The translations under genes and the position numbers were made by a program. Below, piece after piece: positions 1-64,000 of a DNA stretch of 64,000 nucleotides (its first letter is position 1; the number at the start of each line of letters is the position of its first letter). The notes under the pieces are model-generated. The model was not told the origin of the DNA. It saw only the letters and a list, made by a program, of their open reading frames with translations, and ran no database searches. The stretch comes from Terrabacter aerolatus (GTDB taxonomy: Bacteria; Actinomycetota; Actinomycetes; Actinomycetales; Dermatophilaceae): the NCBI RefSeq assembly GCF_007991735.1, contig NZ_BJYX01000003.1:186001-250000 (forward strand), given 5' to 3'.

Positions 1-544
1 CGACCGGAAGCCCTTGTGCCGCAAGCGATCCGCGCATCGCCTCGACGAGCGCATGATTGCTGCTGGCGGCGGCCGAACCGCCTCGCAGCAGCACCGCGTT
101 GCCCGACTTGAGGGCGAGGCCGGCTGCGTCGACGGTGACGTTCGGGCGAGCCTCGTAGATCATGCCGACGACCCCCATCGGGACCCGGACCTGGCGGATC
201 TGGAGGCCGTTCGGCAGGGTCGAGCCGCGCACGATCTCACCGACGGGGTCGGGCAGTGCCGCGACGTCGCGCAGCGCCTGGGCGACCGCGGCGACACGGG
301 CCTCGTCGAGGCGGAGCCGGTCCTGCAGGCTCTCGCTCATGCCGCCCGAGCGGCCGCGCTCGATGTCCTCGGCGTTCGCGGCGACGACGGCAGGGGCCGC
401 GGCGTCGAGGGCATCGGCGAGGAGCAGCAGGGCCGCGTCCTTCTCGGCGCGGGACATCAGGGCGAGGCGACGGGAGGCCACTCGTGCCTTCACGGCGAGC
501 GCCGTCACCTGCTCGACGACGGCGGGGTCGATCGTCTGGGACAT
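1..544 (-). CDS. proA: Gamma-glutamyl phosphate reductase ProA, N-terminal part (cut by window edge)
   Basis: NADPH-dependent reduction of gamma-glutamyl phosphate to glutamate semialdehyde, the second step of proline synthesis. Reading leftward from an ATG at 544, 181 codons stay open to the edge. The translation carries the family signature around residues 119-150 ([14 protein letters not shown], then a stretch ending [10 protein letters not shown]), typical of the cofactor-binding part of ProA. The catalytic cysteine region lies beyond the window. GAGGGC sits directly against the start, and TACCCT at 551-556 is a possible -10 element, so the message may have almost no leader. It is divergent from proB, which supplies its substrate, rather than following it in one operon. 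Confidence 0.93.
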
Positions 545-550
545 GCCCTC

Positions 551-652
551 AGGGTAGGTCGTGCGCACCGCACCGGACCGGGCGTTCCCGGAGGCTGGAC
601 GGCCGGCCGGGTCTGGACGCCCCGAGCGGGGGTCGGGGAGCGTCACTAGAGT
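551..652. promoter_or_regulatory. Divergent proA/proB promoter region
   Basis: The 115-base gap between the proA and proB starts holds a TACCCT hexamer (551-556, minus strand) next to the proA start and TAGAGT (647-652, plus strand) 7 bases before the proB GTG. Both resemble actinobacterial -10 boxes placed for short-leader or leaderless transcripts. No convincing -35 boxes are visible. Confidence 0.4.
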
Positions 653-659
653 TCGAGGT

Positions 660-1772
660 GTGTCGCCCCACTCCGTCATCAGCAGCGCCCGACGGCTCGT
701 CGTCAAGGTCGGCTCGAGCTCGCTGACCGGTCCCGACGGCGGGATCGACCACGACCGCCTCGTCGGGCTCGCGGACGCCCTCGCGCGACAGCACCTCGGC
801 GGCACCCAGATCGTCCTCGTCAGCTCCGGGGCCATCGCTGCGGGCATCCACCCCCTCGGGCTGACGAGCCGTCCCCGCGACCTGGCGACCCAGCAGGCTG
901 CCGCCTCGGTCGGGCAGGGAGCGCTGCTCGCGGCCTACACGCGAGCCTTCGCCCGGCACGAGATCACCGTGGGCCAGGTGCTGCTCACGGCCGACGACGT
1001 CACCCGGCGCACCCACTACGCCAACGCCCGCCGCACCCTCGAGCGGCTCCTCGACCTCGACGTGCTGCCCATCGTCAACGAGAACGACACCGTCGCCACG
1101 AGCGAGATCCGCTTCGGCGACAACGACCGTCTCGCGGCCCTCGTCGCGCACCTCATCGACGCGGACGCGCTCGTGCTGCTCTCCGACGTCGACGCCCTCT
1201 ACGACGGTCCACCGTCCCGGCCCGGGGCCAGGCGCGTTCCCGTGGTGCGGGGACCCCACGACCTCGTCGGCGTCGAGAGCGGCGGCAGCGGGTCCAAGGT
1301 GGGCACGGGCGGCATGACGACCAAGATCGAGGCGGCCCGCATCGCCACCGCCGCCGGGGTCGTCACCCTCGTCACCGGCGCCGACCGCGTCGTCCAGGCA
1401 CTGTCGGGCGAGGACGTCGGCACCGTCTTCCTCCCGGTCGGCGTGCGGGGCCGGTCGCGCCGGCTCTGGCTCGAGCACGCGACGACCGCCCGCGGCCGGC
1501 TCATCATCGACGACGGCGCCGTCACGGCGCTCGTCGACCGCAAGAAGTCCCTGCTGCCGGCCGGCATCACGGCCGTCGAGGGCACCTTCCACGACGGCGA
1601 CCCGGTGGACGTGTGCGGACCCGACGGGGCCACGGTCGCCCGCGGCCTCGTCAACTACAGCAGCAGCGAGCTGCCGGCCCTGCTGGGACGGTCCACGAAG
1701 GAGCTCGCCCGCGACCTCGGGCCCGAGTACGAGCGCGAGGTCATCCACCGCGACGACCTCGTCGTCATCTGA
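660..1772 (+). CDS. proB: Glutamate 5-kinase ProB
   Basis: Phosphorylates glutamate to gamma-glutamyl phosphate, the first and feedback-controlled step of proline synthesis. About 370 residues, the usual length of the two-domain form. The N-terminal amino-acid kinase domain starts with [11 protein letters not shown] and includes [18 protein letters not shown] and a [10 protein letters not shown] segment. The last ~80 residues form a PUA-like domain (GHG-free, with [10 protein letters not shown]). The open frame extends upstream to 561, but the GTG at 660 gives the family N-terminus and follows a TAGAGT -10 candidate, so it is preferred. Transcribed away from proA. Confidence 0.94.
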
Positions 1773-1829
1773 CACCTCGGCCGAGCCCCCGAGCCAGCCC
1801 TCCGACGACCCCGGCAGACCCGACGAGGG

Positions 1830-2372
1830 TCAGGGGCCGCCGGAGAGGTAACGAGCCGCCGGCGCCGGAGCGGCGGACGGGCCGGGGACGCCACCGGCGT
1901 CGGGTCGACCTCCGGCGCGGAACGCGAACCTGCCGCTGGTGCGCGGCAGCCGAGGACGGGTGGTGAACAGGGCCGCCGCGACCGCCGCGAGGACGCAGAG
2001 CGCCGCGAGGACGGCGACCTGCTGTGCGGGGGCCGGCGCCAGGTCGACCGCGGCACCGAGCAGGCGGGCCACGAGCAGGCGGGCGACGAGGGCGCCCGCG
2101 GCATACGCCCCGATCGTCAGGGCACGCGAGCTCGAGCGCACGGCGCCGCCCACGAGCGTCAGCACCGCCACACCGACGACGAGGGTGCCGACCAGCTCGG
2201 CACCGACCACGCCGACCAGGCCGAGCCGCCACCCGGCTCCGATCGCGTCGGCGACACCCGTGAGCAGCGCGAGCAGGACGGCGAACCAGACACCCGTCAC
2301 GGCGCCGCCGGCGTGGCCCCGGCCCGGTCGCCAGGAGTAAGGGTCACGCTCACGTCTGGGTTCGGTCGACAT
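1830..2372 (-). CDS. Hypothetical four-helix membrane protein
   Basis: A 180-residue protein not assigned to a family. The N-terminus is charged (RRERDPYSWRPGRGH), followed by about four hydrophobic helices between residues 20 and 135, then an Arg/Gly/Pro/Ala-rich cytoplasmic tail. The ATG at 2372 has GGGAGC five bases upstream, which decides the start over longer open frames. It lies convergent to proB and downstream of the actP terminator, so it is probably transcribed alone. Function unknown. Confidence 0.7.
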   Translation of the reverse strand: MSTEPRRERDPYSWRPGRGHAGGAVTGVWFAVLLALLTGVADAIGAGWRLGLVGVVGAELVGTLVVGVAVLTLVGGAVRSSSRALTIGAYAAGALVARLLVARLLGAAVDLAPAPAQQVAVLAALCVLAAVAAALFTTRPRLPRTSGRFAFRAGGRPDAGGVPGPSAAPAPAARYLSGGP

Positions 2373-2501
2373 CGGTTGCTCCCTGTCCGGTGGTCCGCCC
2401 TCGCGGCCCCTCGACCACGACGACGGTCCGGGGTGGCAGAAGGTTGTCACAGCCGTGGACCTTTGTCCCGACGACGGGTTGATCGTCACGCGGCCGGCCC
2501 C

Positions 2502-2553
2502 GCGGAGCGAGCGGCCACGCACTCCCCTGGGGTGCGCGGCCGCTCGGCTCCGC
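2502..2553 (-). terminator. Hairpin downstream of actP
   Basis: Long GC hairpin with arms built from GCGGAGC-GAGCGGCC and GGCCGCTC-GGCTCCGC, about 20 bases in between. It starts 28 bases after the actP stop. There is no U-tract, as is common in high-GC actinobacteria. Confidence 0.6.
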
Positions 2554-2580
2554 AGCGCCGGTCCGGCCGGGCTCAGACCG

Positions 2581-4245
2581 TCAGTGGTGGGTCGCCGTCT
2601 CGGCGCCGTGACCGGTGAGCGAGCGAACCTCCATCTCGGCGTACTTCGCGGCGTTGTACTCCCTGCTCGTGACCGTCCCGATGTAGCCGAGCAGGAAGCC
2701 GAGCGGGATGGAGATGATGCCGGGGTTGTCGAGCGGGAACCAGTGGAAGTCGACCCCCTGGAGCATCGAGGGGCTCTTGCCCGTGACCTTGTCGATCGCC
2801 TTGCCCGACACCACGGGCGAGAAGACGATGAGCGTGATGGCGCTGACGAGGCCGCCGTAGATGCTCCACAGGGCGCCCCTGGTGTTGAACCGCTTCCAGA
2901 AGAGCGAGTAGAGGATCGTCGGCAGGTTCGCGCTCGCGGCCACGGCGAAGGCGAGCGCCACGAGGAAGGCGATGTTCTGCCCGAGGGCGAAGATGCCGCC
3001 GACGATGGCGATGGCCCCGAGGACGAGGGCAGCGATCCGCGCGACCTTGACCTCCTCCTCCGGGGTCGCGGCGCCCTTCTTGACGACGGTGTTGTAGATG
3101 TCGTGCGACAGGGACGCGCTCGCCGTGATCGTCAGACCGGCGACGACCGCGAGGATCGTCGCGAAGGCCACCGCCGAGATGATCCCGAGGAGGATCTCAC
3201 CGCCGAGCTCGAAGGCGAGCAGGGGGGCTGCGGAGTTGACGCCTCCCGGTGCGTTCTTGATCTCCTTGGCGCCCACGAGGTCGGCGGCACCGAAGCCGAG
3301 CACGAGCGTGAACAGGTAGAAGATGCCGATGAGCCAGATCGCCCAGACGACCGAGCGGCGGGCCTCGCGGGAGGTCGGGACGGTGTAGAAGCGCATGAGC
3401 ACGTGCGGCAGCCCCGCGGTGCCGAGCACGAGCGCCATCGACAGCGAGATGAAGTCGACGGGGTTCTTGTACTGCAGGCCCGGCTGGAGCAGGTCCTTGC
3501 CGCCCGCGTCCTGCGAGGCCGTCGTCGCGTCGCCCAGCAGGGTCGAGAGGTTGAGGCCGAACTTGCCGAGCACCCAGACGGTCATGATGGCGGCACCGAT
3601 GATGAGCAGCACCGCCTTGATGATCTGGACCCACGTCGTGCCCTTCATGCCGCCGAAGATGACGTAGAAGATCATGAGGATGCCGACGACGACGATGACG
3701 AGCCGCTGCCCGACGGCGCCCTCGATGCCGAGCAGGAGGGCGACGAGCCCACCGGCTCCCGCCATCTGGGCGAGCAGGTAGAAGAACGAGACGACGAGGG
3801 TCGAGATCGCGGCGGCGATCCGCACCGGTCGCTGCCGCAGCCGGAAGCTCAGCACGTCCGCCATCGTGTACTTGCCGACGTTGCGCAGCAGCTCGGCGAC
3901 GAGGAGCAGGGCGACGAGCCAGGCGACGAGGAAGCCGATGCTGTAGAGGAACCCGTCGTAGCCGTTGATGGCGATGGCTCCGGCGATGCCGAGGAAGCTG
4001 GCCGCCGAGAGGTAGTCGCCGGCGATGGCGATGCCGTTCTGCCGCCCCGTGAAGGCACGGCCGCCGGCGTAGTACTCCGCGGCGCTGCGGTTGTTGCGCG
4101 AGGCGCGGATGACGATGGCGAGGGTGACGACGACGAAGAGGGCGAAGATGCCGATGTTGATCGCCGGGTTGCCGACGGTCGTCGCGGCCGGTGCGATGGA
4201 CGGGCCGGCCGTCACGAGCGACGGGGCGGTGGCGAGGGCGCTCAC
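2581..4245 (-). CDS. actP: Cation/acetate symporter, ActP-like (SSS family)
   Basis: Sodium:solute symporter of the plasma membrane that takes up acetate or a related short carboxylate. 554 residues with about 13 hydrophobic segments. The conserved SSS region near residues 60-105 reads EYYAGGRAFTGRQNGIAIAG followed by DYLSAASFLG. The GTG at 4245 overlaps the stop of the preceding small-protein gene as GTGA, so the two are translationally coupled, which fixes the start. The small-protein/ActP pair matches the E. coli yjcH-actP arrangement. Acetate, pyruvate or propionate cannot be told apart from sequence. Confidence 0.88.
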   Translation of the reverse strand: MSALATAPSLVTAGPSIAPAATTVGNPAINIGIFALFVVVTLAIVIRASRNNRSAAEYYAGGRAFTGRQNGIAIAGDYLSAASFLGIAGAIAINGYDGFLYSIGFLVAWLVALLLVAELLRNVGKYTMADVLSFRLRQRPVRIAAAISTLVVSFFYLLAQMAGAGGLVALLLGIEGAVGQRLVIVVVGILMIFYVIFGGMKGTTWVQIIKAVLLIIGAAIMTVWVLGKFGLNLSTLLGDATTASQDAGGKDLLQPGLQYKNPVDFISLSMALVLGTAGLPHVLMRFYTVPTSREARRSVVWAIWLIGIFYLFTLVLGFGAADLVGAKEIKNAPGGVNSAAPLLAFELGGEILLGIISAVAFATILAVVAGLTITASASLSHDIYNTVVKKGAATPEEEVKVARIAALVLGAIAIVGGIFALGQNIAFLVALAFAVAASANLPTILYSLFWKRFNTRGALWSIYGGLVSAITLIVFSPVVSGKAIDKVTGKSPSMLQGVDFHWFPLDNPGIISIPLGFLLGYIGTVTSREYNAAKYAEMEVRSLTGHGAETATHH

Positions 4246-4577
4246 TGCTCCCCTCCCATCTTGCGGGCCAGGGCTTCGGCCTCGGGGTCGAAGACGCGGT
4301 CGGCCCAGCGGGCGTAGACCATCGTGATGGTGAAGGTCGAGACGAACTGGAGCAGCCCGAGGATCAGGCCCCAGGTCACGTTGCCGATGACGCGCGTGCC
4401 CATGAAGTCCTTCGCGAAGACGGACAGCAGGACGTAGAGGAAGTACCACGCGAGGAACAGCGCGGTCAGCGGGAAGACGAACCTGCGGAACTTGCTGCGC
4501 AGCTGGTCGAACTCGGGCGAGTCCTGCATGGCGACGTTGGGATCGTCGACCACGCGCTCTGGAGCCTCTTTGCTCAC
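4242..4577 (-). CDS. DUF485 membrane protein (YjcH-like)
   Basis: A 111-residue protein with two transmembrane helices around residues 33-55 and 66-90, preceded by a charged N-terminus (DQLRSKFRRFVFPLTALF). DUF485 proteins regularly sit directly before ActP-type symporters, but their exact role is not established; a stabilising or accessory role is inferred. The GTG start at 4577 has GGAGG seven bases upstream. It overlaps actP by 4 bases. The 224 bases upstream, to the stop of the second symporter, hold no gene and may carry a promoter. Confidence 0.85.
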   Translation of the reverse strand: MSKEAPERVVDDPNVAMQDSPEFDQLRSKFRRFVFPLTALFLAWYFLYVLLSVFAKDFMGTRVIGNVTWGLILGLLQFVSTFTITMVYARWADRVFDPEAEALARKMGGEQ

Positions 4578-4801
4578 TGGGCCACCTCCGGGGCGGTTGG
4601 GTCGTGCCTGGGTGTCTCGGTCGGCGCGGCCTGCTGCCGTCGACGCTCCCCCGCCCGTGCGGTGGTGAGTCGACGCCCCTGTCGCTCCGCGCTACCGGCC
4701 ACTCGGCCGGCGAGAGCAAAGGTAGGAGGCGGCGCGGCGTCGGAGCAGGGGCAGGGCCCGGGCCATCGCCCAGTGGCGCCGACCGCTCGCCGTGCGAGGT
4801 G

Positions 4802-6481
4802 TCAGTCGCGACGAGCGGTCGACGGCGCGCGACGAGCGGTCGCGTCGGTGCCGGCGTATGCCGTGTGCTGCGTCGCGTCGACCGTGCCCTCCGCAGCGGC
4901 TGCGGGTCGGTCCCACCGCTCGGGGTGGAACGAGCCGCGGTTGAGGTCGATGTGCTCCGGAGCGTGCAGCCGCACCATGGTCCGGGCGACGTGCTCCGGC
5001 GTGCTGCCCCGGGTGGCGATCGACACGAGCACCATCGTCGCGAAGGCGAGGGGGACGCTGACCGCTGCCGGCTGGGTCATGACGACGCCGAACCAGCCGC
5101 CCGTCGCGATGCCGAAGGTCGTCGACACCACGGCCCCCATCGACAGTCCACCGCCCACGACGAGACCGGCGATCGCCCCGCGGGCCGTGAGGCCCCGCCA
5201 CCAGATGCCGAGCAGCAGCATCGGGCCGAACGTCGAGGCCGCCACGGCGAAGGTCAGCTCGACGGCGTGCGCGACCGGGACCCCTGCCGAGGCCACGGTC
5301 AGCGCGAGCGAGACCGCCACGACGACGACGGTCGAGCGCCGGAAGGTCCGGATGCCCTGCCGATGCCCGTGTCGGTGTCCGTCGCGGTGCCCGTCGCGGT
5401 GCCCGGGGCGCCGGCCGGCTCCCCACCGCACGAGGTCCTGGCTCACGACGCCCGCGACCGAGACCACGAGCCCGGTCGACGTCGACAGGAACGCCGCGAA
5501 GGCGCCGGCGGCGAGCAGGGCCGTCAGTCCCTCGGCGAGCGGTCCGTCGAAGAGCCGGCTCGGCAGCTCGAGGACGACCGAGTCGGCGCGTCCGGCCGCG
5601 ACGAGGTCGACGGCGACGTAGCGGCCGATGACGCCGTAGGCCACGGGCAGCAGGTAGAAGCCCGAGAGCAGCACGAGCACCGCGAGCGTCGCGCGGCGTG
5701 CGGCTCGGCCGTCCCGGTTGGTGTAGAAGCGGACGACGACGTGGGGCAGGCCCATCGTGCCGAAGAAGGTCGCGAGCACGAGCGAGTAGGTCAGGTAGAG
5801 CGCGTGGTCACCGCGCAGCGGCTCGACCCAGTCGGAGACGAGGACCGCGCCCACGTCGGGGCCCCCGCTCCGGCGTCCGAACGCCCCGAGGAGGAAGGAG
5901 AGGGGCGTCAGCAGGGCGAGCAGCTTGAGCCAGTAGTGGAACGCCTGCACCAAGGTGACGCTGCGCATGCCACCGGGTAGGACGTTGAGGCTGACCACGA
6001 CGGCCACCGCCAGCTGACCGACCCACGACGGCGCCCCGGTCAGGGTGCGCAGGGTCAGGCCGGCGCCCTGGAACTGCGGGATGAGGTAGAGCAGTCCGAT
6101 GGCGACGACGAGCAGGCTCGAGGCCCGGCGCGCCAGGTCGGACTCGAGGCGCAGCTGCGCGAAGTCGGGCAGGGTGTAGGCCCCCGACCGCCGGAGCGGC
6201 GCGGCGACGAAGACGAGCAGGAGCAGGTAGCCGGCCGTCCATCCGACGGGCAGCCACAACATGTCGACCCCGCGCGCGAGGACGAGACCGGCGACGCCGA
6301 GGAACGATGCGGCAGAGAGGTACTCGCCGCTGATGGCGGATGCGTTGAGCACGGGGCTCACTCCGCGCGACGCGACGTAGAAGTCGCTCATCGTCCGCGA
6401 GAGCCGCAGCCCGAAGGCGCCGACGGCCAGCGACGCGAGGGACACGAGGACGACGGCGACGATGCTGGCCGCGTTGCTCAC
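4802..6481 (-). CDS. Second SSS-family solute symporter with His-rich loop
   Basis: A 559-residue sodium:solute symporter with the SSS fold: DFYVASRGVSPVLNASAISG then EYLSAASFLGVAGLVLARG near residues 32-70, and about 13 hydrophobic helices. It is divergent in sequence from the ActP-like protein downstream, so substrates may differ. A short insert around residues 355-380 is rich in His, Arg, Gly and Asp (GHRDGHRDGHRHGHRQG) and lies in a loop between helices. Start is GTG at 6481, 17 bases after the stop of the small membrane protein gene. It appears to be the last gene of the operon begun by the sensor kinase. Confidence 0.85.
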   Translation of the reverse strand: MSNAASIVAVVLVSLASLAVGAFGLRLSRTMSDFYVASRGVSPVLNASAISGEYLSAASFLGVAGLVLARGVDMLWLPVGWTAGYLLLLVFVAAPLRRSGAYTLPDFAQLRLESDLARRASSLLVVAIGLLYLIPQFQGAGLTLRTLTGAPSWVGQLAVAVVVSLNVLPGGMRSVTLVQAFHYWLKLLALLTPLSFLLGAFGRRSGGPDVGAVLVSDWVEPLRGDHALYLTYSLVLATFFGTMGLPHVVVRFYTNRDGRAARRATLAVLVLLSGFYLLPVAYGVIGRYVAVDLVAAGRADSVVLELPSRLFDGPLAEGLTALLAAGAFAAFLSTSTGLVVSVAGVVSQDLVRWGAGRRPGHRDGHRDGHRHGHRQGIRTFRRSTVVVVAVSLALTVASAGVPVAHAVELTFAVAASTFGPMLLLGIWWRGLTARGAIAGLVVGGGLSMGAVVSTTFGIATGGWFGVVMTQPAAVSVPLAFATMVLVSIATRGSTPEHVARTMVRLHAPEHIDLNRGSFHPERWDRPAAAAEGTVDATQHTAYAGTDATARRAPSTARRD

Positions 6482-6498
6482 CGGTCAGGCACCGCGTC

Positions 6499-6879
6499 TC
6501 ACCGTCCCTCGAGCAGGTCGCTGAAGTCGTCCTCGTTGCGCTCCGACCGGCGCACGTAGAACCAGCCGAGGGCGATGATCTCGGCGAACGCGACGACGGT
6601 GAGCAGGACCCACGGCAGCGGCACCCCGAGGACGTCGACGTCGGCGATGCCCGGGACCGCCCGGAAGAGCAGCGGCAGCGCACCGAGGGTCGCGGCGAGG
6701 ACGAGCAGGACCCCGAGCGCGAGGCGCAGCTGGCTGCGCATGAGGGAGGAGATGTAGACCTCGCCGAGACGGGTCTGTTCGTCGATCTCCGATGCGATCG
6801 AGACGTCGCGGGTGCGCGCGGCCGACGTCCGCGGGCTCGTGATGCGCACCCGCGCCCGGGGCCCGTCGGGCAGCGTCAT
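6499..6879 (-). CDS. Small two-helix membrane protein, symporter partner
   Basis: 126 residues: a polar N-terminus of about 50 residues, then two transmembrane helices (about 52-72 and 84-106), ending in an acidic tail (SERNEDDFSDLLEG). By position and topology it parallels the DUF485 protein before actP, though identity to DUF485 is low by eye. The ATG at 6879 overlaps the response-regulator stop as ATGA, so it is coupled to it. Likely an accessory subunit of the symporter encoded next (inference). Confidence 0.75.
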   Translation of the reverse strand: MTLPDGPRARVRITSPRTSAARTRDVSIASEIDEQTRLGEVYISSLMRSQLRLALGVLLVLAATLGALPLLFRAVPGIADVDVLGVPLPWVLLTVVAFAEIIALGWFYVRRSERNEDDFSDLLEGR

Positions 6880-7682
6880 GGCCCGCCCCGACCGAGCGGC
6901 TGGGCACGCCGCACGAGCAGGTCGCGCAGGGCGCGTGTGTGCCGGCGGCTGACGACGAGCTCGTGGCCGCCGACGACGACCGTCGTGCGTCCGCCCTCGG
7001 TGCGCCACTCGCCGATGTGGCCGAGCGCGACGAGGGAGGAGCGGTGGATGCGCACGAAGCCCGCCTCGCGCCACTGGTCGGCGAGCGTCGTCAGCGGCAC
7101 CCGGACGAGGTGGCTCTCGGTGGCCGTGTGGAGCCGGGCGTAGTCCCCCTGGGCCTCGACGAAGAGCACCTCCGAACGCGGCACGAGCCGGCTCACCCCG
7201 GCCAGCTCGACGACGATGTTCTCGTCGGCCGACGCTGCGGCGGGCTCGCGACCCCCGAGCTGCCGGACGACGCGGCGCACGGCCTGGTCGAGCCGCTCGT
7301 CGCGCACCGGCTTGAGGACGTAGTCGACGACGTTGAGCTCGAACGCGTCGACGGCGTGCTGCTCGTGGGCCGTGACGAAGACGATCGGCGGCTGGGTCGT
7401 GAAGCGCGAGAGCACCCGCGCGAGGTCGAGGCCGCTGAGGCCGGGCATCTGCACGTCCATGAAGACGGCATCGACCTGCCCGTCGTGCAGCACGCGCAGG
7501 GCGGCTTCCCCGGATTGGGCCGGCACGACCTGGCGCACGCACTCGTGCCGGCCGAGCATCCAGGCCAGCTCGTCGAGGGCCGGGGCCTCGTCGTCGACGG
7601 CCAGCACCCGCAGCAGCGGCGCACCGCCGGTCGCGGACGACGGGTCTGCGTGGGCCTCGGTCGGGTCGGCAGGTCCGGTCAC
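6876..7682 (-). CDS. LytTR-family response regulator
   Basis: 268 residues. Receiver domain at about 28-145: acidic pair VDDE, phospho-acceptor Asp in VFMDVQMPG, Thr in FVTAHEQ and Lys in YVLKPV. The C-terminal 100 residues are a LytTR DNA-binding domain (FVEAQGDYARLHT, VRIHRSSLV). It overlaps the upstream kinase gene by GTGA, which sets the GTG start at 7682. LytTR regulators bind paired direct repeats; none was identified with certainty here. With the kinase it forms a LytS/LytR-type pair like E. coli BtsSR or YpdAB, which respond to pyruvate and control carboxylate transporters. Control of the adjacent symporters is inferred. Confidence 0.9.
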   Translation of the reverse strand: MTGPADPTEAHADPSSATGGAPLLRVLAVDDEAPALDELAWMLGRHECVRQVVPAQSGEAALRVLHDGQVDAVFMDVQMPGLSGLDLARVLSRFTTQPPIVFVTAHEQHAVDAFELNVVDYVLKPVRDERLDQAVRRVVRQLGGREPAAASADENIVVELAGVSRLVPRSEVLFVEAQGDYARLHTATESHLVRVPLTTLADQWREAGFVRIHRSSLVALGHIGEWRTEGGRTTVVVGGHELVVSRRHTRALRDLLVRRAQPLGRGGP

Positions 7683-8803
7683 ACGTGCACCCCCGGTCGG
7701 AACTTCGGCAGCCGGACGACGACCTTGGTGCCGGCGCCCGGGGCGGTCTCGACGACGAGCCCGTAGTCGTCGCCGAAGGCGGTGCGCAGCCGCTCGTCGA
7801 CGTTGGCGAGTCCCACCGAGTCGCTGCCCGGGTCGCCTGCGAGCACCCGTCGTACCCGCTCGGGGTCCTCCCCCACGCCGTTGTCCTCGATCGTCACGAC
7901 GCACTCGTGGTCGGCGTCCTGGGCGAGGATGCTGATCTCGCCGTCGCCCTCGCGGCCCTCGATGCCGTGCTGGACGGCGTTCTCGACGAGCGGTTGGAGG
8001 CACAGGAACGGCACGACGACCGGGAGGACCTCCGGCGCGACGCGCACCGTCACCGTCAGGCGGTCGCCGAACCGCGCCTTCTCGATGACGAGGTAGGCCT
8101 CGATCGAGCGCAGCTCCTCCGCGAGGGTCGTGAACTCGCCGTGCCGCCGGAAGGAGTAGCGCGTGAACTCGGCGAGGTCGAGCAGCAGCTCACGCGCCCG
8201 TTCGGGGTCGGTGCGGGTGAAGGACGCGATGGCCGTCAGGGAGTTGTAGACGAAGTGGGGGCTGATCTGCGCGCGCAGGGCGCGGACCTCGGCCTCCATG
8301 AGCCGTGTCCGCGAGGCGTCGAGCTCCGCGAGCTCGAGCTGCCCCGACACCCACCGGGCCACCTCGTTCGTCGCGCGGACGAGCCCCGCCGAGGCGCGGT
8401 CGGTGAAGACCTGCAGCGTCCCGACGACCTTCTCGTCGACGTCCAGCGGGGCGACGATCGCCTGACGCACGACGCAGGACGCCTCGCCGCAGGCGACGTC
8501 GGCTCCGTCCACGACAGTCGTGCGACCGTGGGCCAGCGTGCCGGCGGAGATCACGGCCGGCTGCGTCGCGTGGTGCGACCGGCCACCGTCCCACGCGAGC
8601 AGGCCCGTCGTGTCGGTCATCGCCACGGCGGTCGCCCCGAGGAGGGCGCGCAGGTGCTTGAGCGAGCGCTCGGCCGCCACCGCGGTGAGCCCCATCCGCA
8701 GCGGCGGTGAGGCGAGCAGGGCGGTGTGCAGGGTGCGGTACGTCGCGCGGTCGGCCTCGGTGCCGAGGTGACCCCGACGCAGCAGCGCGCCCCACGAGCT
8801 CAT
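7679..8803 (-). CDS. LytS-type sensor histidine kinase with GAF-like domain
   Basis: 374 residues, no clear transmembrane helix, so probably cytosolic. Residues ~30-160 resemble a GAF sensor domain and contain two cysteines (GADVACGEASCVV). The His-kinase domain starts near 190 with ALRAQISPHFVYNSLTAIAS; the His in SPHFVYNSL is the phospho-acceptor of the LytS class. The ATPase part has the N box (LVENAVQHG) and a G box (IEDNGVG). ATG at 8803; a TAGGGT -10 candidate lies 6 bases upstream. First gene of the symporter operon. The ligand is unknown; the Cys pair could also respond to redox state. Confidence 0.9.
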   Translation of the reverse strand: MSSWGALLRRGHLGTEADRATYRTLHTALLASPPLRMGLTAVAAERSLKHLRALLGATAVAMTDTTGLLAWDGGRSHHATQPAVISAGTLAHGRTTVVDGADVACGEASCVVRQAIVAPLDVDEKVVGTLQVFTDRASAGLVRATNEVARWVSGQLELAELDASRTRLMEAEVRALRAQISPHFVYNSLTAIASFTRTDPERARELLLDLAEFTRYSFRRHGEFTTLAEELRSIEAYLVIEKARFGDRLTVTVRVAPEVLPVVVPFLCLQPLVENAVQHGIEGREGDGEISILAQDADHECVVTIEDNGVGEDPERVRRVLAGDPGSDSVGLANVDERLRTAFGDDYGLVVETAPGAGTKVVVRLPKFRPGVHV

Positions 8804-8809
8804 GCCGAC

Positions 8810-8815
8810 ACCCTA
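8810..8815 (-). promoter_or_regulatory. -10-like box before sensor kinase
   Basis: TAGGGT on the minus strand ends 6 bases before the kinase ATG, suggesting a very short leader. The same hexamer sits before clpP1 (31770-31775) and in the leader of the DUF4129 gene. The 195-base gap up to obg holds no gene. Confidence 0.4.
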
Positions 8816-8998
8816 GATGGCCCCCGGAATCTCGAGGGGGCACTTGTCGCAGGCCGTTTCCGTATGCCGTCGCCCGCCCCGCTCCCCCGCCGCACCGCCT
8901 CCCCCCACCATCTCCCGGCTCCGCCCCCCGAACCCCCCGCACGTCGAGAAATCGGGGTGTGGCGGGGTGCGGCGTGGGGGGTCGGTGCCAGGCTGGCG

Positions 8999-10525
8999 TC
9001 AGGCGTCGTCGTCGGCCTCGGCGGCCACGTGCCACAGCCCCGAACGGCGCTCGGCGTCGAGCTCCTCCTGCGTGGCGGCGCGGGCCGCGTAGCGGTCCTT
9101 CTGGGCCTCGCGCTTCTCGTCGCGCGTCGGGCGGGAGGACTCGGACAGGCGCAGGTCGGTGCCCCGCGAGCCGAGCAGCTCCGCACCGGCCTGCAGGGTC
9201 GGCTCCCAGTCGAAGACGACCGCGTCGTCGGTGGCACCGATGACGACCGTGTCGCCGGCGACCGCGCCGACCTTGTAGAGCTGCTCCTCGACACCGAGGC
9301 GCCCGAGCCGGTCGGCGAGGTAGCCGACGGCCTCGTCGTTGCTGAAGTCGGTCTGGCGCACCCACCGCACGGGACGTGCCCCGGTGACGCGGAAGAAGAC
9401 GCCGTCGGGGCCGTTCTCCTTCGTCACGGTGAAGCCCTGGTCGTCGACCGAGCGGGGCCGCAGCACGACCCGCTTCGGGACGGCGTCGCCGATCTCCTTG
9501 CGGGCGGCGTCGACGTGGCGGGCCATCGCGAAGCTCAGCTCGCGCAGGCCCTCGTGCGCCACGGCCGAGACGATGAACACCTCGATGCCGCGGGCCTCGA
9601 GGTCGGGCTTGACCATCTCGGCCAGCTCACGTGCCTCGGGCACGTCGGCCTTGTTGAGCACGACGATGCGGGTGCGCTCCGACAGCGGACGACCGCCGAG
9701 GTCGGCGTCGGGGACGTAGAGCGAGAGCTCGTTCTCGATGACGTCGAGGTCGCTCATCGGGTCGCGGCCCGGCTCGAGCGTCGCGCAGTCGATGACGTGG
9801 ACGAGCACCGAGCAGCGCTCCACGTGGCGCAGGAACTCCAGGCCCAGGCCCTTGCCCTCGTGCGCGCCGGGGATGAGCCCGGGCACGTCGGCGACGGTGA
9901 AGCGGCTCGACCCGGCCGTCACGACGCCGAGGTTGGGCACGAGGGTCGTGAAGGGGTAGTCGGCGATCTTGGGCTTGGCCGCAGACAGCACCGAGACGAG
10001 GGAGGACTTGCCTGCGCTCGGGAAGCCGATGAGCGCGACGTCGGCGAGCGACTTCAGCTCGAGCACGACGTCGATGTCCTCGCCCGGCTCGCCGAGGAGG
10101 GCGAAACCGGGTGCCTTGCGCCGGGCGCTCGACAGGGCCTTGTTGCCGAGGCCCCCGCGACCGCCGGCGGCGATGACGTGCTCGGTGCCCATCCCGACGA
10201 GGTCGACGATGATCTGGCCCTCCGCGTCCTTGACGACGGTGCCCTCCGGCACGGCCAGCACGAGGTCGTCGCCGTCGGCGCCGTTGCGCTCGTCACCGGC
10301 GCCGGGTGCGCCGTTGCCGGCCTTGCGGTGCGGGTGCCGGTGGTAGTCGAGCAGCGTCGTCGACGAGGGGTCGACGCGCAGGATGACCGAGCCTCCACGA
10401 CCGCCGTTGCCGCCGTCGGGGCCACCGAGCGGCTTGAACTTCTCGCGCTTGACGGAGGCGACACCGTGCCCGCCCGCACCGGCGCTCAGGTGCAGCACCA
10501 CGCGGTCGACGAAGGTCACTGCCAT
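8999..10525 (-). CDS. obg: GTPase Obg/CgtA
   Basis: Essential ribosome-associated GTPase acting in 50S assembly and stress control. 508 residues in three domains: glycine-rich Obg fold (1-158: [25 protein letters not shown]), G domain (about 159-340: P-loop [10 protein letters not shown]3 [13 protein letters not shown]4 NKAD, G5 SAVAHEG), and a C-terminal OCT domain (about 360-435) followed by an ~70-residue charged tail. The tail is longer than in Bacillus but usual in actinobacteria. ATG at 10525 with GGAAGAG 11 bases upstream. It follows rpmA across a strong hairpin, so it may have its own promoter or depend on read-through. Confidence 0.96.
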
Positions 10526-10655
10526 GAGAGGTCACTCTTCCAGATCAGGGTGGGCGGACGGCATACGCACGATGGCTGGAGCCGAGGAGGTGGCACTCGC
10601 GAGCCTGCGAGGGACTGCCACATCATTTCGGTATGCCGTGTCGCCCGGGAAAGGC

Positions 10656-10686
10656 GGAAGGGCGGGCCGCTCGGGCCCGCCCTTCC
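10656..10686 (-). terminator. Hairpin between rpmA and obg
   Basis: Perfect 13-base stem (GGAAGGGCGGGCC with its complement) and a 5-base loop, starting 26 bases past the rpmA stop, without a U-tract. It would separate the ribosomal-protein transcript from obg. A GTATGCCG octamer lies on each side of the obg leader (10560-10567 reverse, 10631-10638 forward). Confidence 0.6.
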
Positions 10687-10711
10687 GGTACATCAGTGGT
10701 GATCGCGTCGA

Positions 10712-10981
10712 TCACTCAGCGGCAGCGGTCTCCGGCTGCTCGATGTTGACGGTCTTGCGGCCGCGCTTGGTGCCGAACTTCACGGCGCCGGCGACGAGGG
10801 CGAACAGCGTGTCGTCGCCACCGCGACCGACACCCTCACCCGGGTGGAAGTGCGTGCCGCGCTGACGGACGAGGATCTCGCCCGCGTTGACCTTCTGGCC
10901 ACCGAAACGCTTGACGCCGAGGAACTGTGCGTTCGAGTCGCGACCGTTGCGGGTCGAGGACGCACCCTTCTTGTGTGCCAT
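10712..10981 (-). CDS. rpmA: 50S ribosomal protein L27
   Basis: 89 residues, the usual length. It begins [20 protein letters not shown] and continues with LGVKRFGGQ, the standard N-terminus that reaches towards the peptidyl transferase centre. No N-terminal extension of the cleaved Firmicute type. Lies 39 bases after rplU and is co-transcribed with it. Confidence 0.98.
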
Positions 10982-11020
10982 GTCAGTCCTTCTCTCGTGA
11001 GTCTCTGGGTTCCGGGCGGA

Positions 11021-11329
11021 TCACGCGTCGATGGCGGTGATCTTGACCTGGGTCAGCGGCTGACGGTGGCCCTGACGCTTGCGGTAGCCGGTCTTGTTCT
11101 TGTACTTCATGATGACGATCTTGGGGCCCTTGGCGGCCTTGACGACCTCGGCCTTGACCGACACCTTGGACAGCTTGTCGGCGTCGGACGTGACCGTGGT
11201 CCCGTCCACGAGGAGCAGCGGCGTGAGCTCGATGGCATCGCCGGGCTGACCCGTCACCTTGTCGACGAGCAGGACATCGCCCACCGACACCTTCTCCTGG
11301 CGACCGCCAGCGCGAACAATCGCGTACAC
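11021..11329 (-). CDS. rplU: 50S ribosomal protein L21
   Basis: 102 residues starting (V)[17 protein letters not shown], matching the family. An open frame reaches further upstream to 11377, but the GTG at 11329 gives the normal L21 N-terminus. Conserved C-terminal part [15 protein letters not shown]. First gene of the rplU-rpmA transcript, with a hairpin leader and promoter just upstream. Confidence 0.97.
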
Positions 11330-11374
11330 AGTGAAACTCACTCTCTCATCAAGGGTTGGTATCGCCGCTTTCGG

Positions 11375-11401
11375 CACCGGCCCGTCAACACGGGCCCGGT
11401 G
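11375..11401 (-). ncRNA. Stem-loop in the rplU leader
   Basis: Inverted repeat with arms CACCGG-CCCGT and ACGGG-CCCGGTG around a 4-base loop, in the 5' leader between the promoter and the rplU start. L21 operons in other bacteria carry autoregulatory leader structures; whether this is one is unproven. Confidence 0.35.
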
Positions 11402-11417
11402 GGCGCACCAAGGACAA

Positions 11418-11447
11418 AGATTACCGGCTGGGAAGGCCCAGCTCCAA
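11418..11447 (-). promoter_or_regulatory. Putative rplU promoter
   Basis: On the minus strand, TTGGAG (11442-11447) and TAATCT (11418-11423) are separated by 18 bases, a good sigma-70-type layout. It lies immediately after the rne stop and about 90 bases before the rplU GTG. Confidence 0.5.
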
Positions 11448-11454
11448 ACCGAGC

Positions 11455-14400
11455 TCAGCTCTCGCTGTCGCCCGCGCCCGCTCCCCGCGGCGGACCCGCC
11501 GGGGCGACGACCCGCCCGCGGCGACGTCGACCACGCGCCGCCGGCTGCGCCGGGGACCGGGGATCGGCCTCGGGCGCGGTCTGCGGCTCGACGTGGGCGG
11601 TGGGGGTGCTGGACGAGTCGACTGTCGCGTCCGGCTGCGGTGCGGCCGGTTCGTCCGCGGCGGCCACGTCGGCCACGTCGGCCACGTCGGCCGGCACGCT
11701 GACGTCGGACTCCAGCTCGACGTGCGTGCCACCCTGGGTGGCCTGCTCGTCGGCGGGGTCGACCGCGTCGTCACCGGACCAGGGACCGTCGTCCTCGGGG
11801 AAGCCGTGACCGGAACCGCTCCCGGCACCCATCTCGGCGATGGCCTCGGCGGCCGCCTCGCCGGCGGGCTGTCCCGAGGCGCTCTTGAGCGCGGCCGCGT
11901 GGGCGGCCGCGGCGATCTGCGCCGCGGTGGGGCCACCGCTGCGTGACTCGGCCTGCCCGCCCTGCTGGCCCGACTGCTGCCCCGACTGCTGGCCCTGGCC
12001 GGAGTGCTGACCGGACTGCTGGCCCGAGCCGCCGTTGCCGCCCTGCTGGTTGCCACCCTGGGTCGAGCCCTGACCGCGGCCACGTCGGCGGCCACCGTTC
12101 GTGCCGCCGTTGTCGGACTGGCCCTGGTCCTGCGGGTGGGCGCCCTTGTCGACGGGGTCGGTGTGGATGATGAAGCCGCGTCCGTTGCAGTGGTCGCACG
12201 TCTCGGAGAAGACCTCGATGAGGCCCGAGCCGACGCGCTTGCGGGTCATCTGCACGAGGCCGAGCGAGGTGACCTCGGCGACCTGGTGCTTGGTCCGGTC
12301 GCGTCCGAGGCACTCGAGCAGACGACGCACGACGAGCTCGCGGTTGCTCTCGAGCACCATGTCGATGAAGTCGATGACGATGATGCCGCCGATGTCGCGT
12401 AGCCGCAGCTGGCGCACGATCTCCTCAGCCGCCTCGATGTTGTTCTTCGTCACCGTCTCCTCGAGGTTGCCCCCGGAGCCGACGAACTTGCCGGTGTTGA
12501 CGTCGACGACGGTCATCGCCTCGGTGCGGTCGATGACGAGGGAGCCGCCGCTCGGCAGCCAGACCTTGCGGTCCATCGCCTTGGAGAGCTGCTCGTCGAC
12601 GCGGTGGTGCGTGAAGAGGTCCTCCTCGGCCGTCCACTTGCTGACGCGGTCGGCGAGGTCGGGCGCGACGGAGCTGATGTAGGGGTGGATCTCGTTCCAC
12701 GCCTGGTCACCGGCGACGACGAGCTGCTTGAAGTCCTCGTTGAAGACGTCGCGGATGACGCGCACGGTGAGGTCCGGCTCGCCGTGCAGCAGCATCGGGG
12801 CCTGGCCGCCGGTGACGGATCCGGCTGCGCCGTTCTTCTTCTTGCCCTTGCTCTTGCCCGCGCGCGGGGTGGAGGCGGCCTCGGCCTTGGCCTGGATCTC
12901 CTCCCACGTGCGCGTCAGGCGCTCGACGTCGGCGCGCAGCTCCTCCTCGCTGGCCCCCTCGGCCGCGGTGCGCACGATGACGCCGGCGGAGTCCGGCACG
13001 ACGTCGCGCAGGATCTTCTTGAGGCGGGCGCGCTCGGTGTCGGGCAGCTTGCGGCTGATACCGGTCATCGAGCTGTTCGGCACGTAGACGAGGTAACGGC
13101 CGGGCAGCGAGATCTGCGACGTGAGGCGTGCGCCCTTGTGGCCGATCGGGTCCTTCGTCACCTGCACGAGGACGGTCTGGCCGGACCCCAGGGCGTTCTC
13201 GATGCGCTTGGGCTGGTTGGCCTCGAGACCGGCGGCGTCCCAGTTGACCTCGCCGGCGTAGAGCACGGCGTTGCGGCCCTTGCCGATGTCGACGAAGGCG
13301 GCCTCCATCGACGGGAGGACGTTCTGGACCCGGCCGAGGTAGATGTTGCCGGCCATGGAGACGTTGGTGGCCTGGTCGATGTAGTGCTCGACGAGGACAC
13401 CGTCCTCGAGGACACCCATCTGGGTGCGGCCGTCCTTGTTGCGCACGACCATGACGCGGTCGACGGCCTCGCGGCGGGCGAGGAACTCGGCCTCGGTGAT
13501 GATGGTGCGGCGACGGCCGGCCTCGCGACCCTCGCGGCGGCGCTGCTTCTTGGCCTCGAGGCGCGTGGACCCCTTGACGGCCACCGGCTCGTCGCTCTGG
13601 CTGCGCGGCTGGCGCACCCGGGTCGAGACGTTGGGGGTGTCGTCACCGGCGTCCGGCGCGGAGCCGGCGCGACGGCGACGGCGACGGCGACGGCTCGACA
13701 CGCCCTCGTCGTCCGCCTCGCCCTCCGAGTCGCTGTCGGCGTCGGACTCGGTGTCGCCGTCCCTGTCGACCGACGCGGTGCGGGTGTCGCCGGCTTCGGA
13801 CTCCTGGTCCTGGGCCTCGTCGTCGTCGGCGGCGCGACCGCGCCGGCCCTTGCCACCGCGACGGCGGCGCGAGCGGCGGGGGCCGTTGTCCTCGTCGGCC
13901 TGGTCGTCGCCGCGACCACCGGCAGGGGCCTCGGGCTCGTTCTCCTCGACGTCGTCGACGGGCTCGTCGACCGGCTCGTCCGCCTGCTCGACCGGCTCGG
14001 GTGCTGCCGCTCCCCGGCGGCGACGCGTCGGCGTCGCCTGGCTCGCGTCGGGCGCCTGGAAGAGCACGCTGAAGCTGGGGACCACGGCCGACGGACGTGA
14101 GTCCGTGTCTCCGCCCAGCACGGGCAGGTCGTCGGTGCGCTCCGTCTCGTCGAACGCGTCGACGTCGATGATGGCGGTGAGGTCGACGGCCTCGTCGGAC
14201 TCCTCGCCCTCCGGGGCCACACCGACCGACGTCGACCCCGTCGAGTCGGCCGTGCCCGTGGGCTCGGCACCCACAACGTCCGGCACCTCGGCCTGCGTGC
14301 CGGCGACGAGCTCCTCGACCGCGGCGCTCGCCCGGTCGGCCTTGCTGCTGCGCGAGGCGCGCTTGGCGGCCCTCGGAGCGGCGGGGGCCTCGCCGGTGTC

Positions 14401-14724
14401 GGCCTTCTTGCGGGTGGCGCGCTTGCGAGCCGGACGCTTGGTCTCGGCGGTCTCGGCGCCCTCGTCGGCGCCGGTCGCCTCAGGGGCCACGGCGGGCTCG
14501 GCGGCCTCGGGAGCGGCGGCGGCGTCAGCGACCGGGGCGGCCGGCACCTGCTCGACGGCCGGGGCAGGAGCCGACTCGGCGGACGGCTCGATGGTCGTGG
14601 CCTTCTTCGTGCTGCGTCGCGGGGCGCGTCGACGCGGCGCCGGGGCGTCGGCGGCGGGGGCGCTCTGCTCGTGCTCGGCGGGGAACAGGGTCGCGTCGCC
14701 GGAGGGGGTGTCGTTGGGTGCCAT
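11455..14724 (-). CDS. rne: Ribonuclease E/G
   Basis: Endoribonuclease for rRNA maturation and mRNA decay. 1089 residues. Residues 1-~400 are a low-complexity Ala/Glu/Lys/Arg-rich extension, common in actinobacterial RNase E, where disordered arms flank the catalytic core. The core starts near 410: S1 domain ([18 protein letters not shown] around 455), catalytic DNase I-like part with [10 protein letters not shown] (~740) and [13 protein letters not shown] (~776), and the Zn-link TCDHCNGRG (~843). The C-terminus is Gln/Gly/Ser-rich. ATG at 14724 has GGGAG upstream. Sits between the DUF2344 gene and rplU, the usual actinobacterial order. Confidence 0.95.
11662..11697. repeat. 9-base tandem repeat within rne
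   Basis: Four perfect copies of GGCCACGTC in tandem, encoding repeated Asp-Val-Ala in the disordered C-terminal arm of RNase E. In frame, so copy-number change would only lengthen or shorten the arm. Confidence 0.8.
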
Positions 14725-14920
14725 CAGGCAGTCTCCCGTCAGGTGCGGTGTGACCCACACCCGGCCGGAGCCGCCGACACCGCACGAGTGCGGTTGCAGT
14801 CGTCGCGCCGCGTGTGCGACGGGACGGAAGTCGTCTCGCTACACCCGAAAACGGTTCGCGCTGGGCGCGGCCCCGTGATCGAATGCCGTCGACGTCCTGG
14901 TCGGCAACCGGTTCGCCGTC

Positions 14921-14937
14921 ATGACCTGGCAGGTCAT
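14921..14937. promoter_or_regulatory. Palindrome at the end of the DUF2344 gene
   Basis: Perfect inverted repeat ATGACCTG-G-CAGGTCAT overlapping the DUF2344 stop codon and about 200 bases upstream of rne. It has the size and symmetry of a dimeric repressor site. The regulator is unknown, and it could be a chance palindrome. The rest of 14725-14933 holds no gene and probably carries the rne promoter. Confidence 0.35.
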
Positions 14938-15707
14938 TCCAGCGGGTCGGTCACCCGCACGTTTGCGGTGTCGAGCGGTCCCTGCGCCAGACGCGTCACC
15001 AGGGGTGGGCGCGGAGGCTGCAGGTCGGCGATCTCACGCAGCGCGGTCAGAATGTCGTCGGGGCGTACAGCCGGTGTGGTGTGCCGTACGACCATGCGCA
15101 GTATCGCACAGTCGGCCCCGACTTCGTGAGTCGTGACCGTGTCGTCGAGCGCGTCGCGCGGCGCAAGCACCCGTGCCGAGACGATCGAGCCACGCACGTC
15201 GAAGGTGCGCGGACCCGACTTCGTCAGGCGCGTCACCTCGGCGGTGTCGCGCTCGAGCAGGGTGGTCACGGCCGCCCGGAGGACCTCGAGGGGCACGCCC
15301 GCGAACTCGAGCAGCCAGTCGCTGGCCTCCAGGCGGTCGGCGAGCGCGCCGGGCGCGGCCTCGACCACCTGGAGGATGTCGATCCCCTCGGGCAGGGCCT
15401 CGTCGAGCGCGACCCGGACCGACTCGGGCTCGACGCGCTGGGTCACCGAGATCTCGAAGTACTCCGCCTCACTGCCGGTGCCGGTGGCCGCCGCGTTGGC
15501 GTAGCTGATCTTCTGGTGCGGGTGGAAGCCGGCGGAGAACGCCATCGGGACGTCGGCCCGCCGCAGCGCCCGCTCGAGGGCGCGCTGGAAGTCCCGGCTC
15601 GAGGTGAACCTCAGCCGGCCTCGCTTCGTGTAGCGGATCCGGAGCTTCTGGACCGCGGGGTCCGGAGCCGGACCCTCGGGGACGCGCTGACGTGCCTGAC
15701 GAGCCAT
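14934..15707 (-). CDS. DUF2344 / TIGR03936 radical-SAM-linked protein
   Basis: 257 residues. The core KLRIRYTKRGRLRFTSSRDF, then FSAGFHPHQKISYANA, is the signature of the family normally encoded next to, or fused with, a B12-binding radical-SAM protein of the TIGR03960 type. The molecular function is not established. In many actinobacteria the order is radical-SAM gene, this gene, rne, rplU, rpmA, obg. Here the upstream neighbour is an acyltransferase and no radical-SAM gene is present in the window. ATG at 15707. Confidence 0.85.
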   Translation of the reverse strand: MARQARQRVPEGPAPDPAVQKLRIRYTKRGRLRFTSSRDFQRALERALRRADVPMAFSAGFHPHQKISYANAAATGTGSEAEYFEISVTQRVEPESVRVALDEALPEGIDILQVVEAAPGALADRLEASDWLLEFAGVPLEVLRAAVTTLLERDTAEVTRLTKSGPRTFDVRGSIVSARVLAPRDALDDTVTTHEVGADCAILRMVVRHTTPAVRPDDILTALREIADLQPPRPPLVTRLAQGPLDTANVRVTDPLE

Positions 15708-15757
15708 GCCGGAAGGCTACCGGCGCCGGCCGGGCCCCTCGAACGCGTCGGTCCGCG

Positions 15758-16540
15758 TCACTCGGAGGAGAAGCCGCGCTGCTCGTCGGCCCGGCGCTGG
15801 CGCTCCGCCGTGTCCGCCTCGTCGAGCCGGGTCGCCTCGGCGAGGGTGGGCGCCGTGCCGCCCATGCTCGCAGGGAGGTACTTGAGGTCCGGTCCGGTGA
15901 GCGGCTCGTACGCCGCGCGGGCGACGGCGAGCAGGTCGGCCATGACGGTCTTGTACTGCTCGGTGACGGCGTCGGGGTCGGCGTCGGGGGCCACCGGGAT
16001 CGGCTCCCCGACGTTGATGAGGATCGGCACGTTGGTGCGGCCGAGCCGCTTGGGGTGTCCCTTGGTCCAGACCCGCTGCGAGCCCCAGATGACGGTGGGC
16101 AGGATCGGCACCCCGGCCTCGATGGCCATCCGCGCGGCCCCCGTCTTGAACTCCTTGAGCTCGAAGGAGCGGGAGATGGTGGCCTCGGGGAAGACGCCGA
16201 CGATCTCGCCCGCCCGGAGCGCCGACACGGCCGCGGCATACGACGCGGCGCCGGCGGTGCGGTCGACGGGGATGTGGTGCATGCCGCGCATGAGCGGCCC
16301 GCTGACCGGGTGGGAGAAGACGCCGTCCTTGGCCATGAAGCGCACGAGGCGGCCCGAGGGGTGGGCGGCGAGCCCGGCATACGCGAAGTCGAAGTAGCCC
16401 GTGTGGTTGACGGTCATCACCGCTCCCCCGCTGCGTGGCACGTTGTCGTCGCCGAGGATGGTGAACTTCAGTCCCTGCATCGCGAACACCCCACGGGCGA
16501 AACCGATGACGGACGAGTAGACGGGCTCCATGGAGGACAC
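15758..16540 (-). CDS. 1-acyl-glycerol-3-phosphate acyltransferase-like (PlsC)
   Basis: 260 residues. The HX4D acyltransferase motif is clear (VNHTGYFDF, His46 and Asp51), with a later FPEATISRS in the place of the FPEGTRS block and an IPVDR block between. Likely transfers acyl chains to lysophosphatidate or another lysolipid at the membrane. Start is either GTG at 16540 or the ATG at 16531; GTG has AGGGC upstream and is used here. The C-terminus is charged, without membrane helices. Divergent from the DUF2207 gene. Confidence 0.85.
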   Translation of the reverse strand: MSSMEPVYSSVIGFARGVFAMQGLKFTILGDDNVPRSGGAVMTVNHTGYFDFAYAGLAAHPSGRLVRFMAKDGVFSHPVSGPLMRGMHHIPVDRTAGAASYAAAVSALRAGEIVGVFPEATISRSFELKEFKTGAARMAIEAGVPILPTVIWGSQRVWTKGHPKRLGRTNVPILINVGEPIPVAPDADPDAVTEQYKTVMADLLAVARAAYEPLTGPDLKYLPASMGGTAPTLAEATRLDEADTAERQRRADEQRGFSSE

Positions 16541-16611
16541 TCTGCCCTGCGCCGCTACGCTTCGGCACGCCGATGCCGGTATCGAGGCGTGCGACGAACG
16601 GGGGAACGACC

Positions 16612-17898
16612 GTGGGCACGAGTGCCGCAGTGATGCACGCCACGCCGATGGCCGGCCTCCCGGGGATGGCGTATGCCGCGACGCCGGCGCTCGTCGACCG
16701 TGACACCCTCGTCGGGGCCTCGGCCCTCGGACTCGTGCCGCTGCTCCTCGCCGGGGTCGTCGTGCTCGTCAAGTGGTGGCGCGGACGCGACGAGATGTTC
16801 GGCGGCGTGACCCCCGGACTCCTTCCGCCGGACGGGACCGCAGGATCGCGCCACCGCGTGCGCGGCGGCGAGTGGTCGGGCACCGTGGCGCCGGTCTTCG
16901 CTCCCCCGCCTGACGTCCGGCCGGGCGTCGTCGGCACCGTCGTCGACGGCGTGGCCGACCCGCACGACGTCAGCGCGACGCTGCTCGACCTCGCCGTTCG
17001 CGGCTGGTTCCGCATCGTCGACGTGCGGACGGAGCGGGACGAGCGCCCGCGCGACTGGGAGCTGCACCGCGTGGGGCCCGCCCCTGCAGAGACGACGACG
17101 GCCTTCGAGCAGCTGCTGCTCGACCGGATCTTCGAGGCACGCGACGTCGTCCGGCTGTCCGCGCTCAAGGGCTCGTTCGGGCTGACGATGCGCGAGGCGC
17201 AGATCGGGCTCTACCGCGAGGTCGTCGACCGCGGCTGGTACGCCCGACACCCTCGCGCCCGCAACGGGCGCACCCGGGCCGCCGGGCTCGCGGTCCTCGT
17301 CCCGTCGAGCCTCGCGGCGGCCGTCCTCGTCGTGGCCGGGCTCGTCGATGCCCACGACTGGTCGCTCACCCCGGTGCTCGTCGGGCTCGTGGCCGCCCTC
17401 GCCGTGCTCGCCCGCTGGGGCGGCGCCCGTACGCCGCGCACCGCCGAGGGCACCGCCCTGCGCATCCAGGCCCTCGGCTTCCGCGAGTACCTCGCGACCG
17501 CCGAGGCGGACCGGCTGCGGTTCGAGGAGAAGCGGGCCCTGCTCAGCAGCTACCTGCCGTATGCCGTGGCGTTCGGCCTGACGGGCCACTTCGCGGGACT
17601 GCTGCGCGACCTCGCGCAGGAGAGCCACTGGACCGACTACGTCGACGGGCTCGACTGGTACGACTTCGGCGGTTCCGGCCCGGACGGCGACGACCTCGCC
17701 CTCGGTGACGCGCTCGGGGACGTCGCCGACGCGGCGACCTGGATGAGCGACCCGGGCGACCTGCTCGACGGGGTCGACGGCTTCACCGACGCCGCCGACT
17801 CGCTGTTCTCCTTCGACGGGCTCACGGGGTGCGGCGACGGCTGCGACCTGCCCGGCTGCGACCTGCCCGGGTGCGACCTGGCCGGCTGCGACTTCTGA
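16612..17898 (+). CDS. DUF2207-type membrane protein with Cys-rich tail
   Basis: 428 residues. One hydrophobic helix near 32-55, a cytosolic region (DVSATLLDLAVRGWFRI, typical of DUF2207), two helices near 220-265, then a soluble part containing LGFREYLATAEADR and a GLTGHF segment. The last ~20 residues are CGDGCDLPGCDLPGCDLAGC followed by Asp-Phe, a four-unit GCD repeat with five cysteines. DUF2207 proteins commonly end in Gly-rich or low-complexity tails, but a Cys tail is unusual. GTG at 16612 follows GGGGGA by 7 bases and is preferred to the ATG at 16573. Function unknown. Confidence 0.8.
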   Translation: MGTSAAVMHATPMAGLPGMAYAATPALVDRDTLVGASALGLVPLLLAGVVVLVKWWRGRDEMFGGVTPGLLPPDGTAGSRHRVRGGEWSGTVAPVFAPPPDVRPGVVGTVVDGVADPHDVSATLLDLAVRGWFRIVDVRTERDERPRDWELHRVGPAPAETTTAFEQLLLDRIFEARDVVRLSALKGSFGLTMREAQIGLYREVVDRGWYARHPRARNGRTRAAGLAVLVPSSLAAAVLVVAGLVDAHDWSLTPVLVGLVAALAVLARWGGARTPRTAEGTALRIQALGFREYLATAEADRLRFEEKRALLSSYLPYAVAFGLTGHFAGLLRDLAQESHWTDYVDGLDWYDFGGSGPDGDDLALGDALGDVADAATWMSDPGDLLDGVDGFTDAADSLFSFDGLTGCGDGCDLPGCDLPGCDLAGCDF

Positions 17899-18009
17899 GC
17901 GGCGCGCGGGGGCGGCCCGACGGCATACGACCGCGGGATCCGGCTGCGGGATGGCCGGCTCGACAAAGGCGGTCGAGGGCACCCCGGCGCGCATGGAAGG
18001 ATTGGGCGC

Positions 18010-20676
18010 ATGACTGACACGCCTGCCACCTCGACCTCGCGGATCCCCGAGCGGCCCTCGCTCGACGGGCTCGAGGAGAAGTGGATGCAGGTATGGGCGC
18101 AGGAGGGCACCTACTCCTTCGACCGGGAGAAGGCGCTCTCCCTCCCCCGTGACCAGGTCTTCGCCATCGACACCCCGCCGCCGACGGCGAGCGGAAGCCT
18201 GCACGTGGGCCACGTCTTCAGCTACACCCACACCGACTGCATGGCGCGCTACAAGCGGATGCAGGGCCTCGAGGTCTTCTACCCCATCGGCTGGGACGAC
18301 AACGGCCTGCCGACCGAGCGCCGCGTGCAGAACTACTACGGCGTGCGCGGCGACGCGAGCCTGCCCTACGAGCCGGACTTCACGCCGCCGTCCGAGGAGG
18401 GCGTCGACGCCAAGGGCAAGGCCATCAAGCCCGCCGACCAGCGTCCGATCAGCCGCAAGAACTTCATCGAGCTGTGCGACGTGCTGACGGTCAAGGACGA
18501 GGTGACCTTCGAGTCGCTCTTCCGCCGCCTCGGCTTCAGCCTCGACTGGGACATCTCCTACCGGACCATCGACGAGCGTTCGCGCGCCGTCGCCCAGCAG
18601 GCGTTCCTGCGCAACCTCGCCCGCGGCGAGGCCTACCAGAGCGAGGCGCCGGGCCTCTGGGACGTGACGTTCCAGACCGCCGTCGCCCAGGCCGAGCTGG
18701 AAGCCCGCGACTACCCCGGCGCCTACCACCGCGTCGCCTTCCACCGCCCCGACGGCACCCCGGTGCACATCGAGACGACCCGGCCCGAGCTCATCCCGTC
18801 GGTCGTCGCGCTCATCGCCCACCCCGACGACGAGCGCTACCAGCCGCTCTTCGGCACGACCGTGACCTCGCCCCTGTTCGGCGTCGAGGTGCCGGTGCTC
18901 GCGCACCACGCGGCCGAGATGGACAAGGGCGCCGGCATCGCCATGTGCTGCACCTTCGGTGACCTCACCGACGTCATCTGGTGGCGCGAGCTGCAGCTGC
19001 CCATCCGCTCGCTCATCACGCGCAACGGCCGCCTCCAGGCCGAGACCCCCGAGTGGGTCGCCGGCGGTCCCGGCGAGGCCCTCTACGCCGAGCAGCTCGC
19101 GACCAAGACGACGTTCAGCGCGCGCGAGGCCGTCGTGGCCGCCCTGCGCGAGTCCGGCGACCTCGACGGCGAGCCGGTCAAGACCCAGCGCAAGGCCAAC
19201 TTCTACGAGAAGGGCGACAAGCCGCTCGAGATCGTCACCTCGCGCCAGTGGTACATCCGCAACGGCGGCCGGGACGAGGCGCTGCGCGGCAAGCTCGTCG
19301 GCAAGGGTGACGAGGTCGACTTCCACCCGGCCTTCATGCGCTCGCGCTACAAGAACTGGGTCGAGGGCCTCAACGGCGACTGGCTCATCTCGCGCCAACG
19401 CTTCTTCGGCGTCCCCTTCCCCGTCTGGTACCCCGTCACGGCCGACGGCGAGACCGACCACGCCCACCCGATCGTCGCGCCCGAGTCCGCTCTTCCCGTC
19501 GACCCGCAGATCGACGTGCCGGAGGGCTACGACGAGAGCCAGCGCGGCGTGCCCGGCGGTTTCGTGGCCGACCCCGACATCATGGACACGTGGGCGACGT
19601 CGTCGCTGACCCCGCAGATCGCCGCCGGCTGGCCGGTGCGCGAGGGCGCCGGCGAGGCCGACCGGCTCGGCTCCGACGAGGCGCTCTTCGCCTCCCTCTT
19701 CCCCTACGACATGCGGCCGCAGGCGCACGACATCATCCGCACGTGGCTCTTCGCCACGGTGACCCGCTCCTACCTCGAGCACGGTGTGGCCCCCTGGCGC
19801 CACGCGGCGATCAGCGGGTGGATCCTCGACCCGGACCGCAAGAAGATGAGCAAGTCCAAGGGCAACGCCGAGACGCCCGAGGACGTCGTGAAGTCCAACG
19901 GCGCCGACGCCGTGCGCTACTGGGCCGCCTCGGGCCGCCTCGGCACCGACGCCGCCTACGACACCGGCCAGATGAAGGTCGGTCGGCGCCTCGCGATCAA
20001 GGTGCTCAACGCGAGCAAGTTCGCGCTCGGCTTCGGTGACGTCGAGGGCGACCTGCGGGCCGCGGTCACGCACCCGCTCGACCTGTCGATGCTCTCGGCC
20101 CTGGCCGATGTCGTCGACAAGGCGACGCAGGGCTTCGAGAGCTGGGACTACACCCGGTCGCTCGAGGCCACCGAGACGTTCTTCTGGACGTTCTGCGACG
20201 ACTACCTCGAGCTCGTCAAGGACCGCGCCTACGGCGGGCAGGGCGACGAGGCCGCGGCGAGCGCGCGCGCCGCGCTGCGCCTCGCCCTCGAGACGCTGCT
20301 GCGCCTGCTGGCGCCGTTCATCCCGTATGCCACCGAGGAGGTCTGGTCGTGGTTCGGGCAGGGCTCGCTGCACCGCCAGTCCTGGCCCACGCGCGACGAG
20401 CTGCCCGCCGGTGGCGACCCGGCGCTCCTCGCGTCGGTCGGGGCGGCCCTCGCCGGCGTGCGCAAGGTCAAGTCCGAGGCCAAGGTCGGCATGCGCGCCG
20501 AGGTGCGCACCATGACGCTCGTCGCCCCCGCCGCGTCCGTCGCGCACGTGCAGGCGGCCGAGGCCGACCTGCGCGCCAGCGGACGCATCAGCGAGATGAC
20601 GTATGCCGAGGGCGAGGCCGTGGCCGTCCGTGACGCCGAGCTCGTCCCCGTCGAGAAGCCGCCCACCCAGGCCTGA
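18010..20676 (+). CDS. valS: Valyl-tRNA synthetase
   Basis: Charges tRNA-Val. 888 residues, class I: HIGH motif as HVGH (residues ~66-69), editing domain with ETTRPELIPS, and KKMSKSKGN near 615-623. The C-terminal anticodon-binding region follows from about 690, with a short coiled end. Sequence style (GWDDNGLPTERRVQNYYGVRG) matches the type 2 ValRS subfamily found in some actinobacteria rather than the E. coli form. GGAAGG nine bases before the ATG. The leader (17899-18009) shows no T-box that I can identify. Followed by a hairpin. Confidence 0.97.
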   Translation: MTDTPATSTSRIPERPSLDGLEEKWMQVWAQEGTYSFDREKALSLPRDQVFAIDTPPPTASGSLHVGHVFSYTHTDCMARYKRMQGLEVFYPIGWDDNGLPTERRVQNYYGVRGDASLPYEPDFTPPSEEGVDAKGKAIKPADQRPISRKNFIELCDVLTVKDEVTFESLFRRLGFSLDWDISYRTIDERSRAVAQQAFLRNLARGEAYQSEAPGLWDVTFQTAVAQAELEARDYPGAYHRVAFHRPDGTPVHIETTRPELIPSVVALIAHPDDERYQPLFGTTVTSPLFGVEVPVLAHHAAEMDKGAGIAMCCTFGDLTDVIWWRELQLPIRSLITRNGRLQAETPEWVAGGPGEALYAEQLATKTTFSAREAVVAALRESGDLDGEPVKTQRKANFYEKGDKPLEIVTSRQWYIRNGGRDEALRGKLVGKGDEVDFHPAFMRSRYKNWVEGLNGDWLISRQRFFGVPFPVWYPVTADGETDHAHPIVAPESALPVDPQIDVPEGYDESQRGVPGGFVADPDIMDTWATSSLTPQIAAGWPVREGAGEADRLGSDEALFASLFPYDMRPQAHDIIRTWLFATVTRSYLEHGVAPWRHAAISGWILDPDRKKMSKSKGNAETPEDVVKSNGADAVRYWAASGRLGTDAAYDTGQMKVGRRLAIKVLNASKFALGFGDVEGDLRAAVTHPLDLSMLSALADVVDKATQGFESWDYTRSLEATETFFWTFCDDYLELVKDRAYGGQGDEAAASARAALRLALETLLRLLAPFIPYATEEVWSWFGQGSLHRQSWPTRDELPAGGDPALLASVGAALAGVRKVKSEAKVGMRAEVRTMTLVAPAASVAHVQAAEADLRASGRISEMTYAEGEAVAVRDAELVPVEKPPTQA

Positions 20677-20683
20677 TCCGCGG

Positions 20684-20708
20684 CCCCTCCGGAGACGGTT
20701 CGGAGGGG
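20684..20708 (+). terminator. Hairpin after valS
   Basis: CCCCTCCG and CGGAGGGG form an 8-base stem with a 9-base loop directly after the valS stop, without a U-tract. A second inverted repeat (GTTGCCGTC 20767-20775 / GACGGCAAC 20788-20796) lies before the next gene. Confidence 0.55.
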
Positions 20709-20848
20709 ATCCCGGGGGGGATCCGGAGCCGGTCAGGACCGGAGACCCTCCGCGGTGACGTCGGCCGTTGCCGTCGGAACCTCTCGGGACGGCAACGATC
20801 AGAGCCCAGGCGTCCCGACCGGCACCCTGCTGGCATAGGGTCTCTCGC

Positions 20849-21619
20849 ATGTCGAGGCGGGGGGTGGGGATCACCATCGCCGGTGGCGCCGTCGTCATGG
20901 TCGCCCTGGTCGTGGCCGCGATGGGCGCACCGCTGCCCCTCCTCTCGCGGCCTGCCGACACCGAGACCGTCAGCCGCCGGGCCAGCGTGGCGTCGACCCC
21001 ACCGCCGTCGGCGACCCCCGCACCGCCGGCCAGCACCGACGCCACTCCGTACGACCCGTCACCGGTGCTCATCGCCATCGTGCAGGTGCTCATCGTCCTG
21101 ACGGTCGCCCTCGTCCTCGTCGTCCTGGCCCTCGTCATCCGCTCCCTCCTGCGACGCCGGCCCCACCTAGAGCTGCACGCCGAGCCGGGCTTCGCCATCC
21201 CGGCGGTGCCCACCGAGCTGCTCGAGGAGGCCCGCCAGCGGCTCCTGGAGCTCGAGACCGGCGAGCCGCGCAACGCCATCGTGGCGGCCTGGCTGGGCCT
21301 GGAGACCTCGGCCGCCGCCACGGGGCTGCCCCGCCTGCCGGCCGAGACCTCCAGCGAGTACACCGAACGGGTCATCGGGGTCTGGCCCGTCGACTCGGCC
21401 CGGCTCGGCGACCTCGGGGCCTTGTACAGGGAGGCCCGCTTCTCCGTGCACCCCCTCGGCGAGAGCCATCGCGACCGGGCCATCGCCGACCTCCGGGTCC
21501 TCATCGCCGACCTCGAGCACGTGGCGTCCCGCCAGGCCGCCGAACGAGCCCTGGCGCAGGCGAACGCACAGCCGGGCGGGGCCGGCCCGTCGACGGCCGG
21601 CGGCGGACGGCGGCCATGA
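20849..21619 (+). CDS. DUF4129-domain membrane protein
   Basis: 256 residues. N-terminal signal-like helix (10-30), a Pro/Ala/Thr-rich segment, a second helix near 68-95, then a cytosolic DUF4129 domain (ELLEEARQRLLE, PRNAIVAAWLGLE, ETSSEYTERV). DUF4129 proteins are encoded with MoxR, DUF58 and transglutaminase-like proteins, and that partnership is seen downstream here. The ATG at 20849 is closely preceded by a CATAGGGT -10 candidate. Overlaps the next gene by ATGA. Exact function unknown. Confidence 0.82.
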   Translation: MSRRGVGITIAGGAVVMVALVVAAMGAPLPLLSRPADTETVSRRASVASTPPPSATPAPPASTDATPYDPSPVLIAIVQVLIVLTVALVLVVLALVIRSLLRRRPHLELHAEPGFAIPAVPTELLEEARQRLLELETGEPRNAIVAAWLGLETSAAATGLPRLPAETSSEYTERVIGVWPVDSARLGDLGALYREARFSVHPLGESHRDRAIADLRVLIADLEHVASRQAAERALAQANAQPGGAGPSTAGGGRRP

Positions 21620-22239
21620 GCCGGCCGGACGGCACACCTCCGCGGACCCGGCGCGAGGCGCGGGCCCTCGACGCGGCGGCGTGGCTTCCCCGGGGCGCGG
21701 AGCGCCGCGAGCCCTCCCCGCTGCGCGCGGCGGCGGCCGCCCTGCGTCCCTGGCGACGACGCCTCGTCGGGCTCCTGCTGACGTGGGTGGCGCTCGCGGC
21801 ACTCACCGCGGCGCTCGGGCTCGAGCCGGACGTGCCGGTGCTCCTCGCGATCCTCGTCGCCGTGGCCCTGCTGGTCTGGCACCTCCTCGACCACACGGAT
21901 CCGCAGCACCCGACGCTCTGGCCCCTCGTCGACGGCGATCTCGGCAGCCACTCGCGCGGCAACGACTTCCGCGTCGCGAACCTCGCCGGGCGACTCGAAG
22001 CGGCCGACCTGCGTCGCGAGGGCCGCGAGAGCGTCGTCCAGGACCTGCACCGGCAGCTGCAGGTGCTCATCCGGGAGCGCCTCTACGCCAGGCACGGGAT
22101 CGTGGTCGAGGAGGAGCCCCGCTGGGCCGAGGGAGTCACGCCGCCCGAGCTGTGGGACCTGCTCGTCGGCCTGCCGCCGCCCGACCTCTACCGCCCGCAG
22201 GTCCTCGACCCCATCCTCCGACGAATCGAGCAGTGGTAA
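21616..22239 (+). CDS. Membrane protein of the MoxR/DUF58 cluster
   Basis: 207 residues with two adjacent helices (about 50-68 and 71-90) and a C-terminal cytosolic part of ~115 residues, containing SHSRGNDFRVANLAGRLEAA. Coupled to the DUF4129 gene by a 4-base overlap and only 3 bases before moxR, so it belongs to the operon. I do not recognise a named domain; it probably acts with the MoxR ATPase. Confidence 0.72.
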   Translation: MSRPDGTPPRTRREARALDAAAWLPRGAERREPSPLRAAAAALRPWRRRLVGLLLTWVALAALTAALGLEPDVPVLLAILVAVALLVWHLLDHTDPQHPTLWPLVDGDLGSHSRGNDFRVANLAGRLEAADLRREGRESVVQDLHRQLQVLIRERLYARHGIVVEEEPRWAEGVTPPELWDLLVGLPPPDLYRPQVLDPILRRIEQW

Positions 22240-22242
22240 CGC

Positions 22243-23235
<993 letters not shown>

Positions 23236-23241
23236 GCGACC

Positions 23242-24555
23242 ATGCCGGAGTGGCGCCCGCACCGCACCGTGACCCGTCGGCTGGGTCGGTGGGCGTCGAC
23301 GGCTGCTCACGAGCGGGCCATCATGCTCGCCGCCGGTGGCGCCGTCGTCGCGGTGGTCGGCCGGCGCCCTGACCTGCTCGTCATCGTCGCACCCCTCGTC
23401 GTCGCGGCACTGTGGGGCCACCTGGCCCGCCCCCGGGTGGATGTGACGGGCGAGGCCCGCCTCGGCGACACGACGATGCGCGAGGGCGCCGTCACGGGCG
23501 TGCGGGTCAGCATCGACCCACCCCTTCCCGACCTGCACGGCATCGCCCTGCTCGCCCAGGCCCCCTGGGTGGAGCGCAAGCCCTCGAGCGGGATCGTCGA
23601 GCTCGAGCAGGGCACGGCGACCCTCGGCGTGCGGTCCACCCGGTGGGGGCGCCGACGCGTGGGCACCGTCAGCATCGCGCTCGTCAGCACGTGGGGCTCC
23701 TTCCGGGCCGGCCCCGTCGACCTGCCCGACCTCGAGTGCGCCACGCTGCCGGTCCCGGCCTCGTTCGACGCCAGCGCGCCGACCCCGCACCCGCGCGGCA
23801 TCGTCGGGCTCAACCGCTCCAACCGGCCCGGTTCCGGCTCGGAGTTCAACACGATCCGCCGCTTCCACCCGGGCGACCGGCTGCGCCGCATCCACTGGCC
23901 CGTGTCGATGCGCACCGGTGCCCTGCACGTGACGTCGACGTTCACCGACGAGGACGCCCACGTCGTCCTGCTCGTCGACTGCCTGAGCGACGTCGGCCCT
24001 CGCGAGGGCATCGACGGGCGACCGACCAGCCTCGACGTCACGGTGCGTGCGGCCGGAGCCGTCAGCGAGCACTTCCTGCGCAGCAACGACCGACTCACCC
24101 TCCGCACGGTCGGTGCCGCGGAGGTCCCGGTCCTCGGCGTGGGGTCCGGCACCAACCACCTGCGCCGTGTGCTCGACACCCTCGCCGCGATCTCACCGGC
24201 GACGGAGCGCCGCGACTCGGGCGAGCGCGCCATCCGGGGTGTCGACCCCAACGCCCTCTGCCTCGTGCTGTCCCCGCTCATCGACCCGACGATGGTGTCG
24301 CTGGCCCACACGCTCGCCATGCGGGGGATGACCGTGGTCGTCGTCGACACCTTCCCCGACCACCTCGTCGCCGACCCGACGAGCATCTACCTCGCTCTGG
24401 CATGGCGCATGCGACTGCTGTCGCGCGACTCCGAGGTCCACGCCCTGCGCCAGCGCGGCGTGCCGGTCGTGCCCTGGCGCGGGCCCGGTTCGCTCGACCA
24501 GGTGCTGCGCGACATCGCCCGCCGCGCTGCCGCACCCCGGATTGCGAGGCGGTGA
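23242..24555 (+). CDS. DUF58 protein, MoxR partner
   Basis: 437 residues. Two N-terminal hydrophobic helices (about 28-58), then the DUF58 region: GSGSEFNTIRRFHPGDRLRR followed by IHWPVSMRTG and a VWA-like part with LLVDCLSD near 240. DUF58 proteins are the usual partner of MoxR ATPases and have been linked to envelope processes; the function here is inferred only from context. The next gene starts 2 bases after its stop. Confidence 0.9.
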   Translation: MPEWRPHRTVTRRLGRWASTAAHERAIMLAAGGAVVAVVGRRPDLLVIVAPLVVAALWGHLARPRVDVTGEARLGDTTMREGAVTGVRVSIDPPLPDLHGIALLAQAPWVERKPSSGIVELEQGTATLGVRSTRWGRRRVGTVSIALVSTWGSFRAGPVDLPDLECATLPVPASFDASAPTPHPRGIVGLNRSNRPGSGSEFNTIRRFHPGDRLRRIHWPVSMRTGALHVTSTFTDEDAHVVLLVDCLSDVGPREGIDGRPTSLDVTVRAAGAVSEHFLRSNDRLTLRTVGAAEVPVLGVGSGTNHLRRVLDTLAAISPATERRDSGERAIRGVDPNALCLVLSPLIDPTMVSLAHTLAMRGMTVVVVDTFPDHLVADPTSIYLALAWRMRLLSRDSEVHALRQRGVPVVPWRGPGSLDQVLRDIARRAAAPRIARR

Positions 24556-24557
24556 CG

Positions 24558-25115
24558 ATGCCCGAGACCGGTCGTCTGCGGCGCACCGTGCAGTTCGGCT
24601 CCGGTCAGGAGTGGTCGCTGAGCCAGCTCGGCGCGACCCTGGCGGCGATGGGCGCCGTCGCGGTCTACCTCGCGAGCCTGTCGCTGGCCGCCGGGGGTTT
24701 CGACGCCGTCTGGTGGGCGCTCGTGCTCCTGCCGCTGCTCACGATGTCGTGGGCGGGCTCCGCGGCTCCCCTCGCCTACTGGGCGCTCCTGCTCTTCGGC
24801 TGGTTCACCCTCACCCCGGCGGGCAGCTTCTCGTGGTGGTCCCTGCCGGCCGCGGCAGGGTGCATCGTGGGCCACGCGGCGACCGCCCTGTCGGCCTCGT
24901 CGCCGCCCGCCGGCTCCCACACGGCGCGGACGGCCCGGCGCTGGGCGCGCCACACGGCTGCGGCCTTCGCCGCGGCGGTCCCGGTGTCGGTGCTGGCCGC
25001 CCTGCTGGCCGGGCGTTCGCCGGGACTCGTGCCCACGGCATACGTCGTCGGGCTCGGGGGCGTCGCCGTCGGGCTGGTCCTCGTGCGGACGAGCCCACCC
25101 GTCGATCGTGGCTGA
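24558..25115 (+). CDS. Hypothetical membrane protein ending the MoxR operon
   Basis: 185 residues with about five hydrophobic helices between 25 and 180 and a short polar N-terminus (MPETGRLRRTVQFGSGQEWS). It occupies the place where transglutaminase-like (DUF3488) proteins often sit in such clusters, but it is far too short and has no catalytic Cys-His-Asp set. ATG at 24558, two bases after the DUF58 stop, so it is translated from the same message. Confidence 0.7.
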   Translation: MPETGRLRRTVQFGSGQEWSLSQLGATLAAMGAVAVYLASLSLAAGGFDAVWWALVLLPLLTMSWAGSAAPLAYWALLLFGWFTLTPAGSFSWWSLPAAAGCIVGHAATALSASSPPAGSHTARTARRWARHTAAAFAAAVPVSVLAALLAGRSPGLVPTAYVVGLGGVAVGLVLVRTSPPVDRG

Positions 25116-25123
25116 GAACGTGT

Positions 25124-25182
25124 TTGCCAATCAGCCGGCGCCGACCTACTCTTGAGATGAAACGAAACAGTTTCGTTTCATC
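25124..25182 (+). promoter_or_regulatory. tetR promoter with 27-base palindromic operator
   Basis: TTGCCA (25124-25129) and TACTCT (25147-25152) are 17 bases apart, an ideal -35/-10 layout. From 25156 to 25182 lies a perfect palindrome, arms of 13 bases (GATGAAACGAAAC and its complement) around a central A. It covers the expected transcription start, so a bound repressor would block initiation. Confidence 0.8.
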
Positions 25183-25196
25183 GGGGTGGGACCGGG

Positions 25197-25850
25197 GTGA
25201 GCATGAGCACGACCAGCGCGAGCACGACGAGCACGACGGACGCGGCCCACGCGAGCCGTCCGCGCGTGGCCGGTGACCGCGAGGTCGAGATCCTCGAGGC
25301 CGCGATCGACGTCCTGCGCGAGACCGGCTACGACCGGCTCACCTTCGACGCCGTCGCCACGGCGGCACGGGCGTCCAAGGCGACGCTCTACCGGCGCTGG
25401 CCGCACAAGCGGGACCTCGTCATCGACGCCGTCGGGCTCTTCATCGACTGTCCCGCCGAGCAGGATCCCGACACCGGGAGCCTGCGCGGTGACCTCCTCG
25501 CCCAGGCCTGCGCCGACGGGGGCCTCGACGACGAGGTCGTCATCGGCACGTGGGGGGCCCTGCTCCCCGTCATCCACCGCGAGCCGGAGCTGGCCCGCGG
25601 CATCCACGAGCGGTTCCTGGCCCCGAAGATCGAGGCCACCCGCACCATCTTCGAGCACGCCCGAGAGCGAGGGGAGGTCGGCACGGACGCCGACCTCGAC
25701 ACGCTACTGATGATCCTGCCGTCCCTGTCGATCCACGAGGCCCTGCTCTCGGGTCGACGACCCGGGCCGGACCGCATCGCCGAGTTCGTGGACACCGTCG
25801 TCCTCCCGGCCTGCGCCGCCACCGTCGCTCCCGCGCCCAGCACCCGCTGA
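25197..25850 (+). CDS. TetR-family transcriptional repressor
   Basis: 217 residues (slightly fewer if an inner start is used: GTG AGC ATG at 25197). HTH near residues 48-68 (LTFDAVATAARASKATLYRR). C-terminal ligand-binding domain of the TetR_C type. It sits behind a promoter with a 27-base operator and 58 bases before a DHA2 exporter, so it almost certainly represses itself and the exporter in one transcript, released by a drug-like ligand. The Ser/Thr-rich first 20 residues look dispensable. Confidence 0.9.
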   Translation: MSMSTTSASTTSTTDAAHASRPRVAGDREVEILEAAIDVLRETGYDRLTFDAVATAARASKATLYRRWPHKRDLVIDAVGLFIDCPAEQDPDTGSLRGDLLAQACADGGLDDEVVIGTWGALLPVIHREPELARGIHERFLAPKIEATRTIFEHARERGEVGTDADLDTLLMILPSLSIHEALLSGRRPGPDRIAEFVDTVVLPACAATVAPAPSTR

Positions 25851-25908
25851 GCCGGAGCCGACCAGGCGTCCACACCACCCTTCCTGCATGTCCTCGAGAG
25901 GAACACCC

Positions 25909-27456
25909 ATGTCTTCGACCACGGCCCGGCAGGTGGACGAGCCCACCGGCGAGTTCACCTCCCACGACACCCCGCCCAAGCGGCTCGGCCTGGCGCTCTT
26001 CGTCATCTGCGCCGCGCAGCTCATGATCGTGCTCGACGGCACCATCGTGAACATCGCCCTCCCGCACATCGAGACCGACCTCGGCTTCAGCCAGGCCAAC
26101 CTTCAGTGGGTCGTCACCATCTACACGCTGGCCTTCGGTGGCGTGCTGCTCCTCGGCGGTCGCCTCGGTGACCTCTACGGCCGTCGGCGCATGTTCGTCT
26201 GGGGCATCGCGCTCTTCACCATCGCCTCGCTCGTCGCCGGCATCGCGCAGAACGAGACGATGATGCTCGCGGCTCGCGCGGTGCAGGGGCTCGGCGGCGC
26301 GCTCGCCGCCCCCAACGCCCTCGCGCTCATCACGACGACCTTCCCGGCCGGCAAGGAGCGCAACCGCGCCATGGGCGTCTTCGCGGCCATGTCCGGCGCG
26401 GGTGCAGCCATCGGCCTCATCCTCGGCGGTGCGCTGACCGAGATCGACTGGCGCTGGAACTTCTTCATCAACCTGCCGATCGGCATCGTCGTCGCGTTCC
26501 TCGCGCAGCGGATCCTCACCGAGTCCGAGGACGGCCGCGGCTCGCTCGACGTCCCCGGAGCGATCACCTCGATCGCCGGTCTGTCCTCGCTCGTCTACGG
26601 CCTGACGCACGCCGCCAGCACCTCGTGGGGCGACGCGACGACGGTCACCTACCTCGCCATCGGCGTGGCCCTCCTCGTGGCCTTCGTCGTCATCGAGACC
26701 CGGGTCGCGCACCCGCTGCTGCCGATGCGCATCCCGGGTGACCGCACCCGCGGCACGTCGTACTTCGTCATGCTCATCGTCGGCGCCGGCATGTTCGCGA
26801 TGTTCTACTTCCTCGGCATCTACATCCAGACGATCCTCGGCTACTCGCCGCTCAAGACCGGTCTCGCCTTCCTGCCGTTCTCGGTCGGCATCGTCGTCGC
26901 GGCCCAGGTGGCCTCCTTCCTCATCTCCAAGGTCGACCCCCGCTGGATCTCCGGGGCAGGCGCCGGCTTCGCGACGCTCGGCATGTGGGGCTTCACCCAC
27001 CTGACGCCGCAGAGCACGTATGCCTCGGGCCTGCTGCCGTGGATCGTCGTCCTCGCGTTCGGGCTCGGCCTGATCTTCGTGCCGCTCACCCTGACCGCCG
27101 TGCACGGGGTCGCCCACGAGGACTCCTCGGTCGCCTCCGCGGTGCTCAACACGATGCAGCAGGTCGGTGGCACCCTCGGCCTCGCGACCCTGAGCACGAT
27201 CTTCGTCAACAACCTCAACAGCAGGGTCGCCGAGCTGACCGCGAAGCTGCCGCAGGGAGGCCCCGCCCCCACCAAGGAGCAGCTGGCCGCCACGCAGCAG
27301 ATGATCGCGCACGAGGCCTTCACCTACGGCGCCAGCCGGGCCTACCTCGTCGCGGCCATCATGATCGCCGTCGGCGGCGTCGTGACCCTCGTCGCGCTGC
27401 ACGTGCGGCACCAGGAGCTCGCGACCGACGGAGCCGCCCCGGCCCACATGGGCTGA
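25909..27456 (+). CDS. DHA2-family MFS multidrug exporter (14 TMS)
   Basis: 515 residues with about 14 hydrophobic helices. Family marks: LDGTIVNIALPHIETDLGFS in TM1, GGRLGDLYGRRRM (motif A) and QGLGGALAAPNALALI. It is a proton-driven exporter of hydrophobic drugs or similar compounds. The ATG at 25909 has GAGAGG upstream and is preferred to the ATG at 25888. Linked to the TetR gene as an inducible export system. The substrate cannot be predicted. Confidence 0.92.
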   Translation: MSSTTARQVDEPTGEFTSHDTPPKRLGLALFVICAAQLMIVLDGTIVNIALPHIETDLGFSQANLQWVVTIYTLAFGGVLLLGGRLGDLYGRRRMFVWGIALFTIASLVAGIAQNETMMLAARAVQGLGGALAAPNALALITTTFPAGKERNRAMGVFAAMSGAGAAIGLILGGALTEIDWRWNFFINLPIGIVVAFLAQRILTESEDGRGSLDVPGAITSIAGLSSLVYGLTHAASTSWGDATTVTYLAIGVALLVAFVVIETRVAHPLLPMRIPGDRTRGTSYFVMLIVGAGMFAMFYFLGIYIQTILGYSPLKTGLAFLPFSVGIVVAAQVASFLISKVDPRWISGAGAGFATLGMWGFTHLTPQSTYASGLLPWIVVLAFGLGLIFVPLTLTAVHGVAHEDSSVASAVLNTMQQVGGTLGLATLSTIFVNNLNSRVAELTAKLPQGGPAPTKEQLAATQQMIAHEAFTYGASRAYLVAAIMIAVGGVVTLVALHVRHQELATDGAAPAHMG

Positions 27457-27474
27457 CCCGCCCCAGCCCCCACC

Positions 27475-27579
27475 GTCGAGAGGCCAGAGTTCGTGGTCTC
27501 GATGCAGTCGAGAGGCCACTGTTCGTCACGAGCAGTGGCCTCTCGACGTGCGCGGGGTCGCAAGGAGTGGCCTCTCGCC
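27475..27579. repeat. Clustered GTCGAGAGGCCA repeats with a perfect hairpin
   Basis: Four copies of a GTCGAGAGGCCA-type unit within 105 bases: forward at 27475-27486 and 27507-27521, inverted at 27533-27547 and 27566-27579. Copies two and three form a perfect 15-base stem with an 11-base loop (TTCGTCACGAG). Copy one is also followed by TTCGT. The hairpin could end the exporter transcript, but four copies suggest a small dispersed repeat element. Confidence 0.7.
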
Positions 27580-27619
27580 GGTTTCAGGCGTTGGGAGGCC
27601 CGCGGGCCGGGACGACCCC

Positions 27620-28258
27620 TCAGCGGGGCCGCGTGGCCCACACCGCGGCCCACGGCACGTTCCAGCCGGCGATCGCGAGCCGCCGCTCGACGAACCCGTG
27701 CTGCGGCAGGTCGACGACGCGGCCGGCGGACGGCTCGTAGACGTCGAGGTGCTGGTCCCCCGTCGGCGGCAGGACGAGCACGACGTGCCGTGGCGCCCAC
27801 GCGTTGCCGACGTAGAGCAGCGCCGGCCGGCCGGGCCGCACCCAGTCGCGAAGGTCGGCGTACGTGTGCCCGAGCCCGACACGGCCACGGTGGCGGAACC
27901 AGGCCACGGCGTAGTGCGACGTGGGGTCCGCCGCCCCGAGCTCGAGCTCGTTCACGGCGCCCCACGGCGGGGTGCCCAGGGCTCGCGGCCACGGGAGCTG
28001 CAGTCGACGGCCCGCGCCGACGAGCCCGTTGGTCCGCGCCGCGACCACCTGCTCGTAGGCGGCGAACCGCTGGGTCTCGGTGCCGGAGTCGGGGACGTCA
28101 CCGTCACGGGCGTCCTTGCGTATGCCGTCCCGGATCCACTGCGCGAAGGCCGGGTCGGCGAGCATGCGGGCGACCGTGAGCGACGCCGAGCCGCACGTGG
28201 TGCTCGTCTGCTGCATCGGCGCCTGGTCGCCGGCGACGAGCCGGAAGGGCTCCACCAC
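27620..28258 (-). CDS. Putative papain-like (C39-like) cysteine peptidase
   Basis: 212 residues, no signal peptide or membrane helix. The N-terminus has [18 protein letters not shown], a Gln-x-x-x-x-x-Cys-Gly-x-x motif of papain/C39-like peptidases (nucleophile Cys22). Further on, [13 protein letters not shown] supplies a catalytic-type His and LDVYEPSAG a following acidic or Asn position. The fold assignment is by motif only and the substrate is unknown. GTG at 28258 has GGAGG seven bases upstream. It starts 43 bases after the clpX stop on the same strand and may be co-transcribed with it. Confidence 0.6.
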
Positions 28259-28301
28259 GGGTCAGCCTCCGATCACGCGCTGGTGCGCAGGGCGACCGCC
28301 G

Positions 28302-29579
<1,278 letters not shown>

Positions 29580-29651
29580 GGACTTGCTCCTGGTTCGTCG
29601 GCGCCGAACGCTGGGGTGCACCCGGCCTCCCCCACGCTAGGGGGTCGACTC

Positions 29652-29719
29652 CTATTAGACGACGGAGCGAGCCGCCCTCGCTCGCGCAACGCCGTTTGTC
29701 CGCTGATGGCGGACAAACG
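29652..29719 (-). promoter_or_regulatory. Putative clpX promoter with ClgR-like box and hairpin
   Basis: CGCTGATGGCG at 29701-29711 matches the ClgR core CGC-Y-N-A-N-R-GCG exactly; the flanking bases match less well. It lies inside a perfect 11-base inverted repeat (CGTTTGTCCGC, 29693-29703, with its complement 29709-29719), which may also terminate the upstream small gene. On the minus strand TAATAG (29652-29657), a -10 candidate, lies 44 bases further towards clpX, the same spacing as at clpP1. Confidence 0.5.
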
Positions 29720-29728
29720 ACACGGCTG

Positions 29729-29935
29729 TCACGGGAGCGGCGCTCCCCGAGGACCGGGAGGGCTCCCGAGGTCGTCGGGGCCGCCCGTCCCGCCGGGGTC
29801 GCGAGGGTCACGGGGAGCCGTCCTGCTGCGACGGCGCCCGGTGAGCAGCCCCAGGCCGACGGCCAGCGCGAGGCCGCCGAAGGTCACGACGAGCAGCCCG
29901 ACGAGCGCGATGACGAGCATCGTCGTCAGCGACAC
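29729..29935 (-). CDS. Small single-helix membrane protein
   Basis: 68 residues: one hydrophobic helix (about 5-33, TMLVIALVGLLVVTFGGLAL) and a Pro/Gly/Asp/Arg-rich cytosolic tail. Start is GTG at 29935; upstream bases are GC-rich with no strong ribosome site. It is supported by the clear membrane segment and by fitting between the ACBP gene and the clpX promoter on the same strand. Function unknown. Confidence 0.5.
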   Translation of the reverse strand: MSLTTMLVIALVGLLVVTFGGLALAVGLGLLTGRRRSRTAPRDPRDPGGTGGPDDLGSPPGPRGAPLP

Positions 29936-29987
29936 ACGGCCCCCGCTCCACGGGGCCGGTCGACGGCCCTGCCGGTCATCGCCCGCG

Positions 29988-30242
29988 TCAGCCGGCCGTC
30001 AGGTCGCGGACGATGGCGACGTACTGCTCCTGCGCCGCCTCGGCCGACGTGCCCGAGAGCCGGGCCCAGGCGTCGTACTTGGCCCGCCCGACGGGGTTGG
30101 TGAAGCCGGGTCGCGACCCGGTCGCGTCACCGGCCGTGACCTGCTTGAACAGCCCGTAGAGCGTGAGCTTCACGTCGTTGCCCGGATCGGTCGTGAGTCC
30201 CTTGACCGCCTCGACCGCCTGCTCGAACTCCGCACTCGCCAC
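29988..30242 (-). CDS. Acyl-CoA-binding protein
   Basis: 84 residues, the standard length of ACBP. Carries FEQAVEAVKGLTTDPGNDVK, then LYGLFKQVTAGDATGSRPG, and KYDAWARLSGTS, which correspond to the four-helix bundle residues that bind long-chain acyl-CoA. The GTG at 30242 has GGAGG with good spacing; longer open frames upstream are ignored. Cytosolic acyl-CoA buffer. Bacterial ACBPs are scattered but not rare in actinobacteria. Confidence 0.9.
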   Translation of the reverse strand: MASAEFEQAVEAVKGLTTDPGNDVKLTLYGLFKQVTAGDATGSRPGFTNPVGRAKYDAWARLSGTSAEAAQEQYVAIVRDLTAG

Positions 30243-30292
30243 GACTCGCTCCTCCACGCTCGACGCCAGGTCCCTCCCCATCCAAGCAGGTA

Positions 30293-30333
30293 TGCCGCAG
30301 GGCCGGGTCCCCGTGGAACCCGGCCCTGCGGCA
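30293..30333 (-). terminator. Strong terminator of the clpP1P2 transcript
   Basis: Perfect 16-base stem (TGCCGCAGGGCCGGGT with its complement) and 9-base loop, 49 bases after the clpP2 stop. The left edge overlaps one GTATGCCG octamer (30290-30297). It also lies just upstream of the ACBP gene. Confidence 0.7.
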
Positions 30334-30340
30334 CACCTGC

Positions 30341-30372
30341 TCGTCGACTCGTCGACTCGTCGACTCGTCGAC
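30341..30372. repeat. Octamer tandem repeat TCGTCGAC x4
   Basis: Four perfect head-to-tail copies of TCGTCGAC between the clpP2 stop and its terminator; each junction makes the palindrome GTCGAC. It codes for nothing. A similar three-copy octamer run follows pepN (41054-41077). Confidence 0.85.
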
Positions 30373-30381
30373 GAGGAGGCG

Positions 30382-31035
30382 TCAGACCTCGAGCGAGGCC
30401 TTGCGCGAGGCGAGCACCTCGTCGATGAGGCCGTAGGCCTTGGCGTCCTCGGACGAGAGGATCTTGTCGCGCTCGATGTCGGTGCGGACCTGCTCGGACG
30501 TGCGGCCCGTGTGGTGCGCGAGGGTGTCCTCGAGCCACGTGCGCATGCGGAGCACCTCGTTGGCCTGGATCTCGATGTCCGAGGCCTGGCCGTAGTCGCC
30601 ACCCGAGAGCGCCGGCTGGTGGATGAGGATGCGGGCGTTCGGCAGGGCGAAGCGCTTGCCCGGCGCACCGGCACCGAGGAGCACCGCGGCCGCGGAGGCG
30701 GCCTGGCCGATGACGAACGTCTGGATGTCGGGCCGGACGAACTGCATCGTGTCGTAGATCGCCGTCATGGCGGTGAACGAGCCACCGGGGCTGTTGATGT
30801 ACATGAGGATGTCGCGGTCGGGGTCGAGCGACTCCAGCACGAGCAGCTGGGCGATGATGTCGTCGGCCGACGCGTCGTCGACCTGCACGCCGAGGAAGAT
30901 GATGCGGTCCTCGAAGAGCTTGTTGTAGGGGTCGGAACGCTTCATCCCGTAGGAGGTGCGCTCCTCGAACTGCGGCAGGATGTAGCGGCTCGAGGGAGCG
31001 GCGACCGCGAGGCGGTTGGTGGGTTCGATGTTCAT
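30382..31035 (-). CDS. clpP2: ATP-dependent Clp protease proteolytic subunit ClpP2
   Basis: 217 residues. Serine protease ring subunit of the actinobacterial ClpP1P2 heterocomplex. Catalytic Ser in [12 protein letters not shown], His in ILIHQPAL, Asp in the [16 protein letters not shown] region. The loop differs from the usual AASMG, as in other actinobacterial ClpP2 proteins. ATG at 31035, 31 bases after clpP1, so one operon. Ends with a strong terminator. Confidence 0.95.
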
Positions 31036-31066
31036 GCGTGTCTCCAAGTCCTGTTCAGGCCCGCGG

Positions 31067-31705
31067 TCAGTTGTCGGCCTTGGCGTCGGCCTGGCCGACA
31101 CCCTTGCCCTCGACCGCCTGGTCGGAGCGGCTGAACACGTGGTCGACGAAGCCGTACTCCTTGGCCTCCTCCGCGCTGAACCAGCGGTCGCGGTCGGAGT
31201 CCTTCTCGATCTGCTCGATCGTCTGGCCGGTGTGCTCGGCGATGAGCCGCGCCATCTGCTTCTTGACGTAGAGCATCTGCTCGGCCTGGATCTTGATGTC
31301 CGTCGCCGTGCCGCCGATGCCGCCCGAGGGCTGGTGCATCATGACGCGGGCGTGGGGCGTGGCGTAGCGCTTGCCCTTGGTGCCGGCCGACAGGAGGAAC
31401 TGTCCCATCGAGGCGGCCATGCCCATCGCGACGGTGGCGACGTCGTTGGGGATCCAGTTCATCGTGTCGAAGATGGCCATGCCGGCCGAGATCGAACCGC
31501 CGGGGCTGTTGATGTAGAGCCAGATGTCCTTCTCGGGGTCCTCGGCCGACAGCAGCAGCAGCTGCGCCGCGATGGCGTTCGCGTTGTCGTCGCGGACGTC
31601 GGACCCGAGGAAGATGATCCGCTCCTTGAGCAGGCGGTTGTAGATGTGGTCGTCCAGACCACCCGGCATGCCGTTGCCGTTGGCGGAGGTCTCCGAAATC
31701 ACCAT
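31067..31705 (-). CDS. clpP1: ATP-dependent Clp protease proteolytic subunit ClpP1
   Basis: About 212 residues. Catalytic Ser in [15 protein letters not shown], His in VMMHQPSGG, Asp in [17 protein letters not shown]. Forms the mixed tetradecamer with ClpP2 that ClpX and ClpC use. Start is ATG at 31705 or the neighbouring GTG at 31702; GGAGAC is very close to the ATG and better spaced for the GTG. A longer open frame reaches 31858 but passes through the promoter region. First gene of clpP1P2, with a ClgR-like box upstream. Confidence 0.95.
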
Positions 31706-31769
31706 GTCTCCATCGTCGAAGTGGTCCAGCCTCTCGCCACGGGATGTGGCGCCGGCTGGCTCGTCACTG

Positions 31770-31828
31770 ACCCTAACGCGCGACCCCTCGGGCAGATTTC
31801 CCGAACCGCACCGTGTTCGCCGTGAGCG
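31770..31828 (-). promoter_or_regulatory. Putative clpP1 promoter with ClgR-like box
   Basis: On the minus strand CGCTCACGGCG (31818-31828) fits the ClgR core CGC-Y-N-A-N-R-GCG exactly, and its AAC flank also fits. TAGGGT (31770-31775) is a -10 candidate 43 bases downstream. The box is 113 bases before the ClpP1 start. ClgR activates clpP1P2 in Corynebacterium, Streptomyces and Mycobacterium. Confidence 0.6.
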
Positions 31829-31863
31829 CACAAACCTGAGCGGCCCGGGCGCAACCACGCGCG

Positions 31864-31898
31864 GGACCCCGCCGGTCGTGTGCCGTCCGGCGGGGTCC
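31864..31898 (-). terminator. Hairpin after the acidic small gene
   Basis: 12-base stem (GGACCCCGCCGG with its complement), 11-base loop, 15 bases past the stop of the small acidic protein gene. It insulates clpP1P2 from upstream transcription. Confidence 0.65.
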
Positions 31899-31913
31899 TG
31901 CGGGCGCGCGCGG

Positions 31914-32201
31914 TCAGTCGCTCAGCCCGTTGTCCTGACCGGACTCGCCGGCGTCCGAGGCGGACGCGTCGCCCGACTGCTCGGAGGCGTCGTCGAACGA
32001 GCCGTTGCCGCCGGCCTGGTCCAGGGAACGGTTGCGCGGCTCGTCGAGGGCGTTGCTGCCGTCGAGGTTGCCACGGTCGGCGTCGTCGCCGGAGCCCTGG
32101 GCCGCGGCCCCGCTCCCCTCGGGGAGGTTCGTTCCGTCGGGGTCGGCGCTGTTGATGTCGGTGTCGGCCATGCCGGCGCCCGACTCGTCGGTGCTGCTCA
32201 T
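31914..32201 (-). CDS. Small acidic, probably disordered protein
   Basis: 95 residues, dominated by Asp, Ser, Gly, Asn and Ala (for example [20 protein letters not shown]), with no hydrophobic core, cysteines or membrane segment. The ATG at 32201 has GAGGGAG nine bases upstream, and a terminator follows, so the gene looks genuine. No family recognised. It lies between tig and clpP1, in a protein-quality-control neighbourhood, but function cannot be inferred from that alone. Confidence 0.6.
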
Positions 32202-32312
32202 CTCTGGCTCCCTCGTCGAGGTGCGAGCCGCCGGACGGCGGCCGTCCGACACGTACCCGCGCCACCAGCCGGACAACCCGACGGGATCACCCGGGGCCAC
32301 GACCCGGGAACG

Positions 32313-32348
32313 CGTGAGGCCGGCTCCCGAGCGGGAGCCGGCCTCACG
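32313..32348 (-). terminator. Terminator of tig
   Basis: Perfect 16-base stem (CGTGAGGCCGGCTCCC with its complement) and GAGC loop, about 70 bases after the trigger-factor stop, between tig and the acidic small gene. Confidence 0.75.
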
Positions 32349-32416
32349 GCATTCCGGAGTGGCGGGGAGGCCAACGAGCAAGCTCTCGGCCTCCCACGGC
32401 TCCAGTGCTGTGCAGG

Positions 32417-33757
32417 TCAGGCGTCGGCCTTCTCGGCCTTCGCCTCGTCGGCGTCCGCCGCCTCGGCGGCCTCGGCCTCGTCGCCCTCGGTGCCGGGGAC
32501 GGCCTCGTTGAGGTCGATGACGTTGCCGGCGGTGTCCTTGACGGAGACCTTCTCGAGGACCGTGGCGAGCGCCTTGCGGCGGGCGACCTCGGCGACCATG
32601 GCGGGGATCTGACCCTCCTGGTCGAGCGACTGCGCGAACTGGTTCGGGTCCATGCCGTACTGCTGCGAGCTCATGACGAGGAACTCGATGAGCTCCTGTT
32701 GCTCGACCTTGACCTCTTCCTTCTCGGCGATCGCGTCGAGCACGAGCTGGGTCTTGAGGCCCTTGCGGGTGCTCTCGCCGACCTCGGCGCGGTGCTCGTC
32801 GTCCTCGAGGCGCCCCTCGCCCTCGAGGTGGCTGTGCACCTCGGCCTCGACGATGCTCTCGGGGATCGGCACCTCGACCTTCTCGAGGATGGCCTCGAGG
32901 AGCTGGTCGCGGGCGGCGACGCCCTGGGCGAACTTGGCGTCGACCTCGGCCTTGGCGGTGAGGTCGGCCTTGAGCTCGTCGAGGGTGTCGAACTCCGAGG
33001 CCAGCTGGGCGAACTCGTCGTCGAGCTCGGGCAGCTCGCGCTCCTTGACCGCGGTGACGGTCACGGTGCAGTTGGCGTCCTGGCCCTCCTGGTCGCCACC
33101 GGCGAGGGGGGCGGTGAACTGCTTGGTCTCGTCGGCGGTCATGCCGATCAGGGCCTCGTCGAGCCCGTCGAGCATGTTCTTGCTGCCGACCTCGTAGGAG
33201 ACGCCGGTGACCTCGTCGATCTGCTCGCCGTCGATCTCGGCGGACAGGTCGATGGAGACGAAGTCGCCGTCCTGGACGGCACGGTCGACGCCCTTGAGGG
33301 TGCCGAAGCGGGCGCGCAGGTCGGTGAGACGCTGCTCGACGGCCTCGTCCTCGACCTTGGCCTCGTCGACGGTCAGCTCGATGTCGCCGAAGTCGGGAAG
33401 GGTGATCTCGGGGCGCTTGTCGACCTCGGCGGTGAAGACGAAGTCCTCGCCGTCGGTCGCGGGCACCTGGAGGTCGGTGATCTCGGGCTGGCCGAGCGGG
33501 CGGACCTCGTTCTCCTCGAGGGCCTGGCCGTAGAACGTCGGGAGGGCGTTGTTGACGGCCTCCTCGAGGACGGCCGCGCGGCCGACGCGCTGCTCGATGA
33601 TGCGGGCCGGCACCTTGCCCTTGCGGAATCCGGGCACCTGGATGTGCTCACCGATGTGCTTGATGGCCGCGTCGAGGCTCGGCTTGAGCTCCTCGAACGG
33701 GACCTCGACGGTCATCTTGACCCGGGTCGGGCTGAGGGTCTCGAGCGCACTCTTCAC
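32417..33757 (-). CDS. tig: Trigger factor
   Basis: Ribosome-bound chaperone with peptidyl-prolyl isomerase activity. 446 residues: N-terminal ribosome-binding domain with FRKGKVPARIIEQRVG (residues ~44-60), FKBP-like PPIase domain near 160-245 (VQDGDFVSIDLSAEIDGEQI), then the helical chaperone arms. Ends in an Ala/Glu/Asp/Lys-rich tail, as in many actinobacteria. GTG at 33757 with GGAG 9 bases upstream. Transcribed alone between a promoter region (33758-33897) shared with a divergent gene and its own terminator. Confidence 0.96.
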   Translation of the reverse strand: MKSALETLSPTRVKMTVEVPFEELKPSLDAAIKHIGEHIQVPGFRKGKVPARIIEQRVGRAAVLEEAVNNALPTFYGQALEENEVRPLGQPEITDLQVPATDGEDFVFTAEVDKRPEITLPDFGDIELTVDEAKVEDEAVEQRLTDLRARFGTLKGVDRAVQDGDFVSIDLSAEIDGEQIDEVTGVSYEVGSKNMLDGLDEALIGMTADETKQFTAPLAGGDQEGQDANCTVTVTAVKERELPELDDEFAQLASEFDTLDELKADLTAKAEVDAKFAQGVAARDQLLEAILEKVEVPIPESIVEAEVHSHLEGEGRLEDDEHRAEVGESTRKGLKTQLVLDAIAEKEEVKVEQQELIEFLVMSSQQYGMDPNQFAQSLDQEGQIPAMVAEVARRKALATVLEKVSVKDTAGNVIDLNEAVPGTEGDEAEAAEAADADEAKAEKADA

Positions 33758-33821
33758 TGCGGGTTACTCCATTGGGGTGGTGCCGACGTGGTCGTCGACG
33801 GTGAATGGACGGGCCAGCGCA

Positions 33822-33888
33822 CCATGCTATCGGGCACGCGGCAGATGGCTAAATGCACCGATCGTCCCGGGCTCGTCGACGCCTATGC
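33822..33888. promoter_or_regulatory. Divergent promoter region, tig and membrane-protein gene
   Basis: On the minus strand TAGCAT near 33822 is a -10 candidate for tig. On the plus strand TATGCT (about 33883-33888) lies just before the ATG at 33898. The 140-base gap is less GC-rich than its surroundings (for example GATGGCTAAATGCACC). No clear operator. Confidence 0.35.
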
Positions 33889-33897
33889 TCGGGGGCC

Positions 33898-34413
33898 ATG
33901 AGCACCCCTTCCGGCCCGTTCGCCACTCCTGAGAACGCCGCCCTGCGCCCCATCCAGATGGTGTCGGTCGCGGTGGGCATGGGGGCCCTGATGCTGAGCG
34001 CGGTGCGCATCCTCGTGGACCCGTCGGCCCCCGTGCCGTCGCCGTGGGCGGTCGGCATCGTGCTCGCCACGCTCGTCGCCTCCGCCGTGCTCATCCGCTA
34101 CGTCGGGTATGCCGTGCCGTCCCTCCCGCACGGGCTGCCCCGGGAGAACGCGGAGACGACGAGCCTGCGCTACTTCACGTCGACGACGACCCTGCGCACG
34201 GCGCTGGCCGAGGCGCCGGTGCTCGTGGCCTTCGCGTGCTCCTTCGTCTTCACGCCCCACTCGTGGCTGACGCTGCTCATCGCCCTCCCGGGCGGCCTCG
34301 CGCTCTTCTGGGTGCACGGCTGGCCGTCGCCGCGCACGGCGGCGGCCGTCGAGGTCGGACTCGAGGCCGACGGCGCCGAGAGCTGGCTCAGCGAGGCGCT
34401 CGGCTTCCGCTGA
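33898..34413 (+). CDS. Hypothetical four-helix membrane protein
   Basis: 171 residues with about four hydrophobic helices (20-40, 48-70, 100-118, 120-140) and charged ends. Start is the ATG at 33898, 10 bases after a -10 candidate, so the leader is very short. A segment PHGLPRENAETTSLRYF links helices two and three. I recognise no family; similar small membrane proteins are common in actinobacteria. Its stop lies in a short direct repeat (GACCCGGTCCT twice, 34412-34433). Confidence 0.68.
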   Translation: MSTPSGPFATPENAALRPIQMVSVAVGMGALMLSAVRILVDPSAPVPSPWAVGIVLATLVASAVLIRYVGYAVPSLPHGLPRENAETTSLRYFTSTTTLRTALAEAPVLVAFACSFVFTPHSWLTLLIALPGGLALFWVHGWPSPRTAAAVEVGLEADGAESWLSEALGFR

Positions 34414-34467
34414 CCCGGTCCTGACCCGGTCCTTTCCCGTCCTGCCCGAGGATGCCGGGTGGCCCGG

Positions 34468-34767
34468 TCAGTCCAGGACGGTGCCGCCACTGCGCCAGTA
34501 GCGGCCTTCGGCTCGCTCGAGGAAGCCCTCCTCGACGAGGTAGCGGCGCAGCGCGGCGACGTCGGGGTGGTAGGCGCGCAGGCGGTTGTTGACCTCGGTC
34601 TCGTCGTACTTCTCCCCCGGCTCGAACTCCTGCGCGAGCAGGTCGAGCACGACGAGGCGCTTGCGGATCCTGGTCGGGATGCTCGTCAGCGTGCCGTCGG
34701 CAGCAAGGAACGAGCGGAGGACGGCGTCGCGGTCGCGCAGGGCGTCCTGCAGGTCGGGGCGGAACAT
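34468..34767 (-). CDS. DUF2087 domain protein
   Basis: 99 residues. Contains GTLTSIPTRIRKRLVVLDLL followed by AQEFEPGEKYDETEVNNRLR, the DUF2087 signature, then HPDVAALRRYLVEEGFLERA, which looks like a winged-helix element. DUF2087 occurs alone or at the end of some regulators, so a DNA-binding or regulatory role is possible but unproven. ATG at 34767. Next to tRNA-Gly on the same strand. Confidence 0.82.
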   Translation of the reverse strand: MFRPDLQDALRDRDAVLRSFLAADGTLTSIPTRIRKRLVVLDLLAQEFEPGEKYDETEVNNRLRAYHPDVAALRRYLVEEGFLERAEGRYWRSGGTVLD

Positions 34768-34812
34768 GCGTCCACGCTAGGAAGGGCGGCGGGGCCCTGC
34801 CAAGGGAGTTTC

Positions 34813-34886
34813 TGGAGCGGGCGACGAGAATCGAACTCGCGTGATCAGTTTGGAAGACTGAGGCTCTACCATTGAGCTACGCCCGC
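34813..34886 (-). tRNA. tRNA-Gly (anticodon TCC)
   Basis: Reads GCGGGCG-TAGCTCAATGGTAGAGC for acceptor and D arm, anticodon loop CTTCCAA, T-loop GTTCGATTC, acceptor complement CGCCCGC, discriminator T, then an encoded CCA (34813-34815). All four stems close. The 3' CCA is in the gene, unlike in the nearby tRNA-Pro. Confidence 0.95.
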
Positions 34887-35035
34887 ACGGCGCCGGTCGT
34901 GCCGGCGATCCGAGACGTCAGCGTACTGGGTGCCGGACCGTCCGCAGAAATCGGCTCGCCCGTTCCGGCGTCGACGTCGCCGGTTCGGCGCGCACGCGGC
35001 CACCCGCCGGTCGTTGGGCTACGATTCCGACGCCA

Positions 35036-35109
35036 CGGGGTGTGGCGCAGCTTGGTAGCGCATTGCGTTTGGGACGCAAGGGCCGCAGGTTCAAATCCTG
35101 TCACCCCGA
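35036..35109 (+). tRNA. tRNA-Pro (anticodon TGG)
   Basis: Acceptor CGGGGTG pairs with CACCCCG; D arm GGCGCAGCTTGGTAGCGC; anticodon stem-loop TTGCG-TTTGGGA-CGCAA; T-loop GTTCAAATC; discriminator A. The following bases are CAG, so CCA is not encoded and must be added after transcription. A hairpin terminator follows within 10 bases. Confidence 0.95.
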
Positions 35110-35115
35110 CAGACG

Positions 35116-35161
35116 CGGAGGCCGCCCTCGGAGCGACGAAGTCGCCAGAGGACGGCCTCCG
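35116..35161 (+). terminator. Bidirectional hairpin between tRNA-Pro and trmB
   Basis: Arms CGGAGGCCGCCCTC and GAGGACGGCCTCCG (one mismatch) with a small inner hairpin GCGAC-GAA-GTCGC. It serves the tRNA on the plus strand and, facing the other way, the trmB 3' end at 35194. Confidence 0.65.
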
Positions 35162-35193
35162 GGCCGCTGGTCGCCGTGTCGAGGGATGTGCGG

Positions 35194-35934
35194 TCAGGGC
35201 AGCAGGTGGAGACGCAGCTCGTTGATCGTGCGCCCGACGGCGATTCCCTTGGCCTCGAAGCCGTCTCGCGGGCGCCACTGCGGCCGGTCGACGCGGTGGG
35301 CCTCGAAACGCGGGTGCGCCGCGACCTCGGCGAGGGCGTGCTCGGCATAGAAGTCCTGGTCGGTGGCGATGAGCACGTGACCACCGGGCTTGAGCACCCG
35401 CGCGAGCAGGTCCAGGTTGGCGGGGCTGACGAAGCGGCGCTTCGTGTGCTTCTGCTTGCGCCACGGATCGGGGAAGAAGAGGTGGACGGCGTCGAACGTC
35501 GCGTCGGCGACGCGCTCCTCGAGGAAGAGCACGGCATCGCCGATCTCGACGCGCAGGTTCGGCACCCCGGCCTCGTCGGCGTCCGCGAGCATCCGCGCGA
35601 GCCCGGGGGTGTGGACGTCCATGGCCACGATGTCGTGCTCGGGGAAGGCCGCGGCATACGCGATCGCGGCATGGCCGTGGCCGCAGCCGATCTCGAGGAC
35701 GAGGGGCGCGGTGCGCCCGAACGCGTGCGCCGCGTCGAACGGGCCGTCGGGCAGGGACCGGGCCGGCGCCAGGCGCTCGACGCGCTCCTTCGTCAGCGAC
35801 GACAGCCGACCGCGACGCACGAAGGTGCGCACCCGCGCGGGGCTGACCCCGGGTGGCAGCTCGGGCACGACGTGCTCCTTGCGCCGGTCGTGGCCGGCCT
35901 CGCGTGACGTCGGTTCGATCGGTTGCTCGCTCAC
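35194..35934 (-). CDS. trmB: tRNA (guanine-N7-)-methyltransferase TrmB
   Basis: SAM-dependent methylation of G46 in tRNA. 246 residues. SAM motif LVLEIGCGHGHAAIAYA at about 75-90, acidic loop AMDVHTPG, catalytic region FFPDPWRKQKHTKRRFV near 150-166, and a C-terminal DGFEAKGIAVGRTINELRL. GTG at 35934. Encoded beside two tRNA genes, though that is probably chance. 57 bases downstream of the gap before the phosphatase gene. Confidence 0.95.
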   Translation of the reverse strand: MSEQPIEPTSREAGHDRRKEHVVPELPPGVSPARVRTFVRRGRLSSLTKERVERLAPARSLPDGPFDAAHAFGRTAPLVLEIGCGHGHAAIAYAAAFPEHDIVAMDVHTPGLARMLADADEAGVPNLRVEIGDAVLFLEERVADATFDAVHLFFPDPWRKQKHTKRRFVSPANLDLLARVLKPGGHVLIATDQDFYAEHALAEVAAHPRFEAHRVDRPQWRPRDGFEAKGIAVGRTINELRLHLLP

Positions 35935-35991
35935 GCAGGCATCGTAGTGAGGGCAGCCGCCGGCCCCCTCGGGTGCGTCCGTCCCGGGAGG

Positions 35992-37107
35992 TCAGCTGCG
36001 CCAGATGGTGACGACGGCGCGGTCGTCGCCGAGGCCGGCAGCCGCCTGGTCGCAGAGGCGCTGGGCCAGCCCCTCGAAGCCGGTCCGGATGAACGACTCG
36101 GCCCGGCCGAGCATGCGGTCGATGCCGTCGACGAGCGCCTTGTCGCGGGCCTCGATGACGCCGTCGCTGTAGAGGACGAGCGCGTCACCGCGGCGGATCG
36201 TGCCACTCTCGCGGGGGTAGTCGGCCTGCTCGATGACCCCGAGCAGGGGGCCCCGGCCACCGGAGAGCATGCGCCACCGGCCCGAGCCCGCCGCGAACTG
36301 CGCGGCAGCGGGGTGGCCGGCGTACCCGATGGTGAAGTCGCCGGTCTCGAGGTTGACGGCCACGTGCACGGCGGTGGCGAAACCCTCGTTCCAGCGCAGC
36401 CGTAGGAGGTGGTTGTTGGCCGACTGCAGGAAGCCGCCCTCGCTCATCTCGCCGAGGAGGCCGCCGAGGGCCCCGGACAGGAGCAGCGACCGGGTGCCGG
36501 CCTCACGGCCCTTGCCGGAGACGTCGACGAGCGCGACCTCGAGGGTGACGCCGTCGGTCGACCGGCTCGCGACGACGAAGTCCCCGGCGAAGCCGTCGCC
36601 GTACGCCGACTCGAGCGCCACCTCGGCGCCCCACGACGCAGGCAGCGGAGGGAGCTCGCCCTGGGCCCGGAGGCGGTCGCGCATGTCGACGAGCATCGAC
36701 TCGCCGCTGACGCCGACGACGCCGACCTGGGCCCGCGCGTGCGAGAGCCACAGCATGAGCATCATCGTGGCGACGGTGACGATCTGCGCGCCGGTCGTCG
36801 TCGGTTTGAGCTCACCGAGGTAGGCGCCGAGGATCGCCATGGCGAGGAACAGCCCGATGTAGACGACGAGCAGCAGCCGGGGCTCGAGGAAGAGCCCGGA
36901 GAGCACGACGATGAAACCGTAGATCCCCCACGGCACGCGGTCGGGCCAGATGGCGATGGCGACGGTCGCGGCGATGCTGAGACCGAGGAACGCCGTCACG
37001 AGGACCCACGGGGCACGACTCAGCCAGGGGCCCAGCAGCTGAAGACGTCGTACGGGGCCGGCAGCGTAGCGAGGGCGCCGAGAGACGAAGCTCTCGTTGT
37101 GGGCCAC
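35992..37107 (-). CDS. Membrane-bound SpoIIE-type (PP2C) serine phosphatase
   Basis: 371 residues. About four transmembrane helices in residues 32-130 (WVLVTAFLGLSIAATVAIAI and following), then a cytosolic SpoIIE phosphatase domain (about 165-371): VALVDVSGKGREAG, YAGHPAAAQF, DALVLYSDGVIEAR and DDRAVVTIWRS, the metal-binding Asp-containing blocks of the family. It probably dephosphorylates an anti-sigma-antagonist (STAS) protein in a stress-response partner switch; no such partner is in the window. GTG at 37107 with GGGAGG close upstream. Confidence 0.9.
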   Translation of the reverse strand: MAHNESFVSRRPRYAAGPVRRLQLLGPWLSRAPWVLVTAFLGLSIAATVAIAIWPDRVPWGIYGFIVVLSGLFLEPRLLLVVYIGLFLAMAILGAYLGELKPTTTGAQIVTVATMMLMLWLSHARAQVGVVGVSGESMLVDMRDRLRAQGELPPLPASWGAEVALESAYGDGFAGDFVVASRSTDGVTLEVALVDVSGKGREAGTRSLLLSGALGGLLGEMSEGGFLQSANNHLLRLRWNEGFATAVHVAVNLETGDFTIGYAGHPAAAQFAAGSGRWRMLSGGRGPLLGVIEQADYPRESGTIRRGDALVLYSDGVIEARDKALVDGIDRMLGRAESFIRTGFEGLAQRLCDQAAAGLGDDRAVVTIWRS

Positions 37108-37151
37108 GTGCCTCCCTATCGGCGATGAAGGGGGACGCCGGACGTCATACG

Positions 37152-37634
37152 TCAGCGCGCGTCCAACTCCGGCAAAGCCGGCAAGTCCCCCGTGTTCTCG
37201 TACGCGGAAACCATACCCAGACGACGGCTGTGGCGCGCCTCATCGCTGAACTTCGTCGCCACGAAGGTGTCGACGATCTCCTTGGCGAGGTCCTCGGCCG
37301 TGAAGCGCGCCCCGATCGAGACGACCTGGGCGTCGTTGTGCTCGCGGGCCAGGCTCGCGAGCTCCACGCTGTAGGCGAGGGCCGCGCGGATCCCCGAGAC
37401 CTTGTTCGCGGCCATCTGCTCACCGTTGCCGGAGCCACCGAGGACGACGCCGAGCGAGCCCGGCTCGGCGGCCACGGCCTCGGCCGCACGCAGCACGAAG
37501 ACGGGGTAGTCGTCCTGGGCGTCGTAGCCGAACGGGCCGTGGTCGACGACGTCGTGCCCCGCGTCGCGCAGGTGAGCGAGCAGGGACTGGTGGAGCTCGT
37601 AGGCCGCGTGGTCGCCGCCGATGTGGATGCGCAT
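37152..37634 (-). CDS. rpiB: Ribose-5-phosphate isomerase B
   Basis: Interconverts ribose-5-phosphate and ribulose-5-phosphate (pentose phosphate pathway). 160 residues. GGDHAAYELHQ at the N-terminus, GVVLGGSGNGEQMAANK near 65-82, and AREHNDAQVVSIGARF. Actinobacterial RpiB has Glu as catalytic base in the GNGEQ block instead of the Cys of E. coli, as seen here. The ATG at 37634 has AAGGACGG upstream. 29 bases after the DsbA-fold gene, likely co-transcribed. Confidence 0.95.
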   Translation of the reverse strand: MRIHIGGDHAAYELHQSLLAHLRDAGHDVVDHGPFGYDAQDDYPVFVLRAAEAVAAEPGSLGVVLGGSGNGEQMAANKVSGIRAALAYSVELASLAREHNDAQVVSIGARFTAEDLAKEIVDTFVATKFSDEARHSRRLGMVSAYENTGDLPALPELDAR

Positions 37635-37663
37635 GTCCGTCCTTGTCCGGGTGCTGGGGTGGG

Positions 37664-38311
37664 TCAGTCGAAGATGGGGCCCTCGGTGCGGCTGCGCTTC
37701 AGCTCGTAGAAGCCGGGCGTGCCGGCGACGAGGACGCAACCGTCCCAGAGTCGTGCGGCGGCCTCGCCCTTGGGGGCCGGCGTCACGACCGGGCCGAAGA
37801 AGGCGACGCCGTCGACGGCGATGATCGGGGTGCCGACGTCGGTGCCGACGAGGCTGATGCCGCGCTTGTGGCTGCGGTGCAGGGCCGCGTCGAACTTCTT
37901 GTGGTGGGCGTCCTTGGCGAGCGCCGCGGGCAGGCCGACCTCCTCGAGCGACTCACGGATGACCTGGTCGAAGTCGTTGATCCGCTTCAGGTGGATCCGC
38001 GTGCCCATGGCGTCGTAGAGCGGCTTGATCACGGTGTCGCCGTGCGCCTCGGCGGCGGCGATGATGACGCGCACCGGGCCCCAGGCCTCGTCCATGCGCG
38101 CACGGTAGGCGGCGTCGAGGTCGTGGCGGTGCTCGTTGAGCACCGCGAGGCTCATGACCGACCACGTGACGTCGATCTCACGGAGCGTCTCGACCTCCAT
38201 GAGCCAGCGGGAGGTCATCCACGCCCACGGACACATCGGGTCGAACCACATCTCGACGGCGGTGCGGCTCGGCTTCGGGCTGTCGTTCACATCGGCCATG
38301 CGGCCCATCAT
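37664..38311 (-). CDS. DsbA-fold oxidoreductase, Rv2466c-like, with CPWA active site
   Basis: 215 residues. Close in pattern to Mycobacterium tuberculosis Rv2466c, a mycothiol-dependent DsbA-fold enzyme: WFDPMCPWAWMTSRW, VMSLAVLNEHR, AWGPVRVIIAA, AMGTRIH, GTPIIAVDGVAFFGPV and the C-terminal ELKRSRTEGPIFD. Rv2466c has CPWC; here the second cysteine is Ala, leaving a single active-site thiol. Many actinobacterial homologues also show CPWA. Start unclear: ATG at 38311, 38308 or 38299. Upstream of rpiB on the same strand. Confidence 0.85.
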   Translation of the reverse strand: MMGRMADVNDSPKPSRTAVEMWFDPMCPWAWMTSRWLMEVETLREIDVTWSVMSLAVLNEHRHDLDAAYRARMDEAWGPVRVIIAAAEAHGDTVIKPLYDAMGTRIHLKRINDFDQVIRESLEEVGLPAALAKDAHHKKFDAALHRSHKRGISLVGTDVGTPIIAVDGVAFFGPVVTPAPKGEAAARLWDGCVLVAGTPGFYELKRSRTEGPIFD

Positions 38312-38436
38312 GGCACTGCCCGCTGGGCGCCCATCGCGGTGGTGGACCGGTCGGGGTTCCGTGCGAGGATGGCCCGCGACGACGCCGTCCGACCGACGTT
38401 CCGTCGTGCCCCCAGCCCCTTCCCAGGAGGTCCTAC

Positions 38437-41016
38437 GTGCCCGGCAAGAACCTGACCCGCGACGAGGCGGCGAGCCGCGCCAGCATCCTGCGCGTCGACT
38501 CCTACGACGTCCGTCTCGACCTGACGACGGGTCCGGAGAACTTCCACACCGTCACCACGGTCACGTTCGCCTGCTCCGAGCCCGGCGCGGACTCGTTCAT
38601 CGACCTCATCGCCGACTCCGTCGAGAAGGTGACGCTCAACGGCGTCGACCTCGACCCGGCCGAGGTCTTCGCGGACTCGCGCATCGAGCTGCCCGCGCTG
38701 GCCGCCGAAAACGAGCTGACCGTCGACGCCACCGGCCGCTACACCAACACCGGCGAGGGTCTGCACCGCTTCGTCGACCCGGTCGACAACGAGGTCTACC
38801 TCTACACCCAGTTCGAGGTCCCCGACTCCCGCCGCATGTATGCCGTGTTCGAGCAGCCCGACCTCAAGGCGTCCTTCCGCTTCACGGTGACGGCACCCAC
38901 GCACTGGAAGGTCATCAGCAACTCCCCCACGCCCCACCCGGAGGCGGCCGGGGTCGCCGACGGCGTCGAGCGCGCCACGTGGTCGTTCGCGCCGACCCAG
39001 CGCATCTCGTCGTACATCACGGCCCTCATCGCCGGCCCCTACGACGAGGTCCGCGACGAGGTCGAGACGCGCAAGGGCGTCGTGCCGCTCGGCGTCTACT
39101 GCCGCAAGTCGCTGACGCAGTACCTCGATGCCGACAACATCTTTGACTGCACCAAGAAGGGCTTCGCGTTCTTCGAGGAGGAGTTCGACCAGCCGTACCC
39201 CTTCGAGAAGTACGACCAGATCTTCACGCCCGAGTACAACATGGGTGCGATGGAGAACGCGGGCGCCGTGACCTTCGTCGAGGTCTACGTCTTCCGCTCC
39301 AAGGTCTCCGAGGCGAAGATCGAGCGCCGGGCCCTGACGATCCTGCACGAGCTGGCCCACATGTGGTTCGGCAACCTCGTGACGATGAAGTGGTGGGACG
39401 ACCTCTGGCTCAACGAGTCGTTCGCCGAGTGGGCGTCGACGACGTGCCAGGCCGAGGCCACCGAGTGGACGAGCGCCTGGACGACCTTCGGCACGTCGGA
39501 GAAGGCCTGGGCCTACACCCAGGACCAGCTCTCCTCGACCCACCCGATCGCGGCCGACATGCGCCACCTCGAGGACGTCGAGGTCAACTTCGACGGCATC
39601 ACGTACGCCAAGGGCGCGTCCGTGCTCAAGCAGCTCGTCGCCTACGTCGGGCGCGAGCCCTTCGTGGCCGCGCTCCGCGAGTACTTCCGCAAGCACGCGT
39701 GGGGCAACACGACCCTCTCCGACCTGCTCGGCGAGCTCGAGAAGGCCTCGGGTCGCGAGCTGACCGAGTGGAGCAAGCTGTGGCTCGAGACGGCCGGCGT
39801 CAACACGCTGCGCCCCGTCTTCGAGGTCGACGCCGACGGGCGCTACACCGCCTTCGCGATCACCCAGTCCGCGACGGACGAGCACCCCACGCTCCGTCCA
39901 CACCGCATCGGCGTGGGGCGGTATGCCGTCCGGCGGGGCGCGGACGGCGCAGCCGACGTGCTCGAGCGCGTCGGCTACGACGAGGTCGACATCGCCGGTG
40001 AGCGCACCGAGCTCGGCGAGCTCGTCGGCCAGGAGCAGCCGGACCTGCTGCTGCTCAACGACGACGACCTCGCCTACGGCAAGATCCGCCTCGACGAGCA
40101 CTCCCTCGCCACGGCCCTGTCGCTCCCCCGCGGGTTCCAGGACTCGCTGCCCCGCTCGCTCGTGCTCGGCGCGACGTGGGACATGACCCGCGACGGTGAG
40201 ATGCCGGCCCGCGACTTCGTGCGCTTCGTCCTCGAGTCGCTGCCCGGCGAGACCGACTCGACGCTGCTGCGCGTGCTCATCGGGCAGGTGTCGACCGCGG
40301 CCCGCCTCTACACGGCGCCGGAGCACCGCGCCGAGGTGACGGCGCTCCTGTCGTCGTCGCTCCGCTCCCTCGCCGACTCGGCCGAGGCCGGTAGCGACGC
40401 CCAGTTCCAGCTCGTCGAGGCGTGGGCCGGATCGGCGGCCGACGTCGCGGACGAGGCCCGTCTGCGGGCCCTGCTCAGCGGCACGGAGTCGCTGCCCGGA
40501 CTGACGGTCGACACGGAGCTGCGCTGGACCTTCATCAAGGCCCTCGCCGCCATCGGCGCCGCCGACGAGGTCGAGATCGCGACCGAGCTCGACCGCGACC
40601 CGACCGCCACCGGCAAGGAGCGGGCCGCCGAGGCCCTCGCCGCACGCCCCACCGCCGAGGCCAAGGCCGACGCCTGGGCCAAGGCGGTCGAGCGCAACGA
40701 CCTGCCCAACCAGATGGTCGAGGCCGTGAGCGCCGGCTTCCGCCGGAGCACGGACCTCACCCTGCTCGAGCCGTACGTCGAGACCTACCACTCGATGCTC
40801 GTCGACGCGTGGGCCGAGCGCAGCGTGGCCATCGGCGAGCGCGTCGTCGGCGGCTTCTACCCGTTCTCGCTCGCGAGCCAGCAGCTCAAGGACGCCTCGG
40901 ACGCGTGGCTGGCCGCCAACGCGGACGCGGCTCCCGGGCTCGTGCGCACCGTCGCCGAGAACCGCGACACCATCGCGCGTGCGCTGATCGCGCAGGAGCG
41001 CGACCGACGCGTCTGA
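38437..41016 (+). CDS. pepN: Aminopeptidase N (M1 family)
   Basis: Zinc metallopeptidase that removes N-terminal residues from peptides. 859 residues. Substrate-binding GAMENAG at about 270-276; zinc motif HELAHMWFGNL with His304, Glu305, His308 and the third ligand Glu327 in NESFAEW; ERAP-type C-terminal helical domain from about 530. GTG at 38437 has a perfect AGGAGG eight bases upstream. Cytosolic, no signal peptide. Ends in a 13-base-stem hairpin. Confidence 0.96.
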   Translation: MPGKNLTRDEAASRASILRVDSYDVRLDLTTGPENFHTVTTVTFACSEPGADSFIDLIADSVEKVTLNGVDLDPAEVFADSRIELPALAAENELTVDATGRYTNTGEGLHRFVDPVDNEVYLYTQFEVPDSRRMYAVFEQPDLKASFRFTVTAPTHWKVISNSPTPHPEAAGVADGVERATWSFAPTQRISSYITALIAGPYDEVRDEVETRKGVVPLGVYCRKSLTQYLDADNIFDCTKKGFAFFEEEFDQPYPFEKYDQIFTPEYNMGAMENAGAVTFVEVYVFRSKVSEAKIERRALTILHELAHMWFGNLVTMKWWDDLWLNESFAEWASTTCQAEATEWTSAWTTFGTSEKAWAYTQDQLSSTHPIAADMRHLEDVEVNFDGITYAKGASVLKQLVAYVGREPFVAALREYFRKHAWGNTTLSDLLGELEKASGRELTEWSKLWLETAGVNTLRPVFEVDADGRYTAFAITQSATDEHPTLRPHRIGVGRYAVRRGADGAADVLERVGYDEVDIAGERTELGELVGQEQPDLLLLNDDDLAYGKIRLDEHSLATALSLPRGFQDSLPRSLVLGATWDMTRDGEMPARDFVRFVLESLPGETDSTLLRVLIGQVSTAARLYTAPEHRAEVTALLSSSLRSLADSAEAGSDAQFQLVEAWAGSAADVADEARLRALLSGTESLPGLTVDTELRWTFIKALAAIGAADEVEIATELDRDPTATGKERAAEALAARPTAEAKADAWAKAVERNDLPNQMVEAVSAGFRRSTDLTLLEPYVETYHSMLVDAWAERSVAIGERVVGGFYPFSLASQQLKDASDAWLAANADAAPGLVRTVAENRDTIARALIAQERDRRV

Positions 41017-41021
41017 CTCCG

Positions 41022-41058
41022 GTGCGGGACCGGGCCCTGCCGGGTCCCGGTCCCGCAC
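41022..41058 (+). terminator. Terminator of pepN
   Basis: 13-base stem (GTGCGGGACCGGG with its complement) and 11-base loop, starting 5 bases after the pepN stop. Confidence 0.7.
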
Positions 41059-41077
41059 GACCGCACGACCGCACGAC
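41054..41077. repeat. Octamer tandem repeat CGCACGAC x3
   Basis: Three perfect tandem copies of CGCACGAC, the first overlapping the right arm of the pepN terminator. Comparable to the TCGTCGAC run beside the clpP2 terminator. Confidence 0.8.
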
Positions 41078-41108
41078 CTGACTGACACCGAACGCCGACT
41101 GAGACCCT

Positions 41109-42143
41109 GTGATCACTGCCTTCACGAACCTGACCGCTGTCGTCCGCCAGATCCCCACCTCGACTCCGACCCCGACCCCGAGTTCGTCGCCGAGTCCGTC
41201 TCCCTCGCAGGAGCTGCCCGTGAACCTCTCGATGCCCGACCTCTCCGGCCTGACCTGGTCCGGAGTCGGTGACTGGCTCGTCGGGACGCCGCTGCTCATC
41301 ATCGTCGTCGTGCTCGTCGGCTTCGTGGCCCGGTTCCTGCTGCACCGGGTCATCAACCGCGTCGTCACGACGGCCACCTCGAAGCGGACCGAGCGCCTCG
41401 CGAACATCCCCGGTGCGGGACGCGCCCTGCAGGCCGTCGGGGTCGCCAACGTGCGCCACGTGCAACGCACCCAGACGATGGGCGCCCTGCTCAAGAGCAT
41501 CACGACCTTCGTCGTCGGGGGCATCACGGTGCTGACCGTGCTCTCCCTCGTCGGCATCCCGCTCGGGCCGATGCTCGCGTCCGCCAGTGTCGGCGGTGTC
41601 GCCCTCGCCTTCGGTGCGCAGAGCCTCGTCAAGGACTTCCTCTCGGGCGTCTTCATGATCGTCGAGGACCAGTACGGCGTCGGTGACGTCATCGACACCG
41701 GTGAGGTCGTCGGCACCGTCGAGAACGTGTCGCTGCGCGTCACCCAGCTGCGCGACGCCGGTGGCATGACGTGGTACGTCCGCAACGGCGAGATCGTCCG
41801 CATCGGCAACAAGACGCAGGGCTGGTCCACGGCCATCGTCGACCTGGCCGTCGCCTACGACCAGGACGTCGAGAAGGCGATCACCGTCATCCGCGACGTC
41901 GTGAGCGTCATGGACGACGACGAGGCCTTCAAGGACATCCTGCTCGAGGAGCCCAACGTCGTGGGGGTCGAGTCGATCTCCAACGGCGCCATCACCATCC
42001 GCGTCATCGCCAAGACCATCGCCAACGAGCAGTTCGGCATCCAGCGCGAGATCCGCGAGCGCGTCAAGCTGGCCTTCGACCGCGAGGGCGTGCGCAGCCC
42101 GCTGCCCGTCATGCCGCCCTACGGCGGACCCACCCCGAAGTGA
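41109..42143 (+). CDS. MscS-family mechanosensitive ion channel
   Basis: 344 residues. An N-terminal Ser/Thr/Pro-rich segment (about 14-35), three transmembrane helices (58-78, 130-150, 155-185), the last being the pore helix with MLASASVGGVALAFGAQSLV, then the beta domain (DQYGVGDVIDTGEVVGTVE) and C-terminal domain. Releases solutes on osmotic downshift. GTG at 41109. Followed 55 bases on by the globin gene. Confidence 0.92.
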   Translation: MITAFTNLTAVVRQIPTSTPTPTPSSSPSPSPSQELPVNLSMPDLSGLTWSGVGDWLVGTPLLIIVVVLVGFVARFLLHRVINRVVTTATSKRTERLANIPGAGRALQAVGVANVRHVQRTQTMGALLKSITTFVVGGITVLTVLSLVGIPLGPMLASASVGGVALAFGAQSLVKDFLSGVFMIVEDQYGVGDVIDTGEVVGTVENVSLRVTQLRDAGGMTWYVRNGEIVRIGNKTQGWSTAIVDLAVAYDQDVEKAITVIRDVVSVMDDDEAFKDILLEEPNVVGVESISNGAITIRVIAKTIANEQFGIQREIRERVKLAFDREGVRSPLPVMPPYGGPTPK

Positions 42144-42198
42144 GTGGCCACCCCGGCCCGTCGCGGGCCGTGACGCCGACTCTGGGAGACTGCCCGAC

Positions 42199-42585
42199 GT
42201 GACGTACTACGACGACTTCGGTGGCCACGAGACCTTCGCCAAGCTCGTGCGCGAGTTCTACCGCGGCGTCGCCGAGGACGAGCCCCTGCGCGCGCTGTAC
42301 CCGGAGCAGGACCTCGGGCCGGCGCAGGAGCGCCTGAGGATGTTCTTCGAGCAGTACTGGGGCGGGCCGACGACGTACTCGGAGCAGCGTGGCCACCCGC
42401 GCCTGCGGATGCGCCACATGCCGTATGCCGTGACGCCCGACATGCGCGATCGCTGGCTGCTGCACATGATGAACGCCGTCGACACCCTCGGGCTCTCCCC
42501 CGAGAACGACGACAGGCTGCGCGACTACCTCACGCGGGCGGCATACTCCCTCGTCAACGCTCCCGGTCCCGACGGGACCTTCTGA
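42199..42585 (+). CDS. glbO: Group II truncated haemoglobin (trHbO)
   Basis: 128 residues. FAKLVREFYRGVAEDEPLRA holds the B10 Tyr and CD1 region, FFEQYWGGPTTYSEQRGHPR the EF region, then HMPYAVTPDMRDRWLLHMMN with the proximal His and G8 Trp. Group II globins bind oxygen tightly and are linked to oxygen or NO chemistry and to redox or respiratory protection. GTG at 42199. Likely cytosolic and possibly co-transcribed with the MscS gene. Confidence 0.92.
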   Translation: MTYYDDFGGHETFAKLVREFYRGVAEDEPLRALYPEQDLGPAQERLRMFFEQYWGGPTTYSEQRGHPRLRMRHMPYAVTPDMRDRWLLHMMNAVDTLGLSPENDDRLRDYLTRAAYSLVNAPGPDGTF

Positions 42586-42712
42586 GCCGCGAGCGGGACT
42601 CACAGCAACTCACAGCGCGTTCACGGGTGCCCGGTCCGGCCCGAGGTGTTCTCTGGACACAGGTGGATCCACGGCCGGGCCTCACGTCCGGCGTCACGAC
42701 GGAGGGACGAGC

Positions 42713-43339
42713 ATGGTGTCGATCAACGGGAAGCCCCTGAACCGGAAGACGGCCGGAGCCGCGGTGGTCGCGGCCGCAGCGGCCGTCATCGGGATCGGGG
42801 TCTCGCAGGTGGCACGGGCGGACGACGCGAGCACGACGACGCCCACCCCCACGGCGACCTCCACGCAGGCCGGGCCGGGCGGCGGCTCGACCGCCCCGGG
42901 TCCGGGCAACGGCAAGGGCTGGGGTCCCGGGGGCCGGCACGGCGGCATGGGCATGGGGCTGGGCCGCGGCGCGGACCTCTCGGCGCTGGCCACCAAGCTC
43001 GGCGTCGACCAGACCAAGCTCGAGGACGCCCTCAAGGCGGTGCGGGACGAGCTCAAGGCGAGCCGCACCCCCGGCCAGGCGCCCGCGACCAAGCCGGACC
43101 CGGCGGCGAGGCAGGACGAGCTGGCGACGAAGCTCGCGAGCAAGCTCGGCATCGACGCGGCCAAGGTCAAGGCGGCCTTCGCCGACCTGCGCGCCGCCCG
43201 CGACGCCGACGAGCAGAAGGCCTTCGACGACCGCCTGGCGCAGGCCGTCAAGGCCGGCACGCTGACGCAGGCGGAGGCCGACGCGGTCAAGAAGGCGGCC
43301 AAGGCGGGCGTCATCGACATGCACGGCGGTCCTCGCTGA
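42713..43339 (+). CDS. Secreted Ala/Lys-rich protein with duplicated helical unit
   Basis: 208 residues. N-terminal signal-like helix (about 13-35: AAVVAAAAAVIGIGVSQVARA, cleavage likely after the ARA). Then a Thr/Pro/Gly-rich linker and GGRHGGMGMGLGRG. The C-terminal part holds two similar helical units, LATKLGVDQTKLEDALKAVR and LATKLASKLGIDAAKVKAAF, each followed by a charged helix. No catalytic motif. GGAGGGACGAGC precedes the ATG. Function unknown; similar repeat proteins are common in actinobacteria. Confidence 0.75.
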   Translation: MVSINGKPLNRKTAGAAVVAAAAAVIGIGVSQVARADDASTTTPTPTATSTQAGPGGGSTAPGPGNGKGWGPGGRHGGMGMGLGRGADLSALATKLGVDQTKLEDALKAVRDELKASRTPGQAPATKPDPAARQDELATKLASKLGIDAAKVKAAFADLRAARDADEQKAFDDRLAQAVKAGTLTQAEADAVKKAAKAGVIDMHGGPR

Positions 43340-43350
43340 CCGGCATCGCC

Positions 43351-43387
43351 TGAAGGGCGTCTCCCGCCCGGCGGGAGGCGCCCTTCA
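43351..43387. terminator. Bidirectional terminator overlapping the Nudix stop
   Basis: Long inverted repeat (TGAAGGGCGTCTCCCGCC with its near-perfect complement, one G-U pair) at the tail-to-tail junction. The Nudix stop codon lies in the right arm. Confidence 0.75.
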
Positions 43388-43792
43388 GCCTGCCCCGAGG
43401 TGCTCGCGGAGCGAGGGCACGACGTGGTTGGTGAGCAGGGGTGCGAGGTCGGCCGGAAGGTCCTCGTCGAGGTCGAGCCAACGCTGCTCGGCGATCTCGG
43501 CCCGCGGGGTCGGGTCGTCGTGCGGGCGCAGGTGCAGGACGAAGACCGTCGCCTCGACCCAGGCGTCCGGCTCGTTGGCCGCGACGTCGTGGAAGCGGCC
43601 GAGGGGCTCCCCGGCACCGGACACGTCGAGGCCGACCTCCTCCATGACCTCGCGCACGGCGGCGTCCCGGGCGCTCTCGCCAGGGTCGATCTTGCCGCCG
43701 GGCAGCATGAACCGGGTGGAGCCGGCCTTGCGGACGGTCAGGAGCCGACCGTCACGGACGAGGCAGAAGGCGGCGGTGACAAAGGTCGTCAT
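43385..43792 (-). CDS. Nudix hydrolase
   Basis: 135 residues. Complete Nudix box near 32-54: GGKIDPGESARDAAVREVME then EVGLD, with the metal-binding REXXEE core. Hydrolyses a nucleoside diphosphate linked to another moiety; the substrate cannot be predicted, but a house-cleaning role of the MutT type is plausible. ATG at 43792 overlaps the stop of the flavin monooxygenase gene as ATGA, so it is translated after it. Regulated with it by the MarR protein if the operator reading is right. Confidence 0.92.
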   Translation of the reverse strand: MTTFVTAAFCLVRDGRLLTVRKAGSTRFMLPGGKIDPGESARDAAVREVMEEVGLDVSGAGEPLGRFHDVAANEPDAWVEATVFVLHLRPHDDPTPRAEIAEQRWLDLDEDLPADLAPLLTNHVVPSLREHLGAG

Positions 43793-45000
43793 GCCCCCGA
43801 CGGTAGCGCCGGCCCCTCGGCGGGCTCCCAACCGACCCGGTGCCCGGTGATCCAGGCGCTGGACCGCTCGGTGACGACGAAGCGGAAGACGAGCCGCATC
43901 ATCGTGTCCCGCACCGCCCGGCCGGCCCGGCCGGGGATCTTCGAGCTGCTGCTGCGCGCTCCCGCGGCCACGATGCGCTCGACGCGCCGCCGTCGAGCGC
44001 TGTCGTATGCCGTCAGGGCCTCCTCGACCGTGGCGGCGTCGCGCAGGCACGTGGCGAGGACCACGGCGTCCTCGAGCGCGAGCGACGCCCCCTGTCCCGA
44101 GCTCGGGGACGGTGCGTGGGCGGCTTCGCCGACGACGACCATGCGGTCCCGGTGCCAGCGCGCGACCCGGGGCAGGTCGTGGGTGTTGTCGGCCCAGAGC
44201 TCGAGCCGTCCGGAGCGCACGAGGTCGGCGGCGGGGCCGGCGTCGTCGACGAGCAGGTCGACGAGGTGGTCACGCCACTGCTGCGGGGTGCGGGCGGCGC
44301 GTTCGGCCGGCGTGATCGCACGCCCGGGGACGTTGACGAACCACACGACGTCGCCCTCGGGGGTGGGGTGGGCCCCGAAGAAGGCCCGCGAGCCGAAGAC
44401 GAAGTGCCACTGCCGCGCGGGAAGGTGCGCCGCGAGCGGAGTGGCCGTCGTGAAGCCGCCGAAGTTCGTCAGGCCGACGTAGCGCGCCGCGGCCGCCGCG
44501 GGGTCGATGGTGCGCCGGACGAGGGAGCGGACGCCGTCGGCACCGACGAGCAGGTCGGCCTCCACCGTCGACCCGTCCTGCAGCGTCACGGTGACCCCGT
44601 CCGGCCGGCTCGCCACGTCGACGACCCTGGCGTCGTGACGCACGTCGACACCGCGCCGAACGGCTTCGTCGACGAGCGCCGCAGCGAGGCGCGAGCGCTT
44701 CATGGTCATCGCCACGGTGCCGTCGGCGAGCGGGACGCCGAGGCTCATGGTGCCGAGGGTGCGCCCGGTGGCACCGATCATGACGTTGCGCTCGCTCGGG
44801 AAGCCGATGCGCGATACGAGGTGCCGCGCGCCCAGCACGTCGAGGGCGTGCAGCCCGTTCGCGGCGAGGGTGAACCAGGAGCCGGCCTCACCGTCGGACC
44901 GCGGCCAGGCCTCGAGCACGACGGCCTCGATGCCGACGTGCTGGAGTGCGAGCGCGGTAGCCGGGCCGGCGATGCCGCCTCCCACGACGAGAGCCTTCAT
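43789..45000 (-). CDS. FAD-dependent monooxygenase
   Basis: 403 residues. N-terminal FAD motif VVGGGIAGPATALALQ (3-20), NADPH/FAD DG motif LLVGADGVRSLVRR near 160, and second FAD block RMVVVGEAAHAPSPSSGQGA near 295-315. This is the aromatic hydroxylase (UbiH/PHBH, Pfam FAD_binding_3) class, often acting on aromatic or polyketide substrates. ATG at 45000 with the divergent marR gene 55 bases away, whose product probably controls it. Confidence 0.9.
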   Translation of the reverse strand: MKALVVGGGIAGPATALALQHVGIEAVVLEAWPRSDGEAGSWFTLAANGLHALDVLGARHLVSRIGFPSERNVMIGATGRTLGTMSLGVPLADGTVAMTMKRSRLAAALVDEAVRRGVDVRHDARVVDVASRPDGVTVTLQDGSTVEADLLVGADGVRSLVRRTIDPAAAAARYVGLTNFGGFTTATPLAAHLPARQWHFVFGSRAFFGAHPTPEGDVVWFVNVPGRAITPAERAARTPQQWRDHLVDLLVDDAGPAADLVRSGRLELWADNTHDLPRVARWHRDRMVVVGEAAHAPSPSSGQGASLALEDAVVLATCLRDAATVEEALTAYDSARRRRVERIVAAGARSSSSKIPGRAGRAVRDTMMRLVFRFVVTERSSAWITGHRVGWEPAEGPALPSGA

Positions 45001-45023
45001 CTTGGTACCCTTTCCTACGAGAA

Positions 45024-45043
45024 TCGAATGTTTCAATATTCGA
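45024..45043. promoter_or_regulatory. Putative MarR operator between monooxygenase and marR genes
   Basis: Arms TCGAAT and ATTCGA with an 8-base spacer, in the 54-base, unusually AT-rich gap between the divergent genes. A wider CCTTTC...GAAAGG symmetry surrounds it. A MarR dimer bound here would cover both start regions. Confidence 0.55.
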
Positions 45044-45054
45044 AAGGTAGGCCC

Positions 45055-45552
45055 GTGGCGACCGTCCGTCAACCGCCCGCACCCGAACGCCGCGACGAGC
45101 TCGTCCAGGCGATCGGCGAGGCCATGCAGCAGTACCAGCGCTCCGTGCAGGCCTTCGACGACACCGTCGGACGCGCCCTCGGGCTCGGGCCGGCCGACCT
45201 GCGCTGCCTCGACTGGCTCGTCGACGGCCCCAAGTCGGCGGGCCAGCTGAGCACCGCCACGGGCCTGCGCCCCGCGGCGACGACGGCCCTGATCGACCGG
45301 CTCGCCAAGCGCGGTCTCGTGCGTCGCACCCGGTCGGAGGCCGACCGGCGCACCGTGCTCGTGGAGATGACCGAGCTCGGGCAGCGCCGGACGTGGGAGG
45401 CGTACGGCCCGCTCGTGCGCGCCGGTCAGCCGATGCTCGACGAGCTGAGCACCGAGCAGCTGACCTTCATGGCCGACTTCCTGCGCCGGATCACCGCCCT
45501 GACCGACGAGCACCGGGGGCTGCTGACGCAACACCCGCCAGAGCCCGCCTGA
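45055..45552 (+). CDS. MarR-family transcriptional regulator
   Basis: 165 residues. Winged-helix region: LRCLDWLVDGPKSAGQLSTA, TGLRPAATTALIDRLAKRGL and the wing RTRSEADRRTVLVEMTELG, all typical of MarR. AAAGG lies 8 bases before the GTG at 45055. It is divergent from a flavin monooxygenase and Nudix pair, the usual arrangement of a MarR repressor with its target, released by an aromatic ligand (inference). Confidence 0.9.
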   Translation: MATVRQPPAPERRDELVQAIGEAMQQYQRSVQAFDDTVGRALGLGPADLRCLDWLVDGPKSAGQLSTATGLRPAATTALIDRLAKRGLVRRTRSEADRRTVLVEMTELGQRRTWEAYGPLVRAGQPMLDELSTEQLTFMADFLRRITALTDEHRGLLTQHPPEPA

Positions 45553-45627
45553 CCGCCCGAGCCGGCCACCCGGCATACGCCGACGATCGGCCACCGGTCG
45601 ACCCGGATGGGGCGCCGCGCGACGCGT

Positions 45628-45641
45628 TGCAAGAAGTTGCA
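45628..45641 (+). promoter_or_regulatory. Putative LacI-type operator before the GH13 gene
   Basis: TGCAA-GAAG-TTGCA inverted repeat about 46 bases before the start of the alpha-glucosidase gene, in a locally AT-rich stretch. LacI-family regulators of actinobacterial maltose and alpha-glucoside genes bind TTGCAA-type repeats. No LacI gene is in the window. Confidence 0.45.
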
Positions 45642-45686
45642 GAACTTTCTTTGAGTTTTCGACCCGATGAGGAACGATGGTGGCTC

Positions 45687-47507
45687 GTGACGCCATCAGC
45701 AACCCAGACCCTGAACCACCCCGGCCTCGGCGCCGGGCACGACGTGGACGTCCGCGAGGACGCGACCCCGGTCCACGCCGAGGACCGCCCGGACGCCGCC
45801 TGGTGGCGGCAGGCCGTGATCTACCAGATCTACCCCCGCTCGTGGGCCGACCACGACGGTGACGGCATCGGCGACCTGCCCGGCATCACCTCGCGGCTGC
45901 CGCACCTGCGCGCCCTCGGCGTCGACGCCATCTGGCTCTCGCCGTTCTACACCTCGCCCCAGGCGGACGCCGGCTACGACGTCGCGGACTACCGCGACAT
46001 CGACCCGATCTTCGGCTCGCTCACGGACGCCGACGACATGATCGCGCGCGCCCACGAGCTGGGCCTCAAGGTCATCGTCGACATGGTGCCCAACCACTCC
46101 TCCGACGAGCACGAGTGGTTCACGGCCGCCCTCGCCGCCGGCCCCGGCTCGGCCGAGCGTGAGCGCTACATGTTCCGCGAGGGCCGCGGTGAGCACGGCG
46201 AGCTGCCCCCGAACAACTGGGAGTCCGTCTTCGGCGGCGCCGCGTGGACGCGGGTCACCGAGGCCGACGGCAAGCCCGGCCAGTGGTACCTGCACATCTT
46301 CGACACCAAGCAGCCCGACTTCAACTGGGAGCACCCCGAGGTGCGCGCCGAATTCGAGTCGATCCTGCGCTTCTGGCTCGACCGGGGCGTCGACGGCTTC
46401 CGCGTCGACGTGGCGCACGGCCTCATCAAGGAGCAGGGCCTGCCCGACACCGAGGAGGAGCGCACGACGATGCTCGGCCACTCCGAGCACGAGCACGGCC
46501 CCGAGGGGGTGTCCGAGGCTGCCCCCGTCGAGGAGGCGCCGCGGATCGACCACACGAAGCGCAGCCCGATGTGGGACCAGGACGGCGTCCACGAGATCTA
46601 CCGCGCCTGGCGCCGGATCCTCGAGTCCTACGGGACGCCCGACCGCATCCTGTGCGCCGAGGCCTGGGTCGAGCCGCAGGAGCGCGCCGTGGCCTACGTC
46701 CGCTCGGACGAGATGCACCAGGCGTTCAACTTCGACTTCCTCACGGCCTCGTGGATCGCCGACGACCTGCGCGCCGTCATCACGTCGTCGCTGCACGCCG
46801 CCGACTCGGTGGGCGCCCCGTCGACGTGGGTGCTGTCGAACCACGACGTCGTGCGTCACGCGTCGCGTCTCGGCTACGCGCCGGGCACGCCTCGGATGAA
46901 CGGCATCTCGGCGACGGACCCGCAGCCCGACCGCGAGCTCGGCCTGCGCCGCGCCCGTGCGGCCACCGCGCTCATGCTCGCACTGCCGGGTGGGGCGTAC
47001 CTCTACCAGGGCGAGGAGCTCGGGCTGCCGGACTCCACCGACATGCCCGACGAGTTCCGCCAGGACCCGACGTTCGCGCGCACCGACGGCGCCGAGACGG
47101 GCCGTGACGGCTGCCGCGTGCCGATCCCGTGGTCGTCCCAGGGTCCGTCGCTCGGCTTCGGCCCGGGCGCCAGCACGTGGCTGCCGCAGCCCGACGTCTA
47201 CGCCGAGTACGCCGTGGACCGCCAGGAGGGCGTCGAGGGCTCGACGCTCGAGCTCTACCGCTCGCTCCTCGCCGCGCGGCGTGAGCTGTCGCTCGGCACC
47301 GGCTCGCTGACGTGGGTCGAGGGGTATGCCGGTGACGTCGTCGCCCTGACCAACGGGTCGTCCCAGCGCGACCGCCTGCTCGTCGTCACGAACCTCGGTG
47401 AGGACGCCGTGGCCCTGCCCGCCGGGGCCGAGGTCGTCGTGGCCTCCGGGCCGCTCGAGGACGGGCTCGTCCCGACCGACACGACGGTCTGGGCCCGCTG
47501 GTCCTGA
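45687..47507 (+). CDS. GH13 alpha-glucosidase / oligo-1,6-glucosidase
   Basis: 606 residues. GH13 barrel: IYQIYPRSWADHDGDGIGDL, then VDMVPNHSSDEHEWF; nucleophile Asp in GFRVDVAHG, acid/base Glu in LCAEAWVEP, transition-state Asp in LSNHDVVRH; the DGCRVPIPW stretch near the C-terminus is typical of alpha-glucosidases. It hydrolyses short alpha-glucosides (maltose, isomaltose or similar); trehalose synthase is less likely because the TreS-specific tail is missing. Start is GTG at 45687, with weak ribosome-site support. Terminated by a 17-base stem. Confidence 0.9.
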   Translation: MTPSATQTLNHPGLGAGHDVDVREDATPVHAEDRPDAAWWRQAVIYQIYPRSWADHDGDGIGDLPGITSRLPHLRALGVDAIWLSPFYTSPQADAGYDVADYRDIDPIFGSLTDADDMIARAHELGLKVIVDMVPNHSSDEHEWFTAALAAGPGSAERERYMFREGRGEHGELPPNNWESVFGGAAWTRVTEADGKPGQWYLHIFDTKQPDFNWEHPEVRAEFESILRFWLDRGVDGFRVDVAHGLIKEQGLPDTEEERTTMLGHSEHEHGPEGVSEAAPVEEAPRIDHTKRSPMWDQDGVHEIYRAWRRILESYGTPDRILCAEAWVEPQERAVAYVRSDEMHQAFNFDFLTASWIADDLRAVITSSLHAADSVGAPSTWVLSNHDVVRHASRLGYAPGTPRMNGISATDPQPDRELGLRRARAATALMLALPGGAYLYQGEELGLPDSTDMPDEFRQDPTFARTDGAETGRDGCRVPIPWSSQGPSLGFGPGASTWLPQPDVYAEYAVDRQEGVEGSTLELYRSLLAARRELSLGTGSLTWVEGYAGDVVALTNGSSQRDRLLVVTNLGEDAVALPAGAEVVVASGPLEDGLVPTDTTVWARWS

Positions 47508-47540
47508 CCTGGTGCGCCGGCCGCCTGAGGGGCGGCAGCA

Positions 47541-47577
47541 CGTGAGGCCCCTGTCCCCTCGGGACGGGGGCCTCACG
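47541..47577 (+). terminator. Terminator of the GH13 gene
   Basis: 17-base stem (CGTGAGGCCCCTGTCCC, with one G-U pair in the complement) and CTC loop, 33 bases after the stop codon. It separates the glucosidase from the toxin operon. Confidence 0.7.
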
Positions 47578-47638
47578 GCATCCACGGGCCTGTGGACGAG
47601 CGCCGAGGCGGTCAGCCGGGCTCTCCTACCGTCGGACC

Positions 47639-48004
47639 ATGACCCGCTACTCCTTCGACGGTGCCGGGGTGTCCCGCGAACGGGTCGCCCTCGGCCATGA
47701 CCCCGTCGAGCTGCGTGAGTGCGCGTCTCTCGTCGCCGCGGCGACCGCGGGTGCCATGGCGTCGACCGGGTCTGAGGGGCAGGCGCTTCGCACTGCACTC
47801 GCACGGTTCCGCGCGGTCGAGGCGCACGCCTTCGACGCGCTCGCCGACGCCGCGAGTGCGCTCGGGGGCCGTCTCGACCGGTCGGTGGCGGAGGCGCGGG
47901 CGGTGGAGCTGTTCGTCACGTCCGGGTTCGCCGCCGTGGCCGCGAGCGGTCCTGTGCGACATGGCCTTCCGGCCGCTCCCACGGGCGTGGCGGGAGCGGG
48001 ATGA
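47639..48004 (+). CDS. Small partner protein of the polymorphic toxin
   Basis: 121 residues, mostly Ala-rich helix (VELRECASLVAAATAGAMAS, then LRTALARFRAVEAHAFDAL), no signal peptide, no Trp. It has the size and helical character of the small proteins (EspC/WXG100-like) encoded before long toxins exported by type VII systems. The gene overlaps the toxin gene by ATGA, so the products are made together. ATG at 47639, just after the terminator and a short promoter-like stretch (CTCCTACCGTCGG). A role as co-secreted partner or chaperone is inferred. Confidence 0.6.
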   Translation: MTRYSFDGAGVSRERVALGHDPVELRECASLVAAATAGAMASTGSEGQALRTALARFRAVEAHAFDALADAASALGGRLDRSVAEARAVELFVTSGFAAVAASGPVRHGLPAAPTGVAGAG

Positions 48005-50886
48005 GCCGCGTCCACGACGGAGGGCACGCGGCACCGTCGATCTCGGGCGAGGTCGCCCTGCCGCTCCCCACCGGCGACGGTGAGGGTCTGCGCGCAGCCG
48101 CACGATCGCTCGACCGGGCCGCTGCGAGAGCGCAGGCGACGACGACGGTGTGCGGCACCCTGGCCGCCCGTCTCGGCAGCGTGTGGAGCGGTGCCGCGGC
48201 CGACGCCGCGCGGGTCGAGGCCGACGAGCTCGGATCACGTTCCCGACCGGTCGTGGGAGCCCTCCCCCGCACGGCGCATGCCCTGGTCACGTATGCCGCG
48301 GCGCTCGACCACGCGACCGGCCGGGTGCGCGCCCTGCAGCGCGAGTGGGACGCCCTCGACGCGGACCACGCCCTCGCGACCCTCCGCCTGTCCCACCTGC
48401 CGGACCCCACCGGTGCGGGCGTGGTGCTCGGGCTGGAGCGCGCCCGCGCCGACCTGGCTGCCGGCCGCGCACGGCTGAGCCGGACGCACGCGGCGGTCCT
48501 CGAGGAGCTCCGGGCCTCGGCGCGGCGGTGCACGGCGACGGTTGCCGCTCTCACCGACATGACGTTCCCCTCGGGGTCGACCCCCACCCCGGGACTGGTG
48601 CGGTCGGTCGTGACCGGCGGCCTGTCGTTCGCCGACGGAGTCGTCGCGCAGCGCCGCTCGCGCGAGGCCGCCCTCTCTGACGGGCTTCTCGTGCGGCGCG
48701 CGGTGGCGGCGGCCCAGGCCGGTGGTGGCCGGCTGACCGACGGGGCGACAGCCGTCCTCGTGACACGGATCCGCGAGCGGCGCGATGACCCGGCCTACGC
48801 GCAGGCCCTCCTCGAGGAGCTCGGGACCGACGGGCTCGCCGACCTGCTCCTGACGGCCGGAGTGACGCACGAGGGCTCCGGCGCGCACGTCGACACCGTG
48901 CGCGGACTCCTCGGGACGCTGGGCTCGCTCGTCATCACGGCAACGGGGCGGGTGGTGCCGGCCGGCACCGACCCTCGGACCCGTGCCGAGCTGGCGTCCG
49001 GAGCGGCCCTGCTCGCCGACGACGTCGTCGCCGGGGTCGACACCGTGCGCACCGCACCATCCGGCGACGGGCGGGCGACCGGGGCCTGGCTGCTCGGCCA
49101 GCTGCTCTCCGGGGCCCGAGCGGACGGCGACGTGCGTCGTCTTCCGCCGCGCCTGGCGCGGCGTGCCGCGGCGGCTGCTGCCACGTCCGAGATCGCCGAG
49201 ACCCGCGACGCCGACCCGACGTTGCGCCACGGCAGCACCCTCGTGCCGGACGCGAGCTCGACGTTCGCCTCGTGGTTCGAGGACGCCGCGACGACCGGTG
49301 ACGCGCTGCACGTCCTGCTCGGGCACGTCCGTGACGACCCGGCGGAGGCAGCGGCGTTGCTCGCCGAGCCGTTGCCCGACTCCGGAGTCGCAGGCCTCGC
49401 CCTCGCCAACTCCCGCGGCGACCGGCTGACCCTGGGCGAGCACCTGGTGCGCCGGTGGATCACGCACGAGGCCAGCGGGACCGAGAGCCACCCCGACCTG
49501 CACCTGCACACCGACGACGACCTCAGGCAACTGCTCGGGGACCTTGCGTTCGTCGACGGCGACGGCGCCGCGCAGACCCGGGCGAGGGTGATGCTCGAGG
49601 TGTCGCGGACGAGTGCCTTCGCCATGTCGGAGGCGTCGACGACCCGCATCTACACCGCAGCCACAGCCCCCGTGGAGGGCCTCGTCGCCGACTGGGTGGC
49701 GGCGATGCGGGAGAACGTCGACCGGGCGCTCGCCTCCCCCGGCGCGCTGTCCACGATGGCGGCCCCCTACACCGCGGTGACGACGGACGGGCCGCAGCCG
49801 TGGCTGACGCCTCGTGAGCTCACCGGTGTCGTCGGCGCCCTGGCGGTCGACACCGGGATGGGGCTCCGTGCGAAGCAGACGGGCGCGGCATACGACCGGC
49901 TCGTCGACCGGGAGCTCGACGCCGCCCGCGAGACCGTGGCGACCGGTGGCGACCCGCAGGCAGACGAGGTCCGGCTCGGGTTCCTCGACCAGTCGGCGTC
50001 GGCGACGCTCGTGGCCCTCGCACGACGACAGGACGACCTCAACCGCTCTGCGTGGCAGGGCATCGCCGAGGCGGTCCACGTCATCGACATCGTCAAGCGC
50101 GGCGACCTGCCCGGCCTGACGGCGGCCGTGCACACCTACCTCGACGGGGGCACGCTTCGCACGCCGGCCGACGACCTCGTCATCTCGCTCGTCCGCTCGA
50201 ACGTCGAGCTCTCCCAGACCGAGGTCGACGAGGCTCGGCGTTCCGAGCTCGTCTCGCGCGTCGAGGCGATCACCGGTGGTGGCCGTGACGTGCTCCCCGC
50301 TCTGTCGGGCGGCGCAGCCCTCGCGCCGGGCCTGCCCTCCGCCGAGGCCCTGCGAGCCATCCGCGCCGACGAGATCCGGGCATCAGCCGAGGCCGCCGCC
50401 CAGGACGGCACGGCCGGGCTCGGCTCGCGGGTGAGTGAACGCCTGGGACAGCGCACCACCCTTCCGGACCGTGTCCACGTCGTCGAGGGATCCGGAAGCA
50501 GCCCCCGGTCCAAGGTCGGCAGCGTCGACCTGGGCGCGGCCAAGGACCTCAAGGACCACGAGAAGGCGACGGCCAGCCGCCTCGCCGCGCTCGGGCACGA
50601 CGTCGAGTTCCTGTCTGCGACCGGGCACGGGAAGTCTCCGGACGCGCTGGTCGACGGGGTCCTGTGGGAGTTCAAATCACCGACGGGCGCCAGCAGCGAG
50701 ACGATCGCCCGCAACCTGCGCAAGGGGTCCGAACAATCCCCTCGTATCGTGATCGACCTGGCGCGATGTGACATCACGGTGGCCGAGGCCGTGGGTCAGG
50801 CCGAGTACGCACTCGATCGATACGATCGCATCGAAGCCATCCTCATCATCGACAAGGACGGTCGCACCACCGAGAGGACGCGTTAG
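48001..50886 (+). CDS. WXG-like polymorphic toxin with CdiA-type tRNase C-terminus
   Basis: 961 residues. The N-terminal ~120 form helices with a W-S-G turn (VWSGAAADAA, Trp62) like WXG100/LXG T7SS proteins. Residues ~180-820 are a long helical region with ASWFEDAATTGDALHVLLGH, resembling the DUF6571-type spacer of actinobacterial toxins. The C-terminal ~140 resemble the CdiA C-terminal tRNA-nuclease fold: Glu853 (DHEKATASRL), then TGHGKSPDALVDGVLWEFKS with Asp881 and Glu890-Phe-Lys892, a PD-(D/E)XK site. Rare codons (AAA, TCA, CGA, TGT, GAT) cluster in this tip. Probably secreted and RNA-cleaving; secretion route not in the window. Confidence 0.75.
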   Translation: MSRVHDGGHAAPSISGEVALPLPTGDGEGLRAAARSLDRAAARAQATTTVCGTLAARLGSVWSGAAADAARVEADELGSRSRPVVGALPRTAHALVTYAAALDHATGRVRALQREWDALDADHALATLRLSHLPDPTGAGVVLGLERARADLAAGRARLSRTHAAVLEELRASARRCTATVAALTDMTFPSGSTPTPGLVRSVVTGGLSFADGVVAQRRSREAALSDGLLVRRAVAAAQAGGGRLTDGATAVLVTRIRERRDDPAYAQALLEELGTDGLADLLLTAGVTHEGSGAHVDTVRGLLGTLGSLVITATGRVVPAGTDPRTRAELASGAALLADDVVAGVDTVRTAPSGDGRATGAWLLGQLLSGARADGDVRRLPPRLARRAAAAAATSEIAETRDADPTLRHGSTLVPDASSTFASWFEDAATTGDALHVLLGHVRDDPAEAAALLAEPLPDSGVAGLALANSRGDRLTLGEHLVRRWITHEASGTESHPDLHLHTDDDLRQLLGDLAFVDGDGAAQTRARVMLEVSRTSAFAMSEASTTRIYTAATAPVEGLVADWVAAMRENVDRALASPGALSTMAAPYTAVTTDGPQPWLTPRELTGVVGALAVDTGMGLRAKQTGAAYDRLVDRELDAARETVATGGDPQADEVRLGFLDQSASATLVALARRQDDLNRSAWQGIAEAVHVIDIVKRGDLPGLTAAVHTYLDGGTLRTPADDLVISLVRSNVELSQTEVDEARRSELVSRVEAITGGGRDVLPALSGGAALAPGLPSAEALRAIRADEIRASAEAAAQDGTAGLGSRVSERLGQRTTLPDRVHVVEGSGSSPRSKVGSVDLGAAKDLKDHEKATASRLAALGHDVEFLSATGHGKSPDALVDGVLWEFKSPTGASSETIARNLRKGSEQSPRIVIDLARCDITVAEAVGQAEYALDRYDRIEAILIIDKDGRTTERTR

Positions 50887-50888
50887 CC

Positions 50889-51650
50889 ATGGCTTCGTGG
50901 GACATCAGCATCGGCCTCCCGCCTTCCGACGTCATCGCCGTCCTCAGGCGCCTGCCCGGTGTGGCCGTCGAAGACATCCCGACGGGGATCGGGATCGATC
51001 TCGGGGAAGGCCGTGCGGCGTGGGTCGACGCCGCACCTTCTGCGGGCGACCCCCAGGACCAGGCCTCGATCAGCGTCAAGGACCGCAGCACCATCGGTGC
51101 GTGGCGCATCTACGACCACCTCGCGGCCCAGACCACGGCACCGATGCAGATGTGGGACGACGGCGGGCTCCTCGTCAGCGAGCGGAGGTGGCAGGTGTCG
51201 GTGCGTCCGGGCTCGCCCGCGACGCAGCACATCGAGCTCGTGGACTGGGACTCCCGAGCTGTCGGTGCCCGACTGCTGGGGCTCGCGAGATCGGGGCCTC
51301 TGACGCCGTCCGACGTCCTGGCGGTTCTCGCGGACTCCGGAGTCCCCCAGGACGCTGTGCGTGACCGATCGCTCGAACTGACGGGCGAGCTCGTGCGTGC
51401 CGGGTTGCTGCGACCCCACCCCACCCTGCACGAGCAGGCTCCGCCACGAGGCGCAGGGGTCCCGCGCACCCAGGACCTCGTGTTCACGACCTATGCCCTC
51501 TTCCGAACAGGCGACGACCGGACCGGGACGCTCGTGATCGGTCCGGCCGTCCCGCGGGACGCCCGGGCCACGATCACGGCCGCGGACGTCCGGAACTGGA
51601 TGATGAGGGACTTCGACGCCAGTGCGAACCCCGGCAGTGGTGCCGGGTGA
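50889..51650 (+). CDS. Candidate immunity protein for the CdiA-type toxin
   Basis: 253 residues, soluble, no recognised domain. It starts 2 bases after the toxin stop, the usual position of a cognate immunity gene, and is co-directional. Notable parts: MASWDISIGLPPSDVIAVLR and, later, DVLAVLADSGVPQDAVRDRS, which look like two similar helical units. Codon use is less GC-biased than in the flanking genes (for example TAT, GAT and AAG-rich runs). It could instead be a further secretion factor. Immunity role is from position only. Confidence 0.5.
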   Translation: MASWDISIGLPPSDVIAVLRRLPGVAVEDIPTGIGIDLGEGRAAWVDAAPSAGDPQDQASISVKDRSTIGAWRIYDHLAAQTTAPMQMWDDGGLLVSERRWQVSVRPGSPATQHIELVDWDSRAVGARLLGLARSGPLTPSDVLAVLADSGVPQDAVRDRSLELTGELVRAGLLRPHPTLHEQAPPRGAGVPRTQDLVFTTYALFRTGDDRTGTLVIGPAVPRDARATITAADVRNWMMRDFDASANPGSGAG

Positions 51651-51808
51651 GGTGGGGCAAGCCTGGGGCACACCTCGAGGCGGACACCATCTACGACCTT
51701 CTGGTGGTGCGCGGGCTCGACGACTGGTTGCAGCCGCGCGTGGGCCGAGGCGGCTCTGGGGCGGCTCCCCGACGTCGACTGAGGCACCCGGTTACGCTCG
51801 CCCTGTGA
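51647..51808 (+). pseudogene. Short coupled ORF, probable truncated remnant
   Basis: GTG at 51647 overlaps the stop of the candidate immunity gene (GTGA) and the frame runs 53 codons to a TGA that in turn overlaps the GDPD start. The first half looks protein-like (HLEADTIYDLLVVRGLDDWL), the second half is Arg/Gly-rich and looks out of frame. This suggests the 5' end of a lost or frameshifted gene, perhaps a second immunity gene. It could also be a real small peptide. Confidence 0.35.
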
Positions 51809-52593
51809 CGACCCGGGCCTACCTCCAGCGCACGCCGGTGGCCCTGGCCCACCGCGGCGGGTCCCTCTACACCCCCAACGTCGGGCTCGAGAACACCATG
51901 ACGGCCTTCGGCAACGCTGTCGCCCTCGGCTACACGCACCTGGAGACCGACGTGCACCTCACGCGGGACGGACGGCTCGTCGCCTTCCACGACACGGTGC
52001 TCGACCGGGTGACCAACGCCCGCGGCCGCATCCGTGACCTGCCGTGGTCCGAGGTGGCCCACGCCGAGGTCGGCGACGGCGGGCGCATCCCGCTGCTCAG
52101 CGACCTGCTCGACGCGTGGCCCGCCATCAACCTCAACATCGACCTCAAGGCTCCCGGCACCGCCGAGCCCCTGTGGGAGCTCATCGAGGAGCGTGGAATC
52201 CACGGCCAGGTGTGCGTCGGCTCGTTCTCCCAGCGCAACATCTCGCACTTCCGGCGGCTCTCCCACGGCACGGTCGCGACGGCGGCAGCGGAGGTGGGCA
52301 CGGCCCTCGCCCGTTTCGGGCCCTGGGTCCTCAGCGCGGTCTTCCGCACCCCCGCCGACGTCTTCCAGGTCCCGACCTCCATTCCCTTGCGGGGCAGGCC
52401 CATTCGCATCGTCACGGCCCGGTTCGTCGAAACCGCCCATCGATGCGACAAGCAGGTGCACGTCTGGACCATCGACGACGCCGACGAGATGGAGCGCCTG
52501 CTCGACCTCGGGGTCGACGGTCTCGTCAGTGACCGCATCGACGTCCTCAAGGACGTCCTCGTCGGTCGAGGAGTCTGGACCGGGCAGGGCTGA
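51805..52593 (+). CDS. Glycerophosphodiester phosphodiesterase (GDPD)
   Basis: 262 residues. AHRGGSLYTPNVGLENTMTA at the start and THLETDVHLTRDGRLVAFHD give the GDPD catalytic His/Glu/Asp set; the C-terminal VHVWTIDDADEMERLLDLGV is also typical. Hydrolyses glycerophosphodiesters to glycerol-3-phosphate and alcohol. No signal peptide, so cytosolic. GTG at 51805 overlaps the preceding short ORF. An upstream TTACGCT could be a -10 element of its own promoter. Confidence 0.93.
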   Translation: MTTRAYLQRTPVALAHRGGSLYTPNVGLENTMTAFGNAVALGYTHLETDVHLTRDGRLVAFHDTVLDRVTNARGRIRDLPWSEVAHAEVGDGGRIPLLSDLLDAWPAINLNIDLKAPGTAEPLWELIEERGIHGQVCVGSFSQRNISHFRRLSHGTVATAAAEVGTALARFGPWVLSAVFRTPADVFQVPTSIPLRGRPIRIVTARFVETAHRCDKQVHVWTIDDADEMERLLDLGVDGLVSDRIDVLKDVLVGRGVWTGQG

Positions 52594-52658
52594 CGACCGG
52601 GCCGCACGCCCGATCCCACCCGTCTCCCGGAGGAGGGACACGGCATACGCCAATCGGG

Positions 52659-53297
52659 TCAGCGGACCAGGACGTGCCCTCGGGAGGTGGTGAGGCGGGT
52701 CCAGCGACCGTGCGCCGCGATCGTCGCCGGCTCCCCCGCCGACGTGAAGCCGAGCACGTGCGCGCCGAACGCGAGGCCAGCAGCGATCGGCGGCACCGTG
52801 TCGCTCATCGCGCCCCACGTGCGCCGGCGGAGCGCGTCGACGGCATGACCGCCGGCGTTCTCCGGGGTGCCCTCAGCGACCTGCGAGATGCCTTGTCGCG
52901 CAATGGAATCGATGACGTCGCCGTCCAGCTGACCGACCGGCTCCCAACCGTCACGAGGCGGGGTGAGCCCGCTCCAGGGAGCGCGCACCGTCGTGGGCGG
53001 GACGCTCAGCACGGCGCCGATGCCCTCGCGTGCAAGGCGGTCGTTGACCGACGCGAAGGACACCGTGGCATCGACGTCGTCGGCGGCGGCGATGGTGACG
53101 ACGCGCATCCCGAGCACGGTGCCGTCGCCCATGAGACCGGTCCCCTCGATGACGGCCACGGTCGTCAGGAGGAGGTTGCCGAGCACCTGGAGCCGCACGG
53201 CGCCCTCCGGGTTGGCGCGGCTCGCGCGTCCGAGATAGGTGCCGAGGTCGGCGAGGCCGCGCGGGTCCCCGAAGTCGATGTGCTGGGCGTCGCTCAC
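52659..53297 (-). CDS. Conserved hypothetical protein
   Basis: 212 residues with alternating hydrophobic stretches (LQVLGNLLLTTVAVIEGTGL, VLGMRVVTIAAADDVDATVS) but no certain transmembrane helix or motif. The GTG start at 53297 overlaps the stop of the thioesterase gene (GTGA), so the two are co-translated. I do not recognise the family. The last residues RWTRLTTSRGHVLVR look like a small beta domain. Function unknown. Confidence 0.68.
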   Translation of the reverse strand: MSDAQHIDFGDPRGLADLGTYLGRASRANPEGAVRLQVLGNLLLTTVAVIEGTGLMGDGTVLGMRVVTIAAADDVDATVSFASVNDRLAREGIGAVLSVPPTTVRAPWSGLTPPRDGWEPVGQLDGDVIDSIARQGISQVAEGTPENAGGHAVDALRRRTWGAMSDTVPPIAAGLAFGAHVLGFTSAGEPATIAAHGRWTRLTTSRGHVLVR

Positions 53298-53809
53298 CGG
53301 CGCCGCCTACGGAACGGAGCAGGCTCACCGAGGTGTGCCCGGACCGACGTGCGCTCGTCCGGCCGCATGCGCCGCGGCGACTCGCTCGCGAAGTCGTAGA
53401 GCGCCAGCTCGGTCTCCGCGACGGCGTAGACCGGCCGCTCACCGTCGCCCACGCCCTCAGGGTCGGTGACGATGTAGGCGACGTCGAAACCCGCTCCGCC
53501 GACCCGTGAGACCCACATCTGGATCTCGACCGGCGCGTGCCGGAAACCGAGGGGACGGCGGTACTCGATCTCGTGGCGCGACACGAGCACGCCCTCGTCG
53601 AGCAGGGTCTTGTCGCCCGCTCCCCCGCCGTCGAACCAGTCGCGGAAGGCGATGACACGGGCGTCCTCGAGCAGCCGGAGGAACTGCACGTTGTTGATGT
53701 GCGCGTACGCGTCCATGTCGGACCAGCGCAGCGACACCTGTGCGGCGTACGGCGTCGCCTGCGCGTCGGGCTCGGGCGGGGTGCCGGTCGCGTCGCTCGT
53801 CTCGGTCAT
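53294..53809 (-). CDS. Hotdog-fold acyl-CoA thioesterase (4HBT)
   Basis: 171 residues. SLRWSDMDAYAHINNVQFLR followed by LLEDARVIAFRDW is the 4-hydroxybenzoyl-CoA thioesterase pattern with the catalytic Asp in the DMDAYAHINN block. A flexible Thr/Pro-rich N-terminus of about 20 residues precedes it. Hydrolyses an acyl-CoA; the substrate is unknown. ATG at 53809 with AAGGATGGGGG just upstream. Overlaps the next gene in the operon. Confidence 0.9.
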   Translation of the reverse strand: MTETSDATGTPPEPDAQATPYAAQVSLRWSDMDAYAHINNVQFLRLLEDARVIAFRDWFDGGGAGDKTLLDEGVLVSRHEIEYRRPLGFRHAPVEIQMWVSRVGGAGFDVAYIVTDPEGVGDGERPVYAVAETELALYDFASESPRRMRPDERTSVRAHLGEPAPFRRRRR

Positions 53810-53930
53810 GCCCCCATCCTTCCAGCCCGCCCGGGCGCGCCCGTCCACATCCCCGGTGGTGGACGCGCCTGCGTCCACAGCGTGCGTATGCCGGTCGGCC
53901 CGGTCGGTGGGGCCACGTAGGTTGGGGGCC

Positions 53931-56084
53931 ATGACCCCACCCACCCCCTCGGCACCCTCCGCACTGCCCGTCGCCGACGTCGACCCTGCCCTGCGCGAGC
54001 GGGCGACGAGCGCGTTGCGGCGCCTCGTGGGCCGTGACGACGTCGACTTCCGCGACGGCCAGCTCGAGGCGATCAACGAGCTGGTGGCCGGTCGACGACG
54101 CGTGCTCGTCGTGCAGCGCACCGGGTGGGGCAAGTCGGCCGTCTACTTCGTCGCGACGGCGCTGCGCCGGGCCGAGGGGGCCGGACCGACGGTCATCGTC
54201 AGCCCGCTGCTCGCCCTCATGCGCGACCAGATCGCCGCCGCCGGGCGCGCCGGCATCACGGCCGTCACCCTCAACTCCACGAACGCCGACGAGTGGGGCG
54301 CCGTGTCGGGCGCCCTCGCCCGGGGCGAGGTCGACGTGCTGCTCGTCAGCCCCGAGCGGCTCAACAACCCGCGCTTCCGCGACGAGCAGCTGCCGGCGCT
54401 CGCCGAGACGTGCGGTCTGCTCGTCGTCGACGAGGCCCACTGCATCAGCGACTGGGGCCACGACTTCCGGCCCGACTACCGTCGCATCCGCGACCTGCTC
54501 ACGACGCTGCCCGAGCACACGCCGGTGCTCGCCACGACGGCGACGGCCAACGCCCGCGTCGTCACCGATGTCGTCGAGCAGCTCGGAGCCGGCGGCCGCG
54601 ACGTGCTGACCCTGCGCGGGCCGCTCGCCCGGGCGTCGCTCCGTCTGGGCGTCCTGCCGCTGGCGGCCCCGGAGCAGCGACTCGCCTGGCTCATCGCGCA
54701 CCTCGCAGAGCTGCCCGGTTCGGGCATCGTCTACGCCCTGACCGTGGCCGCCGCCGAGGACGTCGCGGTCGCGCTGCGCGAGGCCGGGCACGAGGTCGCC
54801 GCCTACACGGGTCGCACCGAGCCGTCCGAGCGCATCAGGCTCGAGGAGGCTCTGCGCGACAACGAGGTCAAGGCCCTCGTGGCGACCTCCGCCCTCGGCA
54901 TGGGCTTCGACAAGCCCGACCTCGGCTTCGTCCTGCACCTCGGCGCCCCGTCGTCGCCGGTCGCCTACTACCAGCAGGTCGGTCGAGCGGGCCGTGCCAC
55001 CGAGCGGGCCGACGTGCTGCTCATGCCCGGCCCCGAGGACAAGGACATCTGGCGCTACTTCGCGTCGGCCTCGATGCCGAAGCAGGACCAGGCCGACGCG
55101 GTCGTGCGTGCGCTCTCCGAGTCGCCCAAGGCCCTCTCGACGGTGGCCCTCGAGACGATTGTGGACGTCCGGCGCACCCGCCTCGAGCTGCTCCTCAAGG
55201 TGCTCGACGTCGACGGCGCCGTGCACCGCGTGCCGGGTGGGTGGACCGCCACCGGCGAACCCTGGACCTACGACGCGGAGCGCTACGGCCGCGTCACCGA
55301 GGCGCGTGAGCGCGAGCAGCAGCTCATGGTCGACTACGAACGCACCGACCGCTGCCGCATGGCCTTCCTGCAGGAGACGCTCGACGACGACTCCGCCGAG
55401 CCCTGCGGCCGCTGCGACCGGTGCGTGGGTCCGTGGTTCGACCCGACCATCCCCGAAGCGGCCGTCAACACGGCGAGGTCCCGCCTCGCGCGGCCGGGCG
55501 TCGTGCTCGAGTCGCGCGCCCAGTGGCCACCCGGCATGGACCGGCTCGGGGTGCCCTTCAAGGGCAAGATCTCGCCGGCCGTCGCCATGTCGGAGGGCCG
55601 CGCCGTCGCCCGCCTCAGCGACCTCGGCTGGGGTCAGCGCCTGCGCGAGCTGCTCCGGGGCGAGGACCAGGAGATCCCGGAGGAGGCCCTCCGCGCCTGC
55701 GTCGAGGTTCTCGCCGGGTGGGGGTGGCAGGAGCGTCCGGCGGCCGTCGTGTCGGTGCCGTCGCGCCGACGTCCGCTGCTCGTCGAGTCACTCGCCGCCG
55801 GACTGGGTCGGCTCGGTCGACTGCCCTACCTCGGCGCGCTCGACCTCGTCGAGGGTGGTCCGGTCGGCGAGGCCGGCGGCAACAGCGCCTTCCGGCTCGC
55901 CAACGTCTGGGGGCGTCTCGCCGTGGGGCCTGAGCTCGCCGGTTCGCTGACGGGTATCCCCGGACCGGTGCTGCTCGTGGACGACGTGAGCGACTCACGC
56001 TGGACCCTCACCGTGTGCTCCGGCCTGCTCCGCGAGGCCGGAGCACCGGCCGTGCTCCCGATGGCCCTGGCCCTGGAGGCGTGA
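53931..56084 (+). CDS. RecQ-family DNA helicase fused to a phosphoribosyltransferase-like domain
   Basis: 717 residues. Helicase motifs in order: FRDGQLEAINEL, RTGWGKSAVYF (Walker A, with Trp in the usual G), VSPLLALMRDQ, VDEAHCISDWGHDFRPDY (DEAH), ATTATA, then YYQQVGRAGR. Zinc-type cluster CGRCDRC near 495. The last ~200 residues differ from RecQ and contain GGNSAFRLANVW and PGPVLLVDDVSDSRWT, a PRPP-loop-like motif of phosphoribosyltransferases. No HRDC domain. DNA repair role likely; what the PRTase-like part does is unknown. ATG at 53931. Confidence 0.88.
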   Translation: MTPPTPSAPSALPVADVDPALRERATSALRRLVGRDDVDFRDGQLEAINELVAGRRRVLVVQRTGWGKSAVYFVATALRRAEGAGPTVIVSPLLALMRDQIAAAGRAGITAVTLNSTNADEWGAVSGALARGEVDVLLVSPERLNNPRFRDEQLPALAETCGLLVVDEAHCISDWGHDFRPDYRRIRDLLTTLPEHTPVLATTATANARVVTDVVEQLGAGGRDVLTLRGPLARASLRLGVLPLAAPEQRLAWLIAHLAELPGSGIVYALTVAAAEDVAVALREAGHEVAAYTGRTEPSERIRLEEALRDNEVKALVATSALGMGFDKPDLGFVLHLGAPSSPVAYYQQVGRAGRATERADVLLMPGPEDKDIWRYFASASMPKQDQADAVVRALSESPKALSTVALETIVDVRRTRLELLLKVLDVDGAVHRVPGGWTATGEPWTYDAERYGRVTEAREREQQLMVDYERTDRCRMAFLQETLDDDSAEPCGRCDRCVGPWFDPTIPEAAVNTARSRLARPGVVLESRAQWPPGMDRLGVPFKGKISPAVAMSEGRAVARLSDLGWGQRLRELLRGEDQEIPEEALRACVEVLAGWGWQERPAAVVSVPSRRRPLLVESLAAGLGRLGRLPYLGALDLVEGGPVGEAGGNSAFRLANVWGRLAVGPELAGSLTGIPGPVLLVDDVSDSRWTLTVCSGLLREAGAPAVLPMALALEA

Positions 56085-56136
56085 CGCCGGTCCCGGGCGG
56101 CGGCGGCCACCCCGCCCCGGCCACTAAGGTCGTCCT

Positions 56137-57105
56137 GTGACCGCAGACGCCCCCTCCGAGCCGCGCCCGCTCCCCCCGCTCGAGGACCTCCTCGAGGTGC
56201 TGACCCTCGAGGACGTCGGGACGGCCCACATCTCGGTCACCGACGTCCGCGGGCACGATGCCGCCGAGTCGATCGGGGCGTCCTCCGCCCGGGTCTTCGA
56301 GGGCCGGAGCCAGAAGATGCCTCACGGGCGCGTCTTCGGCGGCCAGGTCCTGGCCCAGTGTGTCATGGCCGCCGGCATCACCGTCCGTGACCTCGACACG
56401 GGGCGCGGCGCGCGTCACATCCACTCGCTCCACGGCTACTTCATGCGACCCGGCGACGACACGCTGCCGATCCGCTTCGCCGTCGAGGAGATGCGCGACG
56501 GCAACAGCTTCTCGACCCGCCGGGTGCACGCCGTCCAGAAGGGGGCGCCCATCATGTCGATGACCTGCTCCTTCCAGGACCGGGCCGGTGGCCTCGACCA
56601 CCAGGGCACGATGCCCGCGGTGCCAGGGCCCGACGGCCTCGTCTCGCTGGCGGAGGCCTTCCGCGGCGTCGACCACCCCGGCGCCCGTCACATCTCCGAG
56701 TCCCGCCCCATCGAGCTGCGACCCGTCGAGAGCAACATGTTCCTCGACGCCGGTCCCGAGCAGGTGGCCACGAACCACGTATGGATGCGTGCCGTGGAGC
56801 GCCTGCCGGACGACCCGCTGCTGCACGCGGCGGTGCTCGCGTACTCCAGCGACTACTCGCTTCTCGAGCCGGTGCTCCGCCGTCACGGCCTGGTCTGGAC
56901 CGACCGCCGACTGCGGGTCGCGAGCCTCGACCACTCGATGTGGTTCCACCGCGACGTCCGGGCCGACGAGTGGCTGCTCTACGCCCAGCAGTCCCCGTCG
57001 GCCGAGAGCGGGCGCGGCCTGTCCATCGGCGAGATCTACAGCCAGGACGGCACGCTCGTGGCCACCACCGCCCAGGAGGGCATGGTCCGCGTCAAGGAGT
57101 CGTGA
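56137..57105 (+). CDS. tesB: Acyl-CoA thioesterase II (TesB)
   Basis: 322 residues, double-hotdog fold. First half: HGRVFGGQVLAQCVMAAGIT and HSLHGYFMRPGDD; second half: LASLDHSMWFHRDVR with the catalytic Asp, and VSLAEAFRG. Hydrolyses medium and long-chain acyl-CoA. GTG at 56137, 52 bases after the helicase gene and possibly in one transcript. Convergent with treZ across 40 bases. Confidence 0.94.
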   Translation: MTADAPSEPRPLPPLEDLLEVLTLEDVGTAHISVTDVRGHDAAESIGASSARVFEGRSQKMPHGRVFGGQVLAQCVMAAGITVRDLDTGRGARHIHSLHGYFMRPGDDTLPIRFAVEEMRDGNSFSTRRVHAVQKGAPIMSMTCSFQDRAGGLDHQGTMPAVPGPDGLVSLAEAFRGVDHPGARHISESRPIELRPVESNMFLDAGPEQVATNHVWMRAVERLPDDPLLHAAVLAYSSDYSLLEPVLRRHGLVWTDRRLRVASLDHSMWFHRDVRADEWLLYAQQSPSAESGRGLSIGEIYSQDGTLVATTAQEGMVRVKES

Positions 57106-57145
57106 CCCGTTCGCGCCCACCCGAGGGCCCGCGCACGGGGTCCCC

Positions 57146-58975
57146 TCAGATGGTGGTGGTGCGCAGGACTGCGACGTCGTGACCGTCGAGGCGCACACCG
57201 TGACCGTCGACGATCGGGGCGCGACCCCACGACGCGAGGACGTGCTCGACCTCACCGGTGAACGGCACCACCTGCGAACGGCCGGCGAGGTTGGCGACGA
57301 CGTGGACCGCGCCGCGGGACATGATCATCCACTTGGCGGCCTCGTCGAACGTCACCGCCGTGGCCCGGAGGTCGCCGGACGCGACATCGGGCTGCGTGCG
57401 GCGGACCTTGATCAGCTCGCGGTAGAAGTGCAGCATCTCGTTGTGCCCCGGCGCGCTCGGCTCACTCCAGTCCAGCACGCTGTGCGCCCGGGTCGCGGGG
57501 TCCTGCGGGTCGGGCACGTCGGCCTCGTTCCACCCGTGGGCGGCGAACTCCGCACGGCGTCCGGAGCGGACCGCGTCAGCGAGCCAGTCCTCCTCGAACG
57601 AGGTGAAGAACGCGAACGGGGTGCTCGCCCGCCACTCCTCCCCCATGAAGACCATCGCGGTGAAGGGCGACAGGAGGTAGAGCGCGGCTCCGACCGCCTG
57701 CTGACCCGGTGAGATCTGGTCGCTGATTCGGTCGCCGGTGGCGCGGTTGCCGACCTGGTCGTGGGTCTGGAGGTAGGCGAGGAACTGGTGGCCCGAGCGC
57801 GCCTGCTGGTCGACCCGGGCGCCCCAGACGGTGCCACGAAAGGTCGACATGCGTCCGTCGTGGAGGAACGCGTCGGACAGCGTCTTGGCCAGCACCGAGA
57901 TGGGACCACCCTGCGGCCAGGCCTCGGTGCCACCGGCGAAGTCGGCGTAGTAGCCCTGGGTCTCGCCCGTCAGCGCGACGTGCAGGGCGTGGTGGATGTC
58001 ATCGTCCCACTGCGCGGTCATGCCGCGGCCGCCCTCGGCGGTCGGGGTGACGATCACCGCGTCGTTGAGGTCGCTCTCGGCGATGAGGTCGAGGGGACGT
58101 CCCAGCTCCGTCGCGAGAGAAGCCGTCTCGTCGGAGAGCTGAGCCAGCAGGTGCGGCTCGGACTCGTCGCGCAGCTCGTGGACGGCATCGAGCCGCAACG
58201 CGTCGACGTGGAAGTCCCGGAACCAGCGCAGCGCGTTGTCGATGACCCAGCGACGCACCTCGTGGCTGCCCTCGGCGTCGAGGTTGACCGCCGGCCCCCA
58301 CGGCGTCGTGTGGGTGGTCGTGAAGTAGGGCCCGAACTCGGCGAGGTAGTTGCCGGTGGGTCCGAGGTGGTTGTAGACCACGTCGAGGCAGACGCCGAGT
58401 CCCTTCGCGTGGCAGGCGTCGACGAAGCGCTGGAACGCGGCCGGACCGCCGTAGGCCTGCTGGACGGCATACGGCGCCACCCCGTCGTAGCCCCAGCCGT
58501 GCGTGCCCCCGAACGCGGCGAGCGGCATGACCTCGACGACGTCGACACCGAGGTCGACGAGGTGCGAGAGGTGTCCGATGGCGGCGTCGAGCGTGCCCTC
58601 AGGGGTGAAGGTGCCGACGTGCAACTCGTAGACGACGCCCCCGAGCGCGCCGCGGCCGTCACGCGTTCCACGCCAGTCGCCGTCACGCCACGGGTGGGCG
58701 TCGGCGTCGAACGTGCGGCTCGAGCCGTGGACCCCGTGCGGCAGCCAGGCGCTGCGCGGGTCGGGTCGGGGGTCGCCACCGTCGAGGCAGAAGGAGTAGT
58801 CCAGCGTGCCGCTCCCGGTGCGATTCCACGACCACCAGCCGCCGTCCTCGCCCGTCATGGCGTGCCGGTGCGCGGCGGACGTCGGCTCGCCCCTGCCTTC
58901 GACCGGGTTGACGAGGACGTCCACGCGCGAGGCGAGCGGCGCCCAGACGCGGATGGTGCTGGAGCGTGCGGTCAT
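57146..58975 (-). CDS. treZ: Malto-oligosyltrehalose trehalohydrolase
   Basis: Releases trehalose from maltooligosyl-trehalose. 609 residues. N-terminal CBM48-like part (VRVWAPLASRVDVLV-type sequence), GH13 barrel with GVDVVEVMPLAAFGGTHGWG, VDALRLDAVHELRD (nucleophile Asp), LIAESDLND (Glu) and QTHDQVGNR. ATG at 58975 overlaps the treY stop as ATGA. Last gene of glgX-treY-treZ. Confidence 0.95.
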   Translation of the reverse strand: MTARSSTIRVWAPLASRVDVLVNPVEGRGEPTSAAHRHAMTGEDGGWWSWNRTGSGTLDYSFCLDGGDPRPDPRSAWLPHGVHGSSRTFDADAHPWRDGDWRGTRDGRGALGGVVYELHVGTFTPEGTLDAAIGHLSHLVDLGVDVVEVMPLAAFGGTHGWGYDGVAPYAVQQAYGGPAAFQRFVDACHAKGLGVCLDVVYNHLGPTGNYLAEFGPYFTTTHTTPWGPAVNLDAEGSHEVRRWVIDNALRWFRDFHVDALRLDAVHELRDESEPHLLAQLSDETASLATELGRPLDLIAESDLNDAVIVTPTAEGGRGMTAQWDDDIHHALHVALTGETQGYYADFAGGTEAWPQGGPISVLAKTLSDAFLHDGRMSTFRGTVWGARVDQQARSGHQFLAYLQTHDQVGNRATGDRISDQISPGQQAVGAALYLLSPFTAMVFMGEEWRASTPFAFFTSFEEDWLADAVRSGRRAEFAAHGWNEADVPDPQDPATRAHSVLDWSEPSAPGHNEMLHFYRELIKVRRTQPDVASGDLRATAVTFDEAAKWMIMSRGAVHVVANLAGRSQVVPFTGEVEHVLASWGRAPIVDGHGVRLDGHDVAVLRTTTI

Positions 58976-61410
58976 GACTCGTCCCGTACCCGCACGAGCA
59001 GAGCGACCGGCAGGCCGCTGCCCCCGACGACGTCGTCCAGGGGTGTCGTTCCTCCGTCGAGCTCGTGCGCCGACCCCGACAGCGCGTCGCGCCAGGGTCC
59101 CTCGGGCAGGTCGATCGTGGCGGCGCCGAACCCGCCCTCGTCGGCCAGACGCCCGGCCAGCCGGGTCACGACGGTGACGACCTCGATGGCGCCCTCACCC
59201 GCGCCGCGGCCGAAGGCCACGACGTGCTCCGAGGTCGTCGAGATCGGCACATAGGTTGCGTCCGCCCCCGTGAACACCTCGGGGCGCGCGCGTCGGGTGC
59301 GCAGCGCTGCGCTCGTGACGAGCAGCTTCTCGTCGTGGAGGTCGGCCGGAGCCACTCCCGCGTCGAGACGCGCCAGCCGGTCCCGGCGCTCGGCATAGTC
59401 GACGGCGCGTCGGTTGTCCGGGTCGACGAGCGAGAGGTCGACGAGGTCGGTGCCCTGGTAGACGTCCGGCACGCCGGGCATCGTCAGCTGCACGAGCTTC
59501 TGCCCGAGCACGTTGGCCCGCGCCTCGGACCGCGTCGCCTCGACCCAGGACTCGATGTGGGCGACGATCTCGGGCCTCGTCACCACGCCGGCCACGAAGC
59601 GCTCGACCGCCGACTCGTAGGCCTCGTCGGGCTCGGTCCAGCGCGTGTAGAGCTTCGACTCGCGAATCGCCTTGAGGGCGTAGGCCTGCAGGCGGTCCTC
59701 ACTGATCGGCCACGCACCGACGACGGTCTGCCACAGGAAGTACTCGGTGAGCGCGTCGAGCTCGTCGCCGCGCACCGGAGCGGCCAGCTCCCGGGCCGTG
59801 CGCACCCAGGTCGCCCACGCGTCGGGACGCTCGGCGAGGACGAACAGGCGCGCCCGGACGTCCTCGGCGCGCTTCGTGTCGTGCGTCGAGAGGGTCGTCA
59901 TCGACTGCGGCCACGACGCGAGGAGCGTCCCCGCGAAGGCATGGAACGCGTCGGCCGGCACGCCGACCTGCGTCGGGTCGCCGCCCACCTCGTTGAGTGC
60001 GACGAGCCGGACGTAGCGGTAGTACGCCGTGTCCTCGATGGCCTTGGCCATCGCTGGTCCGCAGGTCTGCTGGAACCGCACGAGGAACTCGTCGGCCGCC
60101 TCGCGGTCGACGGGCGAGCCCTGTCCGAGGGCGAGGTCGAGGACGCCGCGCACGGTCACCGCATCCAGAGTGCCGGCCACGCTCTCGCCGCCCCGCGCCG
60201 CAGCTGCCTCGAGCTCGGACGCGTCGTCGGCGTCGGCCGGACTGCCCGGCCTGAGGTAGACGCGGTAGCGCTCCATGCCGACGAGCAGGTCCTCGACGAC
60301 GGCCCGCGCCGAGTCGGGGTCGAGATCGGGCCTCGCCCGGGCGACGAGCCGCAGGAGGCGGCTGACCTCGGTGGCGAGCATGACCTGCACGACCCACCGC
60401 TTGGACTCGGTGACGATGGCCTCGAGGTCCTGCGTCCGGCCGAGCAGCTCGCTCGACAGCGCATCGAGCGACCCCGCCCCGGCCGGGTCGACGAAGAGCC
60501 CACCGATGCGCAGCAGGGCGTCGTAGCCGGTGGTGCCGGCGGTCCGCCACCCGTCGGGCAGCTGCTCCGAGCCCTCGAGGATCTTCTCGACGACGACCCA
60601 GGCGTCAGCGGTCGCGTCACCGAGACGGTCGAGGTAGCCCTCGGGGTCGGCGAGCCCGTCCGGGTGGTCGATGCGCAGCCCGTCGATGGCGCCGGAGCGG
60701 ATGCCGTCGACGAGGAGCGCGTGCGTCGCGTCGAAGACCGCGGGGTCCTCGACCCGCACGGCGATGAGCGACGTCACGTCGAAGAACCGCCGGTAGTTGA
60801 GCTCCGAGTCGCCGACCGTCCACGAGGCGAGGCGGTAGTGCTGGGCCTCGAGCAGCTCGGCCAGCGGCCGGCTCGTGTCGCTGCCGGGTGCCAGCGGGAA
60901 GACGTGGTCGTAGTACTGGACGACCGGCTCGCCGTGGTGCTCGCCGACGGACAGCTCGCCGGCGGCGAGCACGTCGTCGAGGGACGCGCCCAGCACCGGC
61001 ATCAGGATGTGGCCGTCCTGGGCGTCCCAGTCGACGTCGAACCACGTCGCGTAGGCCGACTGGCGGCCCTCGCGGAGCACCTCCCAGAGCGGCCGGTTGA
61101 GCGAGAGCGGCGTCGGAGTGGTCATGTGGTTGGGCACGACGTCCACCACGACGCCGAGCCCGGCCCCGTGGGCGGCCTCGACGAGCCGGGCGAACCCGGC
61201 GTGGCCGCCGAGCCCCTCGGACACCGTCGTGTGGTCGGTGACGTCATAGCCGTGCTTCGAGCCGACCGTCGCCTGCAGGACCGGCGACAGGTAGAGGTGC
61301 GTGATCCCTAGTGTCGCAAGGTGATCCACCTGCGCGGCCGCGTCGTCGAGGGTGAAGTCCGGCTCGAGCTGGAGCCGGTGGGTCGAGACCGGTGCGCTGG
61401 AGTACCTCAC
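58972..61410 (-). CDS. treY: Malto-oligosyltrehalose synthase
   Basis: Turns the reducing end of a maltodextrin into a trehalosyl unit. 812 residues. GITHLYLSPVLQATVGSKHG then YDVTDHTTVSEGLGG, VVDVVPNHM, DGLRIDHPDGLADP (nucleophile Asp), VVVEKILEGSEQLP (Glu) and TLSTHDTKRAEDVRAR. These identify TreY rather than other GH13 enzymes. GTG at 61410 overlaps the glgX stop (GTGA). Strict translational coupling keeps the three enzymes in step. Confidence 0.96.
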   Translation of the reverse strand: MRYSSAPVSTHRLQLEPDFTLDDAAAQVDHLATLGITHLYLSPVLQATVGSKHGYDVTDHTTVSEGLGGHAGFARLVEAAHGAGLGVVVDVVPNHMTTPTPLSLNRPLWEVLREGRQSAYATWFDVDWDAQDGHILMPVLGASLDDVLAAGELSVGEHHGEPVVQYYDHVFPLAPGSDTSRPLAELLEAQHYRLASWTVGDSELNYRRFFDVTSLIAVRVEDPAVFDATHALLVDGIRSGAIDGLRIDHPDGLADPEGYLDRLGDATADAWVVVEKILEGSEQLPDGWRTAGTTGYDALLRIGGLFVDPAGAGSLDALSSELLGRTQDLEAIVTESKRWVVQVMLATEVSRLLRLVARARPDLDPDSARAVVEDLLVGMERYRVYLRPGSPADADDASELEAAAARGGESVAGTLDAVTVRGVLDLALGQGSPVDREAADEFLVRFQQTCGPAMAKAIEDTAYYRYVRLVALNEVGGDPTQVGVPADAFHAFAGTLLASWPQSMTTLSTHDTKRAEDVRARLFVLAERPDAWATWVRTARELAAPVRGDELDALTEYFLWQTVVGAWPISEDRLQAYALKAIRESKLYTRWTEPDEAYESAVERFVAGVVTRPEIVAHIESWVEATRSEARANVLGQKLVQLTMPGVPDVYQGTDLVDLSLVDPDNRRAVDYAERRDRLARLDAGVAPADLHDEKLLVTSAALRTRRARPEVFTGADATYVPISTTSEHVVAFGRGAGEGAIEVVTVVTRLAGRLADEGGFGAATIDLPEGPWRDALSGSAHELDGGTTPLDDVVGGSGLPVALLVRVRDES

Positions 61411-63578
61411 GCGGTGGCCTCCTCCGTGACGCCCGGGATGATGGGCGAGACGATCTCGCGGGGGCACCTCAGCACGACGATGCTGCGCGGCTGCACCTGG
61501 ATCTGCCACGTCGGCTCGAGGTGGTTGGCCTCGACCTCGTGCAGGGCCGTGTCGATGACGGGGATCCACTCCGCGCCGTACTCGCCGTCGGGCAGGGTGA
61601 AGGACAGCGGCTCGTCGTGCGCGTTGAACATGACGAGGAACGAGTCGTCGAGGATCTGCTGCCCACGCGGGTCCGGCTCCGGGATGGCCGAGCCGTTGAG
61701 GAAGATCATGAGCGACTTGGCCTGGCCGTTGCTCCAGTCGTCCTCGTCCATGTGCTGGGCCTCGGGCGTGAACCAGGCGATGTCACCGAGTTCGCTCTCG
61801 CCGCCGTGGTCGGCGTTGCCGGCGAAGAAGCGGCGGCGGCGGAACACCGGGTGCTCACGGCGCAGCTTCACGAGCGACTGGGTGAAGACGAGCAGCTTCT
61901 GGTCGTCCTCGTCGAGGACCCACTGGATCCACGAGATGTCGTTGTCCTGGCAGTAGCCGTTGTTGTTGCCGCCCTGGGTGCGCCCCAGCTCGTCGCCGTG
62001 CAGCATCATCGGCACCCCCTGCGAGAAGAGCAGGGTGGTGAGGAAGTTGCGCTGCTGCCGCAGCCGGAGGTCCCGGATCTCGGGGTCGCTCGTCGGACCC
62101 TCGACGCCGCAGTTCCACGAACGATTGTGGCTCTCGCCGTCGTTGTTGCCCTCGCCGTTGGCCTCGTTGTGCTTCTCGTTGTACGACACGAGGTCGCGCA
62201 GGGTGAAGCCGTCGTGGGCCGTGACGAAGTTGATCGAGGCGATCGGCTTGCGTCCCGAGTGCTCGTAGAGGTCGCTGGATCCCGTGAAGCGAGAGGCGAA
62301 CTCGCCGAGGGCGCCACCCTCGCCGCGCCAGAAGTCGCGCACCGTGTCGCGGAACTTGCCGTTCCACTCGGTCCACAGGGGCGGAAAGTTGCCGACCTGG
62401 TAGCCGCCCTCGCCGACGTCCCACGGCTCGGCGATGAGCTTGACCTGGCTGACGACCGGGTCCTGTTGGATGAGGTCGAAGAAGGCCGACAGCTTGTCGA
62501 CCTCGTGGAACTGGCGGGCGAGCGTGGCGGCCAGGTCGAAGCGGAAGCCGTCGACGTGCATCTCAGTGACCCAGTAGCGCAGCGAGTCCATGATGAGCTG
62601 CAGCACGTGCGGGCTGCGCATGAGCAGGCTGTTGCCGGTGCCGGTCGTGTCGTAGTAGTGCGTGAGGTCGTCGCTGACGAGCCGGTAGTAGCTGTTGTTG
62701 TCGAGCCCGCGGAAGGCGAGCGTCGGCCCCATGTGGTTGCCCTCGGCCGTGTGGTTGTAGACGACGTCGAGGATGACCTCGATGTCGGCCGCGTGCAGCG
62801 CCTTGACCATGGCCTTGAACTCGAGGACCTGCTGGCCGCGCTGGCCGCCGGCGGCGTACTCGTTGTGCGGGGCGAGGAAGCCGATCGTGTTGTAGCCCCA
62901 GTAGTTCGACAGGCCGCGGTCCACGAGCGGCGCGTCCTGGACGAACTGGTGCACCGGCATGAGCTCGATGGCGGTGATCCCGAGGTCGCTCAGGTGCTTG
63001 ATGACGGCCGGGTGCGAGATCCCGGCGTAGGTGCCGCGGATCTCCTCCGGGACCTCCGGGTGGAGCATCGTCAGGCCCTTGACGTGGGCCTCGTAGATGA
63101 TGCTCTCGTGGTACTCGTGGCGCGGCGGCCGGTCGTCGCCCCAGTCGAAGAACGGGTTGATGACGACCGAGTGCATCGTGTGGCGCACGCTGTCGTCGGT
63201 GTTGATCTCCGTCGTGGTCGCCGCCTTCTCGTCCCCGAAGGTGTACGAGTAGAGCGACTGGTCGTTCTCGGCCTGGCCCTCGATGGCCTTGGCGTAGGGG
63301 TCGAGCAGGAACTTGCTCGGGTTGCAGCGGTGTCCGTGCTCGGGGTCGTAGGGACCGTGCACGCGGAAGCCGTAGCGCTGCCCGGGCTGCACGTAGGGGA
63401 CGTAGCCGTGCCACACGAAGCCGTCCGTCTCGGGCAGGTCCAGTCGGGTCTCGGTGAGGTCGTCGTCGAGCAGGCACAGCTCGATGCGCTCGGCCACCTC
63501 CGAGAAGACCGCGAAGTTGACTCCGGAGCCGTCGTACGTGGCTCCGAGGGGGTAGGGCTTGCCCGGCCAGATCTCCAT
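61407..63578 (-). CDS. glgX: Glycogen debranching enzyme GlgX
   Basis: Removes alpha-1,6 branches from glycogen limit dextrin, supplying linear chains to TreY. 723 residues. N-terminal CBM48 (GVNFAVFSEVAERIELCLLD), WHGYVPYVQPGQRYGFRVHG, barrel with HMGPTLAFRGLDN, DGFRFDLAATL (nucleophile Asp), IAEPWDVGEGGYQVG (Glu) and FVTAHDGFTLRDLV. ATG at 63578 with AGTAGG close upstream. First gene of glgX-treY-treZ, so trehalose is made from glycogen. Confidence 0.96.
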   Translation of the reverse strand: MEIWPGKPYPLGATYDGSGVNFAVFSEVAERIELCLLDDDLTETRLDLPETDGFVWHGYVPYVQPGQRYGFRVHGPYDPEHGHRCNPSKFLLDPYAKAIEGQAENDQSLYSYTFGDEKAATTTEINTDDSVRHTMHSVVINPFFDWGDDRPPRHEYHESIIYEAHVKGLTMLHPEVPEEIRGTYAGISHPAVIKHLSDLGITAIELMPVHQFVQDAPLVDRGLSNYWGYNTIGFLAPHNEYAAGGQRGQQVLEFKAMVKALHAADIEVILDVVYNHTAEGNHMGPTLAFRGLDNNSYYRLVSDDLTHYYDTTGTGNSLLMRSPHVLQLIMDSLRYWVTEMHVDGFRFDLAATLARQFHEVDKLSAFFDLIQQDPVVSQVKLIAEPWDVGEGGYQVGNFPPLWTEWNGKFRDTVRDFWRGEGGALGEFASRFTGSSDLYEHSGRKPIASINFVTAHDGFTLRDLVSYNEKHNEANGEGNNDGESHNRSWNCGVEGPTSDPEIRDLRLRQQRNFLTTLLFSQGVPMMLHGDELGRTQGGNNNGYCQDNDISWIQWVLDEDDQKLLVFTQSLVKLRREHPVFRRRRFFAGNADHGGESELGDIAWFTPEAQHMDEDDWSNGQAKSLMIFLNGSAIPEPDPRGQQILDDSFLVMFNAHDEPLSFTLPDGEYGAEWIPVIDTALHEVEANHLEPTWQIQVQPRSIVVLRCPREIVSPIIPGVTEEATA

Positions 63579-63825
63579 GGACCTACTTTCCGTCGTTCGG
63601 TCGCGGCACGGGGCCACGGCGCCACGGGGTGGCGACCTGCGGACGGCGGTGGCCGCACAGCGCATTCTCCCCTGCCGGAGCCCATCGAGCGCAAGGCGGT
63701 CGTATGCCGGTCGGCGCGCCGCGAGACGACGTGCCGTCCGTTCGCGGCTGGGAAGGCGCTGCTCAGCCCGCGCGTCCCTGTCTCCAGTACCCCATGGGGA
63801 CGACCTGCGGACGAGGCCGCACACG
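63579..63825. other. Non-coding gap upstream of glgX
   Basis: The full gap from glgX to the next gene is 313 bases. This part holds a GTATGCCG octamer at 63702-63709 and, on the minus strand, TTGCGC with GAGAAT about 18-19 bases downstream as a weak glgX promoter candidate. No gene is seen. Confidence 0.4.
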
Positions 63826-63860
63826 GTTCCGGCCCCGCGCGCAGGCGCGGGGCCGGGAAC
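63826..63860 (-). terminator. Terminator of the SDR gene
   Basis: GTTCCGGCCCCGCGC and GCGCGGGGCCGGGAAC form a 15-base stem with one bulged G and a GCAG loop, 32 bases after the stop codon of the dehydrogenase gene. Confidence 0.7.
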
Positions 63861-63891
63861 GGCGATGGACCGACGAGGCCGGCGGCAGGCG

Positions 63892-64000
63892 CTACAGCGC
63901 GCCGCCCAGCGTGACGCCCCCGTCGATGGTCAGCGTCTGTCCGGTGACCCAGGACGCGTCGCTGCTCAGCAGGAAGCTGACGGCGCCGGCGACGTCCTCG
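63892..64000 (-). CDS. Short-chain dehydrogenase/reductase, C-terminal end (cut by window edge)
   Basis: The last 35 codons of a gene entering from the right edge. EDVAGAVSFLLSSDASWVTG followed by QTLTIDGGVTLGGAL is the standard C-terminal pattern of classical SDR enzymes (FabG-like). Active-site residues lie outside the window, so the substrate cannot be guessed. Ends with TAG at 63892-63894 and a hairpin. Confidence 0.85.
   Translation of the reverse strand, partial: EDVAGAVSFLLSSDASWVTGQTLTIDGGVTLGGAL

Follow-up and report, generated by a model that had tools for sequence, protein, structure and literature searches.

A probable toxin-immunity operon of the polymorphic kind, with a CdiA-like nuclease tip, in Terrabacter aerolatus

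Here we describe a three-gene operon of Terrabacter aerolatus that probably serves interbacterial competition: gene B would be a polymorphic toxin with a CdiA-type nuclease tip, gene C its immunity gene and gene A a partner for a reduced type VII-like exporter. Sequence comparison strongly supports a polymorphic toxin-immunity operon with a nuclease tip of the CdiA type, and suggests that type VII-like export of B is likely. The kind of toxin is known, and the variant is new. The operon lies in a window of 64,000 nucleotides, the whole stretch of DNA analysed, which covers positions 186001-250000 of contig C3. All three genes are on the + strand, with an ATGA overlap at the A/B junction and 2 bases between B and C, exactly as an earlier sequence-only reading had placed them. 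The upstream flanking gene (45687-47507) we take to be glycosidase-like ('malZ'), and the downstream one (51805-52593) is presumably phosphodiesterase-like ('gdpd'). The features are as follows.

47639..48004, + strand: gene A, 121 aa, proposed export partner of B
48001..50886, + strand: gene B, 961 aa, putative polymorphic toxin
48076..48306, + strand: WXG-like helical hairpin of B, W62-S-G64 at the turn (PF06013 match, predicted helices)
48634..50358, + strand: mostly helical middle of B (about residues 212-786), solenoid-like stalk
50518..50883, + strand: toxin tip of B (residues 840-961), CdiA_C-type PD-(D/E)XK nuclease
50889..51650, + strand: gene C, 253 aa, putative immunity protein
50889..51218, + strand: first domain of C (residues 1-110), alpha/beta, common to all C homologues
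51225..51647, + strand: second half of C (residues 113-253), possible second immunity domain, otherwise present in G007 and G003 only

B would thus consist of a WXG-like hairpin that serves export, a helical stalk some 575 residues long and, at the C-terminus, the nuclease tip. Against the Pfam family CdiA_C (PF18451) the whole protein scores 60.5 bits and the tip alone 65, with a cut-off of 26.6, and the tip has a PD-(D/E)XK fold with its E, D and D/E spaced as in 4g6v; score and fold comparison together support the CdiA-type nuclease first proposed from the sequence. Residues E854, D881, E890, K892, R907 and Q912 are invariant in the nine aligned tips. Three of the four residues named earlier (D881, E890 and K892) are correctly placed, while the fourth has to be moved by one position, residue 853 being His and the Glu being E854. 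At E up to 1, B matches only CdiA_C, DUF6571 (25.9 bits over 36 residues, cut-off 27), WXG100 and WXG100_2 in Pfam, with no filamentous haemagglutinin or TPS domain. The structure 4g6v is listed with tRNA-Ala and Mg2+ (PMC9086364). By analogy with it, the tip, which is of the CdiA-CT 1026b type, most likely cuts tRNA in a neighbouring cell, with E854, D881, E890 and K892 forming the site. In our own reading of the alignment, the lysine K242 of 4g6v faces R907 and not the lysine of the ExK motif, so catalysis need not be identical in the two proteins.

The operon was compared with relatives, which include Terrabacter, Terracoccus, Humibacillus, Intrasporangium and an Intrasporangiaceae bacterium. 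Soil is the habitat of these relatives. A search of 98 of them with B found matches in 17: the long body in 12 (own genome included), an N-terminal relative only in four (G002, G023, G036, G058) and the tip only in one (G061). Searching with the middle part of B located the protein body in 15 of 186 family genomes, and its chromosomal place is identical in all 15, as far as the contigs reach. This recurrence at one place, together with the 60.5-bit match of B to CdiA_C, argues that the operon is not a chance arrangement. A glycosidase-like gene lies upstream in all 13 relatives with upstream sequence (with one extra gene between in G123), and a phosphodiesterase-like gene lies downstream in 14 of 14 (with five other called genes between in G008). 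Genes in the relatives were called with a simple codon-usage script; N-terminal comparisons are incomplete for G007, G008, G024, G107 and G001, in which the caller set the start of B late, and for G029, whose contig starts inside B.

On this fixed body the tips differ. Nine of the 15 carriers have a CdiA_C tip (G000, G003, G007, G008, G024, G034, G047, G107, G121). Three others (G004, G005, G029) have in common a second tip without a family name and a different downstream protein. G006 has a third tip, to which profile and database searches gave no family name, followed by a DUF2247 protein; a DUF2247 protein is present in G001 too, whose own tip is a remnant: only 34 residues, read in a different frame, match the tip of G006. 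G123 has neither a recognisable tip nor a recognisable immunity gene. In Zhang et al. (PMC3482391), DUF2247 is Imm38, paired with Ntox19 and with an HNH toxin. In a BLAST comparison of 12 genomes, tips and downstream proteins fall into corresponding groups, and no tip of one group is paired with a downstream protein of another; the G006 tip is alone in its group, that of G001 being broken, and the immunity link between G005 and G029 is weak (9e-4). The identity of B to its counterparts in G006, G005 and G004 is 50-83% per 60-residue step up to residue 780, 36-46% in the following step and at most 25% thereafter. Base composition changes as well. In 14 of the 15 genomes, G+C over the final 360 bases of B is 0.003 to 0.07 below the value for any 360-base segment of the body (taken in steps of 60 bases, with the terminal 450 bases excluded), the exception being the tipless G123. 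In the window, G+C is 0.667 for the tip, 0.756 for the body and 0.719 overall; that of C, about 0.71, is not low for the window.

A constant carrier with an exchanged tip and a co-exchanged downstream gene is found in 14 of 15 genomes, the tip of G001 being a remnant and G123 having neither. The sequence-only reading had suggested looking for a tip and an immunity gene that change together behind a constant N-terminus, and this is what 14 of the 15 body carriers display. Tip and immunity gene would thus form a cassette swapped as one piece. Extra copies are found displaced: in a Humibacillus locus another C homologue comes next, together with a tip fragment of 45 residues, and in an Intrasporangium locus a single ORF reads immunity-tip-immunity. 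Displaced modules of this kind are known from CDI and Rhs loci.

C would be the immunity member of the pair: each of the nine CdiA_C tips, counting that of the window, is followed by a C homologue, and the six remaining B proteins are not. Through its first domain C would bind the tip, shielding the producing cell and its kin. A search for the C immunity family in 396 genomes of the order detected it in our own genome only, and C matches no Pfam family at E up to 1. Residues 1-100 are modelled with pLDDT block means of 84-97, and the predicted first domain has a weak structural match to CdiI (4g6v_B), tied with unrelated proteins. The second half matches the tip II immunity family in profile-profile mode only (27-77%), with no match in a HMMER search.

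A has a BLAST homologue ahead of B in 12 of the 13 relatives with upstream sequence; in G034 a 110-aa ORF without a BLAST match occupies its place. Its profile matches small proteins that precede shorter WXG-like genes (98.5%, hhalign) and does not match the local WXG100 proteins (0.3%), and A has no Pfam or NCBIfam match at E up to 1. Across the 14 A sequences read, neither YxxxD/E nor FxxxD is conserved; any [YFW]xxx[DE] occurs in three of them, at residue 57 in the window and at residue 4 in G024 and G107. A would be the export partner of B.

The tip family extends beyond these loci. Its profile has matches in nine of 396 genomes of the order (our own and eight others, two of the eight at E 2.5e-4), and PF18451 matches ten of 396 genomes of the phylum, seven over the cut-off, our own included. 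Among 50,697 phage records 28 match, the best being a MuF-like fusion protein of Mycobacterium phage MalagasyRose with 46.4% identity over tip residues 20-129. The MuF paper discusses a CdiA-2 tRNase domain among MuF toxins (PMC5576092). Scanning 15 other loci that match the tip family, in part weakly, with the C profile gave no hit; the MalagasyRose region lies outside this set. By eye, the neighbourhood of one tip match (L127) resembles a phage portal-scaffold region.

How B leaves the cell is less firmly supported than what it carries. The earlier reading combined a WXG-like N-terminus with a type VII-like route. W62-S-G64 is present. Of the 12 B proteins read (that of the window among them; G107, G121 and G123 outside the set), 11 have W-x-G in the corresponding position, and in the twelfth (G024) the called start lies behind it. 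Helices predicted at residues 27-61 and 65-131 would form a long hairpin with the motif at its turn. The WXG scores are under the cut-offs, at 24.9 bits for residues 26-102 against 27.3 for WXG100 (PF06013) and 17.9 against 44.85 in NCBIfam. In profile comparisons the N-domain of B joins those of shorter WXG-like family proteins (99.4%) and these match WXG100-type proteins of our own genome (79.9%), whereas the direct match is only 12.8%. Toxin and immunity could be as proposed with B leaving by lysis or through another machine, a reading that we consider rather unlikely. In its favour, besides the sub-threshold scores and the low direct match of the N-domain, EccD is absent from all 12 toxin genomes in the sample of 98 (G107, G121 and G123 outside it), in which 16 genomes match at E 0.001 and nine over the cut-off; EccC over the cut-off occurs in 13 of the 98 and in none of the same 12; and the 11 toxin genomes in a set of 58 all lack YukD. 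Many genomes without B have EccC-type matches below the cut-off, in frames of comparable length, so that such an ATPase has no specific link to B and is connected to it by elimination only. Our own genome encodes two FHA-FtsK proteins, on contigs C27 and C15; that the operon is on another contig (C3) also favours exit by a different route. The one on C27 (1469 aa) scores 494.7 bits against EssC, with a cut-off of 778.4; its gene comes after fn3/Ig, MoxR-type AAA, DUF58 and TgpA-transglutaminase genes, and two WXG100 genes lie behind it. YukD is missing from this genome. Against exit by another route stand the conserved W-x-G, the predicted hairpin, the chain of N-domain matches and a small gene ahead of B, as in LXG systems, in which the toxin is accompanied by a pair of small partners, one of them bearing an FxxxD motif (PMC9600955). 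A type VII-like route, if correct, would use a reduced exporter, with the FHA-FtsK ATPase/WXG100 locus of EssC type as the most likely candidate, and A would escort B to it.

It is improbable that B stays inside the cell as part of a toxin-antitoxin or abortive infection system, with the nuclease acting upon stress or phage attack and C as antitoxin. The tight operon would suit such a system, and the occurrence of the tip family in MuF-type proteins indicates that such tips travel with phages; but a long constant body that ends in varying tips is how secreted polymorphic toxins are built, and A and C, matching no Pfam family, have no known DNA-binding domain. Very improbable is a decayed or domesticated locus without present toxicity. 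The remnant in G001 and the bare G123 would fit decay, but the operon of the window retains an intact reading frame, the catalytic residues and an intact downstream gene, and B is 62-66% identical to seven same-genus relatives over the matched part.

The interbacterial toxin operon that we prefer invites a bolder and rather doubtful extension: soil actinobacteria without EccD and YukD may run a reduced machine (EssC-like FHA-FtsK ATPase, MoxR, DUF58 and transglutaminase genes) by which large toxins on stalks reach neighbouring cells, aided by a partner family, A, that is new and lacks the usual export motif. C would then be two-headed: the first domain, in the CdiI 1026b fold, would counter the CdiA_C tip, and the second would protect against a different tip found in sister strains. 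One chromosomal locus with one carrier, three kinds of tip with their own downstream genes and displaced modules is a natural experiment in an environmental genus, comparable to the Gram-negative CDI loci. It makes testable whether EccD-less actinobacteria can export antibacterial toxins and with the help of which small protein, and whether the folds of toxin and immunity protein have stayed paired in two-partner secretion and on a type VII-like carrier alike.

Three known systems can be compared with A-B-C. The MuF polymorphic toxins of temperate phages (PMC5576092) have the tip family in common with B, on a carrier that is a phage head protein. The WXG/LXG type VII toxins, as described in PMC9600955 (TelC/TelD with Lap1/Lap2) and by Zhang et al. 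2012 (PMC3482391), also have a helical W-x-G N-terminus, a small gene ahead, a variable C-terminal toxin and an immunity gene behind. Zhang et al. list, from actinobacteria, toxins of restriction-endonuclease fold that use WXG export, and also T7SS toxins of a longer, stalked form. In contrast to these systems, the A-B-C hosts tested have neither EccD nor YukD, A is not detectably a WXG100 protein and has no conserved YxxxD/E or FxxxD, and the WXG score of B is below the cut-off. CdiA-CT/CdiI of Burkholderia pseudomallei 1026b (PDB 4g6v, PF18451) resembles B in tip family, fold and acidic spacing. Whereas the 1026b carrier is a two-partner filamentous adhesin, that of B is WXG-like and helical in a Gram-positive host; the B tip has its lysine in an ExK motif and an Arg facing K242, and C has about 140 residues more than CdiI.

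Counterparts of the operon in the window (small gene A, toxin gene B with its CdiA_C tip, immunity gene C) are arranged differently in several relatives (L-numbers denote loci):

L033:2675-3688, fused reading frame of 337 residues, Intrasporangium oryzae
L102:9243-9801, tip fragment and second C homologue, Humibacillus MAG
L029:8634-11051, B homologue of genome G001
L025:2742-7972, extra genes, Terrabacter sp. Root85

The fused frame, which reads as a fragment of the second tip kind (tip II) between two immunity domains, is a displaced toxin-immunity module within one frame. In the Humibacillus MAG, a CdiA_C tip fragment of 45 residues and then a second C homologue follow downstream of the main operon. 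The G001 homologue has its tip remnant and the B end in different frames and retains the downstream DUF2247 gene. In Root85, five called genes, presumably glycosyltransferases and similar, separate the C homologue from the phosphodiesterase-like gene.

Relatives of the tip-II immunity protein (E 1e-13 to 1e-8) occur in three genomes in which the B body has no match, and are possibly orphan immunity genes:

G045:C2:643900
G218:C108:9249
G104:C1:3550530

Three shorter, related loci run from an A-like small gene through a WXG-like protein of about 450 residues to a small gene, DUF6188 in L037; they look like additional toxin-immunity units sharing the partner family of gene A:

L037:7485-9540
L034:7483-9556
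L040:6784-8869

In the Terrabacter aerolatus genome itself, four other proteins, 196-397 residues long, begin with a WXG100-like region and are possibly further export substrates; the genome also has two FHA-FtsK ATPases:

L084:8522-9715, WXG100-like
L085:7513-8559, WXG100-like
L087:7121-8089, WXG100-like
L088:7249-7839, WXG100-like
L082:3-14526 (contig C27), EssC-like cluster
L083:9080-13444, second FHA-FtsK ATPase

By Pfam, L082 comprises an fn3/Big protein, a MoxR-type ATPase, DUF58, a TgpA transglutaminase, the EssC-like FHA-FtsK ATPase (1469 aa) and two WXG100 proteins; by eye, its order matches that in genome G003 (L089). Genome searches found no EccD in either genome. The L082 cluster is thus far best described as a putative reduced type VII-like locus. 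The genes adjoining the second ATPase resemble a Tad/Flp pilus cluster.
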